The translations under genes and the position numbers were made by a program. A DNA stretch of 51,937 bases from Acinetobacter bereziniae (GTDB lineage Bacteria; Pseudomonadota; Gammaproteobacteria; Pseudomonadales; Moraxellaceae): NCBI GenBank assembly GCA_009912575.1, contig WNDP01000011.1, positions 1-51,937 of the forward strand, given 5' to 3'. How positions within the stretch are numbered: the first letter of the stretch is position 1; the number at the start of each line of letters is the position of its first letter. The notes under the pieces are model-generated. The model was not told where the DNA came from, searched no databases, and saw only the letters and a program-made list of their open reading frames with translations. This document shows, piece by piece, positions 1 to 51,937 of the stretch.

Positions 1-473
1 TCATTGAAATGGATTGGTGGCAATCTGCACTTTTTAAAAACTTAAAAATCGTCTATACGCCAGCACAACATGGTTCTGGTCGTGGTTTACGTGATCAAAA
101 TATCGCGTTATGGGGTGGTTTTTCAGTGGTGTCTCAGCAGGGTCATTTCTTTTTTGCAGGAGATACTGGCTATGGTCCACATTTTAAAGAAATTCAAAAG
201 CGCTTAGGAGTACCACGTATTGCGCTATTGCCTATAGGTGCATATGAACCGCGCGCATTGATGAAATATATGCACATGAATCCACAAGATGCATTTCAGG
301 CGCATTTAGATTTACAAGCTAAACGCTCTTTGGCGATTCATTACCGTACTTTCCAATTGACTGATGAAAATCTTGATCAGCCTGAACTGGACTTACAGAA
401 GGCCATGAAGAATTCATCGAAAATGGTGAATCCATTCTACTGTATACGTGAAGGACGCAAGTTAGTGGTCTAA
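1..473 (+). CDS. MBL-fold metal-dependent hydrolase, C-terminal part (5' end outside window)
   Basis: The reading frame is open from the window edge, so this is the last ~157 residues of a longer protein. It looks like the C-terminal half of a metallo-beta-lactamase-fold hydrolase of the RomA/NAPE-PLD-like type (Lactamase_B_2). Visible signs are HGSGRG, the metal-ligand motif FAGDTGYG (Asp) and a late ligand histidine in LAIHYRTF. Such enzymes are usually cytoplasmic zinc hydrolases; NAPE-PLD relatives cleave phospholipids, but the substrate here cannot be inferred. The ATG at 9 is internal. A small secreted-protein gene follows 24 bases after the stop. Confidence 0.85.
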   Translation, partial: IEMDWWQSALFKNLKIVYTPAQHGSGRGLRDQNIALWGGFSVVSQQGHFFFAGDTGYGPHFKEIQKRLGVPRIALLPIGAYEPRALMKYMHMNPQDAFQAHLDLQAKRSLAIHYRTFQLTDENLDQPELDLQKAMKNSSKMVNPFYCIREGRKLVV

Positions 474-497
474 GCAATGTCAATAATAGAGGTCTGA

Positions 498-1020
498 ATG
501 ATAAAAATAGCTTTTAATGCATTGCTGTTATGCTTTGTAGCGGCTTCAGTTGTGGCAAAACCTATCAAAATTGATGCAAATGACGCAGTAGGTTGTATTT
601 CAGATGAACCATGTGCTATTGGCGAGCAGATGACGATAGCAACAACTGAAGATATTACATCTACAAATGATTTAGCGCATATTAAGCCACTCAATGAAAA
701 ATATAATTTGGAAACAGGGAATGAATGGAAATTAATTCATCAGCATTCAGATACTCAATTTTTTGAAAGTATCACCACCATATCTGACGGTGATCAACTT
801 ATCCAAGCTTGGGTAAAAAGTGTGAATCCAAAAAAAACAATATACAATTAATTATTATCAACTATTATGTAAGGATCGGACATTTAGCCGACTTGAGCAA
901 TTTAAAAGTCGAGATGATCAGGATTATAAGTTAGTCAAGAAAGTAGAGCATTATCGTCAAACACAATCTTTTGATCAGGCTGGTGAATTACTTCCAGTTT
1001 TAGAAAAGTTATGTAAATAG
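498..1020 (+). pseudogene. Secreted protein of unknown function, frameshifted in an A8 run
   Basis: The first frame runs from ATG 498 to a stop at 849-851 and encodes 117 residues. They begin with a clear signal peptide (hydrophobic core ending SVVAKP) and include a Cys pair in VGCISDEPC. The frame fails just after a run of eight A (830-837). If one A is skipped, translation continues without a stop through KQYTINYYQLLCKDRTF to the TAG at 1018-1020, adding a charged, coil-like tail that ends EKLCK. The natural protein is therefore probably about 173 residues and exported. I do not recognise the family. The break may be a sequencing error, a real mutation or slippage. Confidence 0.7.
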
Positions 1021-1087
1021 TTAAAATGGATTATCTTTATTAGAAAATAGTATTTATTCCTGATTAAAAAAATGAGGGAGCTGAACA

Positions 1088-1738
1088 ATGAACAGAATTC
1101 AATGTTTCCTGTTATCACTGGTAATATCTAGCACTGCTTTTGCAGAGAATCAAAATATAAAAATTAATCAAACTGTTTTTGAGTTAAAAAGTTCCTCAAA
1201 TCAAGATGATGTTGATCTCATTCGCAATGATATTGAACTTTATCGGCATGGCAAAAAACTTTTAACGCATACTCTATATGCAACATCTGGCGACTGTAGT
1301 ATCACTCAAATCGAAGTAGGTGATTATGCTGTTAAACAGAATCAGATTATTTTTTATACTTACTGGGCATCCGCAGACCGACAGGGGATATGGAGTTATC
1401 CTTATGGAGTCCGTAAACAAACCTATACTGTAGATGCAAAGGGAAATGTCAAATTAGTAAGTGCTTTACTGTACGTTGAAGATGTCATGGATGATCCGTT
1501 AAAGATAAATCCTGACGAAGGCTATCTGCAATTTCTACATCAGCCACCAAAAACTAAGCAACAGCAACGTGTATTGAATGATTATGTTCAAACTATGCAA
1601 ACCCAATATAAAGGGCGTTTTGTTCATGGGCAGGAACGGGTGTTGTTAATTAAAGAAGTAAAAACCAAATTGGCGCAACAAATTGCCCATGAAACACAGG
1701 GATGGAAAGAACAGTTTGGCAACAATGCCCGTATGTAA
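1088..1738 (+). CDS. Exported protein of unknown function
   Basis: This encodes 216 residues. The N-terminus is a typical Sec signal peptide (LLSLVISSTAFA|EN), so the mature protein is probably periplasmic. The start is backed by a purine-rich ribosome site (GAGGGAG) eight bases upstream of the ATG. The mature part is mixed charge with aromatic patches (YTYWASADRQGIWSYPYG) and a helical, Gln/Lys-rich C-terminus. No known family or catalytic motif is recognised. It follows the frameshifted secreted gene on the same strand and converges with the DoxX-like gene, with only two bases between the stops. Both upstream genes encode small exported proteins, which may hint at shared envelope biology; that is inference only. 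Confidence 0.7.
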   Translation: MNRIQCFLLSLVISSTAFAENQNIKINQTVFELKSSSNQDDVDLIRNDIELYRHGKKLLTHTLYATSGDCSITQIEVGDYAVKQNQIIFYTYWASADRQGIWSYPYGVRKQTYTVDAKGNVKLVSALLYVEDVMDDPLKINPDEGYLQFLHQPPKTKQQQRVLNDYVQTMQTQYKGRFVHGQERVLLIKEVKTKLAQQIAHETQGWKEQFGNNARM

Positions 1739-1740
1739 AT

Positions 1741-2139
1741 TTACGAATGTTTAGCAGTGTCCAAAAGCTGTAATGCAACGATTGAAAGTGCAGCCATAGC
1801 TGTATTCATGATGAATGGATTAAATCCCTGAACAAAGTAGTGTGGATAGACAACTGCAACCACCACGATAAAAAACAGCATTGCCATGATATTTAAATAA
1901 TGTAGTACCTTTGATTGCCTAAAAATTAAAAACAATATGCCAAATATGATTTCTCCAACGCCAGAGAGTTGGATTAAGCTTGGAACGCTCAGGAATTGAA
2001 TCCCCGTAAATTCCCAAAACAGCTGTTCTTCAATAACCTTATATATGACTTTAGGCACCAAGCCTTGATAAATCCATAACATCGCCAAAGTGATTTGAAT
2101 GCTGATTAAGGCACGATTAATTGCTTGAAGTGGATTCAT
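1741..2139 (-). CDS. DoxX-like integral membrane protein
   Basis: This encodes 132 residues with four predicted membrane helices. It resembles the DoxX-like family (LSGVGEIIFGILFL, then LNIMAMLFFIVVVAVVYP). The start chosen is ATG 2139 (MNPLQAINRALISIQ), which leaves GGA at a workable distance upstream. Upstream in-frame codons add only a non-conserved leader. It overlaps the 3' end of the DCC-family gene by 23 bases, so the two are almost certainly cotranscribed and translationally coupled. DCC/DUF393 and DoxX proteins recur side by side in bacteria, suggesting a membrane redox function; the actual reaction is not known. Confidence 0.75.
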   Translation of the reverse strand: MNPLQAINRALISIQITLAMLWIYQGLVPKVIYKVIEEQLFWEFTGIQFLSVPSLIQLSGVGEIIFGILFLIFRQSKVLHYLNIMAMLFFIVVVAVVYPHYFVQGFNPFIMNTAMAALSIVALQLLDTAKHS

Positions 2140-2572
2140 AAACAGCATATTCCAAAAAATGGTGTTGATGATGTGAAGAAATGAATAAGCATTGATCTGT
2201 GGTACCAAATAGACGATAGCGATTTAAAGCAATTCGGCGATACACAAAGTCTCGGATAAACTTTGGAATTAAATAACCAATTTTTAATCCTGTAAAAGGA
2301 AAACCTAGTTCTTCAATGACTTTTAAAAATGCTGTAGATTCACTGGCTGCTTGTCCATTTTTTATGACCAGCATGGTATCAAAGTGCTCAGTGGACATTT
2401 GATAGTAGCTTAAAATGGCTTGACCCAACGGAGATTGAACTGAGGCTAATTTAAATCTTGCTTGAGTATCATACTGAATTAAAAATTTTGCCCAAGCATT
2501 GCACAACACACAAATTGCGTCGAATAAGATAATGTCATGTTGTTGAATAATCTCTTCAATTTTCTGTTGCAT
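2117..2572 (-). CDS. DCC family thiol-disulfide oxidoreductase-like protein (DUF393)
   Basis: This encodes 151 residues. The N-terminal strand and CxxC (IILFDAICVLC, Cys21 and Cys24) match the DCC family, which normally reads YDGxCPLC; here the Gly and Pro are replaced. The middle holds the usual amphipathic helices and the KIGYLIPKFIRDFVY segment before the final Arg-rich helix. ATG 2572 was chosen because GAGAGTGA precedes it. A TTG 30 bases further up would add an atypical leader. It heads a two-gene operon with the DoxX-like gene, and the terminator of katA lies just upstream. The role is likely redox or electron transfer at the membrane, with unknown substrate. Confidence 0.75.
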   Translation of the reverse strand: MQQKIEEIIQQHDIILFDAICVLCNAWAKFLIQYDTQARFKLASVQSPLGQAILSYYQMSTEHFDTMLVIKNGQAASESTAFLKVIEELGFPFTGLKIGYLIPKFIRDFVYRRIALNRYRLFGTTDQCLFISSHHQHHFLEYAVYESTSSN

Positions 2573-2623
2573 GCTTTCACTCTCGATTGGAGTTTTTTTC
2601 AATATAGTTGATTTATAGACAAT

Positions 2624-2649
2624 AAAAAACCACCCGAAGGTGGTTTTTT
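2624..2649 (-). terminator. Intrinsic terminator of the catalase gene
   Basis: The hairpin has stem ACCACC/GGTGGT with loop CGAA, flanked by A and T runs on both sides so that it can act in either direction. It lies 14 bases beyond the catalase stop and before the DCC gene start, separating the two minus-strand units. Confidence 0.85.
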
Positions 2650-2662
2650 ATGTTTCTATCAA

Positions 2663-4183
2663 TTATAGAAAACCAGGATGCCCTTTAGCAGGATCACTGT
2701 CTCGAGCAGCTTGCGCATCGGCTACGCTGAGCCCTAATGCTTTTGCAACACCTTCGCCATATGCAGGATCACATGCATAGCAGTTGCGGATATGACGATA
2801 CTTGATGAAGTCCAAGGCATCGCCCATCGCACCCGCCGTATTGTCAAATAAGGCTTGTTTCTGTGTATCATTCATTAAGTTGAACAAGGCACGAGGTTGG
2901 CTAAAATAGTCTGCGTCATCTAGACGGAAGTCCCAATAATCGGCATCACCACTGATTTTTAATGGAGGCTCTTTAAACTCAGCCTGTTCTTGCCATTGAC
3001 CAAAACTATTCGGTTCATAGTGCGGTAAGCCACCATAGTTGGCATCTACACGGCCTTGACCATCACGATGATTGGAGTGAACAGGGCAACGTGCAGCGTT
3101 GACTGGGATCTGTTGATAATTCACACCAAGACGGTAACGTTGCGCATCTGCATAGTTAAAAAGTCGTGCTTGTAACATACGGTCAGGTGAGACGCTGATT
3201 CCTGGCACTAAATTACTTGGTGCAAATGCTGACTGTTCAACATCTAAAAAGAAGTTTTCAGGATTTTTATTCAGCTCAAATTCACCAACATCAATCAACG
3301 GATAGTCTGCATGTGGCCAAACTTTGGTGAGGTCAAATGGATGATATGGAACTTTTTCTGCATCAGTTTCTGGCATGATTTGGACTTGAAGTTTCCACTT
3401 TGGAAAGTTGCCATTTTCAATTGAATCGAAGAGATCACGTTGGTTACTTTCACGGTCTTTTGCAACGACTGCTTCAGCTTCAGCATCAGTTAGATTTTCG
3501 ATACCTTGTTGTGTACGGAAATGAAATTTTACCCAAAAGCGTTCATTGTTTGCATTGATGAAGCTATATGTATGACTACCGAAACCATGCATATGACGGA
3601 AGCTTTTTGGAATACCACGATCAGACATTACAATCGTAACTTGATGCAACGCTTCTGGTAATAATGTCCAGAAATCCCAGTTATTGGTTGCACTACGTAG
3701 ATTGGTTTTAGGATCACGTTTTACGGCTTTATTTAAGTCTGGAAATTTACGTGGGTCACGCATGAAAAATACAGGTGTATTGTTTCCGACAAGGTCCCAG
3801 TTACCTTCTTCAGTATAGAATTTTAATGCAAAACCACGAATATTTCGTTCCGCATCTGCTGCACCACGTTCACCTGCGACTGTTGTCAAACGAGCGAACA
3901 TTTCTGTTTTCTTACCAATTTGTGAAAAGATTTTGGCGCGTGTGTACTGTGTGATGTCATGAGTTACGGTAAATGTACCAAAAGCACCAGAACCCTTGGC
4001 ATGCATTCGACGCTCAGGAATCACCTCACGGACAAAGTTAGCGAGCTTTTCATTTAACCATAAATCTTGTGCAAGCAGAGGACCTCGTGCGCCTGCCGTT
4101 AAACTATTTTGGTTGTCTACAACAGGCGCACCAAAAGCAGTTGTTAGGTGGGTGACAGGGCATTTTTTTGAGTCTTGGCTCAT
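2663..4183 (-). CDS. katA: Monofunctional heme catalase (clade 3 type)
   Basis: A 506-residue small-subunit catalase that dismutates hydrogen peroxide in the cytoplasm. The distal heme histidine is His61 ([14 protein letters not shown]), the catalytic Asn lies in [11 protein letters not shown] (134-135), and the proximal heme tyrosine is Tyr344 in the RxFxY motif (RLFNY). The length fits the small-subunit class without the flavodoxin-like extension. The start is supported by GGAG seven bases upstream of ATG. The gene is monocistronic: a long 5' region with inverted repeats precedes it and a strong terminator follows. Peroxide control by an OxyR-type regulator would be normal for the family, but no confident OxyR site was identified. 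The katA symbol follows family convention and the exact paralogue is not certain. Confidence 0.95.
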
Positions 4184-4315
4184 TCTATTTCTCCATTTTT
4201 AATTAATCATGTATTCATTTTTGAATAGATGGAATAGATAAAGAATATTCGCTATTACATGACATTAACTGTATTTGAAAAACCAATATAGTGAACAATT
4301 GTTAAATCTATTTGT

Positions 4316-4363
4316 CCTTAAATTAAATGATTAATATTTTAATTTAAGGCACAGTACAGTGCC
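4316..4363. promoter_or_regulatory. 12-bp perfect inverted repeat and adjoining GGCAC palindrome upstream of katA
   Basis: CCTTAAATTAAA at 4316-4327 is repeated inverted at 4338-4349 with a 10-base spacer. It runs directly into GGCACAGTACAGTGCC (4348-4363), itself a palindrome with one mismatched pair. The site is 133-180 bases upstream of the catalase start in a 530-base region without genes. The rest of 4184-4672 shows only AT-rich sequence and no convincing reading frame. The repeats could be a regulator operator or an mRNA hairpin. Confidence 0.4.
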
Positions 4364-4672
4364 GCATATCTACTTTAGAAACACAGCTCCTTTACGAAGC
4401 ATTGAGTGCTTTTTAAAGAGATAGCTAAAGTTTAAGTTGAACTTTACTATTTGTTAAATTGATAAAAATATTATATTTGATTTGTTTTTACGATTAATTG
4501 ATTGTGCATACCCATTTACAAGCTAGGAAGAGCGACTCAATAAATTTTTGCAATATTGAAATTAAAATATAGCTTCTCTGGGAATAGTCGTGTCTTCTTT
4601 AAATCTGAAAGTAAAGACAATACTGTTAAACTTCCTATAAATATAAGATATTTCGCCTAAGAAAAGTGAATG

Positions 4673-4704
4673 GTAAAAATGAAGAGTCATGCGACTATCT
4701 TCTT
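4673..4704 (-). terminator. Probable terminator of the TetR gene
   Basis: On the minus strand a GAAGA(TA)GTC/GAC-TCTTC hairpin with loop GCAT is followed by ATTTTTA, ten bases beyond the TetR stop. The stem has a two-base bulge, so it is of moderate strength. Confidence 0.5.
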
Positions 4705-4713
4705 CTTTTTAAC

Positions 4714-5343
4714 TCAGCGATTTCCCTCATCTGAAATAACACTGAGTTGCTGAAAGATTTCATTTTCTAAAACTTTCCAATTTTTAAACTCAGGTTCAAT
4801 CAACAATGTCTGAGAGACAAAACCATAGCAAATTCGTTGTACGTTTAGACTGATCTGTTCGAGTTGTTGATTATCCTGAATAAAAGGTTTCAGTATGTTT
4901 TGCCACATCTGTACCATCATGGCATAACTTTTTTGATAAGTTTCTATACTTGAAACCTGCCGTTCTAAGAGAAAAGACTGCGCCCATAAAAACTGTTGGG
5001 ATTGGATTTGCTCGAGTTGAAAATGAATGATTTGCGCTAAATAGTCAGTGAAACTCAAATCTGTGGATAAGTCATATCTGCTTTGTGCATAACTTTTAAG
5101 AGTTTCAGCATTGTTTTTAACATGTTGGTGAATGATTAACGCAATCAAATCTTCTTTTTTTGAAAAATACTCATAAAAGGTGCCTAAACCAACTCCCGCA
5201 ATATCTGTAATTTCTCGAATGGTAATTTTATGGGCAGGATGTTGATGTAAAAGCCGAACAAAGCTTTCAATCAACGCTTCTTGCGTGATACGAGCCCTTG
5301 ATTGGCGAGGTTTACGACGTACATTGATTGCAGGTAAAGCCAT
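4714..5343 (-). CDS. TetR/AcrR family transcriptional regulator
   Basis: This encodes 209 residues. The N-terminal helix-turn-helix is textbook TetR: ALIESFVRLLHQ, then KITIREITDIAGVGLGTFYEYFSKKEDLIALI (about residues 24-72). An Arg/Lys-rich arm (RRKPRQSRARI) precedes it. The ligand domain is not diagnostic. It is transcribed away from the AidB-type dehydrogenase with 81 bases between the starts, the usual arrangement for a local repressor of the divergent gene, so acyl-CoA or fatty-acid-related control is a reasonable inference. A hairpin terminator follows. Confidence 0.88.
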   Translation of the reverse strand: MALPAINVRRKPRQSRARITQEALIESFVRLLHQHPAHKITIREITDIAGVGLGTFYEYFSKKEDLIALIIHQHVKNNAETLKSYAQSRYDLSTDLSFTDYLAQIIHFQLEQIQSQQFLWAQSFLLERQVSSIETYQKSYAMMVQMWQNILKPFIQDNQQLEQISLNVQRICYGFVSQTLLIEPEFKNWKVLENEIFQQLSVISDEGNR

Positions 5344-5424
5344 AAAAATAATCCGAACATCCTTGAAGGTATTTTCTTCTATACTGAATGTAATTGGTTA
5401 AAACAACAAGATAGGATTTTCAGG

Positions 5425-7083
5425 ATGAACACGCTACAAAATTGGCAAACCCATGAAATCAGTAACCAGTTTGACGAGTTACAAGCTTACAATCTATTCG
5501 AAACAGATCAGGTTTTGCAGGAAATATTGCAACGTTATGGCAGTACAGATCAGCAAAATCTCAGCAAACTCGCACAAATTGCGGGTTCCACAGAATATTA
5601 TCAATATGCCGACTTAGCCAATCGTCATACCCCTGAATTACATGCATTTGATACCCGTGGTCGCCGTAAGGATTTCTTAGAGTTTCATCCTGCATGGCAC
5701 CAATGGATGAAGCTCAATCGTCAATTTAATACCCATGCCTATCCATTTAATCATCCACAATCCCGTACCAAATGGGTTGATTGGGCAGCACGTTTCTTTC
5801 TGAGTGGGCAAGTTGAGTGTGGCAATTTATGTCCAAACTCAATGACTTTAGGCAGTATTCCGCTCATTCAAAATGAACCTGAATTGTGGGCAAAAGTGGG
5901 TGAAAAACTACTATCCACTGAATATGATGAACGAGATTTGCCAATTGCTCAGAAAAAGTCCATTTGGTTAGGTATGGGGATGACGGAGAAGCAAGGCGGT
6001 TCAGATGTTCGAGCCAATCAAACCACCGCAGTACCTGTTGACGAATCAGGTCGTGGGCAGGCTTATCTACTGACGGGACACAAATGGTTTTTCTCAGCCC
6101 CCATGTGTGATGCTCATTTAGTTGTTGCGAAAACTGAACGAGATGGTTTGGCTTGTTTCTTTGTTCCACGTTGGTTGGAAGATGGCACGAAAAACAATAT
6201 CCATGTGCAACGTTTAAAAGATAAAGTGGGTAATCGAAGTAACTCAAGTTCAGAAGTCGAATTTAAAAATGCTTGGGGCATCATGATCGGAGAAGCAGGG
6301 CGGGGTATTCCAACCATTATTGAAATGGCAAATTACACGCGTTTAACCTGTTCAGTGGGTTCAAGTGCGATGTTAAGACAAGCCTTGGTACAGTGCATCG
6401 CCTATACACGGCAACGTAAAGCTTTTGGTAAACATTTGGCAGAACACCCTTTGATGCAAGCGGTGTTAGCAGATTTAGCCTTGGAAACTGAAGCTGCTAT
6501 GCAACTGAGCTTTCATTTAGCACATTGCTATGAAAATACAGATGAATTATCACTGGCGTGGAAACGGATCATGACCCCAGCCGCAAAGTTCTGGATATGT
6601 AAACGCACTGTGGAATTGTCTGGCGAGATGATGGAGGTTTTTGGTGGTAATGGATATGTCGATACTGGAATTATGGCGCGTATTTTTAAAGAAGCGCCAG
6701 TGAACACGATTTGGGAAGGTTCAGGGAATGTAATGTGTTTGGATGTATTGCGTGCCATTCAACGTGATCGTGAATCAATCGAAGCATTGTTCCAGTCGTT
6801 TGCAAAAGTGACGTCCCAAAATTCTATTTTACAGGCAGAGTTACAGGATTTATTTAACTTATTCAGTACACTACAAGCAGATGACTTACAGTTTTCTGCA
6901 CGTAGTTTGGTCAGTCGATTAGTTGTTTTGGCACAGGCGATCTTACTTAAACAGTTTGCACCTGATTTTGTTGCTGATGCTTTCATTTCAACACGTTACC
7001 ATCCATTTTATGGGCGAGTTGTTGGAATGCTGAATGCTCAATCGGTAGATGTAGAAAGATTATTAGACAGAGCTTTTACTTAA
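5425..7083 (+). CDS. aidB: AidB-type acyl-CoA dehydrogenase
   Basis: A 552-residue flavoprotein of the acyl-CoA dehydrogenase superfamily, AidB subgroup (E. coli AidB is 541 residues). AidB-like signatures appear in order: MGMTEKQGGSDVRANQT, GHKWFFSAPMCDA, RLKDKVGNRSNSSSEVEF, TRQRKAFGKHL, MEVFGGNGYVDTG and the final EGSGNVMCLDVLR. E. coli AidB is part of the adaptive response to alkylation, binds DNA and has weak isovaleryl-CoA dehydrogenase activity; no Ada-box-type operator was found here, and the TetR neighbour suggests a metabolic inducer instead. The start follows an AGGATTTTCAGG leader. A strong terminator follows, and a degraded copy of the last ~200 bases lies about 0.84 kb downstream. 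Confidence 0.9.
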   Translation: MNTLQNWQTHEISNQFDELQAYNLFETDQVLQEILQRYGSTDQQNLSKLAQIAGSTEYYQYADLANRHTPELHAFDTRGRRKDFLEFHPAWHQWMKLNRQFNTHAYPFNHPQSRTKWVDWAARFFLSGQVECGNLCPNSMTLGSIPLIQNEPELWAKVGEKLLSTEYDERDLPIAQKKSIWLGMGMTEKQGGSDVRANQTTAVPVDESGRGQAYLLTGHKWFFSAPMCDAHLVVAKTERDGLACFFVPRWLEDGTKNNIHVQRLKDKVGNRSNSSSEVEFKNAWGIMIGEAGRGIPTIIEMANYTRLTCSVGSSAMLRQALVQCIAYTRQRKAFGKHLAEHPLMQAVLADLALETEAAMQLSFHLAHCYENTDELSLAWKRIMTPAAKFWICKRTVELSGEMMEVFGGNGYVDTGIMARIFKEAPVNTIWEGSGNVMCLDVLRAIQRDRESIEALFQSFAKVTSQNSILQAELQDLFNLFSTLQADDLQFSARSLVSRLVVLAQAILLKQFAPDFVADAFISTRYHPFYGRVVGMLNAQSVDVERLLDRAFT

Positions 7084-7102
7084 ATTTCTTTGGCTCTGTC
7101 AG

Positions 7103-7135
7103 GAAGGGCATTATTTATATAATGCCCTTCTTTTT
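7103..7135 (+). terminator. Intrinsic terminator of aidB
   Basis: A perfect 12-bp stem GAAGGGCATTAT / ATAATGCCCTTC (7103-7114 and 7119-7130) with loop TTAT is followed by five T. Confidence 0.93.
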
Positions 7136-7179
7136 AAGCGACTTTCATCAAAGTTCAAGCTCGAAATACGTAATCGGAA

Positions 7180-7293
7180 TTACTTTTGTTTTTTAAGATT
7201 TTTCTTGAGCTTTTTCAATTTACCTTCGTGTTTAGAAATTTTTTCCAAACGGGCTTTGATTTTCTGCTTTAAAGATTTAACTTGCTTAGACAT
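7180..7293 (-). CDS. 37-residue highly basic peptide
   Basis: A small reading frame starts MSKQVKSLKQKIKARLEK and contains only Lys/Arg-rich, helix-forming sequence to its end (LKKLKKNLKKQK). AAGGAG is ideally placed seven bases before this ATG; a second ATG lies immediately upstream. The Shine-Dalgarno sits inside the last codons of the ribbon-helix-helix gene, whose stop is four to five bases away, so the two are translationally coupled. Composition suggests a nucleic-acid- or ribosome-binding helix or coiled coil. No family is recognised. Confidence 0.6.
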   Translation of the reverse strand: MSKQVKSLKQKIKARLEKISKHEGKLKKLKKNLKKQK

Positions 7294-7297
7294 CATG

Positions 7298-7492
7298 TTA
7301 CTCCTTAGTTTGAGTATCCGTTGGCTGATGTTTTTTGATAAAACTACGGATAAATTTTCTTAATTCACGTGCTGCACTGGTGTCCATTGTTTCACAGAGT
7401 TGTAAAAATTGATCACGCTCAGCACTGTTAATGCGAATTAAGAGTTGCCCATCTTTTTTATTCACCTTTGTCTTTTTGGGTAATTCAGCCAT
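7298..7492 (-). CDS. Small ribbon-helix-helix-like DNA-binding protein
   Basis: This encodes 64 residues. GQLLIRINSAERDQFLQLCETMDTSAARELRKFIRSF has the strand-helix-helix pattern of Arc/MetJ/CopG proteins: an alternating hydrophobic beta-strand, a helix, a turn, then a second amphipathic helix starting TSAARELR. The ATG at 7492 was preferred because GGGG lies 12 bases upstream and the further in-frame leader looks like the operator region. A near-perfect 13-bp inverted repeat lies 29 bases upstream and may be its own operator. It is followed by the basic 37-residue peptide gene. A toxin-antitoxin role is possible but the partner does not resemble a known toxin. Confidence 0.6.
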   Translation of the reverse strand: MAELPKKTKVNKKDGQLLIRINSAERDQFLQLCETMDTSAARELRKFIRSFIKKHQPTDTQTKE

Positions 7493-7520
7493 GACGTATT
7501 TATCCCCAAAGGTGATAATC

Positions 7521-7551
7521 AAAAATGTATATACAATATATATGCATTTTT
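7521..7551. promoter_or_regulatory. Inverted repeat upstream of the ribbon-helix-helix gene, candidate operator
   Basis: AAAAATGTATATA (7521-7533) is repeated inverted at 7539-7551 with one mismatch and a five-base spacer. It lies in the expected promoter region of the minus-strand gene starting at 7492. Ribbon-helix-helix repressors commonly bind such palindromes in their own promoters. Confidence 0.45.
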
Positions 7552-7645
7552 TAAATTCAGCAAATTTATATTGTTGAAAATATTTAATATTTTGTGTTTT
7601 ATTGAAAGTTGTTGTAATTGGTGTTTTATTTTGGCAATTAACTAA

Positions 7646-7914
7646 TTGTTATCGCAGTCATTATTTTGGACCAAAAATAGTTTTAAAAAAGTGAAAGTAA
7701 ACCGTAGATTGCAAATGATCAAATTGCAATTTATGGCAAGTAGCTTATTCAGTCGATTGGTTATCTTGGTACAGATAATCTTACTAAAACAGTTCGCACT
7801 TGACTCGTTGAGGATGCTTTTTGCTACGCCGTATTGCCTATGTTATCTGCGGTTTTTGGTAAGCTTAATATCCAATCTGTAGATGTAGAAAGATTATTCG
7901 ATAGTGTCTTGCTG
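7646..7914 (+). pseudogene. Degraded duplicate of the aidB 3' end
   Basis: From about 7705 the DNA aligns to the last ~200 bases of aidB. TCAGTCGATT at 7749 matches 6911, the stretch around TCTTACTAAAACAGTT matches TCTTACTTAAACAGTT, and GTAGATGTAGAAAGATTATT at 7879-7898 is identical to 7045-7064. The offset drifts from 838 to 834 bases, so small indels have accumulated and the frame is broken. The 78-residue open frame here is only a relic (SRLVILVQIILLKQFA compared with SRLVVLAQAILLKQFA). It is most simply a remnant of a tandem duplication in which most of the second copy was lost or replaced by the ribbon-helix-helix module. Confidence 0.8.
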
Positions 7915-7942
7915 AATTATATGTATGGATTAGATTTTAAAC

Positions 7943-7969
7943 AAAGCCCACCGATTTAAAATGGGCTCA
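7943..7969 (-). terminator. Probable terminator of the OmpA-like lipoprotein gene
   Basis: On the minus strand AGCCCA / TGGGCT (7945-7950 and 7962-7967) forms a short stem with an 11-base loop followed by TTTGTTT, about 40 bases past the stop at 8005. Confidence 0.5.
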
Positions 7970-8004
7970 GTCTAATTCAACAATTCAACAGTTCAAAAGA
8001 AAGG

Positions 8005-9030
8005 CTAATTAGATTTAACCAATTCAACTCGGCGATTTAAAGCTTTGCCATTATCAGTTGAGTTCTCTGCAATCGGTTGAGTATCACCAAAACCTTTTGC
8101 AGCTAATCTATTGAGTTGAATTCCAGTGTTATGAGTTAGTGCTTTGACAACAGCAGTTGCACGCTGTTCTGAAAGAGTTTGGTTGTGTTTTGCATCACCT
8201 GAACCATCGGTATGACCGTTAATATTTAATCGAAGTTCAGGATTATTTTTTAACAATTGAATGACTTGTTCTATCTGAGTCTGAGATTCAGGCAAAATAT
8301 TGGCTTGATCTGTGGCAAAGTTAATCTCAATATTGACCTTATTGTCTTTATCTAAAGCAGTCTTTAATTGGTCTGAATTTAATACTTTTGCGGTAATTTC
8401 AACAGGTTTTGTTTCTGCAACCAATAAACCTGCTTGCCCATTTCCTGCCTGAGTGAGTTGGAACCAAATATTCTTATTCGCTTGGCGGACTACAAATGTT
8501 TGGGTGGGGTGATTGAAAATATCCCTTAAGCCAGCAACATAATCTACTTGGAATTTTTGTGGAATCTTGTCTAACGCTTGCTGAGGAATTTTACTCACTG
8601 TAATTTGCTTGCCTCCCAATTGTTGAATCACATTTTCCAAATTACGTTGTAATTCTAAAAAACTGCCTTCTTTATAGTCCTCATTTTGGTGAATGGCTGC
8701 GCTATACAGTTGACCTTCGATGTTCTCAATATGTTGACCTGTCCAGAATGGTATTTTTTCAAAATTTACCGTCATTGCATCATGAAACTGATAGCCATTT
8801 GGCAAAGAAATATATGGAAACTGACCAAGCGTAATAGTTGAAATAGGAATCTTTGAAAGATCAAAATTATTTTCAATAGACTCGGTTTTTACTGTTTCAG
8901 AAGCAACTGAACTTGGACTTGATTCGTTTACTTTGACTTCGGCTTTCTCAGGTTTACTACATCCGATTAAACTGAGCGCTGGAATCACCAACAACAGTAA
9001 AAAGCTGGGTTTTTTATTTTGATCGCGCAT
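8005..9030 (-). CDS. OmpA-family peptidoglycan-associated lipoprotein
   Basis: This encodes 341 residues. A lipoprotein signal peptide ends in the lipobox LIGC, giving a lipidated Cys followed by a Ser/Glu-rich linker. The last ~110 residues form an OmpA C-terminal peptidoglycan-binding domain: VNIEINFATDQANILPES, LNINGHTDGSGD, LSEQRATAVVKAL and GFGDTQP...NRRVEL. The middle third (about 75-215) is a separate globular part without a recognised family. ATG 9030 is chosen because GGAG is six bases upstream; a GTG 12 bases earlier is weaker. The protein probably tethers the outer membrane to peptidoglycan. It is monocistronic. Confidence 0.88.
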   Translation of the reverse strand: MRDQNKKPSFLLLLVIPALSLIGCSKPEKAEVKVNESSPSSVASETVKTESIENNFDLSKIPISTITLGQFPYISLPNGYQFHDAMTVNFEKIPFWTGQHIENIEGQLYSAAIHQNEDYKEGSFLELQRNLENVIQQLGGKQITVSKIPQQALDKIPQKFQVDYVAGLRDIFNHPTQTFVVRQANKNIWFQLTQAGNGQAGLLVAETKPVEITAKVLNSDQLKTALDKDNKVNIEINFATDQANILPESQTQIEQVIQLLKNNPELRLNINGHTDGSGDAKHNQTLSEQRATAVVKALTHNTGIQLNRLAAKGFGDTQPIAENSTDNGKALNRRVELVKSN

Positions 9031-9355
9031 ATTATTCTCCACTTTAAACTTATTACTCTACAATTTATTGAGCATATTTATATTCAAATTTATGTGCATA
9101 CTATAGAGAACAGTGCTCAAGAAATGTACGTGATTTTTAATTTGATTTGTAAAACTTTAATTAAATTCAAGATGTCAGCTGACGATTAAAATCAATTTTA
9201 GATCAATCTAAAAGATTGTCTTAATATGATATATACAAGGATTAGGCATAAAATAGTGACAAAGCTGATCAATAGAGATACTTGTATTCTGCACAAAAAG
9301 GCGTAATATCACAGCCCCACTGATGAGGTGGTAAATCATAAAATAGGTAAATAAA
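9031..9355. other. Gene-free region with an inverted repeat at 9193-9218
   Basis: No convincing gene was found. TTTTAGAT (9196-9203) is mirrored by ATCTAAAA (9206-9213) with a two-base spacer, and CAA/TTG extends the pairing outward past one unpaired base. This may be an operator or a small hairpin in the shared upstream region of the OmpA-like gene and the small basic gene at 9356. Confidence 0.35.
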
Positions 9356-9544
9356 ATGGCAAAGAAAAAAGTCATGCCTGAGGTTGTGATTCACAACTTT
9401 GTGGCAAAACACATGCACGAAGTCAACAAGAGCCAAGTGTTTGTAGATCGTAAAAAGAATGCAAAACGTGGTTATGATAAACACAAAAAAGGTCGATATT
9501 CTGATGATTATCGGCCTTTTTTGTGGACTATGATTTTTGCTTAA
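9356..9544 (+). CDS. Small conserved-looking basic protein with a terminator inside its coding end
   Basis: This encodes 62 residues. The first ~46 are basic and look genuine (NFVAKHMHEVNKSQVFVDRKK, then GYDKHKKG). AGG lies nine bases before the ATG. The pattern VAKHxHxxNKxxVxxDRKK resembles a small gammaproteobacterial family of unknown function that I recall only by pattern. The last ~16 codons run through a strong intrinsic terminator (9485-9522), so a transcript ending there would lack the stop codon. Adding one A in the A6 run at 9485-9490 would instead give an early TGA inside the hairpin loop, so the annotated C-terminus is doubtful. Confidence 0.6.
   Translation: MAKKKVMPEVVIHNFVAKHMHEVNKSQVFVDRKKNAKRGYDKHKKGRYSDDYRPFLWTMIFA
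9485..9522. terminator. Bidirectional intrinsic terminator between the small basic gene and ptsP
   Basis: AAAAAAGGTCGATA and TATCGGCCTTTTTT form a 14-bp stem with one G-U pair and a ten-base loop. A/T runs on both sides allow termination of the plus-strand gene and of ptsP on the minus strand. Confidence 0.88.
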
Positions 9545-9572
9545 TCTTAAAAAAGATAATAAAAATAAATAA

Positions 9573-11867
9573 TTAAATATTGACTAAACGATTCGATTTT
9601 ACCATGTCAGCTAAGCCATGATGTTTAAAGTAATATTCCATCCAACTCTTCACCATCAAAGGATTGTTCATTGCGACAACTTCGTCTAAAAGTTTTTGTG
9701 CATCAGTCATCGAAACGTGACAAATGGCTTTACGCACACGCAAGATATTACTTGAACTCATTGATAAAGTATTGAATCCCATTGCCATCAGTAAGATTGC
9801 TGACAATGGATCTCCTGCCATTTCCCCACAAATACTGATCGGCTTGTCGTATTTATGACACTCTTCAACCAAACGTGTTAAGGCACGGAGTACAGATGGG
9901 TGGAAATGTGAGTAAACGCTAGATACACGTGGATTATTACGATCAACAGCCAGCAGATATTGAATTAAGTCATTTGAACCCACTGAGAAGAAATCGACCA
10001 ATTCAGCAAATTCACCAATTTGTAAAAGTACACTCGGCACTTCAACCATGATGCCAATTTTAGGCTTGGTAATTTTAACCTGTTCTTCTTCTTGAACGGC
10101 AATCCAGTCACGCTCAAGTAAATAAAGCGCTTCTTCAACCTCACTGACACTGGTCACCATCGGCAACAAGATATGAAGATTATTCAAGCCAATACTGGCT
10201 TTAAGCATTGCACGAATTTGCGAAGAAAAGATTTCAGGATGGTCAAGCGTAAAACGAATTCCTCTCCAACCCAAAGCTGAGTTTTCTTCTTCAATTTGGA
10301 AGTAAGGTAAGTCTTTGTCCGCACCAATATCCAGTGTACGCATCACCACAGGCTTGTTGGCAAAGTGGCTAAGCTGTTGACGATAAATAGCACGCTGTTC
10401 TTCTTCGCCAGGAAAGCGTTCACGTAACATAAACGGAATTTCAGAACGATAAAGCCCGACACCTTTTGCACCACGTTGGACGCCACGAACCACATCAATC
10501 ATTAAGCCTGTATTGACATATAACTTCACAGCAACACCATCAGGTGTGATGGCATCTTTGGTTTCATATTGCTTTAAATCTTTGGCAATTTGTTCTTCTT
10601 CTTTTTGAATCTCTTTATAACGTGTGCGTAAACGACGTGGTGGGTTGACGAATACACGACCTTGATAAGCATCGACGATCATTTCAACATCATCGAGGTT
10701 ATTTACGGGTAATTCAGTGACACCGACTACAGTTGGAATACCGAGTGCACGAGCAACAATCACCATATGTGAGTTGGCTGCACCTTCAGAGGTTACAATG
10801 GCTGCAATTTTATCAACGGGAAGTTCAACCAATGCAGCAGTGCTGATTTCATCACCAATCAGAATACTTTCTGAGGTGATTTCTTTATGGCTGGTGTCTC
10901 CCTCTTGTAAGGCTGCTAAAATTCGTCGCCCCAGATCTTTGAGATCAGAAACACGCTCACGCAGGTAGTCGTCTTCCATTTGGGCAAATAGTGCGACATG
11001 GCGATCAATCACATGTTTCACTGCACCTTGTGCCCAACTTCCATCCCGAATAATTTCTTTGATTTCAGCAGGCAGGGCATTTTCATCCAGCATGCGTAAA
11101 AATACACTGAATAATGCTCTTTCTTCAGCCATTAGCGAATCTTGCATTTTGTCATCAAGCGACTGAATCTCATCACGGACAGAAGCAATCGCATGATCTA
11201 AAAGCTTGAGTTCTTCACTAATATCGTCTGCATCACGGTCTGGAACAGCAGCAAGATCGGCAGGAGGGTAAAGGATAATGGCACGCCCGAGCGCAATCCC
11301 TCCAGCACCAGAAGAACCTTGGAATATTTTATAGTTTGAAGCATTGCTCGGGTTACGGAAAACGTCAATATTTCCGACCGCATGTGCATGCGCAATTACC
11401 CCAGAAAGTTGAGCACACAAGGTCACCAAAAAAGATTCCGCTGCTTCGCTAAAGTCTTGAGGCTCAGTGTTTTGAACCACCATAACGCCCATAACTTTGC
11501 GACGATACATAACGGGAACACCAAGGAAGGAATTATAAATTTCTTCCCCAGTTTCTGGAAAGTAAGCAAAACGCTCATGCTTAAATGCATTGTCTAAATT
11601 GACAATCTCTTCACGCTGACCGACTAAGCCAACCAAACCCTCACCAAGTTGTAAAGACACATTGCCTACAGATTCTTGATTTAAGCCTTTGGTTGCCATG
11701 AGTACATAGCGTTGATTACGTTCATCCAAGAGATAAATAGAACATACATCTACATGCATCGCTTCAGAAACTTGATTGACCATGATTTCTAAAGATTCAT
11801 GCAAACTGACCGATGCATTGATCTCTTGTACAATGCGTCTTAAGGTGTCCAGTTGCATGTTCGACAT
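9573..11867 (-). CDS. ptsP: Phosphoenolpyruvate-protein phosphotransferase PtsP (EI-Ntr)
   Basis: A 764-residue first enzyme of the nitrogen-related phosphotransferase relay, passing phosphate from PEP to NPr and then to PtsN. An N-terminal GAF sensor domain (about 15-160; LGEGLVGLVGQREEIVNLDNA) is followed by the EI N-domain. The phosphorylated histidine is His367 in GAANSHMVIVARALGIPTVVG. The PEP-binding TIM barrel has GVGLYRSEIPFM, GWRGIRFTLDHP and FSVGSNDLIQYLLAVDR, and the catalytic cysteine is Cys680 in SICGEMAGDP. The start has GGAG nine bases upstream. rppH lies upstream on the same strand, 81 bases away, the arrangement also seen in Pseudomonas and other gammaproteobacteria. Confidence 0.97.
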   Translation of the reverse strand: MSNMQLDTLRRIVQEINASVSLHESLEIMVNQVSEAMHVDVCSIYLLDERNQRYVLMATKGLNQESVGNVSLQLGEGLVGLVGQREEIVNLDNAFKHERFAYFPETGEEIYNSFLGVPVMYRRKVMGVMVVQNTEPQDFSEAAESFLVTLCAQLSGVIAHAHAVGNIDVFRNPSNASNYKIFQGSSGAGGIALGRAIILYPPADLAAVPDRDADDISEELKLLDHAIASVRDEIQSLDDKMQDSLMAEERALFSVFLRMLDENALPAEIKEIIRDGSWAQGAVKHVIDRHVALFAQMEDDYLRERVSDLKDLGRRILAALQEGDTSHKEITSESILIGDEISTAALVELPVDKIAAIVTSEGAANSHMVIVARALGIPTVVGVTELPVNNLDDVEMIVDAYQGRVFVNPPRRLRTRYKEIQKEEEQIAKDLKQYETKDAITPDGVAVKLYVNTGLMIDVVRGVQRGAKGVGLYRSEIPFMLRERFPGEEEQRAIYRQQLSHFANKPVVMRTLDIGADKDLPYFQIEEENSALGWRGIRFTLDHPEIFSSQIRAMLKASIGLNNLHILLPMVTSVSEVEEALYLLERDWIAVQEEEQVKITKPKIGIMVEVPSVLLQIGEFAELVDFFSVGSNDLIQYLLAVDRNNPRVSSVYSHFHPSVLRALTRLVEECHKYDKPISICGEMAGDPLSAILLMAMGFNTLSMSSSNILRVRKAICHVSMTDAQKLLDEVVAMNNPLMVKSWMEYYFKHHGLADMVKSNRLVNI

Positions 11868-11948
11868 CGATGTTTGCTCCTAATCTAGGCTGTGTTTTAA
11901 AGCGTTTTCATCAGTATTCTTTATAACAGCACTACTTTGAAAAATCAT

Positions 11949-12449
11949 TCATATTTTTGAAGAAATTTCAGCTGTGTAGTGCGGCATTTGCATACATAAC
12001 TCCATCATCGCTTTACGATAAACATCTCGCTTAAAATTCACCACTTGTCCAAGTGGATACCAATAACTGACCCATTGCCATTGATCAAATTCGGGTGGAT
12101 CTGAAAGATTCAACTGAATATGTTTGGTTGAAGCGGTCAGTTTGAGTAAAAACCACTTTTGTTTTTGTCCAATACAAATCGGATCGGAGTCCGAACGGAT
12201 GTATCGAAGCGGCAAACGATAATGCAACCAGTCGTCTGTCTGGGCAATTATTTGGACGTGCTCGGGTAAGAGCCCAACTTCTTCACGTAGTTCTCTAAAA
12301 AGAGCTTGCTCAGGAGTCTCTCCAAATTGGATACCTCCTTGAGGAAATTGCCATGCATTGTGCCCAATGCGTTTTGCCCATAAAACTTGTCCAATATCAT
12401 TTGCCAAAATGATCCCGACGTTGGGTCGGAAACCTTCTGAGTCGATCAT
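11949..12449 (-). CDS. rppH: RNA 5'-pyrophosphohydrolase RppH
   Basis: A 166-residue Nudix hydrolase that removes pyrophosphate from 5'-triphosphate RNA ends and so starts RNA decay. The opening [17 protein letters not shown] is characteristic of RppH. The Nudix box spans residues 38-60: GGIQFGE, then [12 protein letters not shown], with all catalytic Glu present. [16 protein letters not shown] is the usual substrate-side strand. It is divergent from the HAD phosphatase gene and probably cotranscribed with ptsP. Length and motifs are normal for the family. Confidence 0.97.
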
Positions 12450-12632
12450 TTGGCTACCTAAAATTTGTTAATTTCATTTGACTTTATATATGGGGACTCA
12501 CACTCTGTTGTCCAACTCGATAAAGTCAAAGTAATAATGTTGTAAAATTGCTATGATCTTAACGAATTTCTATCGACTAGCGGTGATAGATTTACAATTT
12601 TTTCTTAAATTTCAGTTTAAACGAGTATTTTC

Positions 12633-13283
12633 ATGAAATTGGCGCTGTTTGACTTAGATCACACCTTATTAAATACAGATTCTGACCATTCTTGGGGAGA
12701 GTTTTTGGTCAATGAAGGCTTGGTTGATCCAGTTCGTCATCGTGCGATGAATGATCAGTTTTATGAGGATTATAAAGCAGGACAACTTGATCCTATTGCT
12801 TATAATGAATTTGTTTTTGAATTTTTAACACAACATGATAATCATTATTTAACTGAACTACATCAGTTGTTTATGCAAAAAGTTATTCGTGCTCAGATGC
12901 GTCCGAAAGGCTTTGCGGCGATTGAAAAGCATAAAAATCTAGGTCATACCTTGGTTGGCATTACTGCAACTTCTGATTTTATTACCGCACCTATCTTTCG
13001 TGAATTTGGAATTACAGAAATTATTGCGACCAATGCAGAAGTCAAAGATAGCCAATACACAGGCAAAGTAATCAATATTCCTTGCTATCAGCAGGGCAAA
13101 TTAGCACGTTTGGATCAATGGCTTGAGGGGCGTGATGTCACTGAATCATGGGCATATTCAGATTCGATCAATGATCGTTTTTTATTGGAATATGCAGATC
13201 ATGCGATTGCTGTAAACCCTGATGATCGTTTAGAAGCTTTAGCCAAAGAACAAGCTTGGGATATTCAGGATTGGTCGATTTGA
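12633..13283 (+). CDS. HAD-superfamily phosphatase (subfamily IB, SerB-like)
   Basis: A 216-residue cytoplasmic phosphohydrolase. Motif I is FDLDHTLL (nucleophile Asp7, general acid Asp9), motif II is the Thr in VGITATSDF, and motif III/IV includes Lys and AYSDSINDRFLL. The insertion after motif I (DSDHSWGEFLVNEGLVD) marks the IB group that contains SerB-like and histidinol-phosphatase-like enzymes. The same gene sits beside rppH-ptsP in Pseudomonas. A small-molecule phosphomonoesterase is likely, but the substrate (phosphoserine, histidinol phosphate or another) cannot be read from sequence. A strong terminator follows. Confidence 0.88.
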   Translation: MKLALFDLDHTLLNTDSDHSWGEFLVNEGLVDPVRHRAMNDQFYEDYKAGQLDPIAYNEFVFEFLTQHDNHYLTELHQLFMQKVIRAQMRPKGFAAIEKHKNLGHTLVGITATSDFITAPIFREFGITEIIATNAEVKDSQYTGKVINIPCYQQGKLARLDQWLEGRDVTESWAYSDSINDRFLLEYADHAIAVNPDDRLEALAKEQAWDIQDWSI

Positions 13284-13302
13284 TGTGCATGATCATCTAA
13301 TG

Positions 13303-13326
13303 ACAGCACTTCGGTGCTGTTTTTTT
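13303..13326 (+). terminator. Intrinsic terminator of the HAD gene
   Basis: ACAGCAC/GTGCTGT stem with a TTCG tetraloop is followed by a run of T (13320-13326). Confidence 0.93.
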
Positions 13327-13647
13327 ATCAATACCTGATAAATTGAATCGAAAAAATACAGTAAATAGCATGTGATTTAAAACAATAAGCATGATCAAAA
13401 ATTCTGTATTGCTCATGATGGAGAATAATATTTTGAGCTATTCCCTCGCTGTGATTTTCGTAATTTACGAAGACGTCGCGAAATTAATTGATCTAAATTT
13501 TCTGAATAGAGCGCCCATGAATTAAATTTTAAATATCATCGGTGCATCAATTGTAAAAATTTTTATAAATGAATATTTTGTGCTTCATTTTCACTGTAAA
13601 AATGCTATGTTGATCTGAGAACTTTTAATACTGATGGAGATTATATA
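13327..13647. other. Gene-free region with a perfect TTCGTAA-T-TTACGAA palindrome
   Basis: A 15-base palindrome lies at 13457-13471. The rest is AT-rich leader of the DUF2789 gene. A 35-codon frame from 13418 covers the palindrome but lacks a ribosome site, so it is not called. Confidence 0.3.
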
Positions 13648-13890
13648 ATGAGCCAGACACGTCCAAGAATGACCAATTTACTTGAACAGCTTGGCTTAGA
13701 CTCTAGCGAAGAAGCAATTCAAAATTTTATTGAAAATCATCAGTTAGATGCAGACACATTTTTGACTAAAGCTGACTTTTGGAGCGATGCGCAACGTCAA
13801 TTTTTAGATGAAAAATTGAGTTCTGATGGGGAGTGGGCAACTATTGTTGACCAGTTAAATGAGTCTTTGCACGAAGATTCGGTAAAATAA
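13648..13890 (+). CDS. DUF2789 family protein
   Basis: An 80-residue acidic protein matching the DUF2789 pattern: NLLEQLGLDSSEEAIQNFIENH, a central FW (KADFWSDAQRQFLDEKL) and a C-terminal EWATIVDQLNESL. Members are small cytoplasmic proteins of unknown function, common in Pseudomonas and Acinetobacter. GGAG ten bases upstream supports the start. It stands alone between terminators and converges with the broken LysR gene. Confidence 0.88.
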   Translation: MSQTRPRMTNLLEQLGLDSSEEAIQNFIENHQLDADTFLTKADFWSDAQRQFLDEKLSSDGEWATIVDQLNESLHEDSVK

Positions 13891-13912
13891 GGCAAGAAAT
13901 TTTAGCCTGATT

Positions 13913-13950
13913 AAAGCTCTCATGACTTGAAGAATGAGAGCTTTATTTTT
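13913..13950. terminator. Bidirectional terminator between DUF2789 and the LysR gene
   Basis: AAAGCTCTCAT / ATGAGAGCTTT (13913-13923, 13934-13944) forms a perfect 11-bp stem followed by ATTTTTT. It also fits as terminator for the convergent minus-strand gene. Confidence 0.88.
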
Positions 13951-13953
13951 TAA

Positions 13954-14811
13954 CTATCGCATCATTTCAATTAATTCCTGAACAGCTCTGGATTGAGTGC
14001 GTGCAGGATGCCAAACCATACCCAACTGACGGTTCATTTCAAAATGAAGATCCAGTTGTTGCAAATCTTGATTCAGTAAGGTCTTTGGTAAAACAGACCA
14101 GCCTAAACCAATTGAAACCAGCATACGAATAGATTCTAACGGGTTGTTACTCATGGTGATTTTAGGCTTTAACCCTTTCTTTTCAAACTCAGCTAAGGTG
14201 ATCTGACTGGTATAAGTTTGGGCAGCAGGCAACAAACTTGGGTACTCAATTAAATCTTCAAGTTTAAGATTTTTTTCTGTGCTAAGGGATGAAAGGGTGC
14301 TACCACAAAAACCAAAGGATCATTCCAGATGGTGATATAACTCAAACGCTCATCGCCTTGTGGCGGCAGTGTTAAAAAAGCAAGCTCCAAGTCGCCTGCC
14401 AATACTTGTTCATGTGCCTGTTCAGAATCCACAAAATGTACATCCAGTTTAACTTCTGGAAAGTGTTGTACATATTTTTTTAGATGCTGCGGTAAGTGAT
14501 GTAAGCCAATATGATGGCTGGTTCCAATTTTGAGTTTTCCACGTACTTCACCTTGCTCATGGCTGAGCGTATGGTGAATGTCGCCCAATTCATTGAGCCA
14601 ACTTTTAACTTTAGGTAAAAGTGAGTGTGCTGCATGTGTTGCTTGTACACCACGTCCTGCGGATTCAAATAGTTTGACACCAAAATATTCCTTCTAGACT
14701 GTGTATCCGTTTGGTCACAGCAGGCTGGGTAATAAATAGATGTTCTGCTGCCATCGAAATAGAACCAGTTTCCATAACTTTTACAAAAGCTTCAAAAGCA
14801 GCGAGATTCAT
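13954..14811 (-). pseudogene. LysR-type transcriptional regulator with two frameshifts
   Basis: Joining three frames gives a normal ~286-residue LysR regulator. The N-terminal helix-turn-helix starts MNLAAFEAFVKVMETGSISM and continues AAEHLFITQPAVTKRIHSLEG, but the frame then breaks at AAAA 14682-14685 (one extra base). The second frame gives IFGVKLFESAGRGVQATHAA and the first part of the effector domain (IGTSHHIGLHHLP). It breaks again at a T7 run, 14270-14276 (one base missing). The third frame completes the effector domain (LVSIGLGWSVLP) to the stop at 13954. If the sequence is correct the regulator is dead. Its target is unknown; the divergent neighbour is the Ser/Cys-tailed membrane protein. 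Confidence 0.85.
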
Positions 14812-15103
14812 AATCTTTCCATCCATAAAGAATTTTTATGCGTATTTCATTATTGAGAAGTTTTAAGAATTAATCAAAGTAATTTTCACTTTTTTTTGAT
14901 TTGAAACATTGAGATTGCTATTTCGCAACAATTCTAAAAAATTTTGTATAAGATTGATCTATACATCTTTGAGTCGACTGATTTATAGTATTTTAATAAA
15001 AATAACAAAGGAAAAATTATTTGGCTAAAGCAACCCAAACCACCATTCAATATTTTCAACGACGTTCTCGGCATGTATTTCCTACGTCTTGGCCTAAGTT
15101 TTT

Positions 15104-15889
15104 ATGGTCATTTTCATACTTTTCAGTATCGGATTGATATTTGCTTATTTCTTGAAGCTTTACTTTTTTCTGATCGCCATTGGCGTAATTTGTTTGTTTT
15201 GGCTAAGGGTACGCTTAAAACGGTTAAATAAAATTCGAGCATGGGAAAATTTTAAAATTCCTGCTGATGTTTGGCGCGTATTTAGACAGCGGCATCCCCA
15301 TATTTCGGCTTCATCCTATCCTTATATTGAAGAAGGCTTTAAGGATTATTTAGCGATTCATCTTTTGCGTAAAAATGCTTATGCCATGCCTTCGCACTCA
15401 GTGGATGCACTGTGGCATATTTTGATTGAAGAGTTTGATGAGTTCTATCAGTCGATGTGTCGGAACTTTTTAGGTTATGAGTTGGTTCATCAACCCCACG
15501 ATCCTTTGCCTACAGAAGTACAAAGAGCATCTCAAAAGCGACAACTGCTCAACACATGGCAGAGTACCTGTCATTTACATGGTTTGAATCCGCAAAGTAC
15601 TCAAGTTTTACCGAGATTGTTTCAAGTAGATGGTCATGTTCGTTGGGAACAAGGATTGATTTTTAGTTTGCCATTTATGATTGGTATGTATACACAGATG
15701 ATGAGTTCGACATCAGATGCATCTTCAACAAGTACATCTTCTTGTTCATCTTCAACCTCGTCATGTTCTTCAAGCTCTTGCTCTGGTTCGAGTTCATCCC
15801 ATGATTCTGGGCACTCACATAGTAGCAGTTCGGATTCTTCATCTTCTTGTAGTAGTTGTAGCAGCTGTGGAGGAGGTGGTGGTGATTAA
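15104..15889 (+). CDS. Membrane protein with GRDP/DUF1399-like domain and Ser/Cys-rich tail; probably frameshifted at its start
   Basis: The frame shown has 261 residues: two close membrane segments (to ~40), a soluble region with a conserved HSVDALWHILIEEFDEFYQ motif resembling the glycine-rich-domain (DUF1399) family, then a final ~60 residues made almost only of Ser, Cys, His and Gly (six Cys, ending in five Gly and Asp). ATG 15104 lacks a ribosome site. A TTG at 15021 has AAAGGA eight bases upstream and opens a frame (AKATQTTIQYFQRRSRHVFP) that joins this one if the T5 run at 15099-15103 had one more T. The true protein is probably ~289 residues. A metal- or thiol-related role is only suggested by composition. 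Confidence 0.7.
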   Translation: MVIFILFSIGLIFAYFLKLYFFLIAIGVICLFWLRVRLKRLNKIRAWENFKIPADVWRVFRQRHPHISASSYPYIEEGFKDYLAIHLLRKNAYAMPSHSVDALWHILIEEFDEFYQSMCRNFLGYELVHQPHDPLPTEVQRASQKRQLLNTWQSTCHLHGLNPQSTQVLPRLFQVDGHVRWEQGLIFSLPFMIGMYTQMMSSTSDASSTSTSSCSSSTSSCSSSSCSGSSSSHDSGHSHSSSSDSSSSCSSCSSCGGGGGD

Positions 15890-15912
15890 AACCTTCTCCA
15901 TAGCAAACTTGA

Positions 15913-16155
15913 CTAAACTTTAACTTCTGCGCTTTGAGCTGCTTTTTGATCTCTTTTATTCCAGACTTTTTCATGGAAAAAGAATGCAAAAGCTTGAACG
16001 GTTGGCTCAAGTAAACTTAAGGTTACAGCCATCCAAAAGTTACCAGTCACCACATACGCAACCAACATGGCAACAGTAATGTGCATGATGTAATAGCTCA
16101 GCGTTTTTTTGAAAATGCGTTGATTACTTTGTAAGAAACTTTGGATATTTGCCAC
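15913..16155 (-). CDS. DUF2061 family membrane protein
   Basis: This encodes 80 residues. TLSYYIMHITVAMLVAYVVTG, then LLEPTVQAFAFFFHEKVW, is the DUF2061 signature (two membrane helices with HITV and a terminal FHEKVW). GTG 16155 is chosen as start because TAAGTGGTGATC, almost the full complement of the 16S 3' end, lies just upstream; in-frame GTG codons at 16164 and 16167 are inside that site. The function of the family is unknown. A Fur-box-like site 28-46 bases upstream of the start suggests iron-dependent repression. It converges with the Ser/Cys-tailed gene with 23 bases between stops. Confidence 0.85.
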   Translation of the reverse strand: MANIQSFLQSNQRIFKKTLSYYIMHITVAMLVAYVVTGNFWMAVTLSLLEPTVQAFAFFFHEKVWNKRDQKAAQSAEVKV

Positions 16156-16182
16156 GAGGATCACCACTTATTGATTCATTAT

Positions 16183-16201
16183 TTAAATAATAATCATTAT
16201 C
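16183..16201. promoter_or_regulatory. Candidate Fur box upstream of the DUF2061 gene
   Basis: TTAAATAATAATCATTATC matches the 19-bp consensus GATAATGATAATCATTATC at 15 of 19 positions, with the right half identical. It is in the promoter position for the minus-strand DUF2061 gene. leuC on the other strand starts more than 300 bases away. Confidence 0.6.
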
Positions 16202-16448
16202 AATTGCAATGTAAAAAGGTTTTTTTGATTAAAGCTGATTGGATTTCTGAATAGAAATAGAGAATAATTAAGGAAGAATATAATCATTGTATTTAAATTT
16301 AATACTTTTCAATGATTTAATTTTTAGATATATGGTTTTTAAGATGAAAAATAAGAATCATGATTTAAAGCAATTTATCTGATGAGGAATGGCATTAAAG
16401 TTTGTTTAATGGATTCCAAAAAGTTTTTAAATTAATAAAAATGATAAA

Positions 16449-16482
16449 TTAGATTTATGTAAAAACGTCGTTATAATCGACA
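16449..16482 (+). promoter_or_regulatory. Probable leuC promoter with a palindrome over the -10 box
   Basis: A consensus TATAAT lies at 16472-16477, with a weak TTAGAT -35 at 17-base spacing. The -10 is framed by GTCG...CGAC, which could be a repressor or activator site. The rest of 16202-16448 is AT-rich with no gene seen and no recognisable leucine leader peptide. Confidence 0.5.
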
Positions 16483-16521
16483 TTAATGAAAGAATTACCC
16501 AGTCCAGTGGAGCACATCGAC

Positions 16522-17955
16522 ATGGCAGGCGAAAACCAAAAAGCAAAAACCTTATATGATAAATTATGGGATGACCATCTAGTAAAACAACGTGATGATG
16601 GCTCTGCATTACTTTACATTGACCGTCATTTATTGCATGAAGTGACTTCTCCTCAGGCATTTGAAGGCTTGCAACTTGCTGGCCGTAAACCTTGGCGTTT
16701 GAGTGCCAATATAGCGACACCAGATCATAATGTACCAACGTCTACAAAAGAGCGTTCGGAAGGAATTGCTGGGATCGAAGATGATACATCACGTATCCAG
16801 GTTCAAACTTTAGATGATAACTGTAAAACATTTAATGTGGTGCAATTTGACATTAATGATATTCGTCAAGGGATTGCTCATGTGGTTGGTCCAGAGCAAG
16901 GTTTGACTTTACCGGGTATGACGGTGGTATGTGGTGACTCACACACAGCTACACATGGTGCATTTGGTTGTTTGGCACATGGAATCGGAACTTCAGAAGT
17001 TGAACATGTATTGGCAACACAATGCTTAGTTCAAAAGAAAATGAAAAACATGTTGGTTCGAGTTGATGGGACTTTGGGTCAAGGTGTTACATCAAAAGAT
17101 GTGGTTTTAGCCATTATTGGTAAAATTGGAACTGCAGGTGGTACAGGTCATGCGATTGAATTCGGTGGTCAAGTATTCCGTGATATGTCTATTGAAGGCC
17201 GTATGACGGTGTGCAATATGGCAATCGAAGGTGGCGCACGTGTGGGTATGGTTGCTGTTGATGAGAAAACCATTGAGTATGTGAAAGGCCGTCCTTATGC
17301 ACCTCAAGGTGAGCAGTGGGATGCCGCTGTTGCATATTGGAATACTTTGCATTCTGATGACGATGCACACTTTGATACAGTTGTAGTTTTAAATGGTGCC
17401 GAAATTGAACCACAAGTGTCTTGGGGGACTTCTCCTGAGATGGTCATTCCTGTCTCTCAAGCCGTTCCAACATTAGAACAAGCCAAAGATGATGTACAAC
17501 GCAATGACTGGACTCGTGCTTATCAATATATGGGCTTAAATGCAGGTCAGGCATTGTCAGAGATTCAATTGGATCGTGTATTCATTGGATCTTGTACTAA
17601 CTCTCGTATCGAAGATATTCGTGCAGCTGCGGCTGTGGCAAAAGGTAAAAAAGTTGCTTCAAGTATTAAACAAGCGATGGTTGTGCCGGGTTCTGGTTTA
17701 GTCAAACAACAAGCTGAGGCAGAAGGTTTAGATAAAATTTTGATCGAAGCTGGTTTTGAATGGCGTGAACCCGGTTGTTCAATGTGCTTGGCGATGAATG
17801 CTGATAAATTACAGCCTGGTGAGCATTGTGCATCGACTTCAAACCGTAACTTTGAAGGACGTCAGGGAAATGGTGGCCGTACTCATCTTGTGAGTCCAGC
17901 AATGGCGGCAGCGGCTGCAATTGCAGGTCATTTTGTCGATGTTCGTTCATTCTAA
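16522..17955 (+). CDS. leuC: 3-isopropylmalate dehydratase large subunit
   Basis: A 477-residue aconitase-superfamily enzyme that, with LeuD, isomerises 2-isopropylmalate to 3-isopropylmalate in leucine synthesis. The three [4Fe-4S] cysteines are visible in [10 protein letters not shown] and [26 protein letters not shown] and the C-terminal [11 protein letters not shown] are further signatures. ATG 16522 ([16 protein letters not shown]) has GGAG nine bases upstream and gives the family N-terminus; an ATG 36 bases earlier adds an uncharacteristic leader. leuD follows after 21 bases, so the two are cotranscribed. Confidence 0.97.
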
Positions 17956-17976
17956 GCTGGGCTAAGGAGCATAAAT

Positions 17977-18627
17977 ATGAAAGCTTATACCGTTGAACAA
18001 GGTATTGTTGCACCATTAGACCGTGCCAATGTAGATACAGATTTAATTATTCCAAAACAGTTTTTAAAGTCGATCAAACGTACAGGTTTTGGTGAAAATT
18101 TATTTGATGAATTACGCTATTTGGATGAAGGCTATCCCGGGCAAGATAATTCTACGCGCCCTAAAAATCCAGATTTTGTTTTAAATCAGCCACGTTATCA
18201 AGCTGCAACTGTTTTGATTTCTCGTGCTAACTTTGGTTGTGGTTCAAGCCGTGAACATGCACCTTGGGCGTTGGAAGAATATGGATTCCGTACAGTCATT
18301 GCACCAAGTTATGCAGATATCTTTTTTAATAACAGCTTTAAGAATGGCATGTTACCTGTAATTTTGCCTGAAGCTATTGTTGACCAGTTATTTAAAGAAT
18401 GTGCAGCAAATGAAGCGTATCAATTGACAATTGATTTGGAAGCACAAGAAGTACGAACACCAAGTGGCGAAGCGTTTAAGTTTGAAGTAGACCCATTCCG
18501 TAAACATTGTTTGTTGAATGGCTTGGATGACATTGGTTTGACTTTACAGGCAGCAGATGAAATTCGTGCTTATGAAGAAAAAACCCAGCAATCACGCCCT
18601 TGGGTATTTGCTGAAATTCGAGGTTAA
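17977..18627 (+). CDS. leuD: 3-isopropylmalate dehydratase small subunit
   Basis: A 216-residue swivel-domain subunit of isopropylmalate isomerase. It carries the [13 protein letters not shown] start motif and the substrate-binding loop [21 protein letters not shown] is well placed before the ATG. Length is normal for the LeuD type 1 group. It directly follows leuC. Between it and leuB sits a short lipoprotein gene that is not part of the pathway. Confidence 0.97.
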
Positions 18628-18733
18628 TTTTCGGCAAACATTTTACACGTAGCATGAATGCCCAACTCTTGCTAACATGCGGAGCATAACAAAATGAATG
18701 TTGACTCGGTGATGTAAGGGTTGGGGTTGAGCA

Positions 18734-19303
18734 ATGACTAAGTTTTTAGGCCGTGGTATTTTAATCAGTTTAACAAGTTTAATCTTGTCTGCGTGTTAGT
18801 CAACACAAATGGTTGATTTAGTTCGCATTAAACAAGCTGAAAAAAATCAGGTGAGCCAAAATACCGTTTCAGTTTATTGTTCAGGTGCAGAGCATTGTGA
18901 ATTTGCGCGATTAAATGATTTGGTCATCATGCAGGAAAATACACAGCGAGCGAATCGTAAAGCCATTGATAAAGGTTATCTGAAATTAACAGGTAAACCT
19001 TTAGATCAAAATGGGGTTTATTTAACGATTCCACCGCAACAGTATGAGATGGTGGTTCGTTTCTATCCAATCACCAAACAACATGCTGAAGTTTTTCATG
19101 TGATTCATGATTTTAAAGCAAATCAAAAATATACATTTAGAATGTATTGCCTGAGATCGCAAGGCGCAGGAAGTCTACTGAACGTTTCTTCACCTACACC
19201 ATTGTGTGTGGATATGCTTCAAGAAACACGAACAATTCGCCGTTTCTGTCGCCCTCACAATGCAGTGACAGGGGTGAGCGAGTTCGTTGAACAAAAAATT
19301 TAA
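18734..19303 (+). pseudogene. Lipoprotein inside the leu operon, interrupted by an amber codon right after the lipobox Cys
   Basis: The frame starts at ATG 18734 (after GGGGTTGAG) with a lipoprotein signal peptide ending LILSAC. The next codon, 18797-18799, is TAG, and the same frame then continues without a stop to 19303, starting STQMVDLVRIKQ. The downstream 165 residues look like a normal soluble protein with several Cys (VYCSGAEHCEFARLN; YCLRSQ; PLCVDM; RRFCRP). A CAG to TAG change would explain it, as Gln is common after the lipidated Cys. Without the stop the product would be a ~189-residue membrane-anchored lipoprotein of unknown function. It lies between leuD and leuB on the same strand. 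Confidence 0.8.
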
Positions 19304-19344
19304 TCTCAAATCAGTATAAATACTGAAAATAAATGGAACTGCAA

Positions 19345-20424
19345 ATGTCTAAACAAATTTTGATTTTGGCTGGTGATGGTATCGGTCCAGAGATCGTTGC
19401 TGCTGCTGAAAAAGTACTTACACGCATCAATGAAAAATTTAATTTAGGTTTAACATGGGAACATGGTCTACTCGGTGGCGCTGCAATTGATGCTCATGGT
19501 GAACCGTACCCAGCAGTGACAGCAGATCAAGCAAAAAAAGCAGATGCAATTTTACTCGGCGCAGTCGGCGGTCCAAAATGGGACACGATTGAATGCTCAA
19601 TCCGCCCTGAACGTGGTCTATTAAAAATTCGTAGCGAATTAAACCTATTCGCAAACTTACGTCCAGCCATTCTTTACCCACAATTGGCAGATGCTTCAAG
19701 CCTTAAGCCTGAAATTGTATCTGGTTTAGATATTCTGATCGTTCGTGAACTTACTGGTGGAATCTATTTCGGTCAGCCACGTGGGATTCGCGAGCTCGAA
19801 AATGGTGAGAAGCAGGGCTATAACACAGACGTATATTCAGAGTCAGAAATTAAGCGTATTGCGAAAGTTGCTTTTGAAATGGCGAATCTACGTGGTGGTA
19901 AAGTTTGCTCAGTGGATAAAGCCAACGTTCTTGAAGTGACAGAGCTTTGGAAACAAACCGTTACGACATTAAAAGAACAACAATATCCAAATATCAATCT
20001 TTCACACATGTATGTAGACAATGCAGCAATGCAATTGGTACGTGCACCAAAGCAATTTGATGTGATTGTTACAGGTAATTTGTTTGGTGATATTCTTTCA
20101 GACGAAGCTGCGATGCTCACAGGTTCGATTGGTATGCTTCCATCGGCATCTCTAGATGAAAATGGTAAAGGTATGTATGAACCATGTCATGGTTCTGCGC
20201 CTGATATTGCAGGTCAAAACGTGGCGAATCCGCTTGCAACAATTCTTTCTGTAGCAATGATGCTTCGCTATACCTTCCGTGAAGAAACGGCTGCAAAAGC
20301 AATTGAAGATGCTGTAGGGCAAGTATTAGATCAAGGTTTACGTACTGGCGATATTATGTCTGAAGGGATGACCAAAGTAGGTACGGCTGAGATGGGTATG
20401 GCTGTGGTTACAGCGATTGCTTAA
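19345..20424 (+). CDS. leuB: 3-isopropylmalate dehydrogenase
   Basis: A 359-residue NAD-dependent decarboxylating dehydrogenase that makes 2-oxoisocaproate in leucine synthesis. Signatures are [12 protein letters not shown], the [14 protein letters not shown]-type substrate loop ([14 protein letters not shown]), [23 protein letters not shown], and [21 protein letters not shown] with the catalytic Asp. ATG 19345 was chosen (TGGAACT upstream, standard N-terminus MSKQILIL); an ATG 12 bases earlier is possible. A strong terminator ends the leuC-leuD-lipoprotein-leuB unit. Confidence 0.97.
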
Positions 20425-20450
20425 GTCTAGATGTTAGACCAGCTTCAAAA

Positions 20451-20474
20451 ACACAGCCTAGGCTGTGTTTTTTA
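20451..20474 (+). terminator. Intrinsic terminator of the leu operon
   Basis: ACACAGCC/GGCTGTGT with only TA between is followed by TTTTTT. A flanking A run makes it possibly bidirectional, serving the lipoprotein gene on the minus strand as well. Confidence 0.88.
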
Positions 20475-20495
20475 TTGTTTAAAGGTCAAATACAT

Positions 20496-20903
20496 TTAAC
20501 AGGCTCTACCGATATATTCAACAGACTCAGCAATATCATTGTTCAATTTAAAAGTGACTTTACAATTAAAGTTAACATCGTAACTAGGTGTGCTTGTCAT
20601 GTCATAGCGAATGACAGGCATTCCCATCGCATTTGGGCCGACAGTTGCATTGCTCCCTGTCATAGGGATATTGATAGGACGAAGGATCGTATACGTTAAA
20701 GTATTATTGGCGCTTTGGATATGATCACTGACTTGATAACCTAAAGCTTTAAAGTTTAGGTCGGCTTGAATTTGATTGCTACTTTTACCAATAAATTGTT
20801 GTAAATATTGATCTAAATTTACTGGTCGCGTGTCTATGCTTTGGCATCCAAGAGAGACCATTGCGATAGGTACAAACAAAAACATGTGTTGATATATTTT
20901 CAT
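20496..20903 (-). CDS. Small lipoprotein of unknown function
   Basis: This encodes 135 residues. ATG 20903 gives a clear lipoprotein signal peptide (MKIYQHMFLFVPIAMVSLGC) with lipobox SLGC; a longer frame upstream would bury it. The mature part has a FIGKSSNQIQADLNFKALGY segment, typical of small outer-membrane lipoproteins with a repeated helix-strand unit, and two late Cys (NFNCKVTF; IGRAC). I do not recognise the family. It is monocistronic and convergent with leuB. Confidence 0.75.
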   Translation of the reverse strand: MKIYQHMFLFVPIAMVSLGCQSIDTRPVNLDQYLQQFIGKSSNQIQADLNFKALGYQVSDHIQSANNTLTYTILRPINIPMTGSNATVGPNAMGMPVIRYDMTSTPSYDVNFNCKVTFKLNNDIAESVEYIGRAC

Positions 20904-21095
20904 CAGCTTCACCCAATCAAATGAGAGTTTGGTTTGAAACGTTCTATGCAATGAGTTTAAACAATCTGTACGCCAGTGTCTGTAGACAGATTGCGAAGTC
21001 GGATCAAATACAAGCTTAAATCAATACCAGTGTTTAGAGTCAATCTGTTGAAAACTTATAGCATAAGTATAATTTCTAGATCACTAGAATTATTT

Positions 21096-21330
21096 TGATC
21101 ACTATATTGTTTGATGATAGAAAGCTTGTAATACCACGCTTTACATCTAAAGTTTAAATTGGTTTGCGTAGGCAATGTCTCACTTTGCCCAATCGATTTT
21201 TTTGTTCAATGGCATTCTTGCGCTGCAAATAACGCAGTGCTTTGCTTTTGCTCATATACCTCGCTCAACATTCAACATAGCAACATCCATGTCATCTCGC
21301 GATAATAAGACCATCAGTGAGTCAAAAAAA
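21096..21330. repeat. Dispersed intergenic repeat, copy A (partly decayed)
   Basis: This matches the region at 31202-31440 over its whole length with substitutions and indels. Shared blocks include CCACGCTTTA, TCTAAAGTTTAAAT, GCAGTGCTTTG, GCTCATATACC, TGCTCAACAT-like sequence and ACATCCATGTC. Hairpins that are perfect in the other copy are broken here. The remainder of 20904-21627 shows no gene; a 72-residue Ile/Phe-rich frame on the minus strand (21419-21637) is not supported. Confidence 0.8.
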
Positions 21331-21627
21331 CTGTTTAAGCAAAGCTGTTAAAAATTCATATAAAAAGCATAAACATCACTGAAGATGAATCGTTTATATA
21401 AAAAATTAGGTGATTTGACTACAGGAAAAAAATTGAAGATATTGAAAACAGATCAATAATAATGAGAAATGGAGAAAAAATAAGCACATTCCACATAATT
21501 ATAAATAGATTACATTCGACGAATGGCAATGATGAAACAGATTTTACAACGGATTTTAGAGTCAGGAATACAATAACTAGACGATAACAATATATCGTAA
21601 GCAGGATGATATATTCAGTAGATATTG

Positions 21628-21653
21628 AAAAAGCCACCTAAATAGTGGCTTTT
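21628..21653 (-). terminator. Intrinsic terminator of infA
   Basis: AAAAGCCAC / GTGGCTTTT with a seven-base loop, 15 bases past the infA stop. The minus strand continues into T residues after the stem. Confidence 0.85.
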
Positions 21654-21667
21654 GCTTACACTAAAAC

Positions 21668-21889
21668 TTAGCGTGCACGATAAGTAATACGACCCTTAGT
21701 TAAGTCATAAGGTGTCATTTCTACTTTTACATTATCGCCAGTTAAAATACGAATGTAATGTTTACGCATTTTACCAGAAATGTGAGCAATCACTTCGTGA
21801 CCGTTTTCTAAACGCACACGGAACATAGTATTAGGAAGCGTTTCGGTGACAACGCCTTCGAACTCGATAAGTTCCTCTTTATTGGCCAT
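21668..21889 (-). CDS. infA: Translation initiation factor IF-1
   Basis: A 73-residue OB-fold protein, full length for IF-1. [36 protein letters not shown] and [21 protein letters not shown] are family hallmarks. It binds the ribosomal A site during initiation. It is divergent from the AraC-type regulator and followed by its own terminator. Confidence 0.98.
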
Positions 21890-22117
21890 AGCCTACCTGA
21901 TGATCAAATTGGAAAGGCGCAAATTATAGGCAATTTTTTATAGAAAAACAAGATTATTCGGCATGGGAAGGTGGCAGATGACTTGAAAATAGGCGAACAT
22001 ATTGTTAAACAATTTCTACAAAAAAAAGCGGATAAATATTGTCAGTTTGGTCAATCAACTGTAATCTAAATCAAAGGTTTTAAGTATAAATGAATAACAT
22101 ACAAGGAAGGGCACTGC

Positions 22118-23128
22118 GTGAGCCAGCTAACTGATGCTTCGGTTGTTTTACGATTAGGCTATCAAGCGATCCGTCGTGCAGGATTGCCGACAGAAGAAAT
22201 ATTATCAAAGGCAGGCGTGGCATTGGGTCAGGTTGATCAAAATGCACGAACACCATTAAATGCACAATTTGCGTTTTGGGTGGCTGCGGAGGAAGTCAGT
22301 AATGATCCTGACATTGGATTACACCTTGGCGAGCATTTGCCTCTTTATCGAGGGCAAGTGATTGAGCATTTGTTTATTTCAAGTGAGAACTTTGGAGAAG
22401 GGCTAAAACGCGCTTTGGCTTATCAACGCCTCATTAGTGATGCTTTTCATGCCAAATTGGTGACCAATGACGATGGACGTTGCTATTTAACCAATGGTGA
22501 ACAGCCTTGGGGTGAAAATATTGTCAACCGTCATTTTTCAGAATGTGCTATTTCTGGAATTTTACGTTTCTTCAAATTCATCACTGAGGGACGCTTTGAA
22601 CCGATCTATATCGATTTTAACTTTTCTCAAGGTGCTTCTGATGGTGAGTATTATCGTGTGTATGGTTGTCCTGTAAGTTTGGGGCAAAAAGAGACACGGT
22701 TGTATTTTGATCCTTCTATTTTAGACTATCCATTGTGGCAAGCTGAACCAGAGCTGTTGCAGTTGCATGAGCAGTTGGCGATTGAAAAACTTCAAGAATT
22801 GGCGCGTTACGATTTGGTTGGAGAAGTTCGCCGAGCTATTGGTTCAACCTTAGAGAGTGGTGAAACAACCTTGGAAACAGTGGCTGCTCAATTGAGCATC
22901 ACCCCTCGTCGGTTACGCACTCAATTGTCAGAAGCCAATACCAGCTTTCAGCAAATTCTTTCAGACTACCGTTGTCGCTTAGCCAAAAAGCTGTTGGCCA
23001 ATACCAATGAAAGTGTTGAGCGTATTGTATATCTCACAGGTTTTTCTGAGCCAAGTACGTTCTATCGTGCCTTTAAACGTTGGACCAATGAAACACCTGT
23101 TGAATATAGAAAACGTAAACAGCGTTAA
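22118..23128 (+). CDS. AraC family transcriptional regulator (Arabinose_bd N-terminal domain type)
   Basis: This encodes 336 residues. An N-terminal ligand domain of the OruR/ArgR-like group (RRAGLPTEEILSKAGVAL; FWVAAEEVSNDPDIGLHLGE) is followed by a C-terminal AraC/XylS double helix-turn-helix (about 245-330: LETVAAQLSITPRRLRTQLSE and VERIVYLTGFSEPSTFYRAFKRWT). The start is a GTG with AAGGAAGGG upstream. It is divergent from infA and convergent with truA. The target is not known; relatives control amino-acid, lipid or virulence genes. Confidence 0.88.
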   Translation: MSQLTDASVVLRLGYQAIRRAGLPTEEILSKAGVALGQVDQNARTPLNAQFAFWVAAEEVSNDPDIGLHLGEHLPLYRGQVIEHLFISSENFGEGLKRALAYQRLISDAFHAKLVTNDDGRCYLTNGEQPWGENIVNRHFSECAISGILRFFKFITEGRFEPIYIDFNFSQGASDGEYYRVYGCPVSLGQKETRLYFDPSILDYPLWQAEPELLQLHEQLAIEKLQELARYDLVGEVRRAIGSTLESGETTLETVAAQLSITPRRLRTQLSEANTSFQQILSDYRCRLAKKLLANTNESVERIVYLTGFSEPSTFYRAFKRWTNETPVEYRKRKQR

Positions 23129-23171
23129 CTGAGACGTTTTAATTATTGAGAAATCTGAAATTGTCTTCTAT

Positions 23172-23203
23172 AAAAAAATCCTTCAATTGTGAAGGATTTT
23201 TTT
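23172..23203. terminator. Bidirectional terminator between the AraC gene and truA
   Basis: AAAAAAATCCTTCA / TGAAGGATTTTTTT forms a perfect 14-bp stem with a four-base loop, placed between two convergent genes. Confidence 0.92.
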
Positions 23204-23217
23204 CTCATTGAGCGACA

Positions 23218-24015
23218 TCATTCAGGCATGTTTAACCAATGCGGCCCTAAAGGGGATTGAGGCAGTTCGAATTGTTCAGGGTAATCAGCATGGATAAAAT
23301 ATAGACCATGAGGTGGTGCCGTAATTCCCGCAGCTTTACGATCTTGTGCTGCAAAAATTTCGTCAATATGATCAACTTCATACATACCTTGGCCAATTTC
23401 AAGCAAACATCCCATAATATTACGAACCATGTGATGTAAGAAGCCATCGGCCTGAATATCCAGAACGAGATAGTTGCCATGGCGAATCAAACGGCAATGT
23501 TTGACATGGCGTACAGGCTGGTTGGACTGACAAGCTGCGGCACGGAAACTTTCAAAATTATGTGTGCCTTCAAATTTTTGGGCAGCTTCAATCATCTTAT
23601 CGACATCAAGTGGATAATAAGCATGGGTGACTTGCTTATGCAGTAAAGCAGGGCGGTTCGCTGATTGGTATACAACATAGCGATAACGACGTGCTTGTGC
23701 CTTAAAACGAGCATGGAAATCCATATCCATCTCTTTAATCCACTGGATTGAAATATCTTTGGGTAATTGGCTATTTGATCCCATTAACCAGCCACGTATG
23801 GGACGAATCGCATTGGTGTCAAAATGAGCAACCATATTGGTGGCATGGACACCAGCATCAGTACGACCCGCACCATGTAAGATAATAGGTTCGTCTGCAA
23901 TGGTGCTCAGTACTTTTTCCATTGTCTCCTGAATACTACGTACGCCAGGCTGTTGAGTTTGCCAACCTTTATATCGAATGCCACAAAACTCAATACCAAT
24001 TGCAAAGCGTTGCAT
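23218..24015 (-). CDS. truA: tRNA pseudouridine(38-40) synthase TruA
   Basis: A 265-residue cytoplasmic enzyme that modifies the anticodon stem-loop of many tRNAs. The catalytic Asp53 lies in GAGRTDAGVHA. GIEFCGIRYKGWQTQ, FHARFKAQARRYRYVV and the C-terminal FLHHMVRNIMGCLLEIGQG complete the fold. AGAGG lies five bases before the ATG. The asparaginase gene ends eight bases upstream on the same strand and fimV lies further up, so truA may be the last gene of an asd-fimV-truA type region as in Pseudomonas. Confidence 0.97.
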   Translation of the reverse strand: MQRFAIGIEFCGIRYKGWQTQQPGVRSIQETMEKVLSTIADEPIILHGAGRTDAGVHATNMVAHFDTNAIRPIRGWLMGSNSQLPKDISIQWIKEMDMDFHARFKAQARRYRYVVYQSANRPALLHKQVTHAYYPLDVDKMIEAAQKFEGTHNFESFRAAACQSNQPVRHVKHCRLIRHGNYLVLDIQADGFLHHMVRNIMGCLLEIGQGMYEVDHIDEIFAAQDRKAAGITAPPHGLYFIHADYPEQFELPQSPLGPHWLNMPE

Positions 24016-24023
24016 AAATACCT

Positions 24024-24999
24024 CTATTCAGGATGATCATACCAATGGTCATGCCATTGTTCCGAAGTGGGGTATTGTAAATAAATTTTTAGGATTTTGG
24101 CATAAAGATCTGCTTGGCTGAGTGCATCACTGACTAAAATTTTTGATTCTTGAATCCATTGGCTGATCGCATAACGTTGATCCATACCGCCTAAGGGGAC
24201 TTGGGTCGATAAAATAATTTGGCAACCTTGGGTTTGTAACTGTCTAAAATTTTGGATAATCGCTTCATTAACCGCTAAATTTCCAACACCATAAGCCTGA
24301 ATCACTAAAAATTGAGGGGGCTGTTGAGCGAGAGCATTGAGATTGTTTTCAAAGGACAATAATTCAGTGGGAATCATCATCCAGTTCACGATATTCAATG
24401 ATTTGGCTTTTTCTAAATGTGCCAATTGAATATTGAAAACTGATAGATCTGGCTGAATAGATTCTTCTGCTTTTACGCCTCTGAATGCATCTAAAGCAGT
24501 GCTATGTGTTTTTAATGCTGTGCGAGCATGAATCACTTGATGGAAGAATGTGAGATAAACACCAACAGGTAACTTGGTGATGGCATCGAGTGCTGTGTTT
24601 AAATTATCAATTGCATCAGTAAACTCTCGTGTGTCATCTCCATGAAGATTAAGTAAAGGATATTGGCTACCTGTAATGATGACATGACAGGATTCAGCTA
24701 AAAAGCGTGACAAAGTCGCTGCAGCATAACTAAGCGTATCTGTTCCATGAATAATGACAAAATGTTGGAAATTTTGTAGCTGTAGGCTCTGGATTTGTTG
24801 AATTAGCAGCAGCCAGTCAACTGCGGTACATGCAACTACTGTCTTTTATACTGGGCGCTTTAAAGCATTCAATGTTCAGTTGAGGAGGGAGGATACGCTT
24901 GAGTTGTGGAATGAAGTCAATTTCAGGCATGGGAGCAAGAGGTTCACCGATACACCTAAAAGTTCCACCCATGTAAATTAAAGCAATTTTTTTGTTCAT
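24024..24999 (-). pseudogene. Asparaginase (type I-like), frameshifted near codon 56
   Basis: The first frame (MNKKIALIYMGGTF, catalytic Thr) runs to IKDSS and then stops within seven codons. One base removed near 24831-24836 connects it to the second frame, which continues CTAVDW, then FVIIHGTDTLSYAAATLSRF (second catalytic Thr-Asp pair), VIITGSQYPLL and IQAYGVGNLAVNEA to 24024. The joined product is about 324 residues, normal for a cytoplasmic asparaginase converting asparagine to aspartate and ammonia. The ATG lacks a Shine-Dalgarno: the terminator hairpin of the fimV gene occupies that place. With the frameshift, the gene is probably inactive unless the indel is an error. Confidence 0.82.
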
Positions 25000-25004
25000 A
25001 ATAA

Positions 25005-25028
25005 AAAGCAGCCATGAATGACTGCTTT
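25005..25028 (-). terminator. Terminator of fimV part 2, abutting the asparaginase start codon
   Basis: On the minus strand AAAGCAG / CTGCTTT (with inner CAT/ATG pairing) is followed by TTATT and then directly by the asparaginase ATG at 24999. It therefore takes the place of that gene's ribosome-binding region. Confidence 0.7.
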
Positions 25029-25088
25029 ATCTTAAATCGCTTAGCTGTGTCTGACAATTCGTATTATCAAATTGCAACAGATGTAAAA

Positions 25089-26402
25089 CTAAGACGCAAT
25101 TTGGCTCAGTAAATTCTGTGACTGTAGACGTTGTTCAGTCGTATATATGGATTCGTCTTGAGATAAAAGTGCACGTGCTGAAGCATAAGCCCCTAAGTTG
25201 ATATACTGTTGTGCAAGGTCTAAATTAAGTTGGCTCTCATTGACCTGTGCCAATTCAGGGAATGAAAGAAGCAAAGGATCAGTTGTTTCAACAGGCGTAA
25301 CTGCTTCAACTTGGCCGGGTACTTCTAAATTAAGCTGAGAAGCTACTGATTCATGTTCAACACTTTCTGATTTTGTTTCTAGATCAAAAACAAAAGCAGG
25401 CTGTGTTTCAACAGGAGTTTCAGCTTCTGTCGGCGTTAATTTAAATTCGAATGCTTGTGGTGCTGTAGTCTGTTCTTTTTCTGGAGTTGCAACAGGTTCC
25501 GCAAAGTCAAGTTTGAATTCAGATGCGATTTCAATCTCAACAGGTTTTTCAACCTCAGCAATGATAGGTGCATTGGGCGTAAAACTGAATTCTAAAGGCG
25601 CAATCTCTTCTTTAGGCGCTTCACTGGTGGGTGCCGCAGTTTCAAAAGAAAATTCAGCTGTAGGTGTGGGTTGTTTTTGTGTTGCTGAATCTAAATTGAA
25701 TTCAAGAGCTTGTTGGTGTTCTTGAGCTTTATCTTGTGGTTTTTCTACCTGCTGAGATGGGCTAAACTCAAGTGCATCTTGAGTTTGGACAAGTTTTTCT
25801 ACCACAGGTGCTGATGGGGCAGGTGTAGGTTCTGTGTTACCAATCAAAGCATCAAATGCAGCAGTATTTTTGACTTCTGGTGTTGTACTGACTGGTGTGG
25901 GTGGCACAAAAGCAATGGATTCTATTGGGTTGTCAGTTTGTGTCGATTTTTGTTTTTCTTCAGCCTGAGCAACAATATCTTCAAGACCCAATGAGCGAAT
26001 ATGATTAATCAACTGATTCACTGCAAATTCATCTTTTTGTGCAAGATGAACATCTAAAAGATAGAGATAAAGCTCATGTTGAGCATTGTCTTGATTTAAA
26101 GCTTGATTGATCTTTGCTTCAGCAGAAAAATAGTTTTTTGTCGCAATCAGTTTTTCAATGCTATTTTTAAGTTCAGCACTTAGAGGTTTTGTTGCCTGTT
26201 GAACAACAACTTCATCTTCAACAACTGCTGTGCGTTGTTTTTGTGATGTGCGTGCAGTACGAGCCACATTTTTTTTCGTTGTTTTCTTATTGTTGGCTTT
26301 TTTTGTATTCGTACTGGCATTTTCTTTATTGGCATCTTCTCGTTTTTTTAAAACGATGGCAACCACCAATAGTAGAACAAATGGAATCACATACAACAAC
26401 AT
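25089..26402 (-). CDS. fimV: FimV C-terminal part: membrane anchor, TPR and FimV C-terminal domain
   Basis: This encodes 437 residues. It opens with one membrane helix (LLYVIPFVLLLVVAIVL) and a Lys-rich cytoplasmic stretch, followed by TPR-like helices (residues ~75-145), a long acidic Pro/Glu/Thr-rich region with repeated LEFxF/FEFKL units, and a C-terminal motif (ESQLNLDLAQQYINLGAYASARALLSQ) like the FimV C-terminal domain. In Pseudomonas one FimV protein carries periplasmic LysM and cytoplasmic TPR parts around a single membrane helix. Here the two halves are separate genes 48 bases apart. AAGGGGAAATAAA before the ATG is a good ribosome site. Expected role: polar scaffold for type IV pili and twitching. 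Confidence 0.8.
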   Translation of the reverse strand: MLLYVIPFVLLLVVAIVLKKREDANKENASTNTKKANNKKTTKKNVARTARTSQKQRTAVVEDEVVVQQATKPLSAELKNSIEKLIATKNYFSAEAKINQALNQDNAQHELYLYLLDVHLAQKDEFAVNQLINHIRSLGLEDIVAQAEEKQKSTQTDNPIESIAFVPPTPVSTTPEVKNTAAFDALIGNTEPTPAPSAPVVEKLVQTQDALEFSPSQQVEKPQDKAQEHQQALEFNLDSATQKQPTPTAEFSFETAAPTSEAPKEEIAPLEFSFTPNAPIIAEVEKPVEIEIASEFKLDFAEPVATPEKEQTTAPQAFEFKLTPTEAETPVETQPAFVFDLETKSESVEHESVASQLNLEVPGQVEAVTPVETTDPLLLSFPELAQVNESQLNLDLAQQYINLGAYASARALLSQDESIYTTEQRLQSQNLLSQIAS

Positions 26403-26450
26403 TTTATTTCCCCTTCATTGAGCACAATGAATCAATTTCCTTAATACATC

Positions 26451-27920
26451 CTAACTATTTGGCTTCTTTACATTTTGCTGTTGTAATTGCTGTTGCAATT
26501 GAGCAAGTCGAGCATTTAATAATTGAATTCGCTGATTCTTTTCTTGTAAAGCCGAAGCAAGTTGGGTCACATTCTTCTGTAATTTAACTGTTTTTTCACG
26601 AGATGTCATAACTTTTGTAGATAATTCAGCAGTTGTCTGATTCACCTGTGTATTTTGTTTTGCAGAACCTTGCGCAGAAGATTGTTCATTATCTGCAACA
26701 AGACTCATTTCTGCTTGATCTAAACGATATTTGGCAGAGCCTGATTGTTTTTTGGCGATCTGAGGGGCTTGAGCCGGAGCTTTATATTTATTTTGTGGAA
26801 CTTGTTGATAGCTTGCAGCCAAATTAAGTGCAACACCACGGCGAATACGGTTGATGTCACCTTGAATAAAAGCATCTGCATTATTTTCTTTGATTTGACG
26901 CATGACTTCTGGAACACTTTGGTGTGTTTCTGCTGCGATACGAGATGCAATTTTCCAAAGTGATTCATTGGCTCGAACAACATGTGTTGATACTTTCTCT
27001 GAACCCAGACTGGCTTTTGGCTTATCTTGCTTGAGCGCCTTTTGAGGTTCAGTTTTAGCTTTCACGATATCATTGGCTTTTTCAGGTTTATGCTCTGGAG
27101 GCAACTTCTCGGTTTTTTGTGGTTCTGCTGGCATTGCTTTAGTTGGTGCTACTGCAGACAATGGTGCTGTTTTTTCAGTCAGAGTTGGTGTTTTAGGTTG
27201 TATGACTGCTTGTTGTGGTGTGGTACTCACATTAGGAGTGTTGGTCTCATTTTTATTGACAGCAATTGCAGGTTTATTTTGCGTTGAAGTGTTGGAGACA
27301 GCTGTATTTTGCTCTGCTTTCAGCGTTGGAGGCGCAATAACACTGATCGCCAATGCTTGTTGGGTATCTGGTGCTATATTTGTTTTTGTTGGAGCTTTGA
27401 GCGTTGGTGGTGTTGTAACTTGATATTGAGTGCTGGTTGGTAAATTCAACGCAATGTCTTTTTCAATCACAATAATCTGTGGTGTCAGGGTTTTTTCTTT
27501 TGCATTATTATTTGCTATAGGAGCTGGAATAGTGTTACGACCACGAGTTAGCGGCGTTCGAACTTGTTGAATGTGTGTTGCATTACCTTCTTTTACTTTA
27601 AGCAAAATATTCAGTTCAGATTCAACAATTGGACGTGAAGAGGTGATTACAATTACCCCAGTACCATCACTAGAACGACGTGTATAAAAGTTTAAATGCC
27701 CTGGTGCTTGAGCTGAAATACCAATATGTTGAATATCGTCTGCATCTGCCAAACCCACTTCTATTTTTTCATTTGGATTGGCATTGCTAAATTTCATTTC
27801 TGCGTACAGAAGATCCCCAGACCCAGATTGAACTTGAATCGGATCTATCGTAATCGCACTGATTGTTTGCGACGTCATGATGGCTAAAATGGCAATTTTT
27901 AATTTGTTATATACAGTCAT
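26451..27920 (-). CDS. fimV: FimV N-terminal part: exported LysM protein
   Basis: This encodes 489 residues. The signal peptide (MTVYNKLKIAILAIM, ending TISA) is followed by the FimV N-terminal domain: ITIDPIQVQSGSGDLLYAEMKF, NEKIEVGLADADD and VITSSRPIVESELNILLKV. A long Pro/Thr/Lys-rich linker leads to a LysM domain (THVVRANESLWKIASRIAAE; NRIRRGVALNLA) and a C-terminal Gln-rich coiled coil (LLNARLAQLQQQLQQQ). ATG 27920 was chosen because GGATAGAG precedes it. The protein should be periplasmic, binding peptidoglycan. It ends just where canonical FimV would enter the membrane helix, which is supplied by the next gene. Confidence 0.85.
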   Translation of the reverse strand: MTVYNKLKIAILAIMTSQTISAITIDPIQVQSGSGDLLYAEMKFSNANPNEKIEVGLADADDIQHIGISAQAPGHLNFYTRRSSDGTGVIVITSSRPIVESELNILLKVKEGNATHIQQVRTPLTRGRNTIPAPIANNNAKEKTLTPQIIVIEKDIALNLPTSTQYQVTTPPTLKAPTKTNIAPDTQQALAISVIAPPTLKAEQNTAVSNTSTQNKPAIAVNKNETNTPNVSTTPQQAVIQPKTPTLTEKTAPLSAVAPTKAMPAEPQKTEKLPPEHKPEKANDIVKAKTEPQKALKQDKPKASLGSEKVSTHVVRANESLWKIASRIAAETHQSVPEVMRQIKENNADAFIQGDINRIRRGVALNLAASYQQVPQNKYKAPAQAPQIAKKQSGSAKYRLDQAEMSLVADNEQSSAQGSAKQNTQVNQTTAELSTKVMTSREKTVKLQKNVTQLASALQEKNQRIQLLNARLAQLQQQLQQQNVKKPNS

Positions 27921-28028
27921 CTCTATCCATTGCTCTGACAAAGTTCAAGGCATCCCAATGATACAATATTTCGCTGTAGTCTATATGTAAATTATTAACA
28001 TTAGAGTTACATAAATATAGTTACATAA

Positions 28029-28058
28029 AAAAGCCGATCAAGATAGATCGGCTTTTTC
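28029..28058 (-). terminator. Intrinsic terminator of asd
   Basis: AAAAAGCCGATC / GATCGGCTTTTT (28029-28040, 28047-28058), a perfect 12-bp stem with a six-base loop, lies between asd and fimV. Confidence 0.93.
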
Positions 28059-28082
28059 AATGTTTAAGACTTTTTTGTGACT

Positions 28083-29201
28083 TTAAGCATTTTTATAGTC
28101 AATTAAGATGCGTAACATACGACGTAATGGTTCAGCTGCACCCCAAAGTAATTGGTCACCTACAGTAAATGCACCAAGATACTCTTTACCCATATTTAAC
28201 TTGCGCAGACGACCAACAGGAACAGAGAGCGTTCCTGTAACCGCTACAGGTGTAAGATCTTTCATTGATGCTTCACGTCTATTAGGTACAACTTTAGCCC
28301 ATTGGTTTGACTGACGAATCATATCTTCGATTTCATCAAGCGGCACATCTTTCTTCAATTTCAAAGTCAAAGCTTGAGAGTGGCAACGCATTGCACCAAT
28401 GCGGACGCAGTGACCATCAATCGGAACAATTTGAGCATTGCCTAAGATTTTGTTGGTTTCAACTTGACCTTTCCACTCTTCTTTTGACTGACCACTTTCA
28501 AGTTGCTTGTCAATATAAGGAATTAAAGAGCCTGCTAAAGGTACGCCAAAGTTGGCTTTCGGGAAACCTTCACCACGTTGTAATTCAGCAATCTTACTGT
28601 CGATATCTAAAATTGCAGAGCGAGGATCATCTAACAAGTCTTGAGTATTGTTATATAAATAACCCATACCTGTAATCAATTCACGCATATTTTGCGCACC
28701 AGCACCTGACGCTGCTTGATAGGTCATTGCTGTCATCCATTCCACCAAGTTGTGTTGGAATAATGAGCCCATACCCATCAACATCAATGAAACTGTACAG
28801 TTACCACCGACAAATGTTTTGATCCCATTGACCAAACCATCTTTGATGACATTTAAGTTCACTGGGTCAAGTACAATGATTGCTTCGTCATCCATACGTA
28901 GTGTAGATGCTGCATCAATCCAATACCCTGACCAACCTTCAGCTTTAAGCTTTGGGAAAACTTCAGAAGTATAATCACCACCTTGGCAGGTAATAATGAC
29001 ATCCATTTGCTTCAGACTGGTAATGTCCGTCGCTTCCATAAGTGCTGGAGCAGTTTTACCACCAAAAGCAGGAGCATCACCACCTGCATTACTGGTAGAG
29101 AAATAGAATGGCTCAAAATGAGCAAAATCATTCTCTTCAACCATACGTTGCATAAGGACGGAACCAACCATCCCGCGCCAACCGACCAGACCTACTTTCA
29201 T
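28083..29201 (-). CDS. asd: Aspartate-semialdehyde dehydrogenase
   Basis: A 372-residue NADPH enzyme making aspartate semialdehyde for lysine, threonine, methionine and diaminopimelate. The N-terminal Rossmann motif is [18 protein letters not shown], the catalytic nucleophile is Cys135 in [11 protein letters not shown], and the substrate Arg/His region includes [17 protein letters not shown]. Length and the WRGMVGSVL motif match the gammaproteobacterial type. It precedes fimV as in Pseudomonas but is separated by a terminator. Confidence 0.97.
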
Positions 29202-29386
29202 GTCACTTTGCCTCGGTGCGTTAAAAAATTAAAAGGGGTTTGAGTGTATCAAAAGGACGTGTAACTGCAATAGCATACACAATGAAAACACAACTATATT
29301 GTGCAATATATCTTGTTTATGATAAATGCAAAATTGATATTAATTTATGAATCATTCAAAAATTAAGAATATAAGAGTGACAAAAT

Positions 29387-30526
29387 ATGATTTGGATTGA
29401 AGTGCTTGCTGTAATCGTGATTTGGCTAAGCTTTTGGTCGCTGATTCCACGAGACGAATGGTGGTTTAGAGGGGCTGATTTTCCACGACTACAGATTTTA
29501 TTTGTAGGTCTGGCAGCTTTGGTGTTGTTGCTGTTTTGGGGTGAGCCTTGGGATTTAACACGTGAGATTATTTTATTTTTATTGATCGCTGCTTTAGCTT
29601 TTCAGTTGAAAATGGTTTTGCCTTATAGCTTCATTTGGAAGAAACAGGTGCAACAAGTTCAGCGAGATCAACTCGATACGGATCAACAAATTTCAGTCAT
29701 TGTATCGAATGTACTGACTCCGAATCAACAATATCATTTACTCATTGAGCAGATTGAAAAACATCAGCCTGATCTTGTACTGACCCTTGAAACGGATCAA
29801 ACATGGCAAAATGAGTTGGTCAAGATTGAAAAAGACTATCCTTATCGCGTTCCTGTTCCTTTAGACAATCTTTATGGAATGCATTTGTACAGCAAATTAA
29901 AGCTGGTGGATAGCGAGGTTAAATTTATTCTCAGCAATGAGATTCCTTCAATTCACACCACCGCTATTTTACCTTCAGGACACGCTGTACAACTGTATTG
30001 TTTGCATCCAAAGCCACCGAGTCCGACAGAAGCGAAAGACTCAACTTTACGTGATGCTGAATTACTGATTGTTGGGGATCAAATCAAAGATCTAGATGAA
30101 AGTTGTATCGTGATGGGGGATTTGAATGACGTGGCTTGGTCTAGAACAACACGTTTGTTTCAGCGCATCAGTGGTCTACTTGATCCACGCGTGGGACGTC
30201 GATATATCAATACTTTCCATGCGGATTATAAGTTCTTAAGATGGTCATTAGATCATTTATTTCACAGTACAGATTTTGCTTTGGTTCATATGGAGCGACT
30301 GCCTCATATTGGTTCAGATCATTTTCCTATTTATGTGGTTTTACAGTCGAGTCGTATTTTTGAGCAAAGCCAAGAAGAGTTGGAACAAACTGAATCTGAT
30401 GAGCAAGAGGCTCAAGAAGCTATTCAGGAAGGTATTGAAAAAGCTGAGAAAGAGGAGAAAATTGTGACAGATGAATTGGCACAAGATTATAAAATGGATA
30501 TATCATTGTCGGACAAAAAATCTTGA
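29387..30526 (+). CDS. Membrane-anchored endonuclease/exonuclease/phosphatase-fold protein
   Basis: This encodes 379 residues. Three N-terminal membrane helices (to ~85) are followed by an EEP-fold domain: VIVSNVLTPNQQYHLL, PDLVLTLETDQTW (metal Glu), YCLHPKPP, VMGDLNDVAW (Asp-Asn) and the final IGSDHFPIYVVL (Asp-His). All core catalytic residues appear present. The last ~50 residues are acidic coiled coil (EQSQEELEQTESDEQEAQEA). Such proteins are often annotated as endonuclease/exonuclease/phosphatase; the substrate could be a nucleic acid or a phospho-lipid and is unknown. The candidate small RNA promoter begins 15 bases after the stop. Confidence 0.82.
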   Translation: MIWIEVLAVIVIWLSFWSLIPRDEWWFRGADFPRLQILFVGLAALVLLLFWGEPWDLTREIILFLLIAALAFQLKMVLPYSFIWKKQVQQVQRDQLDTDQQISVIVSNVLTPNQQYHLLIEQIEKHQPDLVLTLETDQTWQNELVKIEKDYPYRVPVPLDNLYGMHLYSKLKLVDSEVKFILSNEIPSIHTTAILPSGHAVQLYCLHPKPPSPTEAKDSTLRDAELLIVGDQIKDLDESCIVMGDLNDVAWSRTTRLFQRISGLLDPRVGRRYINTFHADYKFLRWSLDHLFHSTDFALVHMERLPHIGSDHFPIYVVLQSSRIFEQSQEELEQTESDEQEAQEAIQEGIEKAEKEEKIVTDELAQDYKMDISLSDKKS

Positions 30527-30540
30527 AAATGGCGATTTTT

Positions 30541-30558
30541 TGTAAGCAATTTCTTACG
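30541..30558 (+). promoter_or_regulatory. GacA-box-like upstream activating site
   Basis: TGTAAGCAATTTCTTACG matches the GacA activating sequence TGTAAG-N6-CTTACA at 11 of 12 fixed positions. It lies about 45 bases before a plausible -10 (TAATCT, 30603-30608) with no good -35, as expected for an activator-dependent promoter. Confidence 0.7.
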
Positions 30559-30611
30559 TGGATTTAGTCTCTAAGCGGATAGTATCTGATCGTGAATCGT
30601 TTTAATCTTAA

Positions 30612-30785
30612 CTCATCGACACAAGGAATGAGAACGGAAAATCTCACTAAGGAAGACGAAGTCGATGGAGCAATCATCAAGGATTTGATGTTGGAATGGA
30701 TAACCACAGTAAAATAATAATAAGATTTGAAAGCACAACCTCATAAACCCGAGTTTTGCAGGACGCAGAACTCGGGTTATGCTTT
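30612..30785 (+). ncRNA. Candidate CsrA/RsmA-sequestering small RNA (RsmX/Y/Z- or CsrB-like)
   Basis: A ~170-base untranslated stretch holds GGA motifs at 30625, 30636, 30651, 30667, 30681, 30693, 30698 and 30761. Several are in or beside hairpin loops. TGAGA/TCTCA (30629-30633, 30642-30646) encloses ACGGAAAA. CATCAA/TTGATG (30675-30680, 30685-30690) encloses a GGAT loop. The terminal stem (30746-30759 with 30765-30778) encloses AGGAC. Known RsmX/Y/Z RNAs present GGA in loops to titrate RsmA/CsrA and are switched on by GacA, and a GacA-like box lies upstream. The 5' end is estimated from the -10 position. No open reading frame of note covers it. No homology to a known RNA could be tested. Confidence 0.7.
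30746..30778 (+). terminator. Terminator hairpin of the small RNA with a GGA loop
   Basis: A 14-bp stem (AACCCGAGTTTTGC with GCAGAACTCGGGTT, one G-U pair) closes the five-base loop AGGAC. The tail ATGCTTTATTTA is only moderately T-rich. Confidence 0.8.
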
Positions 30786-30839
30786 ATTTATAGTATATAA
30801 TTTGTGATAGACAAGATCGAAAATAAAAATTGAGTCCTT

Positions 30840-31157
30840 ATGTTGTTATCAAAAATCCAAGAATTTGCACTGAGTCTTAAACATTTTACGGGTTTAAGTA
30901 GTGATGCTTTGTTGATCTATGTAGGTTTAATCCTCTATTTTATTATGGCTGCGATACATAAAAGACAACTGAAATCTAATATCGCCATCCTTACCACAGT
31001 CATCTTTGCTTTTGGAATCGAGATTTTTAATGTTCGAGCAGATATTTTTGGCAAAGGCTATTGGCGGATTTGGGCCAGTATTCATACGATCGTCAATATG
31101 ATTTTTTGGCCTTATGTAATTTGGGCAATGGCTCGTTTTCGAGTATGGAAAGGTTGA
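30840..31157 (+). CDS. Small integral membrane protein of unknown function
   Basis: This encodes 105 residues with three predicted membrane helices (LLIYVGLILYFIMAAIH; IAILTTVIFAFGIEIFNVRADI; TIVNMIFWPYVIWAMARF). The FGIEIFNVRADIFG loop between helices resembles small VanZ-like membrane proteins, but the match is not firm. The ribosome site is weak. A TATAAT at 30796-30801 could start a transcript for this gene separate from the upstream small RNA. The intergenic repeat copy B follows. Confidence 0.65.
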   Translation: MLLSKIQEFALSLKHFTGLSSDALLIYVGLILYFIMAAIHKRQLKSNIAILTTVIFAFGIEIFNVRADIFGKGYWRIWASIHTIVNMIFWPYVIWAMARFRVWKG

Positions 31158-31201
31158 TTTTTCCGATCTACAAATCATTTCTCTTGAACAATAAAATCAA
31201 T

Positions 31202-31440
31202 GTGATCAATAGATTGTTTAATTATCTGAAGCTTACACTCCCACGCTTTATCTCTAAAGTTTAAATCGTTTTGCGCAGGCGATGCTTTACTTTTCAGAGA
31301 TGAAAAGTAACAAAAATCTTCGTTTAACAGGGTCCTTTCGCTGCAAACAAAGCAGTGCTTTGTTTATGCTCATATACCCCTGCTCAACATGGCGACATCC
31401 ATGTCGCCTCACGATAGCAAGATCATCTATGATTCAAAAG
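31202..31440. repeat. Dispersed intergenic repeat, copy B, with three hairpins
   Basis: This is homologous to 21096-21330. It contains three perfect inverted repeats: TTACTTTTCA / TGAAAAGTAA (31287-31296, 31301-31310), AAACAAAGC / GCTTTGTTT (31345-31353, 31357-31365) and GGCGACAT / ATGTCGCC (31391-31398, 31401-31408). No coding frame is conserved between copies. It could be a structured RNA-type repeat or a MITE-like element. The rest of 31158-31582 shows nothing else. Confidence 0.82.
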
Positions 31441-31582
31441 GGCAAAATTTATGAATGATCAAAATCTTCTAAAAGTATTGAATGTCAATGGTTTATATTA
31501 AGGTGTTTGTATGAATCATTAGACAGTTTGACTATAGTTAAATAATTCATATTTTAAAATACCAGTCAATACAAATGAAAAC

Positions 31583-32518
31583 TTAATAAATTTTTTCATA
31601 ACCTTCTGGACGGGTTTTAAAACGACGATGGAACCACATATATTGTGTCGGTGCGATACGAAGTTGGTTCTCGATGATTTTATTGACACGAACAGCATCA
31701 TCCAATTCATCTTCACTTGGTAAGGGCTCGACAGCAGGTTCAATCAAGACATGATATTTGGGATTTTTAATATCTCCATGACGATAAAAATACAAAGGAA
31801 TCGCTACAGCTTTTGATATTTTTAATAAGCGTCGATGTGCGGTTACGGTTGCCGCAGGTGTACCAAAAAATGGTGCCATCACGCCTTGTTTTAATCCAAA
31901 ATCTTGATCAGGGCTGTACCAAATTGCATCGCCTTCCTTAAGGTGGCGAATCAATCCTCGCATATCATCATGATCAATCTGAGCTTTATAAATGGTTGCA
32001 CGGCAACAATAAATCAACATGTCTAACAACGGATTGTTTTGTGGACGATACACCACATCAGGTTCAAAGTATTGGGCACATAAATAACCACCTGCATCGA
32101 GCATTGTACTGTGGGTACCTAAAAGCAATATTCCCTGACCTTGTTGTTTGGCCTGATGAATATGTTCTAAGCCTTCAATACTGACACGATTTTTAAACCA
32201 TTGTGGTGAATACCATGCATTCAGCGTTTCAAAAACACCAATCATTTGGTCAACAAAGACTTGTCTTGAGTTTTCAAACACTTGTTCTGGTGACCATTCA
32301 GGAAAACAGACTTCCAAGTTACGAACAGTTGTTTCACAGCGTGATTTAAGTCGATCAAAGGCAATATTTCCTAAAATCGTCGCAAGTCGATGTTGAATCG
32401 CCCAAGGTAAAATCGCAAGCAACATTAAAAATACAATTGCAATCCATATTCCCCAATATTTTGGATGTAAAAATGTCCAATAAAATTTTCCAGGTTCGTA
32501 TTGAAACTTTTTACTCAT
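31583..32518 (-). CDS. lpxL: Lipid A biosynthesis acyltransferase (LpxL/LpxM family)
   Basis: A 311-residue inner-membrane late acyltransferase that adds a secondary acyl chain to lipid A. After an N-terminal membrane anchor (GIWIAIVFLMLLAILPWAI), the catalytic HX4D motif is in LLLGTHSTMLDAGG. Further family blocks are VVYRPQNNPLLDMLI, WYSPDQDFG and the C-terminal APTQYMWFHRRFKTRP. Acinetobacter carries both LpxL- and LpxM-type enzymes, and motif reading alone does not settle which this is; lpxL is the more likely. No strong Shine-Dalgarno is visible. It is divergent from the macro-domain gene. Confidence 0.88.
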   Translation of the reverse strand: MSKKFQYEPGKFYWTFLHPKYWGIWIAIVFLMLLAILPWAIQHRLATILGNIAFDRLKSRCETTVRNLEVCFPEWSPEQVFENSRQVFVDQMIGVFETLNAWYSPQWFKNRVSIEGLEHIHQAKQQGQGILLLGTHSTMLDAGGYLCAQYFEPDVVYRPQNNPLLDMLIYCCRATIYKAQIDHDDMRGLIRHLKEGDAIWYSPDQDFGLKQGVMAPFFGTPAATVTAHRRLLKISKAVAIPLYFYRHGDIKNPKYHVLIEPAVEPLPSEDELDDAVRVNKIIENQLRIAPTQYMWFHRRFKTRPEGYEKIY

Positions 32519-32633
32519 AGCAATTTTGTAAATTTGACGGTGGTTAAAACTGAAAGAAGTGTAGCATGAAGCCGTTTAAAGAAGAAAACTCAAGATGTTA
32601 TTCGTCATCAACAATGATGAGCAAGGACGTAAA

Positions 32634-33185
32634 ATGAAAATTATTCGATTAGTTCAAGGTGATATTACGCTGCAAAAAGTTGATGCGATTGTAAATGCGG
32701 CAAATACGTCCTTACTTGGTGGCGGTGGGGTAGATGGGGCAATTCATCGAAAAGGTGGAGTTGCAATATTGAATGATTGTCAGAAGATACGTGCTAAACA
32801 AGGTGGATGCACTGTGGGTGAAGCCGTGATGACTACAGCTGGACAATTACCCAGTCGCTTTGTGATTCATACTGTAGGGCCGACGTGGCAAGACGGACAG
32901 CATGATGAAGCAAAAAATCTTGAAACGGCTTATATCAATAGCCTAAAACTAGCTGAAAAACACCAATTAAATACTGTAGCTTTTCCCAATATTTCTACAG
33001 GTATATATCGCTTTCCAAAATTTGATGCTGCATCTATTGCGATCAAAACAACTACGGATTTTTTAATGCAAGCAGCGTATTTGCAAGAAGTCAATTTTGT
33101 CTGTTTTGATTTAGAAAATTTTAAAATATATCGACAGTATTTAGCTGAGATTGATCAAAATCAATTACAGATTTTAGGTATATAA
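32634..33185 (+). CDS. Macro-domain protein (O-acetyl-ADP-ribose deacetylase-like, YmdB type)
   Basis: A 183-residue single macro domain. [36 protein letters not shown] is the MacroD/YmdB signature with the catalytic Asn-Asp region, and [12 protein letters not shown] is the second ADP-ribose loop. The family hydrolyses O-acetyl-ADP-ribose or ADP-ribosylated Asp/Glu; E. coli YmdB also modulates RNase III. ATG 32634 has AAGGA seven bases upstream; an upstream ATG at 32595 has none. The acyltransferase gene follows after 32 bases, with a TATAAT spanning the macro stop, so it may have its own promoter. Confidence 0.92.
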
Positions 33186-33217
33186 TCGCCATAAGCATCA
33201 TATTAGATCATCTAACC

Positions 33218-34195
33218 ATGAGAGATACTTACTTTGATAGTTGTAAGGCAACCCTTATATTTCTTGTGGTTCTTGGACACTTCCTCGAACGAATGATCGG
33301 ATGGAATGATCCATTCAATCATGTTTTACTAGGAACAATTTATTTTATACATATGCCTGCTTTTATCTTTATTTCAGGTATGTTTTTTAATGATAAGAAA
33401 TGGCTAAAAAATATTTTATTTTTTGTTTCGCTGTATCTGCCTTTTCAAATTTTATTCCCTGCCTTTGATGCCATATGGTCTGGTAAATTTCAGCTTAATT
33501 GGAATTTGTTTGAACGACCTTACTGGATTCTATGGTATCTGTTGGGCATGATTGCATGGACAACGCTTAGCCATTTTTTGATAAAAACAAAATTTGCATT
33601 ATTCATTACATTGGTGTTGGCAATCGTTATTGGTTTAAGTCCTTGGAACAATTATCAATATTCAATTGGACGAATTTTTACTTTTTTACCATTTTTCGTT
33701 GCTGGTGCGTTGTATGGAAAAGGGCTTTTAGCCAAAATTCAGCAAAGTCGCTTTAGCCAAGTTTTGTACCTATCTCTTTTGGGTGGGATCGCTATTTTGG
33801 TCTATTTCACGCAATTGAATCCATTTTGGCTATATGGCTGTTTGAGTTATTCCCAACTTAAAGTCAGCATACCTGTAGGTATTGGAATGAGAGTAGCATG
33901 TTTGCTTATTTCAACGCTGGGTATTTATGCAATTTTTGCGGGGGTAAAAAGTTTAAATCAACACTTTGTACGTTTGGGGCAAAATACACTGGCTGTTTAT
34001 CTATTACATGGATTTGTGGTGATGTTGGTTTCACGTTATTGGCAATTGAATTTCAATCTTTTTATTGAAGTGAGTATTTGTATCTTTTTATCTGTTTTGA
34101 CCTGCTGGATTTTACAACAGTCTATGTTTGATACCGGATTAAGAAAATTATCTTTATGGCTCATCAAGCCTGCTGAAAAATTGGGGTTAAAGTAG
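33218..34195 (+). CDS. Acyltransferase-3 family membrane protein
   Basis: This encodes 325 residues with about ten membrane helices. The opening MRDTYFDSCKATLIFLVVLGHFLE carries the conserved His of the acyltransferase-3 family, and IHMPAFIFISGMFF is the second typical block. Members O-acetylate surface sugars and are often linked to glycan or capsule modification. Near the start there is no good Shine-Dalgarno, but a 13-base palindrome TTAGATCATCTAA (33203-33215) sits directly before the ATG and could occlude or regulate initiation. Substrate unknown. Confidence 0.82.
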   Translation: MRDTYFDSCKATLIFLVVLGHFLERMIGWNDPFNHVLLGTIYFIHMPAFIFISGMFFNDKKWLKNILFFVSLYLPFQILFPAFDAIWSGKFQLNWNLFERPYWILWYLLGMIAWTTLSHFLIKTKFALFITLVLAIVIGLSPWNNYQYSIGRIFTFLPFFVAGALYGKGLLAKIQQSRFSQVLYLSLLGGIAILVYFTQLNPFWLYGCLSYSQLKVSIPVGIGMRVACLLISTLGIYAIFAGVKSLNQHFVRLGQNTLAVYLLHGFVVMLVSRYWQLNFNLFIEVSICIFLSVLTCWILQQSMFDTGLRKLSLWLIKPAEKLGLK

Positions 34196-34245
34196 AGTAA
34201 AAGTTTTGACATGATGTCTATCTATATTTCTAGCTATAAAAATTT

Positions 34246-34272
34246 AAAAGCTACATCACTGATGTAGCTTTT
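34246..34272. terminator. Bidirectional terminator between the acyltransferase and the His/Lys-rich gene
   Basis: AAAAGCTACATCA / TGATGTAGCTTTT separated by one base (effective loop CACTG) sits between two convergent genes. Confidence 0.88.
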
Positions 34273-34316
34273 AAGCATGAGGATCATTGATTTATAAAGC
34301 GTTTATATTCTCTCGA

Positions 34317-34532
34317 TTATTTAGTTGCAGCTTTATCCTCTACTTTTTTTGCTGTTGCTGATTTATGAGCGGCAGCATGATGTTTCTTTGCATGTCCAGC
34401 TTTATGCTGTTTTTGAACTTGATGAGTTTTGAGCGGTTGAGATGAGTGTTGAGCTGGTGTTGCTGCCATTGCAGAACCTGCAAAAACTGCTGTTGTGAAT
34501 GCTGCAATAAGTAATGATGTAACTTTTTTCAT
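34317..34532 (-). CDS. Small exported Lys/His/Ala-rich protein
   Basis: This encodes 71 residues. The signal peptide is MKKVTSLLIAAFTTAVFAGSAMA; the mature ~48 residues are almost only Lys, His, Ala, Gln, Ser and Thr (KTHQVQKQHKAGHAKKHHAA). This is like acid-shock (Asr-type) or metal-binding small periplasmic proteins, but no definite family match is claimed. ATG 34532 was taken since GAG is nine bases upstream; an ATG six bases earlier is also possible. It is monocistronic. Confidence 0.75.
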   Translation of the reverse strand: MKKVTSLLIAAFTTAVFAGSAMAATPAQHSSQPLKTHQVQKQHKAGHAKKHHAAAHKSATAKKVEDKAATK

Positions 34533-34834
34533 GATCATATTCTCACTAAATAATTCGAGATCTGAACTAGATTCGATTGTTGTATATTCAGATATTTATA
34601 TGGAAACATCATGAAGTGCTTGTAGCAAAAGTCAGTATAAGTGCAATGATATGGAGAGAGATGATAGGGGAATGGTAAGTGTTTTAATTTTTTAAGATTT
34701 ATTTAATTTTAATGCTTAAAGTATTGCCTTCATTTTTGCCTAAGCGCATTATTTTAAATTCTTTGAGGTGTTGATCCTGATGAAAATGCTTACAGCGTAA
34801 AATATGCTGATCTTTTTAGAGGATAGCTTCAATA
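34533..34834. other. Gene-free region upstream of the His/Lys-rich gene
   Basis: AT-rich leader, no RNA gene recognised. A 37-codon minus-strand frame without start codon (about 34700-34815, containing KDQHILRCKHFHQDQHLKEF) may be a gene relic but is not called. Confidence 0.3.
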
Positions 34835-34864
34835 AAAAAACTCCGCAAATTTGCGGAGTTTTTT
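34835..34864 (-). terminator. Intrinsic terminator of uup
   Basis: AAAAAACTCCGCAAA / TTTGCGGAGTTTTTT is a perfect palindrome 20 bases past the uup stop. Confidence 0.93.
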
Positions 34865-34884
34865 GGGAGGGAATATCTAAAACA

Positions 34885-36792
34885 TTAGCCTTTGGTCATT
34901 TCTTCTAATTGATCCCAACGTTCCATTTTTTCCAACAGAAGATCATCAATTTCAGCCAGACGTTGAGATGCTTGTGTTGCTGCGTCGGTATCTGTGACAA
35001 ACCATGAACCATCTGCAAGTTTTTCAGAGAGTTGAGTCTGTTCTTTTTCCAAGGCTTCAATTTCGGCAGGCAATTGTTCTAAAGCACGTTGGTCTTTATA
35101 ACTCAGCTTTACCTTCTTGGCTTGTGTTTCAACGACTCCTGATGCTGCTTCAGCTTTGGCGATGGCTTTTTTTACATCACTCTTTTGGTCTACAACTTTT
35201 TGATCAGGACGTTGCTCAAGGTAATCTTGATAACCACCAATATACTCATCGATATTACCTTTACCATCAAATACCCAAGTCGATGTCACCACATTGTCCA
35301 TAAAGGCACGGTCATGCGAGATCAACAACAAGGTCCCTTTATAGTCACTCAACATTTCTTCAAGAAGCTCTAAAGTCACCATATCCAAGTCATTGGTTGG
35401 TTCATCCATGACAATGAGATTGGATGGTTTGAGCAATAGTTTTGCCAGAAGAATACGATTTCGTTCGCCACCCGAAAGCGCTTTAACGGGTGTGCGCGCA
35501 CGCTCAGGAGAGAATAAGAAATCTTGTAAATAGCTATAGATATGACGGCGACCACCGTTAACATCAACAAAATCTGAGCCTTCCGACACATTGGCCATGA
35601 CTGATTTTTCAAGGTCTAGTGCATTACGCAGTTGATCAAAATAAGCCACTTCAAGTTGTGTACCTGTTTTAACCGAACCACCATGTTCAAGTTCACCCAG
35701 TATGGCTTTTACCAATGTCGTTTTACCGACACCGTTATCACCCACCAAGCCGATTCGATCACCACGCAGAACCAATGCAGAAAAATCTTTGATGATCGGG
35801 TAACCATCATATTCAACACGTAAATGTTCAATATCGAAGACTAACTTACCTGAACGGTTGGCATCTTGCGTTGCCATACTGACTTTGCCCTGCTGTGAGC
35901 GACGTGCTTTAGACTGTTCACGTAAATCTTTTAATGCACGAACACGACCTTCATTATGGGTACGTCGTGCTTTAATGCCCTGACGAATCCAAGCCTCTTC
36001 TTCAGCCAGCTTTTTATCAAATAAAGCATTTTGTTTTTCTTCTGCTTCCATTTGTTGTGCTTTTAAGTCAAGGTATCTTGAGTAGTTGCCTTCATAACTG
36101 CGTAAAACACCACGATCTAATTCAACGATACGAGTTGCAATACTGTCGACAAAAGCACGGTCATGCGAAATAAATAACAGCGTGAGGTTATTTTGGTCAA
36201 GTAAGAACTTTTCTAACCATTCGATACTTTCAACGTCTAAATGGTTAGTCGGTTCATCAAGTAATAAAACATCAGGTTGGGTAAGCAAAGCACGTGCTAA
36301 TAAAACACGGCGTTTACGACCACCAGATAAATCTACCAAATCAGCTTCTGGATCTAAGCCCATTTTACTGAGAATAGCATTGACTTTGGTTTCTAAAGCC
36401 CAGCCATCAAGTAGGTCAAGCTTATGTTGCAAGTTGCCCATGCGGTCACAAGCATCCATATCACCTAATACACAAGCATCACTCGCTTCGTGGTATTCTT
36501 TGAGGACTTGAGCAGCTTCACCTGCACCTTCAGCGACAATATCCGCGACCTTGCCAGAGTCCATAGGGACATCCTGAGCAAGCATCGAAATGGTGATCCC
36601 GTTTTGTAAGGCAATTTCACCTTGATCGGGTAATAAACTTCCCTCAATCAGTTTGAGTAAAGTAGACTTACCTTCACCGTTACGGCCAATCAAACAGACT
36701 CGTTCGCCACGTTCTAAATTGAAGTTTGCGCCATCGAGCAGGGCAGGTCCACCAAACGCAAGTTGGACATCCCTTATAGTAATATAGGCCAT
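34885..36792 (-). CDS. uup: ABC-F family ATPase Uup
   Basis: A 635-residue soluble ABC-F protein, the same length as E. coli Uup. It has two ATP-binding cassettes: Walker A GRNGEGKST and GDNGVGKTT, signatures LSGGRKRRV and LSGGERNRI, and Walker B VLLLDEPTNHLD and LIVMDEPTNDLD. A C-terminal coiled coil (KLSYKDQRALEQLPAEIEAL, then LEKEQTQLSEKL) distinguishes Uup from EttA. It is ribosome- and DNA-associated; in E. coli loss raises transposon excision. ATG 36792 has AGGA six bases upstream. It is divergent from slyX with only 35 bases between starts. Confidence 0.95.
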   Translation of the reverse strand: MAYITIRDVQLAFGGPALLDGANFNLERGERVCLIGRNGEGKSTLLKLIEGSLLPDQGEIALQNGITISMLAQDVPMDSGKVADIVAEGAGEAAQVLKEYHEASDACVLGDMDACDRMGNLQHKLDLLDGWALETKVNAILSKMGLDPEADLVDLSGGRKRRVLLARALLTQPDVLLLDEPTNHLDVESIEWLEKFLLDQNNLTLLFISHDRAFVDSIATRIVELDRGVLRSYEGNYSRYLDLKAQQMEAEEKQNALFDKKLAEEEAWIRQGIKARRTHNEGRVRALKDLREQSKARRSQQGKVSMATQDANRSGKLVFDIEHLRVEYDGYPIIKDFSALVLRGDRIGLVGDNGVGKTTLVKAILGELEHGGSVKTGTQLEVAYFDQLRNALDLEKSVMANVSEGSDFVDVNGGRRHIYSYLQDFLFSPERARTPVKALSGGERNRILLAKLLLKPSNLIVMDEPTNDLDMVTLELLEEMLSDYKGTLLLISHDRAFMDNVVTSTWVFDGKGNIDEYIGGYQDYLEQRPDQKVVDQKSDVKKAIAKAEAASGVVETQAKKVKLSYKDQRALEQLPAEIEALEKEQTQLSEKLADGSWFVTDTDAATQASQRLAEIDDLLLEKMERWDQLEEMTKG

Positions 36793-36827
36793 ACGGTTTC
36801 CTAAACATCCCACAGTGAGGACTAAAA

Positions 36828-37073
36828 ATGACTAAACATAAAAATCTTGATGATCAGGCGTCATTTTCCGCACCTATCGAAGATTTGCAAGTCCGAATTG
36901 CATTTTTAGATGATTTAGTCGAACAATTAAATGATCAAGTTGTGCAACAGAGCTTGGAAATTGCTGATTTAAAAAAACAAATGCAATTACTTTATCAGCA
37001 TGTGGATTCTGCTGATTTGTCAGAAGGTATTGCAGCATTTGATCCGATGACCAACCGTCCGCCACATTACTGA
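36828..37073 (+). CDS. slyX: SlyX family protein
   Basis: An 81-residue coiled-coil protein. DLQVRIAFLDDLVEQLNDQVVQQSLEIADLKKQM is the family's heptad region and the C-terminus ends with the SlyX motif RPPHY. AGGA precedes the ATG. Function unknown. It shares its promoter region with uup. Confidence 0.9.
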   Translation: MTKHKNLDDQASFSAPIEDLQVRIAFLDDLVEQLNDQVVQQSLEIADLKKQMQLLYQHVDSADLSEGIAAFDPMTNRPPHY

Positions 37074-37199
37074 GCAGACAAAATGTAATCTGAATGTTGC
37101 TGACATGATTTAAACTGCTTATGCATTTACACTGTTATCCGTTACGCTGGCAAAGGATTTGCATAACGTCATCATTCAAACATTAGGTCAAGATGGATC

Positions 37200-38111
37200 A
37201 TGAACTTAAAAAACCTTGAAGCATTTTATTGGGTGGTGACTTTAAAGAGCTTTAACAAAGCGGCGACTAAGCTTCAAACCACTCAACCTGCAATTTCGCA
37301 AAAAATTACTGCAATAGAAAATGACCTTGGTTTTAAAGTCCTTGATCGTAGTTCTCGTCAAATCAAAGCCACACATAAAGGAATGACCTTATTCAAATAT
37401 GCTGAAAAATTTATGCGGCTTGAAACCGATCTGGTTGCTGAGCTTACTGAAAGCCAATATTTAACGGGCACAATTCGTTTAGGTGTTTCAGAAACCATTG
37501 TGCATACATGGTTAGTGGAATATATGGAACAAGTCCAAAAAGAGTTTCCCAAAGTTTCTATCGAAATTGTGGTGAGTCTGACTCCTGATCTGCAAGAGGG
37601 TGTTCGAGTTGGCGATTTGGATATGGCTTTTTTACTGGGACCAACATTACCTTTCGAGTGCATTGAACGTTCACTTTGTGATTTTGAGCTGAGCTTTTTA
37701 GCATCACCATCCTTTAAAGGAGGCATTGGGCAAATGTCATTGCGAACATTGATGTCGCATACCATTTTGACCTATCCACGAATTACCTATCCCTATAAAG
37801 AACTGAAAGCGAAAATGAAAGAACAGGGAATAGATGAACCACTCTCAATCACCAGTTATTCATTGGTGACGTTATTACGTTTGGCAGAGCAGGGTTTAGG
37901 TATTGCTGTTGTACCAACGTTGACCGCTTTAAAAGAAATTTTAGATGGTCGTTTGGAAATCTTAAATACTCCGATTCAGCTTAAAACATTCCACTTCACT
38001 GCAATTTATACACAGGGAAATCATACGGCTTTAAAGGAAAAGCTTACAGATTTGGCAGTTTTAACCTCAGAAAAAGCGATGAAAAAGTTGAATGATAAAA
38101 TTAAAATTTAA
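37200..38111 (+). CDS. mumR: LysR-type regulator of the mum-like locus
   Basis: A 303-residue LysR regulator: N-terminal helix-turn-helix (NLKNLEAFYWVVTLKSFNKAATKLQTTQPAISQKI, residues 2-36) and effector domain (GTIRLGVSETIVHTWLVEYM; EQGLGIAVVPTLTAL). It is transcribed in the same direction as the NRAMP/oxoprolinase cluster and sits 358 bases before it. In A. baumannii the equivalent gene is, to my recollection, mumR, linked to manganese limitation and oxidative stress. Assignment here rests on gene order and family, not on alignment. Confidence 0.8.
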   Translation: MNLKNLEAFYWVVTLKSFNKAATKLQTTQPAISQKITAIENDLGFKVLDRSSRQIKATHKGMTLFKYAEKFMRLETDLVAELTESQYLTGTIRLGVSETIVHTWLVEYMEQVQKEFPKVSIEIVVSLTPDLQEGVRVGDLDMAFLLGPTLPFECIERSLCDFELSFLASPSFKGGIGQMSLRTLMSHTILTYPRITYPYKELKAKMKEQGIDEPLSITSYSLVTLLRLAEQGLGIAVVPTLTALKEILDGRLEILNTPIQLKTFHFTAIYTQGNHTALKEKLTDLAVLTSEKAMKKLNDKIKI

Positions 38112-38469
38112 GTAATTATTACTGTTGTACTTTATTTTTAACTCAGAATTTGATCTTTTAAAGCTCCAAAATTGTCACATTATTGATAATCAGAACTTAT
38201 TAAAAGTCATAAAGAATCATTATTGAAATAATTTTATAAAAATAAAAATCAATAAATACATGTATTTGAGTTTAATTCTTTCATCTTAAAGCATGATTGT
38301 TCTGGTTCATTTCCTATGCTTTTATTTCAAATATAGATTTAGCACTTCACAGTCAAAAAAATCTTCAGGATTTAAAGGATAAAAGAATTTCATATTTTTA
38401 GAAAAAATGATGTTCTTTGTTTAACTTGAAATAGCGTTGATTAAGCTCAAATGGATGAGGAACGTATAC
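38112..38469. other. Long leader between the LysR gene and the NRAMP-like gene
   Basis: No gene found. It is strongly AT-rich and should contain the promoter and LysR operator of the cluster. A partial Fur-like stretch near 38206-38224 (about 12 of 19 positions) is too weak to call. Confidence 0.3.
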
Positions 38470-39702
38470 ATGTCTTTATTGAAATCTTCTTTCTTATCTG
38501 AGCGCCAATGGGCGATTGTTGCATCGATATTTATGATGGCGACATCGGCTATGGGGCCAGGTTTTCTTACGCAAACTGCTGTGTTTACAGTGAAATTAGG
38601 TGCAGCATTTGGTTTCGCCATCTTGATTTCAATCATCATCGATTATGTGGTACAGCAAAATATTTGGCGTGTGGTGACGCTAACTCAAATGCGAGCCTCA
38701 GATATTGCCAACAAAGCGTTGCCTGGCAGTGGTTATTTACTTGCATTTTTGGTCATTCTTGGGGGCTTCTTTTTCAGTATTGGAAATATTGCAGGTGCGG
38801 CACTCGGCTTAAATGCCTTATTTGGTTTAGATACCAAAGTTGGTGGTGTACTTAGTGGAGCATTGGCGATTCTTATTTTTGCTTCTAGAAAAGCCACATT
38901 GGTGATGGACAAAAGTATGATTATTTTGGGTTTGCTCAAAATTATTCTGATTGTCATTGTTGCCTTTATTGTCATGCCGCCCGTGGGACAAGCCGTTCAA
39001 CAAACTTTTGCGCCAGATCAGATTGATTTTGCAATTATTACCACGATTGTCGGTGGAACCGTTGGGGGTTATATCTGTTATGCAGGCGCGCATCGCTTAT
39101 TAGATAAAGGTGCTGTTGGTCCAGAAAACATTGATGAAGTTGCAAAGGCGGCAACCAAAGGTATCGTGGTTGTCGGGATCATGCGCTATGTTTTGTTCTT
39201 GGCATTTTTAGGGGTGGTGGTAAGTGGTGCAACAATTGACTTGGCCAGCCATGATGCCAATCCTGCTGCACAAGCATTTCAATATGCCGCGGGCACTTTT
39301 GGATTTAAGCTGTTTGGTTTGATTTTTTGGGCAGCAGGGATCAGTAGTACTATTGGTGCAGCCTACACGTCAGTTTCATTTATGTCAGCATTTAAAAAGA
39401 ATCTCAGTGCTAAACAGACCAACTATATCACCATCAGCTTTATTTCTTTGGCATTACTGTTGTACGTGATTTTAGGCGCAACACCTGCTGGATTACTCAT
39501 TTTTGTCGGTGGATTTAATGGTCTGGTTTTACCAATTGGTTTGACAATTTTTGTCTATGTCGCTGCATGTCGTAAAGATCTCATGGGCAATTATAACTAT
39601 CCAAAATGGTTATTGATTTTAGGTGTTTTGACTTGCTTGTTGACATGGTGGATGGGATATATGTCATTCACAACAGTATTTAATTATCTCACCAAACTGT
39701 AA
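38470..39702 (+). CDS. mumT: NRAMP-like membrane transporter of the mum locus
   Basis: A 410-residue protein with about eleven membrane helices and NRAMP-type order (MATSAMGPGFLTQTAVFTVKLGAAFGFA; VGGTVGGYICYAGAHRLLD). It corresponds to A. baumannii MumT, reported as a manganese importer, and to Bacillus YcsG. The canonical NRAMP metal motifs DPGN (helix 1) and MPH (helix 6) are not seen; helix 1 reads GPGFLTQ and helix 6 reads YAGAHR or AAGISSTIG, so the substrate should be treated as open. ATG 38470 has GAGG nine bases upstream; an earlier in-frame TTG is less likely. First gene of a tight operon with the next four genes. Confidence 0.85.
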   Translation: MSLLKSSFLSERQWAIVASIFMMATSAMGPGFLTQTAVFTVKLGAAFGFAILISIIIDYVVQQNIWRVVTLTQMRASDIANKALPGSGYLLAFLVILGGFFFSIGNIAGAALGLNALFGLDTKVGGVLSGALAILIFASRKATLVMDKSMIILGLLKIILIVIVAFIVMPPVGQAVQQTFAPDQIDFAIITTIVGGTVGGYICYAGAHRLLDKGAVGPENIDEVAKAATKGIVVVGIMRYVLFLAFLGVVVSGATIDLASHDANPAAQAFQYAAGTFGFKLFGLIFWAAGISSTIGAAYTSVSFMSAFKKNLSAKQTNYITISFISLALLLYVILGATPAGLLIFVGGFNGLVLPIGLTIFVYVAACRKDLMGNYNYPKWLLILGVLTCLLTWWMGYMSFTTVFNYLTKL

Positions 39703-39737
39703 TCAATCTAACACTCAATTAAAAAGGAATGACGCTG

Positions 39738-40496
39738 ATGTTTGTCGATTTAAATAGTGACTTGGGTGAAAGTTTTGGCTCATGGAAAATGGGGCATGAT
39801 GAACTGATTTTACCTGTAGTGAGCAGTGCCAATATTGCCTGTGGTTTTCATGCAGGGGATCCCTTGGGAATATTAAAAACATTAAAGCAGGCTGTGCAGT
39901 TAAATGTCTGTATCGGTGCTCATGTTGCTTATCCCGATTTAGTTGGGTTTGGTCGTCGCAATATGGATTTGTCTCGGGATGAGTTAATTGCCGATGTGCT
40001 TTACCAAATTTCTGCATTGGACGGACTCGCCAAAGTGGCTGGTTCAAAAGTGCAATATGTTAAGCCGCATGGTGCACTTTATAACACGATTGCTAAAGAT
40101 GCAGTTCAGGCTGAAGCCGTCATTGCAGCGCTAAAAATGTATAACCCAGAGTTGGTATTGGTTGCTTTAGCAGGTTCTAATCTGGTCGAGCAGGCACGTC
40201 AAGCGGGTTTAACAGTAGTTTCTGAAGCATTTGCTGATCGTGCCTATAACCGAGATGGCTCTTTGGTTTCACGACGTTTACAAGGTGCAGTATTGCATGA
40301 TGCTGATTTTGTAGCTAAACGTGTGGTCTCTATGCTGAAAAATGGCGGAGTTGAATCTATTGATGGTGTGTTTACCCCAATCCAAGCCGATACGATTTGT
40401 TTACATGGCGATACTGCGGGTGCTTTAGAAATGTCTGCTGCGATTAAAGCCGAACTGTTAAAAAATGATATTCAGGTTCGTTCATTTTGTGGATAA
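39738..40496 (+). CDS. pxpA: LamB/YcsF family protein, 5-oxoprolinase subunit A-like
   Basis: A 252-residue PxpA-type subunit. [50 protein letters not shown] and [14 protein letters not shown] are family signatures. PxpA works with PxpB and PxpC to open 5-oxoproline with ATP. ATG 39738 was chosen since AAGGA is ten bases upstream; an ATG nine bases earlier overlaps that site. In the A. baumannii mum locus I recall this gene as mumL. Operon partners follow directly. Confidence 0.92.
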
Positions 40497-40508
40497 AGGA
40501 AGATACAG

Positions 40509-41315
40509 ATGTTCAAAAATATCAAAGTTGACCCAGCGCAGTTAAAAGCGACGCGTGAAGCAAGACAACAAATTCGTGCAGGTTTTGATCGACCTACGGC
40601 TGGTATGGCACCGGGTATAACCCAAGTGAATATGATTTCTGTACCCAAAGATTGGGCCTATGATTTCTTATTATATGCGCACCGTAATCCTCAAAGTTGT
40701 CCTGTTCTCGATGTTTTAGAAGAAGGTATTTATGCCACAAAATTGGCATCGGATGCAGATATTCGAACCGATTTTCCACGCTATCGAATTTGGAAAGATG
40801 GCGAAATGGTCGATGAAGTGACTGATGCGAGTGAAATCTACAATGCTCATCCTGATTTGGTGACATTTTTAATTGGTTGTAGTTTTTCTTTTGAAACAGC
40901 ATTACAAGATGCAGGTATTGAAGTCCGTCACATCCATGACAAAACCAATGTGCCCATGTATTTGAGTAACATTCGTTGTGTACCCGCAGGTCGTATTTCT
41001 GGAAATTTGGTGGTTTCAATGCGCCCCATTTCTTCAGATCAAATTCCCGAAGCAGTAAAAATCACTGCGCGCATGCCAAGTGTACATGGTGCGCCTGTAC
41101 ATATTGGGCATCCTGAAAGCTTAGGAATCCAAGATATTAATCAACCTGATTTTGGCGAAGCATCTCGTATTGAACAGGGTGAGATTCCTGTGTTTTGGGC
41201 ATGTGGTGTGACACCTCAAGCGGCGGTAATGAACTCAAAAATTCCATTTGCAATTAGTCATGCACCGGGACACATGTTGATTACCGACATTCCAGATCGT
41301 GTCTGGATGGGTTAA
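40509..41315 (+). CDS. DUF1445 (YcsI/D-glutamate cyclase-like) putative hydro-lyase
   Basis: A 268-residue member of the DUF1445 family ([73 protein letters not shown], ending [12 protein letters not shown]). Homologues next to pxpABC include Bacillus YcsI; the mammalian relative is a D-glutamate cyclase that opens 5-oxo-D-proline, which suits this operon. GGAAG lies before the ATG. Probably mumH of the A. baumannii locus. Substrate and stereochemistry are inferred only. Confidence 0.88.
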
Positions 41316-41333
41316 AAAAGAAAGGATCAGTAA

Positions 41334-42914
41334 ATGCGATTTTTATCAGTAAATTCCGATAGTTTCTTGATTGAACTTGCCAGTTTACAAGAAACTTTGG
41401 CGTTATACAGCAAATTGCAAAATTTACACTTGAAAGGAATCAAAGATTTAATTCCTGCGGCAAAGACGATTTTGGTGTTTTTTGATGAGATCAACAGTGA
41501 CTTTAAAACCTTATCAACCCTGATTGGTAGTTTAGATATAGATTTAGATGTTCAACAGCATTCTCAGCAGGTGATTATTCCAATTCGCTATGATGGTGAA
41601 GATTTAGAACAAGTGGCAGAGCTACAAGGCTTATCAGTTGCAGATTTAATTCGTAAACATCATCAAAGTACATGGGACGTTGCATTTATTGGTTTTGCTC
41701 CTGGTTTTGCCTATATGAACAGTCCTGACCAGCCGTTTACGGATATTCCTCGTTTAAAGACACCCCGTAAGAAAATTCCAGCAGGTTCACTTGGGCTAGC
41801 AGGACAATATTCAGGTATTTATCCAAAGGACAGTCCTGGCGGTTGGCAATTGATTGGTACAACAACTGAAAAAATGTGGGATTTGGAACGCTCGAATCCT
41901 GCACTTTTAAGACCCGGAATACGTGTGCATTTTGAAGATGTGACACATCATCCAGTATCTGTAAATGTGCCAAAACAGATCATCTCTGTAGAAGATACAG
42001 GCTCAAAACAGCCATTGTTTAAAATTATGTCATCTGGGTTGCAAACGACCATTCAAGACGAAGGACGTTTTCAACAGACCAATATTGGTGTTGGGACAGC
42101 AGGTGCGATGGATATTGATTCAATGCACAGCGCCAATCGGATTGTGGGTAATCCAAGCGAGACGCCAATCATTGAGGTTTTAAATGGTGCTCTAAAAGTA
42201 AAAATGCAGCATTCAGCGGTTATTGCTGTGACTGGGGCAATTTCAAATATTCATGTGAAATTTGCAGATGGTCAAAAGTCTGATTTTGAATGTTATCAGC
42301 CTATTGCATTAGAGTGTGACGATGAGTTTCACATACAAACCCCTCATGCTGGATTACGAAACTATCTTAGTGTTCGAGGTAGTTTTGACATTCAGCCGAT
42401 TTTAAATAGCTGTTCTTTTGACAGCTTAGCAATTCTTGGTCCATCTCCCTTGACTGTGGGCGATGTGCTTTACCAAGGTCAAGTTGTCCCATCCAATATC
42501 ACGATCAATGACGTGGCAAAAGCCAATCTCCCTAAACTTGGCGACACGATTGAGCTGGATATTGTGATGGGACCCCGAACGGATTGGTTCGATCAAGACA
42601 GTATTGAAAAACTATGTAATCAATCATGGTTAGTCACCCATGAAAGTAATCGTGTTGGTTTGCGCTTACTGGGTAAACAACCACTCAACCGCAAAGTGAC
42701 CCATGAACTGGAAAGTGAAGGGACCTGTATTGGTGCCTTACAAATTCCACCGAATGGTCAACCTGTATTGTTTATGAACGATCACCCACTTACTGGTGGT
42801 TATCCTGTGATTGCTTCGGTGGCTAAACATCATTGGGATCTGGTGGCACAAATACCCGCAGATTGCCATATTAAGTTTAGAAAAATTGCCGAATTTGTAG
42901 AGATAGAGAATTGA
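41334..42914 (+). CDS. Fused 5-oxoprolinase subunits PxpB-PxpC (KipI-KipA fusion)
   Basis: This encodes 526 residues. Residues ~1-210 are a PxpB/KipI (CT_C_D) domain (VAFIGFAPGFAYM, PRKKIPAGSLGLAGQYSGIYP, SPGGWQLIG). Residues ~228-526 are a PxpC/KipA (CT_A_B) domain (IMSSGLQTTIQDEGRFQQTNIGV; GTAGAMDIDSMHSANRIVGN). The two subunits, separate in E. coli and Bacillus, are one chain here. It was earlier annotated as allophanate hydrolase in many genomes, and probably equals mumU. With PxpA upstream this should form an ATP-dependent lactam-opening complex. It ends one base before the next ATG. Confidence 0.92.
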   Translation: MRFLSVNSDSFLIELASLQETLALYSKLQNLHLKGIKDLIPAAKTILVFFDEINSDFKTLSTLIGSLDIDLDVQQHSQQVIIPIRYDGEDLEQVAELQGLSVADLIRKHHQSTWDVAFIGFAPGFAYMNSPDQPFTDIPRLKTPRKKIPAGSLGLAGQYSGIYPKDSPGGWQLIGTTTEKMWDLERSNPALLRPGIRVHFEDVTHHPVSVNVPKQIISVEDTGSKQPLFKIMSSGLQTTIQDEGRFQQTNIGVGTAGAMDIDSMHSANRIVGNPSETPIIEVLNGALKVKMQHSAVIAVTGAISNIHVKFADGQKSDFECYQPIALECDDEFHIQTPHAGLRNYLSVRGSFDIQPILNSCSFDSLAILGPSPLTVGDVLYQGQVVPSNITINDVAKANLPKLGDTIELDIVMGPRTDWFDQDSIEKLCNQSWLVTHESNRVGLRLLGKQPLNRKVTHELESEGTCIGALQIPPNGQPVLFMNDHPLTGGYPVIASVAKHHWDLVAQIPADCHIKFRKIAEFVEIEN

Positions 42915-42915
42915 A

Positions 42916-44655
42916 ATGAACAAGCAAAATTATGCCAATGAAAAATTATTAATCGCCAATCGTGGTGAAATTGCTGTACGTATTATCCAAGCATGTCGTG
43001 ATATGGGGATTGCCTCTATTGCAATCTACGCAGATGATGATATGAGCAGTTTACATGTTGAACTTGCAGATGAAGCATGGGGTTTGGTGGGGGCAACTGC
43101 CAAGCAAACCTATTTAAATATTGATGCCATCATTGATATCGCAAAAAAATCAAAAGCGACGATGGTACATCCTGGTTATGGCTTTTTATCAGAACGTGCT
43201 GAGTTTGCTCAAGCGGTGATTGATGCTGGTTTAAAATGGGTGGGGCCATCTCCAGATGCCATACAAAAATTAGGTGATAAAATTGAGGCACGTAAAATTG
43301 CAGCTTCAGTCGGCGCACCCTTAGTTCAAGGTACTCAAGATCCTTTAAACAATGCAGAAGAAGCTTTAGCTTTTGCCAAACAGTATGGTTTGCCTATTGC
43401 CATTAAAGCTGCTTTTGGTGGAGGTGGTCGTGGTCTCAAAGTGGTCTGGAAGCTTGAAGAAGTGAAAGAACTTTATGAGTCTGCGGTTCGAGAAGCCAAG
43501 GCGGCATTTGGTCGTGGCGAGTGTTTTGTTGAGCAATATTTAGATAATCCACGCCATGTAGAAGCTCAAGTGATTGCTGATCAACATGGTCATGTGGTGG
43601 TGTTGGGGACACGAGATTGTTCTCTACAGCGCCGTAATCAAAAACTGGTTGAAGAGTCACCAGCACCTTTTATCAGTGATCAGATTTATCAAGAAATCCT
43701 CAGTTCTGCAAAAAATATTTGTCAGGCAGCGCAATATGTCGGGGCTGGAACCGTTGAATATTTACTGAGTCAAAATGGCACGTTGTCGTTTCTTGAAGTG
43801 AATACTCGACTGCAAGTTGAACATCCTGTGACAGAAGAAACAGCACAGGTGGACTTGGTGGTTGAACAAATTCGAGTGGCATTAGGTGAAGAACTATCTA
43901 TTCAAGACACACCAAAGGCACTCGGGCACGCCATTGAGTTCCGAATTAATGCGGAAGATCCAAGTCGAGGGTTCATTCCTGCATTTGGCACATTGAGTCT
44001 GTTTGAAGCACCTTTTGGTCATGGTGTACGTGTCGATACAGGTGTGCGAACAGGCTCGTTGGTTTCAAGCCACTTTGATTCTTTGATGGCGAAGCTTATT
44101 GTGACAGGCTCAACCCGTGAGATCGTTATAGCACGTGCAAAACGTGCATTAAAGCAATTTAAAATCGAAGGTGTTGCATCAGTACTAGATTTTCATCGTG
44201 CTGTATTGAATGAACCTGATTTTACTGAAGCGTTTAAGGTACATACTCGTTGGATTGAAAATGACTTTAAACAAATATTGAAATCTGCACAGCGGAGTAT
44301 TCCTCAACATCAGCAACCAATGACTCTGAGCTATATTGAGATTGATGGAAAATTACACCGTTTGGGCTTGCCAGCGGGTATGTTCGCGCAAAGCACAACC
44401 GCAATACAACACGACATACAACAACATACATCGTTCGATGTTCAGCCTGAACATTTGCCTGCACCGATTAACGGAGCAATCATCGCATGGAAGGTTCAAT
44501 CTGGCGAGCAAGTCAGTGAAGGGCAGGTGGTTGCGATTATGGAAGCCATGAAAATGGAAGTTCAAGTTGTTGCACATCAAAGTGGTCAAATTCAAATCTT
44601 GGCGGCAGTGGGAGTAACTTGTCAGGCAGATGATGTGATAGCCAGCATTCAATAG
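42916..44655 (+). CDS. mumC: Biotin carboxylase fused to a biotinyl carrier domain (mum carboxylase)
   Basis: This encodes 579 residues. The biotin carboxylase part (1-~450) has LLIANRGEIAVRIIQACRDMGI, HPGYGFLSERAEFA, the ATP-grasp loop IKAAFGGGGRGLKVV and FLEVNTRLQVEHPVTE. After a linker, a carrier domain ends the protein, with biotinyl Lys546 in MEAMKMEVQV. No carboxyltransferase domain is present, so the acceptor partner is probably the PxpB-PxpC-type protein encoded one base upstream, as in urea carboxylase where the same two domains are fused to a biotin carboxylase. Named mumC in A. baumannii as I recall. The substrate could be urea, a lactam or another amide. Confidence 0.9.
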   Translation: MNKQNYANEKLLIANRGEIAVRIIQACRDMGIASIAIYADDDMSSLHVELADEAWGLVGATAKQTYLNIDAIIDIAKKSKATMVHPGYGFLSERAEFAQAVIDAGLKWVGPSPDAIQKLGDKIEARKIAASVGAPLVQGTQDPLNNAEEALAFAKQYGLPIAIKAAFGGGGRGLKVVWKLEEVKELYESAVREAKAAFGRGECFVEQYLDNPRHVEAQVIADQHGHVVVLGTRDCSLQRRNQKLVEESPAPFISDQIYQEILSSAKNICQAAQYVGAGTVEYLLSQNGTLSFLEVNTRLQVEHPVTEETAQVDLVVEQIRVALGEELSIQDTPKALGHAIEFRINAEDPSRGFIPAFGTLSLFEAPFGHGVRVDTGVRTGSLVSSHFDSLMAKLIVTGSTREIVIARAKRALKQFKIEGVASVLDFHRAVLNEPDFTEAFKVHTRWIENDFKQILKSAQRSIPQHQQPMTLSYIEIDGKLHRLGLPAGMFAQSTTAIQHDIQQHTSFDVQPEHLPAPINGAIIAWKVQSGEQVSEGQVVAIMEAMKMEVQVVAHQSGQIQILAAVGVTCQADDVIASIQ

Positions 44656-44686
44656 CATCCGATAATTTGAAATTCAATCTGACCAT

Positions 44687-44720
44687 AAAATTGGAAATTT
44701 ATAGTTAAATTTCCAATTTT
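44687..44720 (+). terminator. Terminator of the mum-like operon
   Basis: AAAATTGGAAATTTA / TAAATTTCCAATTTT forms a perfect 15-bp AT-rich stem with loop TAGT. The T run is in the stem end (CCAATTTTATTTG). Confidence 0.7.
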
Positions 44721-44783
44721 ATTTGACCTTTTACCGAAAGTCCGTTGTAATGCACGCCACTGTTTAATAGCAAACTTTTGACC

Positions 44784-45821
44784 ATGCAGAATACAGTTGT
44801 CCTTTTCGACCTTGAAAATAATATGCCAACAGCGCACTTGCTGGGCAAAATGGTTGAGCACTACACCACCTTATATTTTTTCAATTGCACTGGGCATTTT
44901 CACTATTCGCTCGAGGATCTCACCGAGCTTTCTGGTTGGATCAACAGTGGTCAAGTGGTTATTTTAGATGTTCCTCAAGCAGCCCAAAAAGAATATGAAT
45001 ATGCCGTGATTGCGGGACAATTACTGGCATTGTTAACTCCAGATACGCAGATCGAAATTATTTCAGCTACGCCTAGCTGTGATGTGTTGTTGGATATTAT
45101 CCGTAATGTACATCTCGACTGTCGTCTTGTTCAAATCGAGTCGACTGTTCAATCGCCAAGTCAAAAACAGCAGCTTCCAAGTATAGAAACAATTCAAAAT
45201 AAACCATATTTGCAGATGGTTAAAAAGTATTGTGATGCTTTAGCTAAGATGACAGGAAAGCCAAATACAGTTGAAAAATTACGTAATTCTATCGTGAATA
45301 CTTTGCAAGTTGTGTCTGACGAAGCACAACATTTAGTGGGTATGCTGATTAATTTAAGAATTGTAAAATGTTTTGACGAGCAAATAGTCTACCGTAAAAA
45401 AGTCTTAAAACAGTGGGTCAGTTTAGATATTGAAAATTCAGCATTACAAGACCAATCTGATCAACAATTCAATCGACAATCACATATTAAATTACACAAA
45501 ATAGATCAGCTTCTTGAAAGCTTACACACTGATCCACAACATGTGATACAGGCAATAGATGAGCAACAATCTCTCGAAGCAGTACAACAGGTGTTGTTTA
45601 AAAACTTTGAACAGATTGATCCCGTTCAGATTGAAGTGATTCATAAGCTCAATGATTTAAAAACAGCTAAACCGAAAGACATTTATGCATTGCGTGATTT
45701 ATTAGAGCAAATGTTTCCCAAGTCTGATATCCGTTTATTGCTTAAAGAATTGATTGAAAAAGGTTATATTTATTGGAATGGGCACGAAGTGATCTATAGC
45801 CATGAAATGTATTTGAATTAA
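44784..45821 (+). CDS. Protein with a degenerate PIN-like N-terminal domain, function unknown
   Basis: This encodes 345 residues. The start TVVLFDLENNMPTAHLL resembles the first strand of NYN/PIN-like nucleases (metal Asp, Glu). The later acidic sites look lost: the usual DFHIAFYIG-like and SKDTGFD-like blocks read YEYAVIAGQLLALL and ISATPSCDVLLDII. The middle contains a helical block (MVKKYCDALAKMTGKPNTVEKLRNSI) like the helical module of such proteins. The C-terminus (AKPKDIYALRDLLEQMFPKSDIRLLLKELIEKGYIYWNG) looks like a winged helix. It may bind RNA without cutting it. ATG 44784 follows a weak ribosome site. No operon partner. Confidence 0.6.
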   Translation: MQNTVVLFDLENNMPTAHLLGKMVEHYTTLYFFNCTGHFHYSLEDLTELSGWINSGQVVILDVPQAAQKEYEYAVIAGQLLALLTPDTQIEIISATPSCDVLLDIIRNVHLDCRLVQIESTVQSPSQKQQLPSIETIQNKPYLQMVKKYCDALAKMTGKPNTVEKLRNSIVNTLQVVSDEAQHLVGMLINLRIVKCFDEQIVYRKKVLKQWVSLDIENSALQDQSDQQFNRQSHIKLHKIDQLLESLHTDPQHVIQAIDEQQSLEAVQQVLFKNFEQIDPVQIEVIHKLNDLKTAKPKDIYALRDLLEQMFPKSDIRLLLKELIEKGYIYWNGHEVIYSHEMYLN

Positions 45822-45921
45822 TCTACATAGATGGTTGACCTAAGTTGAAAACACAACTGTCTTGATGATCTAAACTCAGCTACAGATTATGATGTGTTTT
45901 TTCTGCTGTTAGATTTTTGAT

Positions 45922-45956
45922 AAAATGTTTCCATCGAGAAATCATGAAAACATTTT
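45922..45956. repeat. Near-perfect 13-bp inverted repeat in an intergenic space
   Basis: AAAATGTTTCCAT (45922-45934) and ATGAAAACATTTT (45944-45956) pair with one mismatch around a nine-base loop. It is not followed by a T run, so it is a poor terminator. It may be an operator or a small mobile scar. Confidence 0.4.
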
Positions 45957-46031
45957 CAATGGTGCTATTGAAAGGAAAGGTACAGCTTGTCCCTCTCTTC
46001 CAATATGCCCACTTCTCGAAAGTAATTATTT

Positions 46032-46778
46032 TTATAGGTTAGCAACACCACCATCTATCAATAACTCAGTTCCTACGACAAAACGAGACTCATCAGAAGC
46101 AAGATAAATAAAGGCATTGGCAATTTCTGTTGCTGTGGCAAGTCTTTGTAATGGGACTAGATTTTCAATACTGATTTTAAGCTGTTCAACTTCAACAGGG
46201 CTGGCCGCCACTTTATTCAGTGCAGGGGTAAATGTTGGGCCAGGTGAAAGTAAATTGAAGCGTATTTTACGAGTTAAAAGCTCTCGAGAAAGCGTTTTGA
46301 CCAAGGAGCGCAAAGCGATTTTTGAAGCAGCATAAACACTGCTTTTCTCTAGCGCGATATGAATACTTGTCGAACCACATAGAATCACTGAACTGTTCGG
46401 GTTGATGATTGGCAATAGACTTTGTATCAAAAAGAAAGGGCCTTTGAGGTTGGTATTCAATACGGCATCAAATTGTTCGACGCTCCATTGCCCAAAGCTT
46501 TGATGATTAACATTGCCCGCATTGATATAAATGACATCGAATGTAAAAGCGGATTGCTGTATTTTTTCAATAAAATCATATTGAGCGTTTAAGTTGGCAT
46601 GATCACATGGCAAACCCAAGCTTTGTGCTCCTAATTGTCGCTGTACTTGTGCAATTTGATTGATATTTCGCGCAGTAAAGACCACAAAAGCACCTTCTTC
46701 GATTGCACGCTGTGCTGCGGCAAATCCAATCCCACTGGTTGCACCTGTGATGAGAACAGTCTTGTCTTTTAATCTCAT
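46032..46778 (-). CDS. Short-chain dehydrogenase/reductase
   Basis: A 248-residue classical SDR. The cofactor motif is TGATSGIG, the catalytic Ser-Tyr-Lys set is visible in VILCGSTSIH and SSVYAASKIAL, and the active-site Asn in LNTNLKGPFFL. The C-terminus has the usual VVGTELLIDGG. It is a soluble NAD(P)-dependent oxidoreductase with unspecified substrate. It is divergent from the HxlR-type regulator, a common pairing in which the regulator responds to quinone or aldehyde stress and represses the SDR. Confidence 0.9.
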   Translation of the reverse strand: MRLKDKTVLITGATSGIGFAAAQRAIEEGAFVVFTARNINQIAQVQRQLGAQSLGLPCDHANLNAQYDFIEKIQQSAFTFDVIYINAGNVNHQSFGQWSVEQFDAVLNTNLKGPFFLIQSLLPIINPNSSVILCGSTSIHIALEKSSVYAASKIALRSLVKTLSRELLTRKIRFNLLSPGPTFTPALNKVAASPVEVEQLKISIENLVPLQRLATATEIANAFIYLASDESRFVVGTELLIDGGVANL

Positions 46779-46842
46779 TTTTTCACTATAATGTCATTAA
46801 GAAACATTTATATTGTGAAAATTTATTTGTAGATGTAAGAAC

Positions 46843-46856
46843 TTACCAAGTGGTAA
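46843..46856. promoter_or_regulatory. Palindrome TTACCA-AG-TGGTAA between SDR and HxlR genes, candidate operator
   Basis: A perfect 6-bp inverted repeat with a two-base spacer lies in the 149-base divergent region, 65 bases from the SDR start and 72 from the regulator start. HxlR-type dimers bind short palindromes in such places. Confidence 0.5.
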
Positions 46857-46927
46857 CTTAGTCGCTATTCAGTTTGAAATAGGCTGAAATCAGTCTTTTA
46901 AAAATGTAGCTTTATGTAAGGTAAAAA

Positions 46928-47266
46928 ATGACAACTGTGCAGTATGAACAAAATTGCTCGATTATGCGATTCGTTGCGATATTTTCAGGCAAATGGGTCT
47001 TGCCCATAGTTTACCATTTGATTCATGCTCAACATCCAGTTCGTTTTAACCAGCTACAAAAAGCTTTAGCACCGATTCCTCAAAAAGAACTTTCAAAACA
47101 GTTAAAGCTTTTAGAAGAATGTCAACTGATCTCCAAACAGATTTATCCTGAAGTACCACCGCGAGTGGAATATCAAATTACTGAATTGGGGCAAACATTA
47201 CAGGGTTCAATAGATACGTTGGGGCGTTGGATGGAGTTTTATGAGAAAAATAGAGATGAAAAATAA
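46928..47266 (+). CDS. HxlR family transcriptional regulator
   Basis: A 112-residue winged-helix protein. An early Cys (YEQNCSIMRFVAIFSGKWVLPIVYHL) followed by RFNQLQKALAPIPQKELSKQLKLLEECQLI and the wing PPRVEYQITELGQTL are HxlR hallmarks; the conserved Cys8-9 region is redox-sensitive in YodB-like members. AAGG precedes the ATG. It is divergent from the SDR gene, which is its likely target. Confidence 0.9.
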   Translation: MTTVQYEQNCSIMRFVAIFSGKWVLPIVYHLIHAQHPVRFNQLQKALAPIPQKELSKQLKLLEECQLISKQIYPEVPPRVEYQITELGQTLQGSIDTLGRWMEFYEKNRDEK

Positions 47267-47371
47267 GAGATTAAACTGACCGTAAAAATGACGTTTCGTA
47301 GTATTTTAATTTTAAACTTGCGTTTTATATTCAGCTTATGCAACTCTAATATAGGAATTAAAAGGTGAACT

Positions 47372-47821
47372 ATGGAACACACTGGTCTTTGGGTTGCGCT
47401 CGTAATCGTTGTTTTTGTTTTGGGCTCAATTTTTGGCTTACGCGTAAGCCCAAGAGAAAAGGCATTAGGTTTAATGCGTGAAAAAGCCCGAAAGATGGGT
47501 TTGCATCCGCGTTTGGTGGCTGCGCCAGAATGGACTAAAATCCCAATGGCAACCGAATCTCGTGCAAGTATGGTGGCTTATTATAGTGTACTTATTCCTG
47601 ATGCACGTTTAGCGCTGATGCGTGCATGTGTCGAAGATGAAAAGCTTCACGTGATTCAAGGTGATGCGAAATTTAAAGATTTTCCCATTGCATTAAAGGG
47701 GATTTATGCTATTGATATGCAGGCAAATTGTGTAGGGCTATATTGGGATGAAGAATCTGACCTAAGAGCAACACAACTTGATGATATGAAAGCATATTTA
47801 CTCAAATTGGCTGAAATTTAA
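47372..47821 (+). CDS. Membrane-anchored protein of unknown function upstream of topA
   Basis: This encodes 149 residues. One N-terminal membrane helix (WVALVIVVFVLGSIFGL) is followed by a basic stretch and a ~100-residue soluble domain (GLHPRLVAAPEWTKIP; VAYYSVLIPDARLA; GIYAIDMQANCVGLYWDEESDL). AAGG is placed before the ATG. I recall similar proteins beside topA in other gammaproteobacteria but know no function. topA starts 26 bases after the stop, so the two may be cotranscribed. Confidence 0.75.
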   Translation: MEHTGLWVALVIVVFVLGSIFGLRVSPREKALGLMREKARKMGLHPRLVAAPEWTKIPMATESRASMVAYYSVLIPDARLALMRACVEDEKLHVIQGDAKFKDFPIALKGIYAIDMQANCVGLYWDEESDLRATQLDDMKAYLLKLAEI

Positions 47822-47847
47822 CTTAATAATAGGAACAGTGGTTTATT

Positions 47848-50490
47848 ATGGCGAACGCTCCTCGGTCCACATCCAAAAGCACTACAGCAAAATCTCCTGA
47901 TGCTGGAAAAAAGCGTGCATTAGTGATTGTGGAGTCGCCTGCAAAAGCGAAAACGATTAATAAATATTTAGGCTCAAATTACATTGTAAAGTCATCCGTA
48001 GGTCATGTCCGTGATTTACCTACAGGTGGCTCAAGTAAAACAGCAGAAAAAAAGCCAGCAACACGAACCAAGTTGACGGAAGATCAGAAGGCTGAAAAGG
48101 CACAATCCGCTCTGGTCAATCGTATGGGTGTTGATCCCGAACATGGTTGGAAAGCTAAGTATGAAGTGCTTCCCGGCAAAGAAAATGTTGTTGCCGAACT
48201 CAAAAAGCTCGCCAAAGACGCAGATGAAATCTATCTCGCAACGGATTTGGATAGAGAAGGGGAAGCAATTGCTTGGCATTTGAGAGAAGTCATTGGTGGG
48301 GATGATAGCCGTTACCATCGAGTGGTTTTCAATGAAATTACCAAAAATGCCATCCAAGAAGCATTTAAACAGCCGACACGTCTAGATTTAAACCGTGTCA
48401 ATGCACAACAAGCTCGTCGTTTTCTAGACCGAGTTGTTGGCTTTATGGTTTCACCATTGTTATGGGAAAAAATTGCACGTGGTTTATCTGCGGGTCGTGT
48501 GCAATCTGTAGCTGTGAAATTAGTGGTGGAACGTGAACGTGAAATTCGTGCCTTTATTCCTGAAGAATATTGGCAAGTTTTTGCAGACACTAAATCTCAA
48601 AAAGACGAGATTCGCCTAGAAGCAGTGAAGCAAGCTGGTAAAACATTAAAATTACAGAATAAAGCGCAAACTGACGCTTTGTTGAAAATTTTAAAAGATG
48701 CTGAATATAAAGTTGCCACTCGTGAAGATAAACCGACAAAGGTTAATCCAAGTGCGCCCTATATCACTTCAACGTTACAACAAGCGGCAAGTACACGTTT
48801 AGGTTTCTCAGTAAAGAAAACCATGATGCTTGCACAACGTTTATATGAAGCTGGTTTTATTACCTATATGCGTACTGACTCAACATTTTTAAGCGATGAT
48901 GCAGTCAGTATGGTGCGTCAGCACATTGAAACAGAGTTTGGTGCGAAATATTTACCTGCAAAAGCCAATCGCTATGGCAACAAAGCCAATGCACAAGAAG
49001 CGCATGAAGCAATTCGTCCTTCAAACGTTGGATTAAAAGGCGATAGCTTGGCTGGCGTTGAGCGTGATGCACAACGTTTATATGATTTAATTTGGCGTCA
49101 ATTCGTTGCATGTCAAATGACACCAGCAGAGTATTTATCGTCGACGATTTTAGTGGATGCAAATGGCATAGAACTTAAAGCCAAAGGTCGTACTTTAGTT
49201 TTTGATGGTTTTACCAAAGTTCGTGGTCAAAACAAATCTGATGATGATGTTTTATTACCAGCGGTAAAAGTGGGTGAAATTTTAAAACTTGAGAAACTTG
49301 ATCCTTCTCAACATTTCACTAAACCACCTGCACGTTTTACTGAAGCATCATTGGTTAAAGAATTGGAAAAACGGGGTATTGGTCGACCATCGACATATGC
49401 TGCAATTATTTCGACAATTCAAGATCGAGGCTATGTCAAGTTAGACAACCGCCGTCTTTTCGCTGAAAAGATGGGTGAAATTGTCACAGACCGTTTGGAT
49501 GAGAACTTTAACAATCTAATGAATTACGCTTTTACAGCGGATTTAGAAGGTCAGTTGGATAAAGTTGCAGATGGCGAACGTAATTGGAAAGAGCTACTCG
49601 ATAGTTTCTATGGCGATTTTAAAAAGCGTTTAACGACTGCTCAAGGTGAGGACGGCATGCGTCGTAACTTACCTGTAGAAGTTGCGGATGTTCATTGTAA
49701 AGAATGCGAACGCCCAATGCAGATTCGTACAGGGACAACAGGGGTATTCCTTGGTTGTTCGGGTTACAACTTACCTCCGAAAGAACGTTGTAAGGGCACG
49801 TTGAATTTAACCCCAGTAGAATCCTTGGCTGTACTTTCCGATGATGATGGTGCTGAAACTGCCGATTTGATGTCGAAAAAGCGTTGTTCAATCTGTGGTA
49901 CTGCGATGGACAGCTATGTCATTGATGGTGGCCGAAAACTGCATATCTGTGGAAATAACCCAGATTGTAATGGTTATGAACTCGAAGAAGGTGAGTTCAA
50001 AATCAAAGGCTATGATGGTCCAACCATTCCTTGCGACAAGTGCGATGGTGAAATGCAGTTGAAAACAGGTCGTTTCGGCCCTTACTTTGCATGTATGAGC
50101 TGTGATAATACTCGTAAAGTGTTGAAGAATGGTCAACCTGCACCTCCACGAGTAGATCCAATCAAAATGGAGCATTTGCGTTCAGCTAAGCATGATGATT
50201 TCTTTGTGCTTCGTGATGGTGCTGCTGGTTTATTCTTGGCCGCAAGTAAATTCCCAAAAGTGCGTGAAACACGTGCACCTAAGGTTGCTGAGTTGCGTTC
50301 AGTTGCAGATCAACTTGATCCAAAATATCAATTTATTTTGCAAGCACCTGATCAAGATCCAGATGGAAATCCAACATTGGTGAAATTTAGCCGTAAGAAT
50401 CAAGCACAGTATATCGGCTCAGAAACCCCTGAAGGTAAACAAACCAAGTGGTCGTTGGTTTACCAAGATGGAAAATGGGTTGAAGCTTAA
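47848..50490 (+). CDS. topA: DNA topoisomerase I
   Basis: An 880-residue type IA topoisomerase that relaxes negative supercoils. The Toprim domain starts [20 protein letters not shown] and carries the DxDxE metal triad at Asp133/Asp135/Glu137 ([15 protein letters not shown]). The catalytic tyrosine is Tyr340 in [27 protein letters not shown] is a further signature. The C-terminus has zinc-ribbon modules ([45 protein letters not shown]), some keeping four Cys. Full length, with a strong terminator after it. Confidence 0.98.
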
Positions 50491-50507
50491 GTTTTAAAAA
50501 CACTTAT

Positions 50508-50537
50508 AAAAAATGCTCACATCTGTGGGCATTTTTT
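50508..50537 (+). terminator. Intrinsic terminator of topA
   Basis: AAAAAATGCTCAC / GTGGGCATTTTTT with one T-G pair and an ATCT loop. Confidence 0.92.
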
Positions 50538-50603
50538 ATATCAATTATGATTGGAAGCAGTATGATAAGTGGATGAATAAAAAACTAAAAAATTGGGGAT
50601 GCT

Positions 50604-51365
50604 GTGGAAAATACTAAAAAATTTGCGGTTTTAATTGATGCAGATAATTCATCTGTGAACTCAATTTCTTCGGTCTTGGAAGAGGTGGCCAAATACGGTA
50701 TTGCCAGTGTAAAGCGTGTTTATGGGGATTGGAGCAGTGATTCTCTAAAAAAATGGAGAGAAGTTCTGCTTCCACATGCCATCACACCCGTACAGCAATT
50801 TGCATATACCAGTGGTAAAGATGCTACAGATATGATTTTGATCATCGATGCTATGGATTTATTATATGGCGGCGCATTGGATGGCTTTTGTATTGTGTCC
50901 AGTGATAGTGATTTTACCCCTTTAGCTTCAAGGATTAGAGAAAGTGGTTTAGTTGTTTATGGTTTTGGACGGAAGAAAACACCTGAGCCGTTTAAAAAAG
51001 CTTGTGATAAATTTATATCGATTGAAAACTTGATTGCTGACGAAAAAGAAGAAGAAAAACAGAGTATTGAAAATAGACATAGTGAAGAGAGCAAAAAAGT
51101 TGCTCCGATCGATAAAGACGAAAAACCCCCAATTGATAAAGCAACTTTAAATTTGATTTATAAAGCGGTAAAAGACAACTCAGATGATAATGGTTGGGCA
51201 TATTTAGGCTCTATTGGTACATATCTCAGTACCGTTAAGCCAGATTTTGATACTCGCGATTATGGCTATACTAAGTTATCGGGACTGATAAAAGCTGTAG
51301 AGGTTTTTGAAACCAAAATAGAGGGGAGTCAAATGTTTCTTAAAAAGCGAAAAAAACAGAGCTAA
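50604..51365 (+). CDS. NYN-domain putative RNase with C-terminal OST-HTH/LOTUS domain
   Basis: This encodes 253 residues. The NYN (PIN-like) nuclease domain spans ~1-145 with all acidic sites visible: FAVLIDADNSS, TSGKDATDMILIIDAM and FCIVSSDSDFTPLASRI. A charged linker leads to a C-terminal OST-HTH/LOTUS domain (LNLIYKAVKDNSDDNGWAYLGSIGTYL; RDYGYTKLSGLIKAVEVFE), which in other proteins binds RNA or G-quadruplex RNA. The start is GTG with TTGGGGAT upstream. Likely a metal-dependent RNase of the LabA/DUF88 group. The following truncated gene starts six bases after the stop. Confidence 0.88.
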   Translation: MENTKKFAVLIDADNSSVNSISSVLEEVAKYGIASVKRVYGDWSSDSLKKWREVLLPHAITPVQQFAYTSGKDATDMILIIDAMDLLYGGALDGFCIVSSDSDFTPLASRIRESGLVVYGFGRKKTPEPFKKACDKFISIENLIADEKEEEKQSIENRHSEESKKVAPIDKDEKPPIDKATLNLIYKAVKDNSDDNGWAYLGSIGTYLSTVKPDFDTRDYGYTKLSGLIKAVEVFETKIEGSQMFLKKRKKQS

Positions 51366-51370
51366 ATTGA

Positions 51371-51524
51371 ATGTGGAAAAAACTTCGAATTGCAATTTTA
51401 TTGGGCATTCTACTTATTGTGGGAATGAATGCTTGGCGAGATATGAATCAAGACTGGACAAAACCGATTGTGGTTTTACTACATCCAATCAATGCAGATG
51501 GACAAGTCTCTACATCCCATTATA
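51371..51524 (+). pseudogene. Membrane-anchored protein gene cut by an IS insertion (5' part)
   Basis: The frame starts ATG 51371 and encodes a short cytoplasmic end, one membrane helix (IAILLGILLIVGMNAW) and WTKPIVVLLHPINADGQVS, then runs into the IS end and stops at 51530-51532 after only 53 codons. The rest of the gene should lie beyond the element, outside the window. It is closely spaced with the NYN gene and probably was cotranscribed with it. Confidence 0.75.
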
Positions 51525-51937
51525 TGTACTAGCTCAAACCAGATCTGACAGTTACCCATTTTTTAGTGTGCCTGTCAGGTTAAATTTGAGCTAAATTCTT
51601 CTCAGCCCAAATTCGCTTCCCATCAAGTACTGTTTCCAGTGGTGTGCGACCACAGCACATTTTTCCCTGATGAGTTCGTTCAGTATTATAGAATTTTTGC
51701 CAAACGTCTAGATCAGCTTGTAATTCCTCTAATGTATTATAAAGCTTCTTCCTAAATGTAATTTGATAAAACTCCTGCAAGATCGTCTTATGGAAACGCT
51801 CGCATATTCCATTCGTTTGTGGGGATGCTGCTTTTGTTTTGGTGTGATCAATATCATTGATGGCTAAATATAGCTCATAATCATGTTGTTCAACCTTACC
51901 GCAATATTCAGTACCTCTATCTGTCAGAATACGCAGC
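51525..51937 (-). mobile_element. IS481-type insertion sequence, one end (continues beyond window)
   Basis: The outer end is placed at TGTACTAG (51525) because IS481-family ends begin TGT and the host frame breaks there. Inside, TAGCTCAAA...CTGACAG (51530-51550) is partly mirrored by CTGTCAG...TTTGAGCTA (51573-51594), a hairpin around the transposase stop. The other end and the target duplication are not visible. Confidence 0.75.
51580..51937 (-). CDS. IS481-family transposase, C-terminal part
   Basis: The frame is open to the window edge (119 residues seen). The rve integrase core shows the second catalytic Asp in LTDRGTEYCG and the Glu in PQTNGICERFHKTI, followed by the typical tail YNTERTHQGKMCCGRTPLET. 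The N-terminal part is outside the window. Confidence 0.9.
   Translation of the reverse strand, partial: LRILTDRGTEYCGKVEQHDYELYLAINDIDHTKTKAASPQTNGICERFHKTILQEFYQITFRKKLYNTLEELQADLDVWQKFYNTERTHQGKMCCGRTPLETVLDGKRIWAEKNLAQI

Follow-up and report, generated by a model that had tools for sequence, protein, structure and literature searches.

A small RNA gene of Acinetobacter bereziniae that probably encodes a Gac-controlled, CsrA-sequestering RNA

We identified, in a 51,937-nucleotide stretch of the Acinetobacter bereziniae genome (contig WNDP01000011.1; hereafter, the window), a small RNA gene that, judging from its sequence, very likely specifies a Gac-controlled, CsrA-sequestering RNA (Table 1). 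The features that mark a sequestering RNA are found together at this locus, namely, an upstream box, conserved GGA motifs predicted to be exposed, a terminator, and the lack of a conserved reading frame, and homologues of CsrA, GacS and GacA are all encoded in the same genome. The kind of RNA is known; tying a CsrA-trapping role to the window transcript, which we denote type A, is new as far as our literature searches reach.

Table 1. Features of the type A locus in the window and copies of a second boxed RNA (type B) in the same genome
Feature	Position	Strand	Remark
Endonuclease/exonuclease/phosphatase-family gene, upstream neighbour	29387-30526	+	Pfam PF03372, E 4.6e-33
GacA-type upstream box TGTAAGCAATTTCTTACG	30541-30558	+	TGTAAG-N6-CTTACG palindrome; GacA binding predicted
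-10-like hexamer TAATCT	30603-30608	+	44 bases downstream of box
Small RNA gene, type A, ~172 nt	30614-30785	+	model R1 matches, fold; 5' end inferred
Outer 5' stem CAUCGAC/GUCGAUG around first GGA hairpin	30614-30667	+	local fold
Hairpin UGAGA-ACGGAAAA-UCUCA, 5-bp stem, GGA 30636 in loop	30629-30646	+	z -3.02
GGA in AAGGAAGAC, within outer stem	30651-30653	+	kept in 95% of 82 distinct RNAs
Hairpin CAUCAA-GGAU-UUGAUG, 6-bp stem, GGA 30681 in loop	30675-30690	+	local fold
Weak third hairpin around GGA 30698	30692-30706	+	unstable folded alone
Conserved unpaired element AAGCACAACCTCAT	30731-30744	+	14 nt, just 5' of terminator
Terminator stem, 14 bp, AGGAC loop with GGA 30761, then T-rich tail	30746-30778	+	Rho-independent
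Type B copy	C36:10095; L138 1574-1706	+	strong R3 match, own genome
Type B copy	C277:5889; L143 1313-1445	-	strong R3 match, own genome
Type B copy	C235:10143; L142 1574-1702	+	strong R3 match, own genome
Type B copy	C235:34916; L189 617-749	+	strong R3 match, own genome

The preliminary description of this DNA had listed a palindrome followed after about 45 bases by TAATCT, then some 170 untranslated bases with eight GGA motifs, two of them in small hairpin loops and one in the AGGAC loop of a 14-bp terminal stem, and all of these elements are indeed present. The segment 30595-30790 folds with a z-score of -4.18, and none of 200 shuffled sequences was equally stable. The presence of eight GGA motifs, four of which are AGGA, is by itself mildly unusual (74 of 2000 dinucleotide shuffles); of all 172-nt stretches that the window contains, with those of the RNA itself counted in, 0.25% on the plus strand and 0% on the minus strand reach this number. 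The locus stands out beyond chance because a fixed combination of features persists throughout the genus. Among 82 distinct type A RNAs, the eight GGA motifs of the window copy are kept, in order, in 91, 96, 95, 79, 94, 30, 87 and 91%, and across the genus each type A RNA carries 6-10 GGA (median 8). The predicted probability of being unpaired is 0.73 for GGA versus 0.42 for other triplets, and is higher for GGA in 82 of the 82 RNAs, with the qualification that other purine triplets, which overlap GGA in part, are equally exposed (AAG 0.76, AGG 0.71).

The exact pattern TGTAAGN6CTTAC occurs once in the window, with 0.03 occurrences expected. Taken alone, the box is unspecific: at up to two mismatches, the genome contains 192 sites versus 278 for a reversed control pattern, so that the box by itself was discarded as evidence, and its position and company are what count. 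A box with at most two mismatches lies 72-74 nt 5' of the RNA start in 82 of 83 type A loci, many of these loci having been retrieved with a box-containing query and 26 of the 83 having been placed by a model that excludes the box (R1, see below). The spacing is exactly 73 nt in 80 of those loci, and all 328 length-matched control stretches lack a box at this level of similarity. In the 83rd locus (L207), the upstream DNA is only 44 bp long. The box is free of mismatches in 17 of the 82 loci, with one mismatch in 55 and two in 10, a frequent change being TGTACG in place of TGTAAG. The strict pattern matched only 1 of 30 loci, because minus-strand loci had been left unturned and most boxes are changed; once turned and aligned, all 30 loci have a box-like sequence at the same place, and many of them have a -10-like hexamer, such as TATTCT, at the aligned place. 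A simple generic sigma-70 scan did not call a promoter at TAATCT. Among three divergent loci read by eye (L102-L104), the box has two mismatches in genomes G177 and G035, and the spacing is off in G148. There are 16 one-mismatch box sites in the genome, five of which precede GGA-bearing candidates. The window has one more such one-mismatch site (33242-33259), which falls within an open frame and was attributed to chance.

Type A RNAs are widespread in Acinetobacter. BLASTN with 30535-30790 as the query found the RNA in 32 of 58 relatives, that is, in the A. bereziniae genome itself, in 31 of 36 other members of the genus and in none of 21 genomes of other genera; in a search of the genus, BLASTN found it in 152 of 176 genomes. 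Covariance model R1, built from 27 copies (alignment A1) with the box not included, matched 164 of 176 Acinetobacter species genomes at E-values up to 0.01 and left 12 without a match at this threshold; weak matches (E 0.04-0.92) obtained in genomes that lack a clear copy were not accepted. In a sample of the order, R1 matched 2 of 244 genomes, one of which is the A. bereziniae genome. The refined model R2, applied to the whole family, matched 170 of 349 genomes at E-values up to 0.1, namely, 164 from the genus and 6 of 173 from outside it, the latter being model matches in three other genera. The second genome of the order sample matched by R1, from another genus of the family (G371, E-value 0.0095), carries two copies (L086, L126), RNAs of about 130 nt, each with a box and five GGA, which suggests that the boxed GGA RNA system predates the genus. 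An exact pattern search placed the RNA in A. nosocomialis, A. pittii, A. calcoaceticus, A. lactucae, A. seifertii, A. ihumii and two Acinetobacter sp. strains (12 stretches altogether).

The preliminary description had called for a covariance search in which stems co-vary while loops and GGA are kept, and this is the pattern that we found. A1 is a MAFFT alignment of 27 of 30 loci, from which L015 and L020, being near-identical, and L030, being shortened, were dropped, and its structure was derived with RNAalifold and by manual reading of the same sequences. A2, which was fitted to this structure, consists of 83 loci (82 distinct RNAs, two rows being identical) aligned to R2 and thus leans toward the R2 structure; it omits same-place repeats, L015, L020, L030, the divergent L102-L104, L086 and L105-L108. 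In A2, 93.7% of the cells pair and 22 of 32 pairs show changes on both sides, while the loops and seven of the eight GGA stay (79-96%). The covariation measure was 0.210 in A2, where shuffled alignments gave 0.114 (none of 500 reaching the real value) and slid partners no more than 0.075; in A1 it was 0.155, compared to 0.112 in shuffles (again reached by none of 500). In A1, 8 pairs changed on both sides, a number equalled by 14 of 500 shuffles; the count of further pair types in A1 was no higher than in shuffles, 449 of 500 of which reached it.

The individual helices differ in strength. The inner five pairs of the outer 5' stem (helix 2) are 99.0% paired in A2, three of them with changes on both sides, compared to 82.7% for the outermost two pairs. 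In the hairpin around GGA 30636 (helix 3; 94.8% paired), all four modelled pairs change on both sides and the GGA is kept in 96% of the RNAs; in that around GGA 30681 (helix 4; 96.1% paired), one of five modelled pairs does so and the GGA is kept in 94%. The third hairpin (helix 5) pairs in 47.4% of the cells in A1 and 60.8% in A2, and GGA 30698 is kept in 87% despite this weak pairing. The terminator (helix 6) is 99.3% paired, with changes on both sides in 11 of 13 modelled pairs.

The RsmX, RsmY and RsmZ RNAs of Pseudomonas are short, are preceded by a palindromic box, expose GGA in loops, end in a strong terminator and come several to a genome. A palindromic upstream sequence preceding rsmX, rsmY and rsmZ is described in PMC2375449. 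The window RNA shares the box, the short length, the GGA-bearing loops, the strong terminator and the multiplicity of such RNAs in one genome; it differs in matching no Csr/Rsm family of Rfam and in carrying a conserved unpaired element before the terminator. At the gathering score, no Rfam family matched anywhere in the window, and among the seven matches over 30520-30800 at E-values up to 10, none was to a Csr/Rsm family; the window RNA is outside the Rfam sequence families of such RNAs (CsrB, RsmY, RsmX). The conserved box, its spacing, the GGA and the co-varying stems support the original proposal of an Acinetobacter counterpart of the Gac-controlled rsmX/Y/Z RNAs.

Homologues of the proteins with which such an RNA would act are encoded in the genome. 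A single match to CsrA was found, a protein of 83 residues with a C-terminal extension, identical at 50 positions within residues 1-52 to PDB chain 1y00 ('Carbon storage regulator'). For GacA, the homologue at G000:C25:11527-12159 reaches 268 bits, compared to 77 for the next best match, but stays under the NCBI curated cut-off of 280 bits. With E. coli BarA as the query, the best match was a 938-aa frame at G000:C310, a BarA/GacS-type kinase that aligns in two pieces (E 1.3e-70 and 1.3e-33; 38 and 36% identity). In L157 (516-4160, minus strand), the gacA homologue adjoins same-strand genes for a sensor kinase and an NtrC-type response regulator, which are PilS/PilR-like by manual reading.

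The transcript itself has very probably been observed. Weiss 2016 (PMC5320573) lists art68, or ABUWs074, of A. baumannii AB5075 as an RNA of 173 nt with no function given, and reports that, after 3 h in LB, six particularly abundant RNAs gave Northern blot bands of the size expected, with art68/ABUWs074 among those six in the legend of Fig. 1. The Northern probe for art68/ABUWs074, read as sense, matches at 25 of 25 positions inside the type A RNA of A. seifertii (L208) and at 24 of 25 in A. nosocomialis (L205 and L209, as well as L021, probably the same record as L205), whereas the other five published probes have at least five mismatches in all 213 loci compared. The type A copies of the A. 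seifertii/A. nosocomialis group are 169-173 nt long, compared to 173 nt for art68. By sequence, the window RNA family is thus very probably that of art68/ABUWs074, the probe having been matched in sister species and not in AB5075 itself; if this match is accepted, the RNA-seq and Northern evidence for a transcript that the preliminary description sought exists in AB5075. A word search of the main text of PMC5320573 gave 0 occurrences of csrA, csrB, rsm and gacA. Among the matches listed in the open-licence literature, ABUWs074 appeared in PMC5320573 only, the other papers being unrelated by title, and no role for art68/ABUWs074 was found in the open-licence literature searched. Nor was such a link made in the passages searched of two RNA-interactome papers and of three on A. 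baumannii CsrA, GacA or DksA, and the same literature searches yielded no results on CsrA binding or gacA mutants for this RNA.

CsrA/RsmA-regulating RNAs of Acinetobacter were reportedly predicted by Kulkarni in 2006. Section 16 of PMC5568370 (2017) mentions two RsmA-regulating RNAs of 119 and 139 nt predicted in A. baylyi ADP1, along with further Rsm RNAs that had been predicted earlier. Table 1 of PMC7366521 (2020) gives RsmX, RsmY and RsmZ for A. baumannii in brackets, which there denote genome inspection without experimental characterisation, and PMC12442408 draws a 'CsrB-like small RNA', citing the 2006 paper. The RNAs so predicted belong to the same functional class and the same genus as type A. 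Thus, the earlier claim that Acinetobacter has no described member was too strong, given these predictions and the very probable identity with art68/ABUWs074. Of the two ADP1 predictions, the one located at 25 kb on the minus strand may be placed like a type B copy of genomes G109, G196, G078 and G079, provided that these contigs have a common starting point.

Type B is a second boxed, AGGA-rich family that was reached via other boxes in the A. bereziniae genome (Table 1). These RNAs of about 130 nt contain 4-6 GGA, four or five of which are AGGA, in hairpins such as GGGAACAGGAAGUUUCCC, and the loop of their terminator also holds AGGA. The type B model R3 matched 172 of 176 genomes of the genus at E-values up to 0.001, with a best E-value of 1e-15 or lower in 165 of the 176. 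The median match count of 6 over 172 genomes is too high, because R3 also matches the reverse strand of the palindromic terminator, and strong matches were relied on instead. From a set of 91 type B matches, 46 were used, 35 below 74 bits and 10 repeats being dropped. A box with at most two mismatches lies at 72-74 nt in 45 of 45 type B loci with upstream DNA, compared to 2 of 177 controls. Type B shares with type A the box, the distance of 72-74 nt, the GGA hairpins and the terminator with a GGA loop; unlike type A, it is shorter, multicopy and devoid of the AAGCACAACCUCAU element in alignment A3. Similarity to RsmY was faint and found in two loci (17.4 and 16.2 bits, with a cut-off of 57). 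In some genomes type B copies are in tandem, with three within 1.7 kb in L188. As predicted from sequence, type A is one of several boxed GGA RNAs in its own genome.

Other boxed RNAs were noticed in the course of this work. Type C (L120, L121 and L122, in other genomes) is a boxed RNA of about 142 nt with only two GGA; the probe for ABUWs076/art70 fits it with 5-6 mismatches and 14 exact bases adjoining the terminator, which hints, less strongly than the art68 match, that ABUWs076 is a relative of these short RNAs. Type D (L129, L130 and L119, in three genomes) is a boxed RNA of 141 nt with six or seven GGA that the type A model matched weakly (E 5e-5 to 8e-5). In the A. bereziniae genome, at C317:19644 (L156 from 1045), a GacA-type box TGTACGAAATTGCTTACA precedes a candidate short RNA that has a terminator but few GGA, and to which the ABUWs077 probe comes nearest, weakly, with 6 mismatches.

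One feature of type A, the unpaired element AAGCACAACCUCAU, is unexplained by CsrA binding. Each of its columns is at least 89% conserved among the 82 distinct RNAs, with CACAACC in 77 of them; in ten divergent type A copies read by eye, CACAACC was found in eight, and CACGACC and CATAACC in the others. A plain sponge would not need this element, and its strong conservation counts against a pure sponge. That only four of the eight GGA in the window copy are AGGA, versus four or five AGGA per RNA in type B, speaks against the CsrA-sequestering reading. AAGCACAACCUCAU may act as a seed for pairing or as the site of a second protein. A type A RNA of dual function, that is, a Gac-induced CsrA sponge that additionally pairs with mRNAs or binds a second protein through AAGCACAACCUCAU, acting beside the multicopy type B, is conceivable, although we consider it rather unlikely.

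Considerably less probable is an RNA that acts chiefly by base pairing, with AAGCACAACCUCAU annealing to mRNAs close to the ribosome sites, Hfq perhaps assisting via the A-rich stretch before the element, and the GGA loops being secondary. The strong conservation of the 14-nt element before the terminator, the persistence of CACAACC in most divergent copies and the A-rich linker that precedes the element would fit such a mode, but it leaves the GacA box at a fixed spacing and the seven conserved, exposed GGA unaccounted for. Moreover, nothing convincing was found as a complement of the element in the csrA and gacA neighbourhoods, the places searched, and the main text of the Hfq RIL-seq paper mentions neither art68 nor ABUWs074, although other names may be in use there.

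That the RNA is a mere 3' untranslated region and terminator of the endonuclease/exonuclease/phosphatase-family gene is highly improbable: this gene does precede the RNA, in the same orientation, in 74 of 83 loci, but a conserved box stands between it and the RNA, eight of the nine loci without the gene in the available DNA keep the box (the ninth being L207 with its 44 bp of upstream sequence), and a band of the expected size has been reported for the matching transcript in PMC5320573. The chance that the product is a small protein, encoded by the 29-codon frame that starts from the ATG in GGAATGAGAACG behind AAGGA in the window copy, is negligible, and the coding reading was discarded, frames in these RNAs being shorter than in shuffled sequences (median 17 versus 23.5 aa; at least 25 aa in 25 of 82 RNAs versus 45% of shuffles), with one- and two-base gaps and co-varying stems.

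For the favoured CsrA-sequestering RNA, we infer the binding of GacA and of CsrA, as well as sequestration and the regulon, and propose a mode of action like that of RsmX/Y/Z and CsrB. GacS would signal to GacA, which, once phosphorylated, would bind the palindromic box and switch on the promoter, with the transcript starting near 30614. The resulting RNA would end at the terminator and display GGA in loops and single strands. As the RNA accumulates, CsrA dimers would bind its GGA loops, so that CsrA-repressed mRNAs would be freed or CsrA-protected ones removed.

In Acinetobacter, growth on rich medium reportedly requires csrA. The RNAs expected to join Gac and CsrA stood as uncharacterised genome predictions in the 2020 table of PMC7366521. 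As a prediction, this role can now be assigned to one particular transcript, which has very probably been observed before as an abundant RNA, and also to type B as a multicopy second family. The covariance models and the precisely located boxes make the link between Gac and CsrA open to direct testing in a laboratory strain, for instance A. baylyi ADP1. If the dual function of type A and the reading of type B as a second sponge hold true, the set of CsrA-buffering RNAs in Acinetobacter may be among the larger and the least described.
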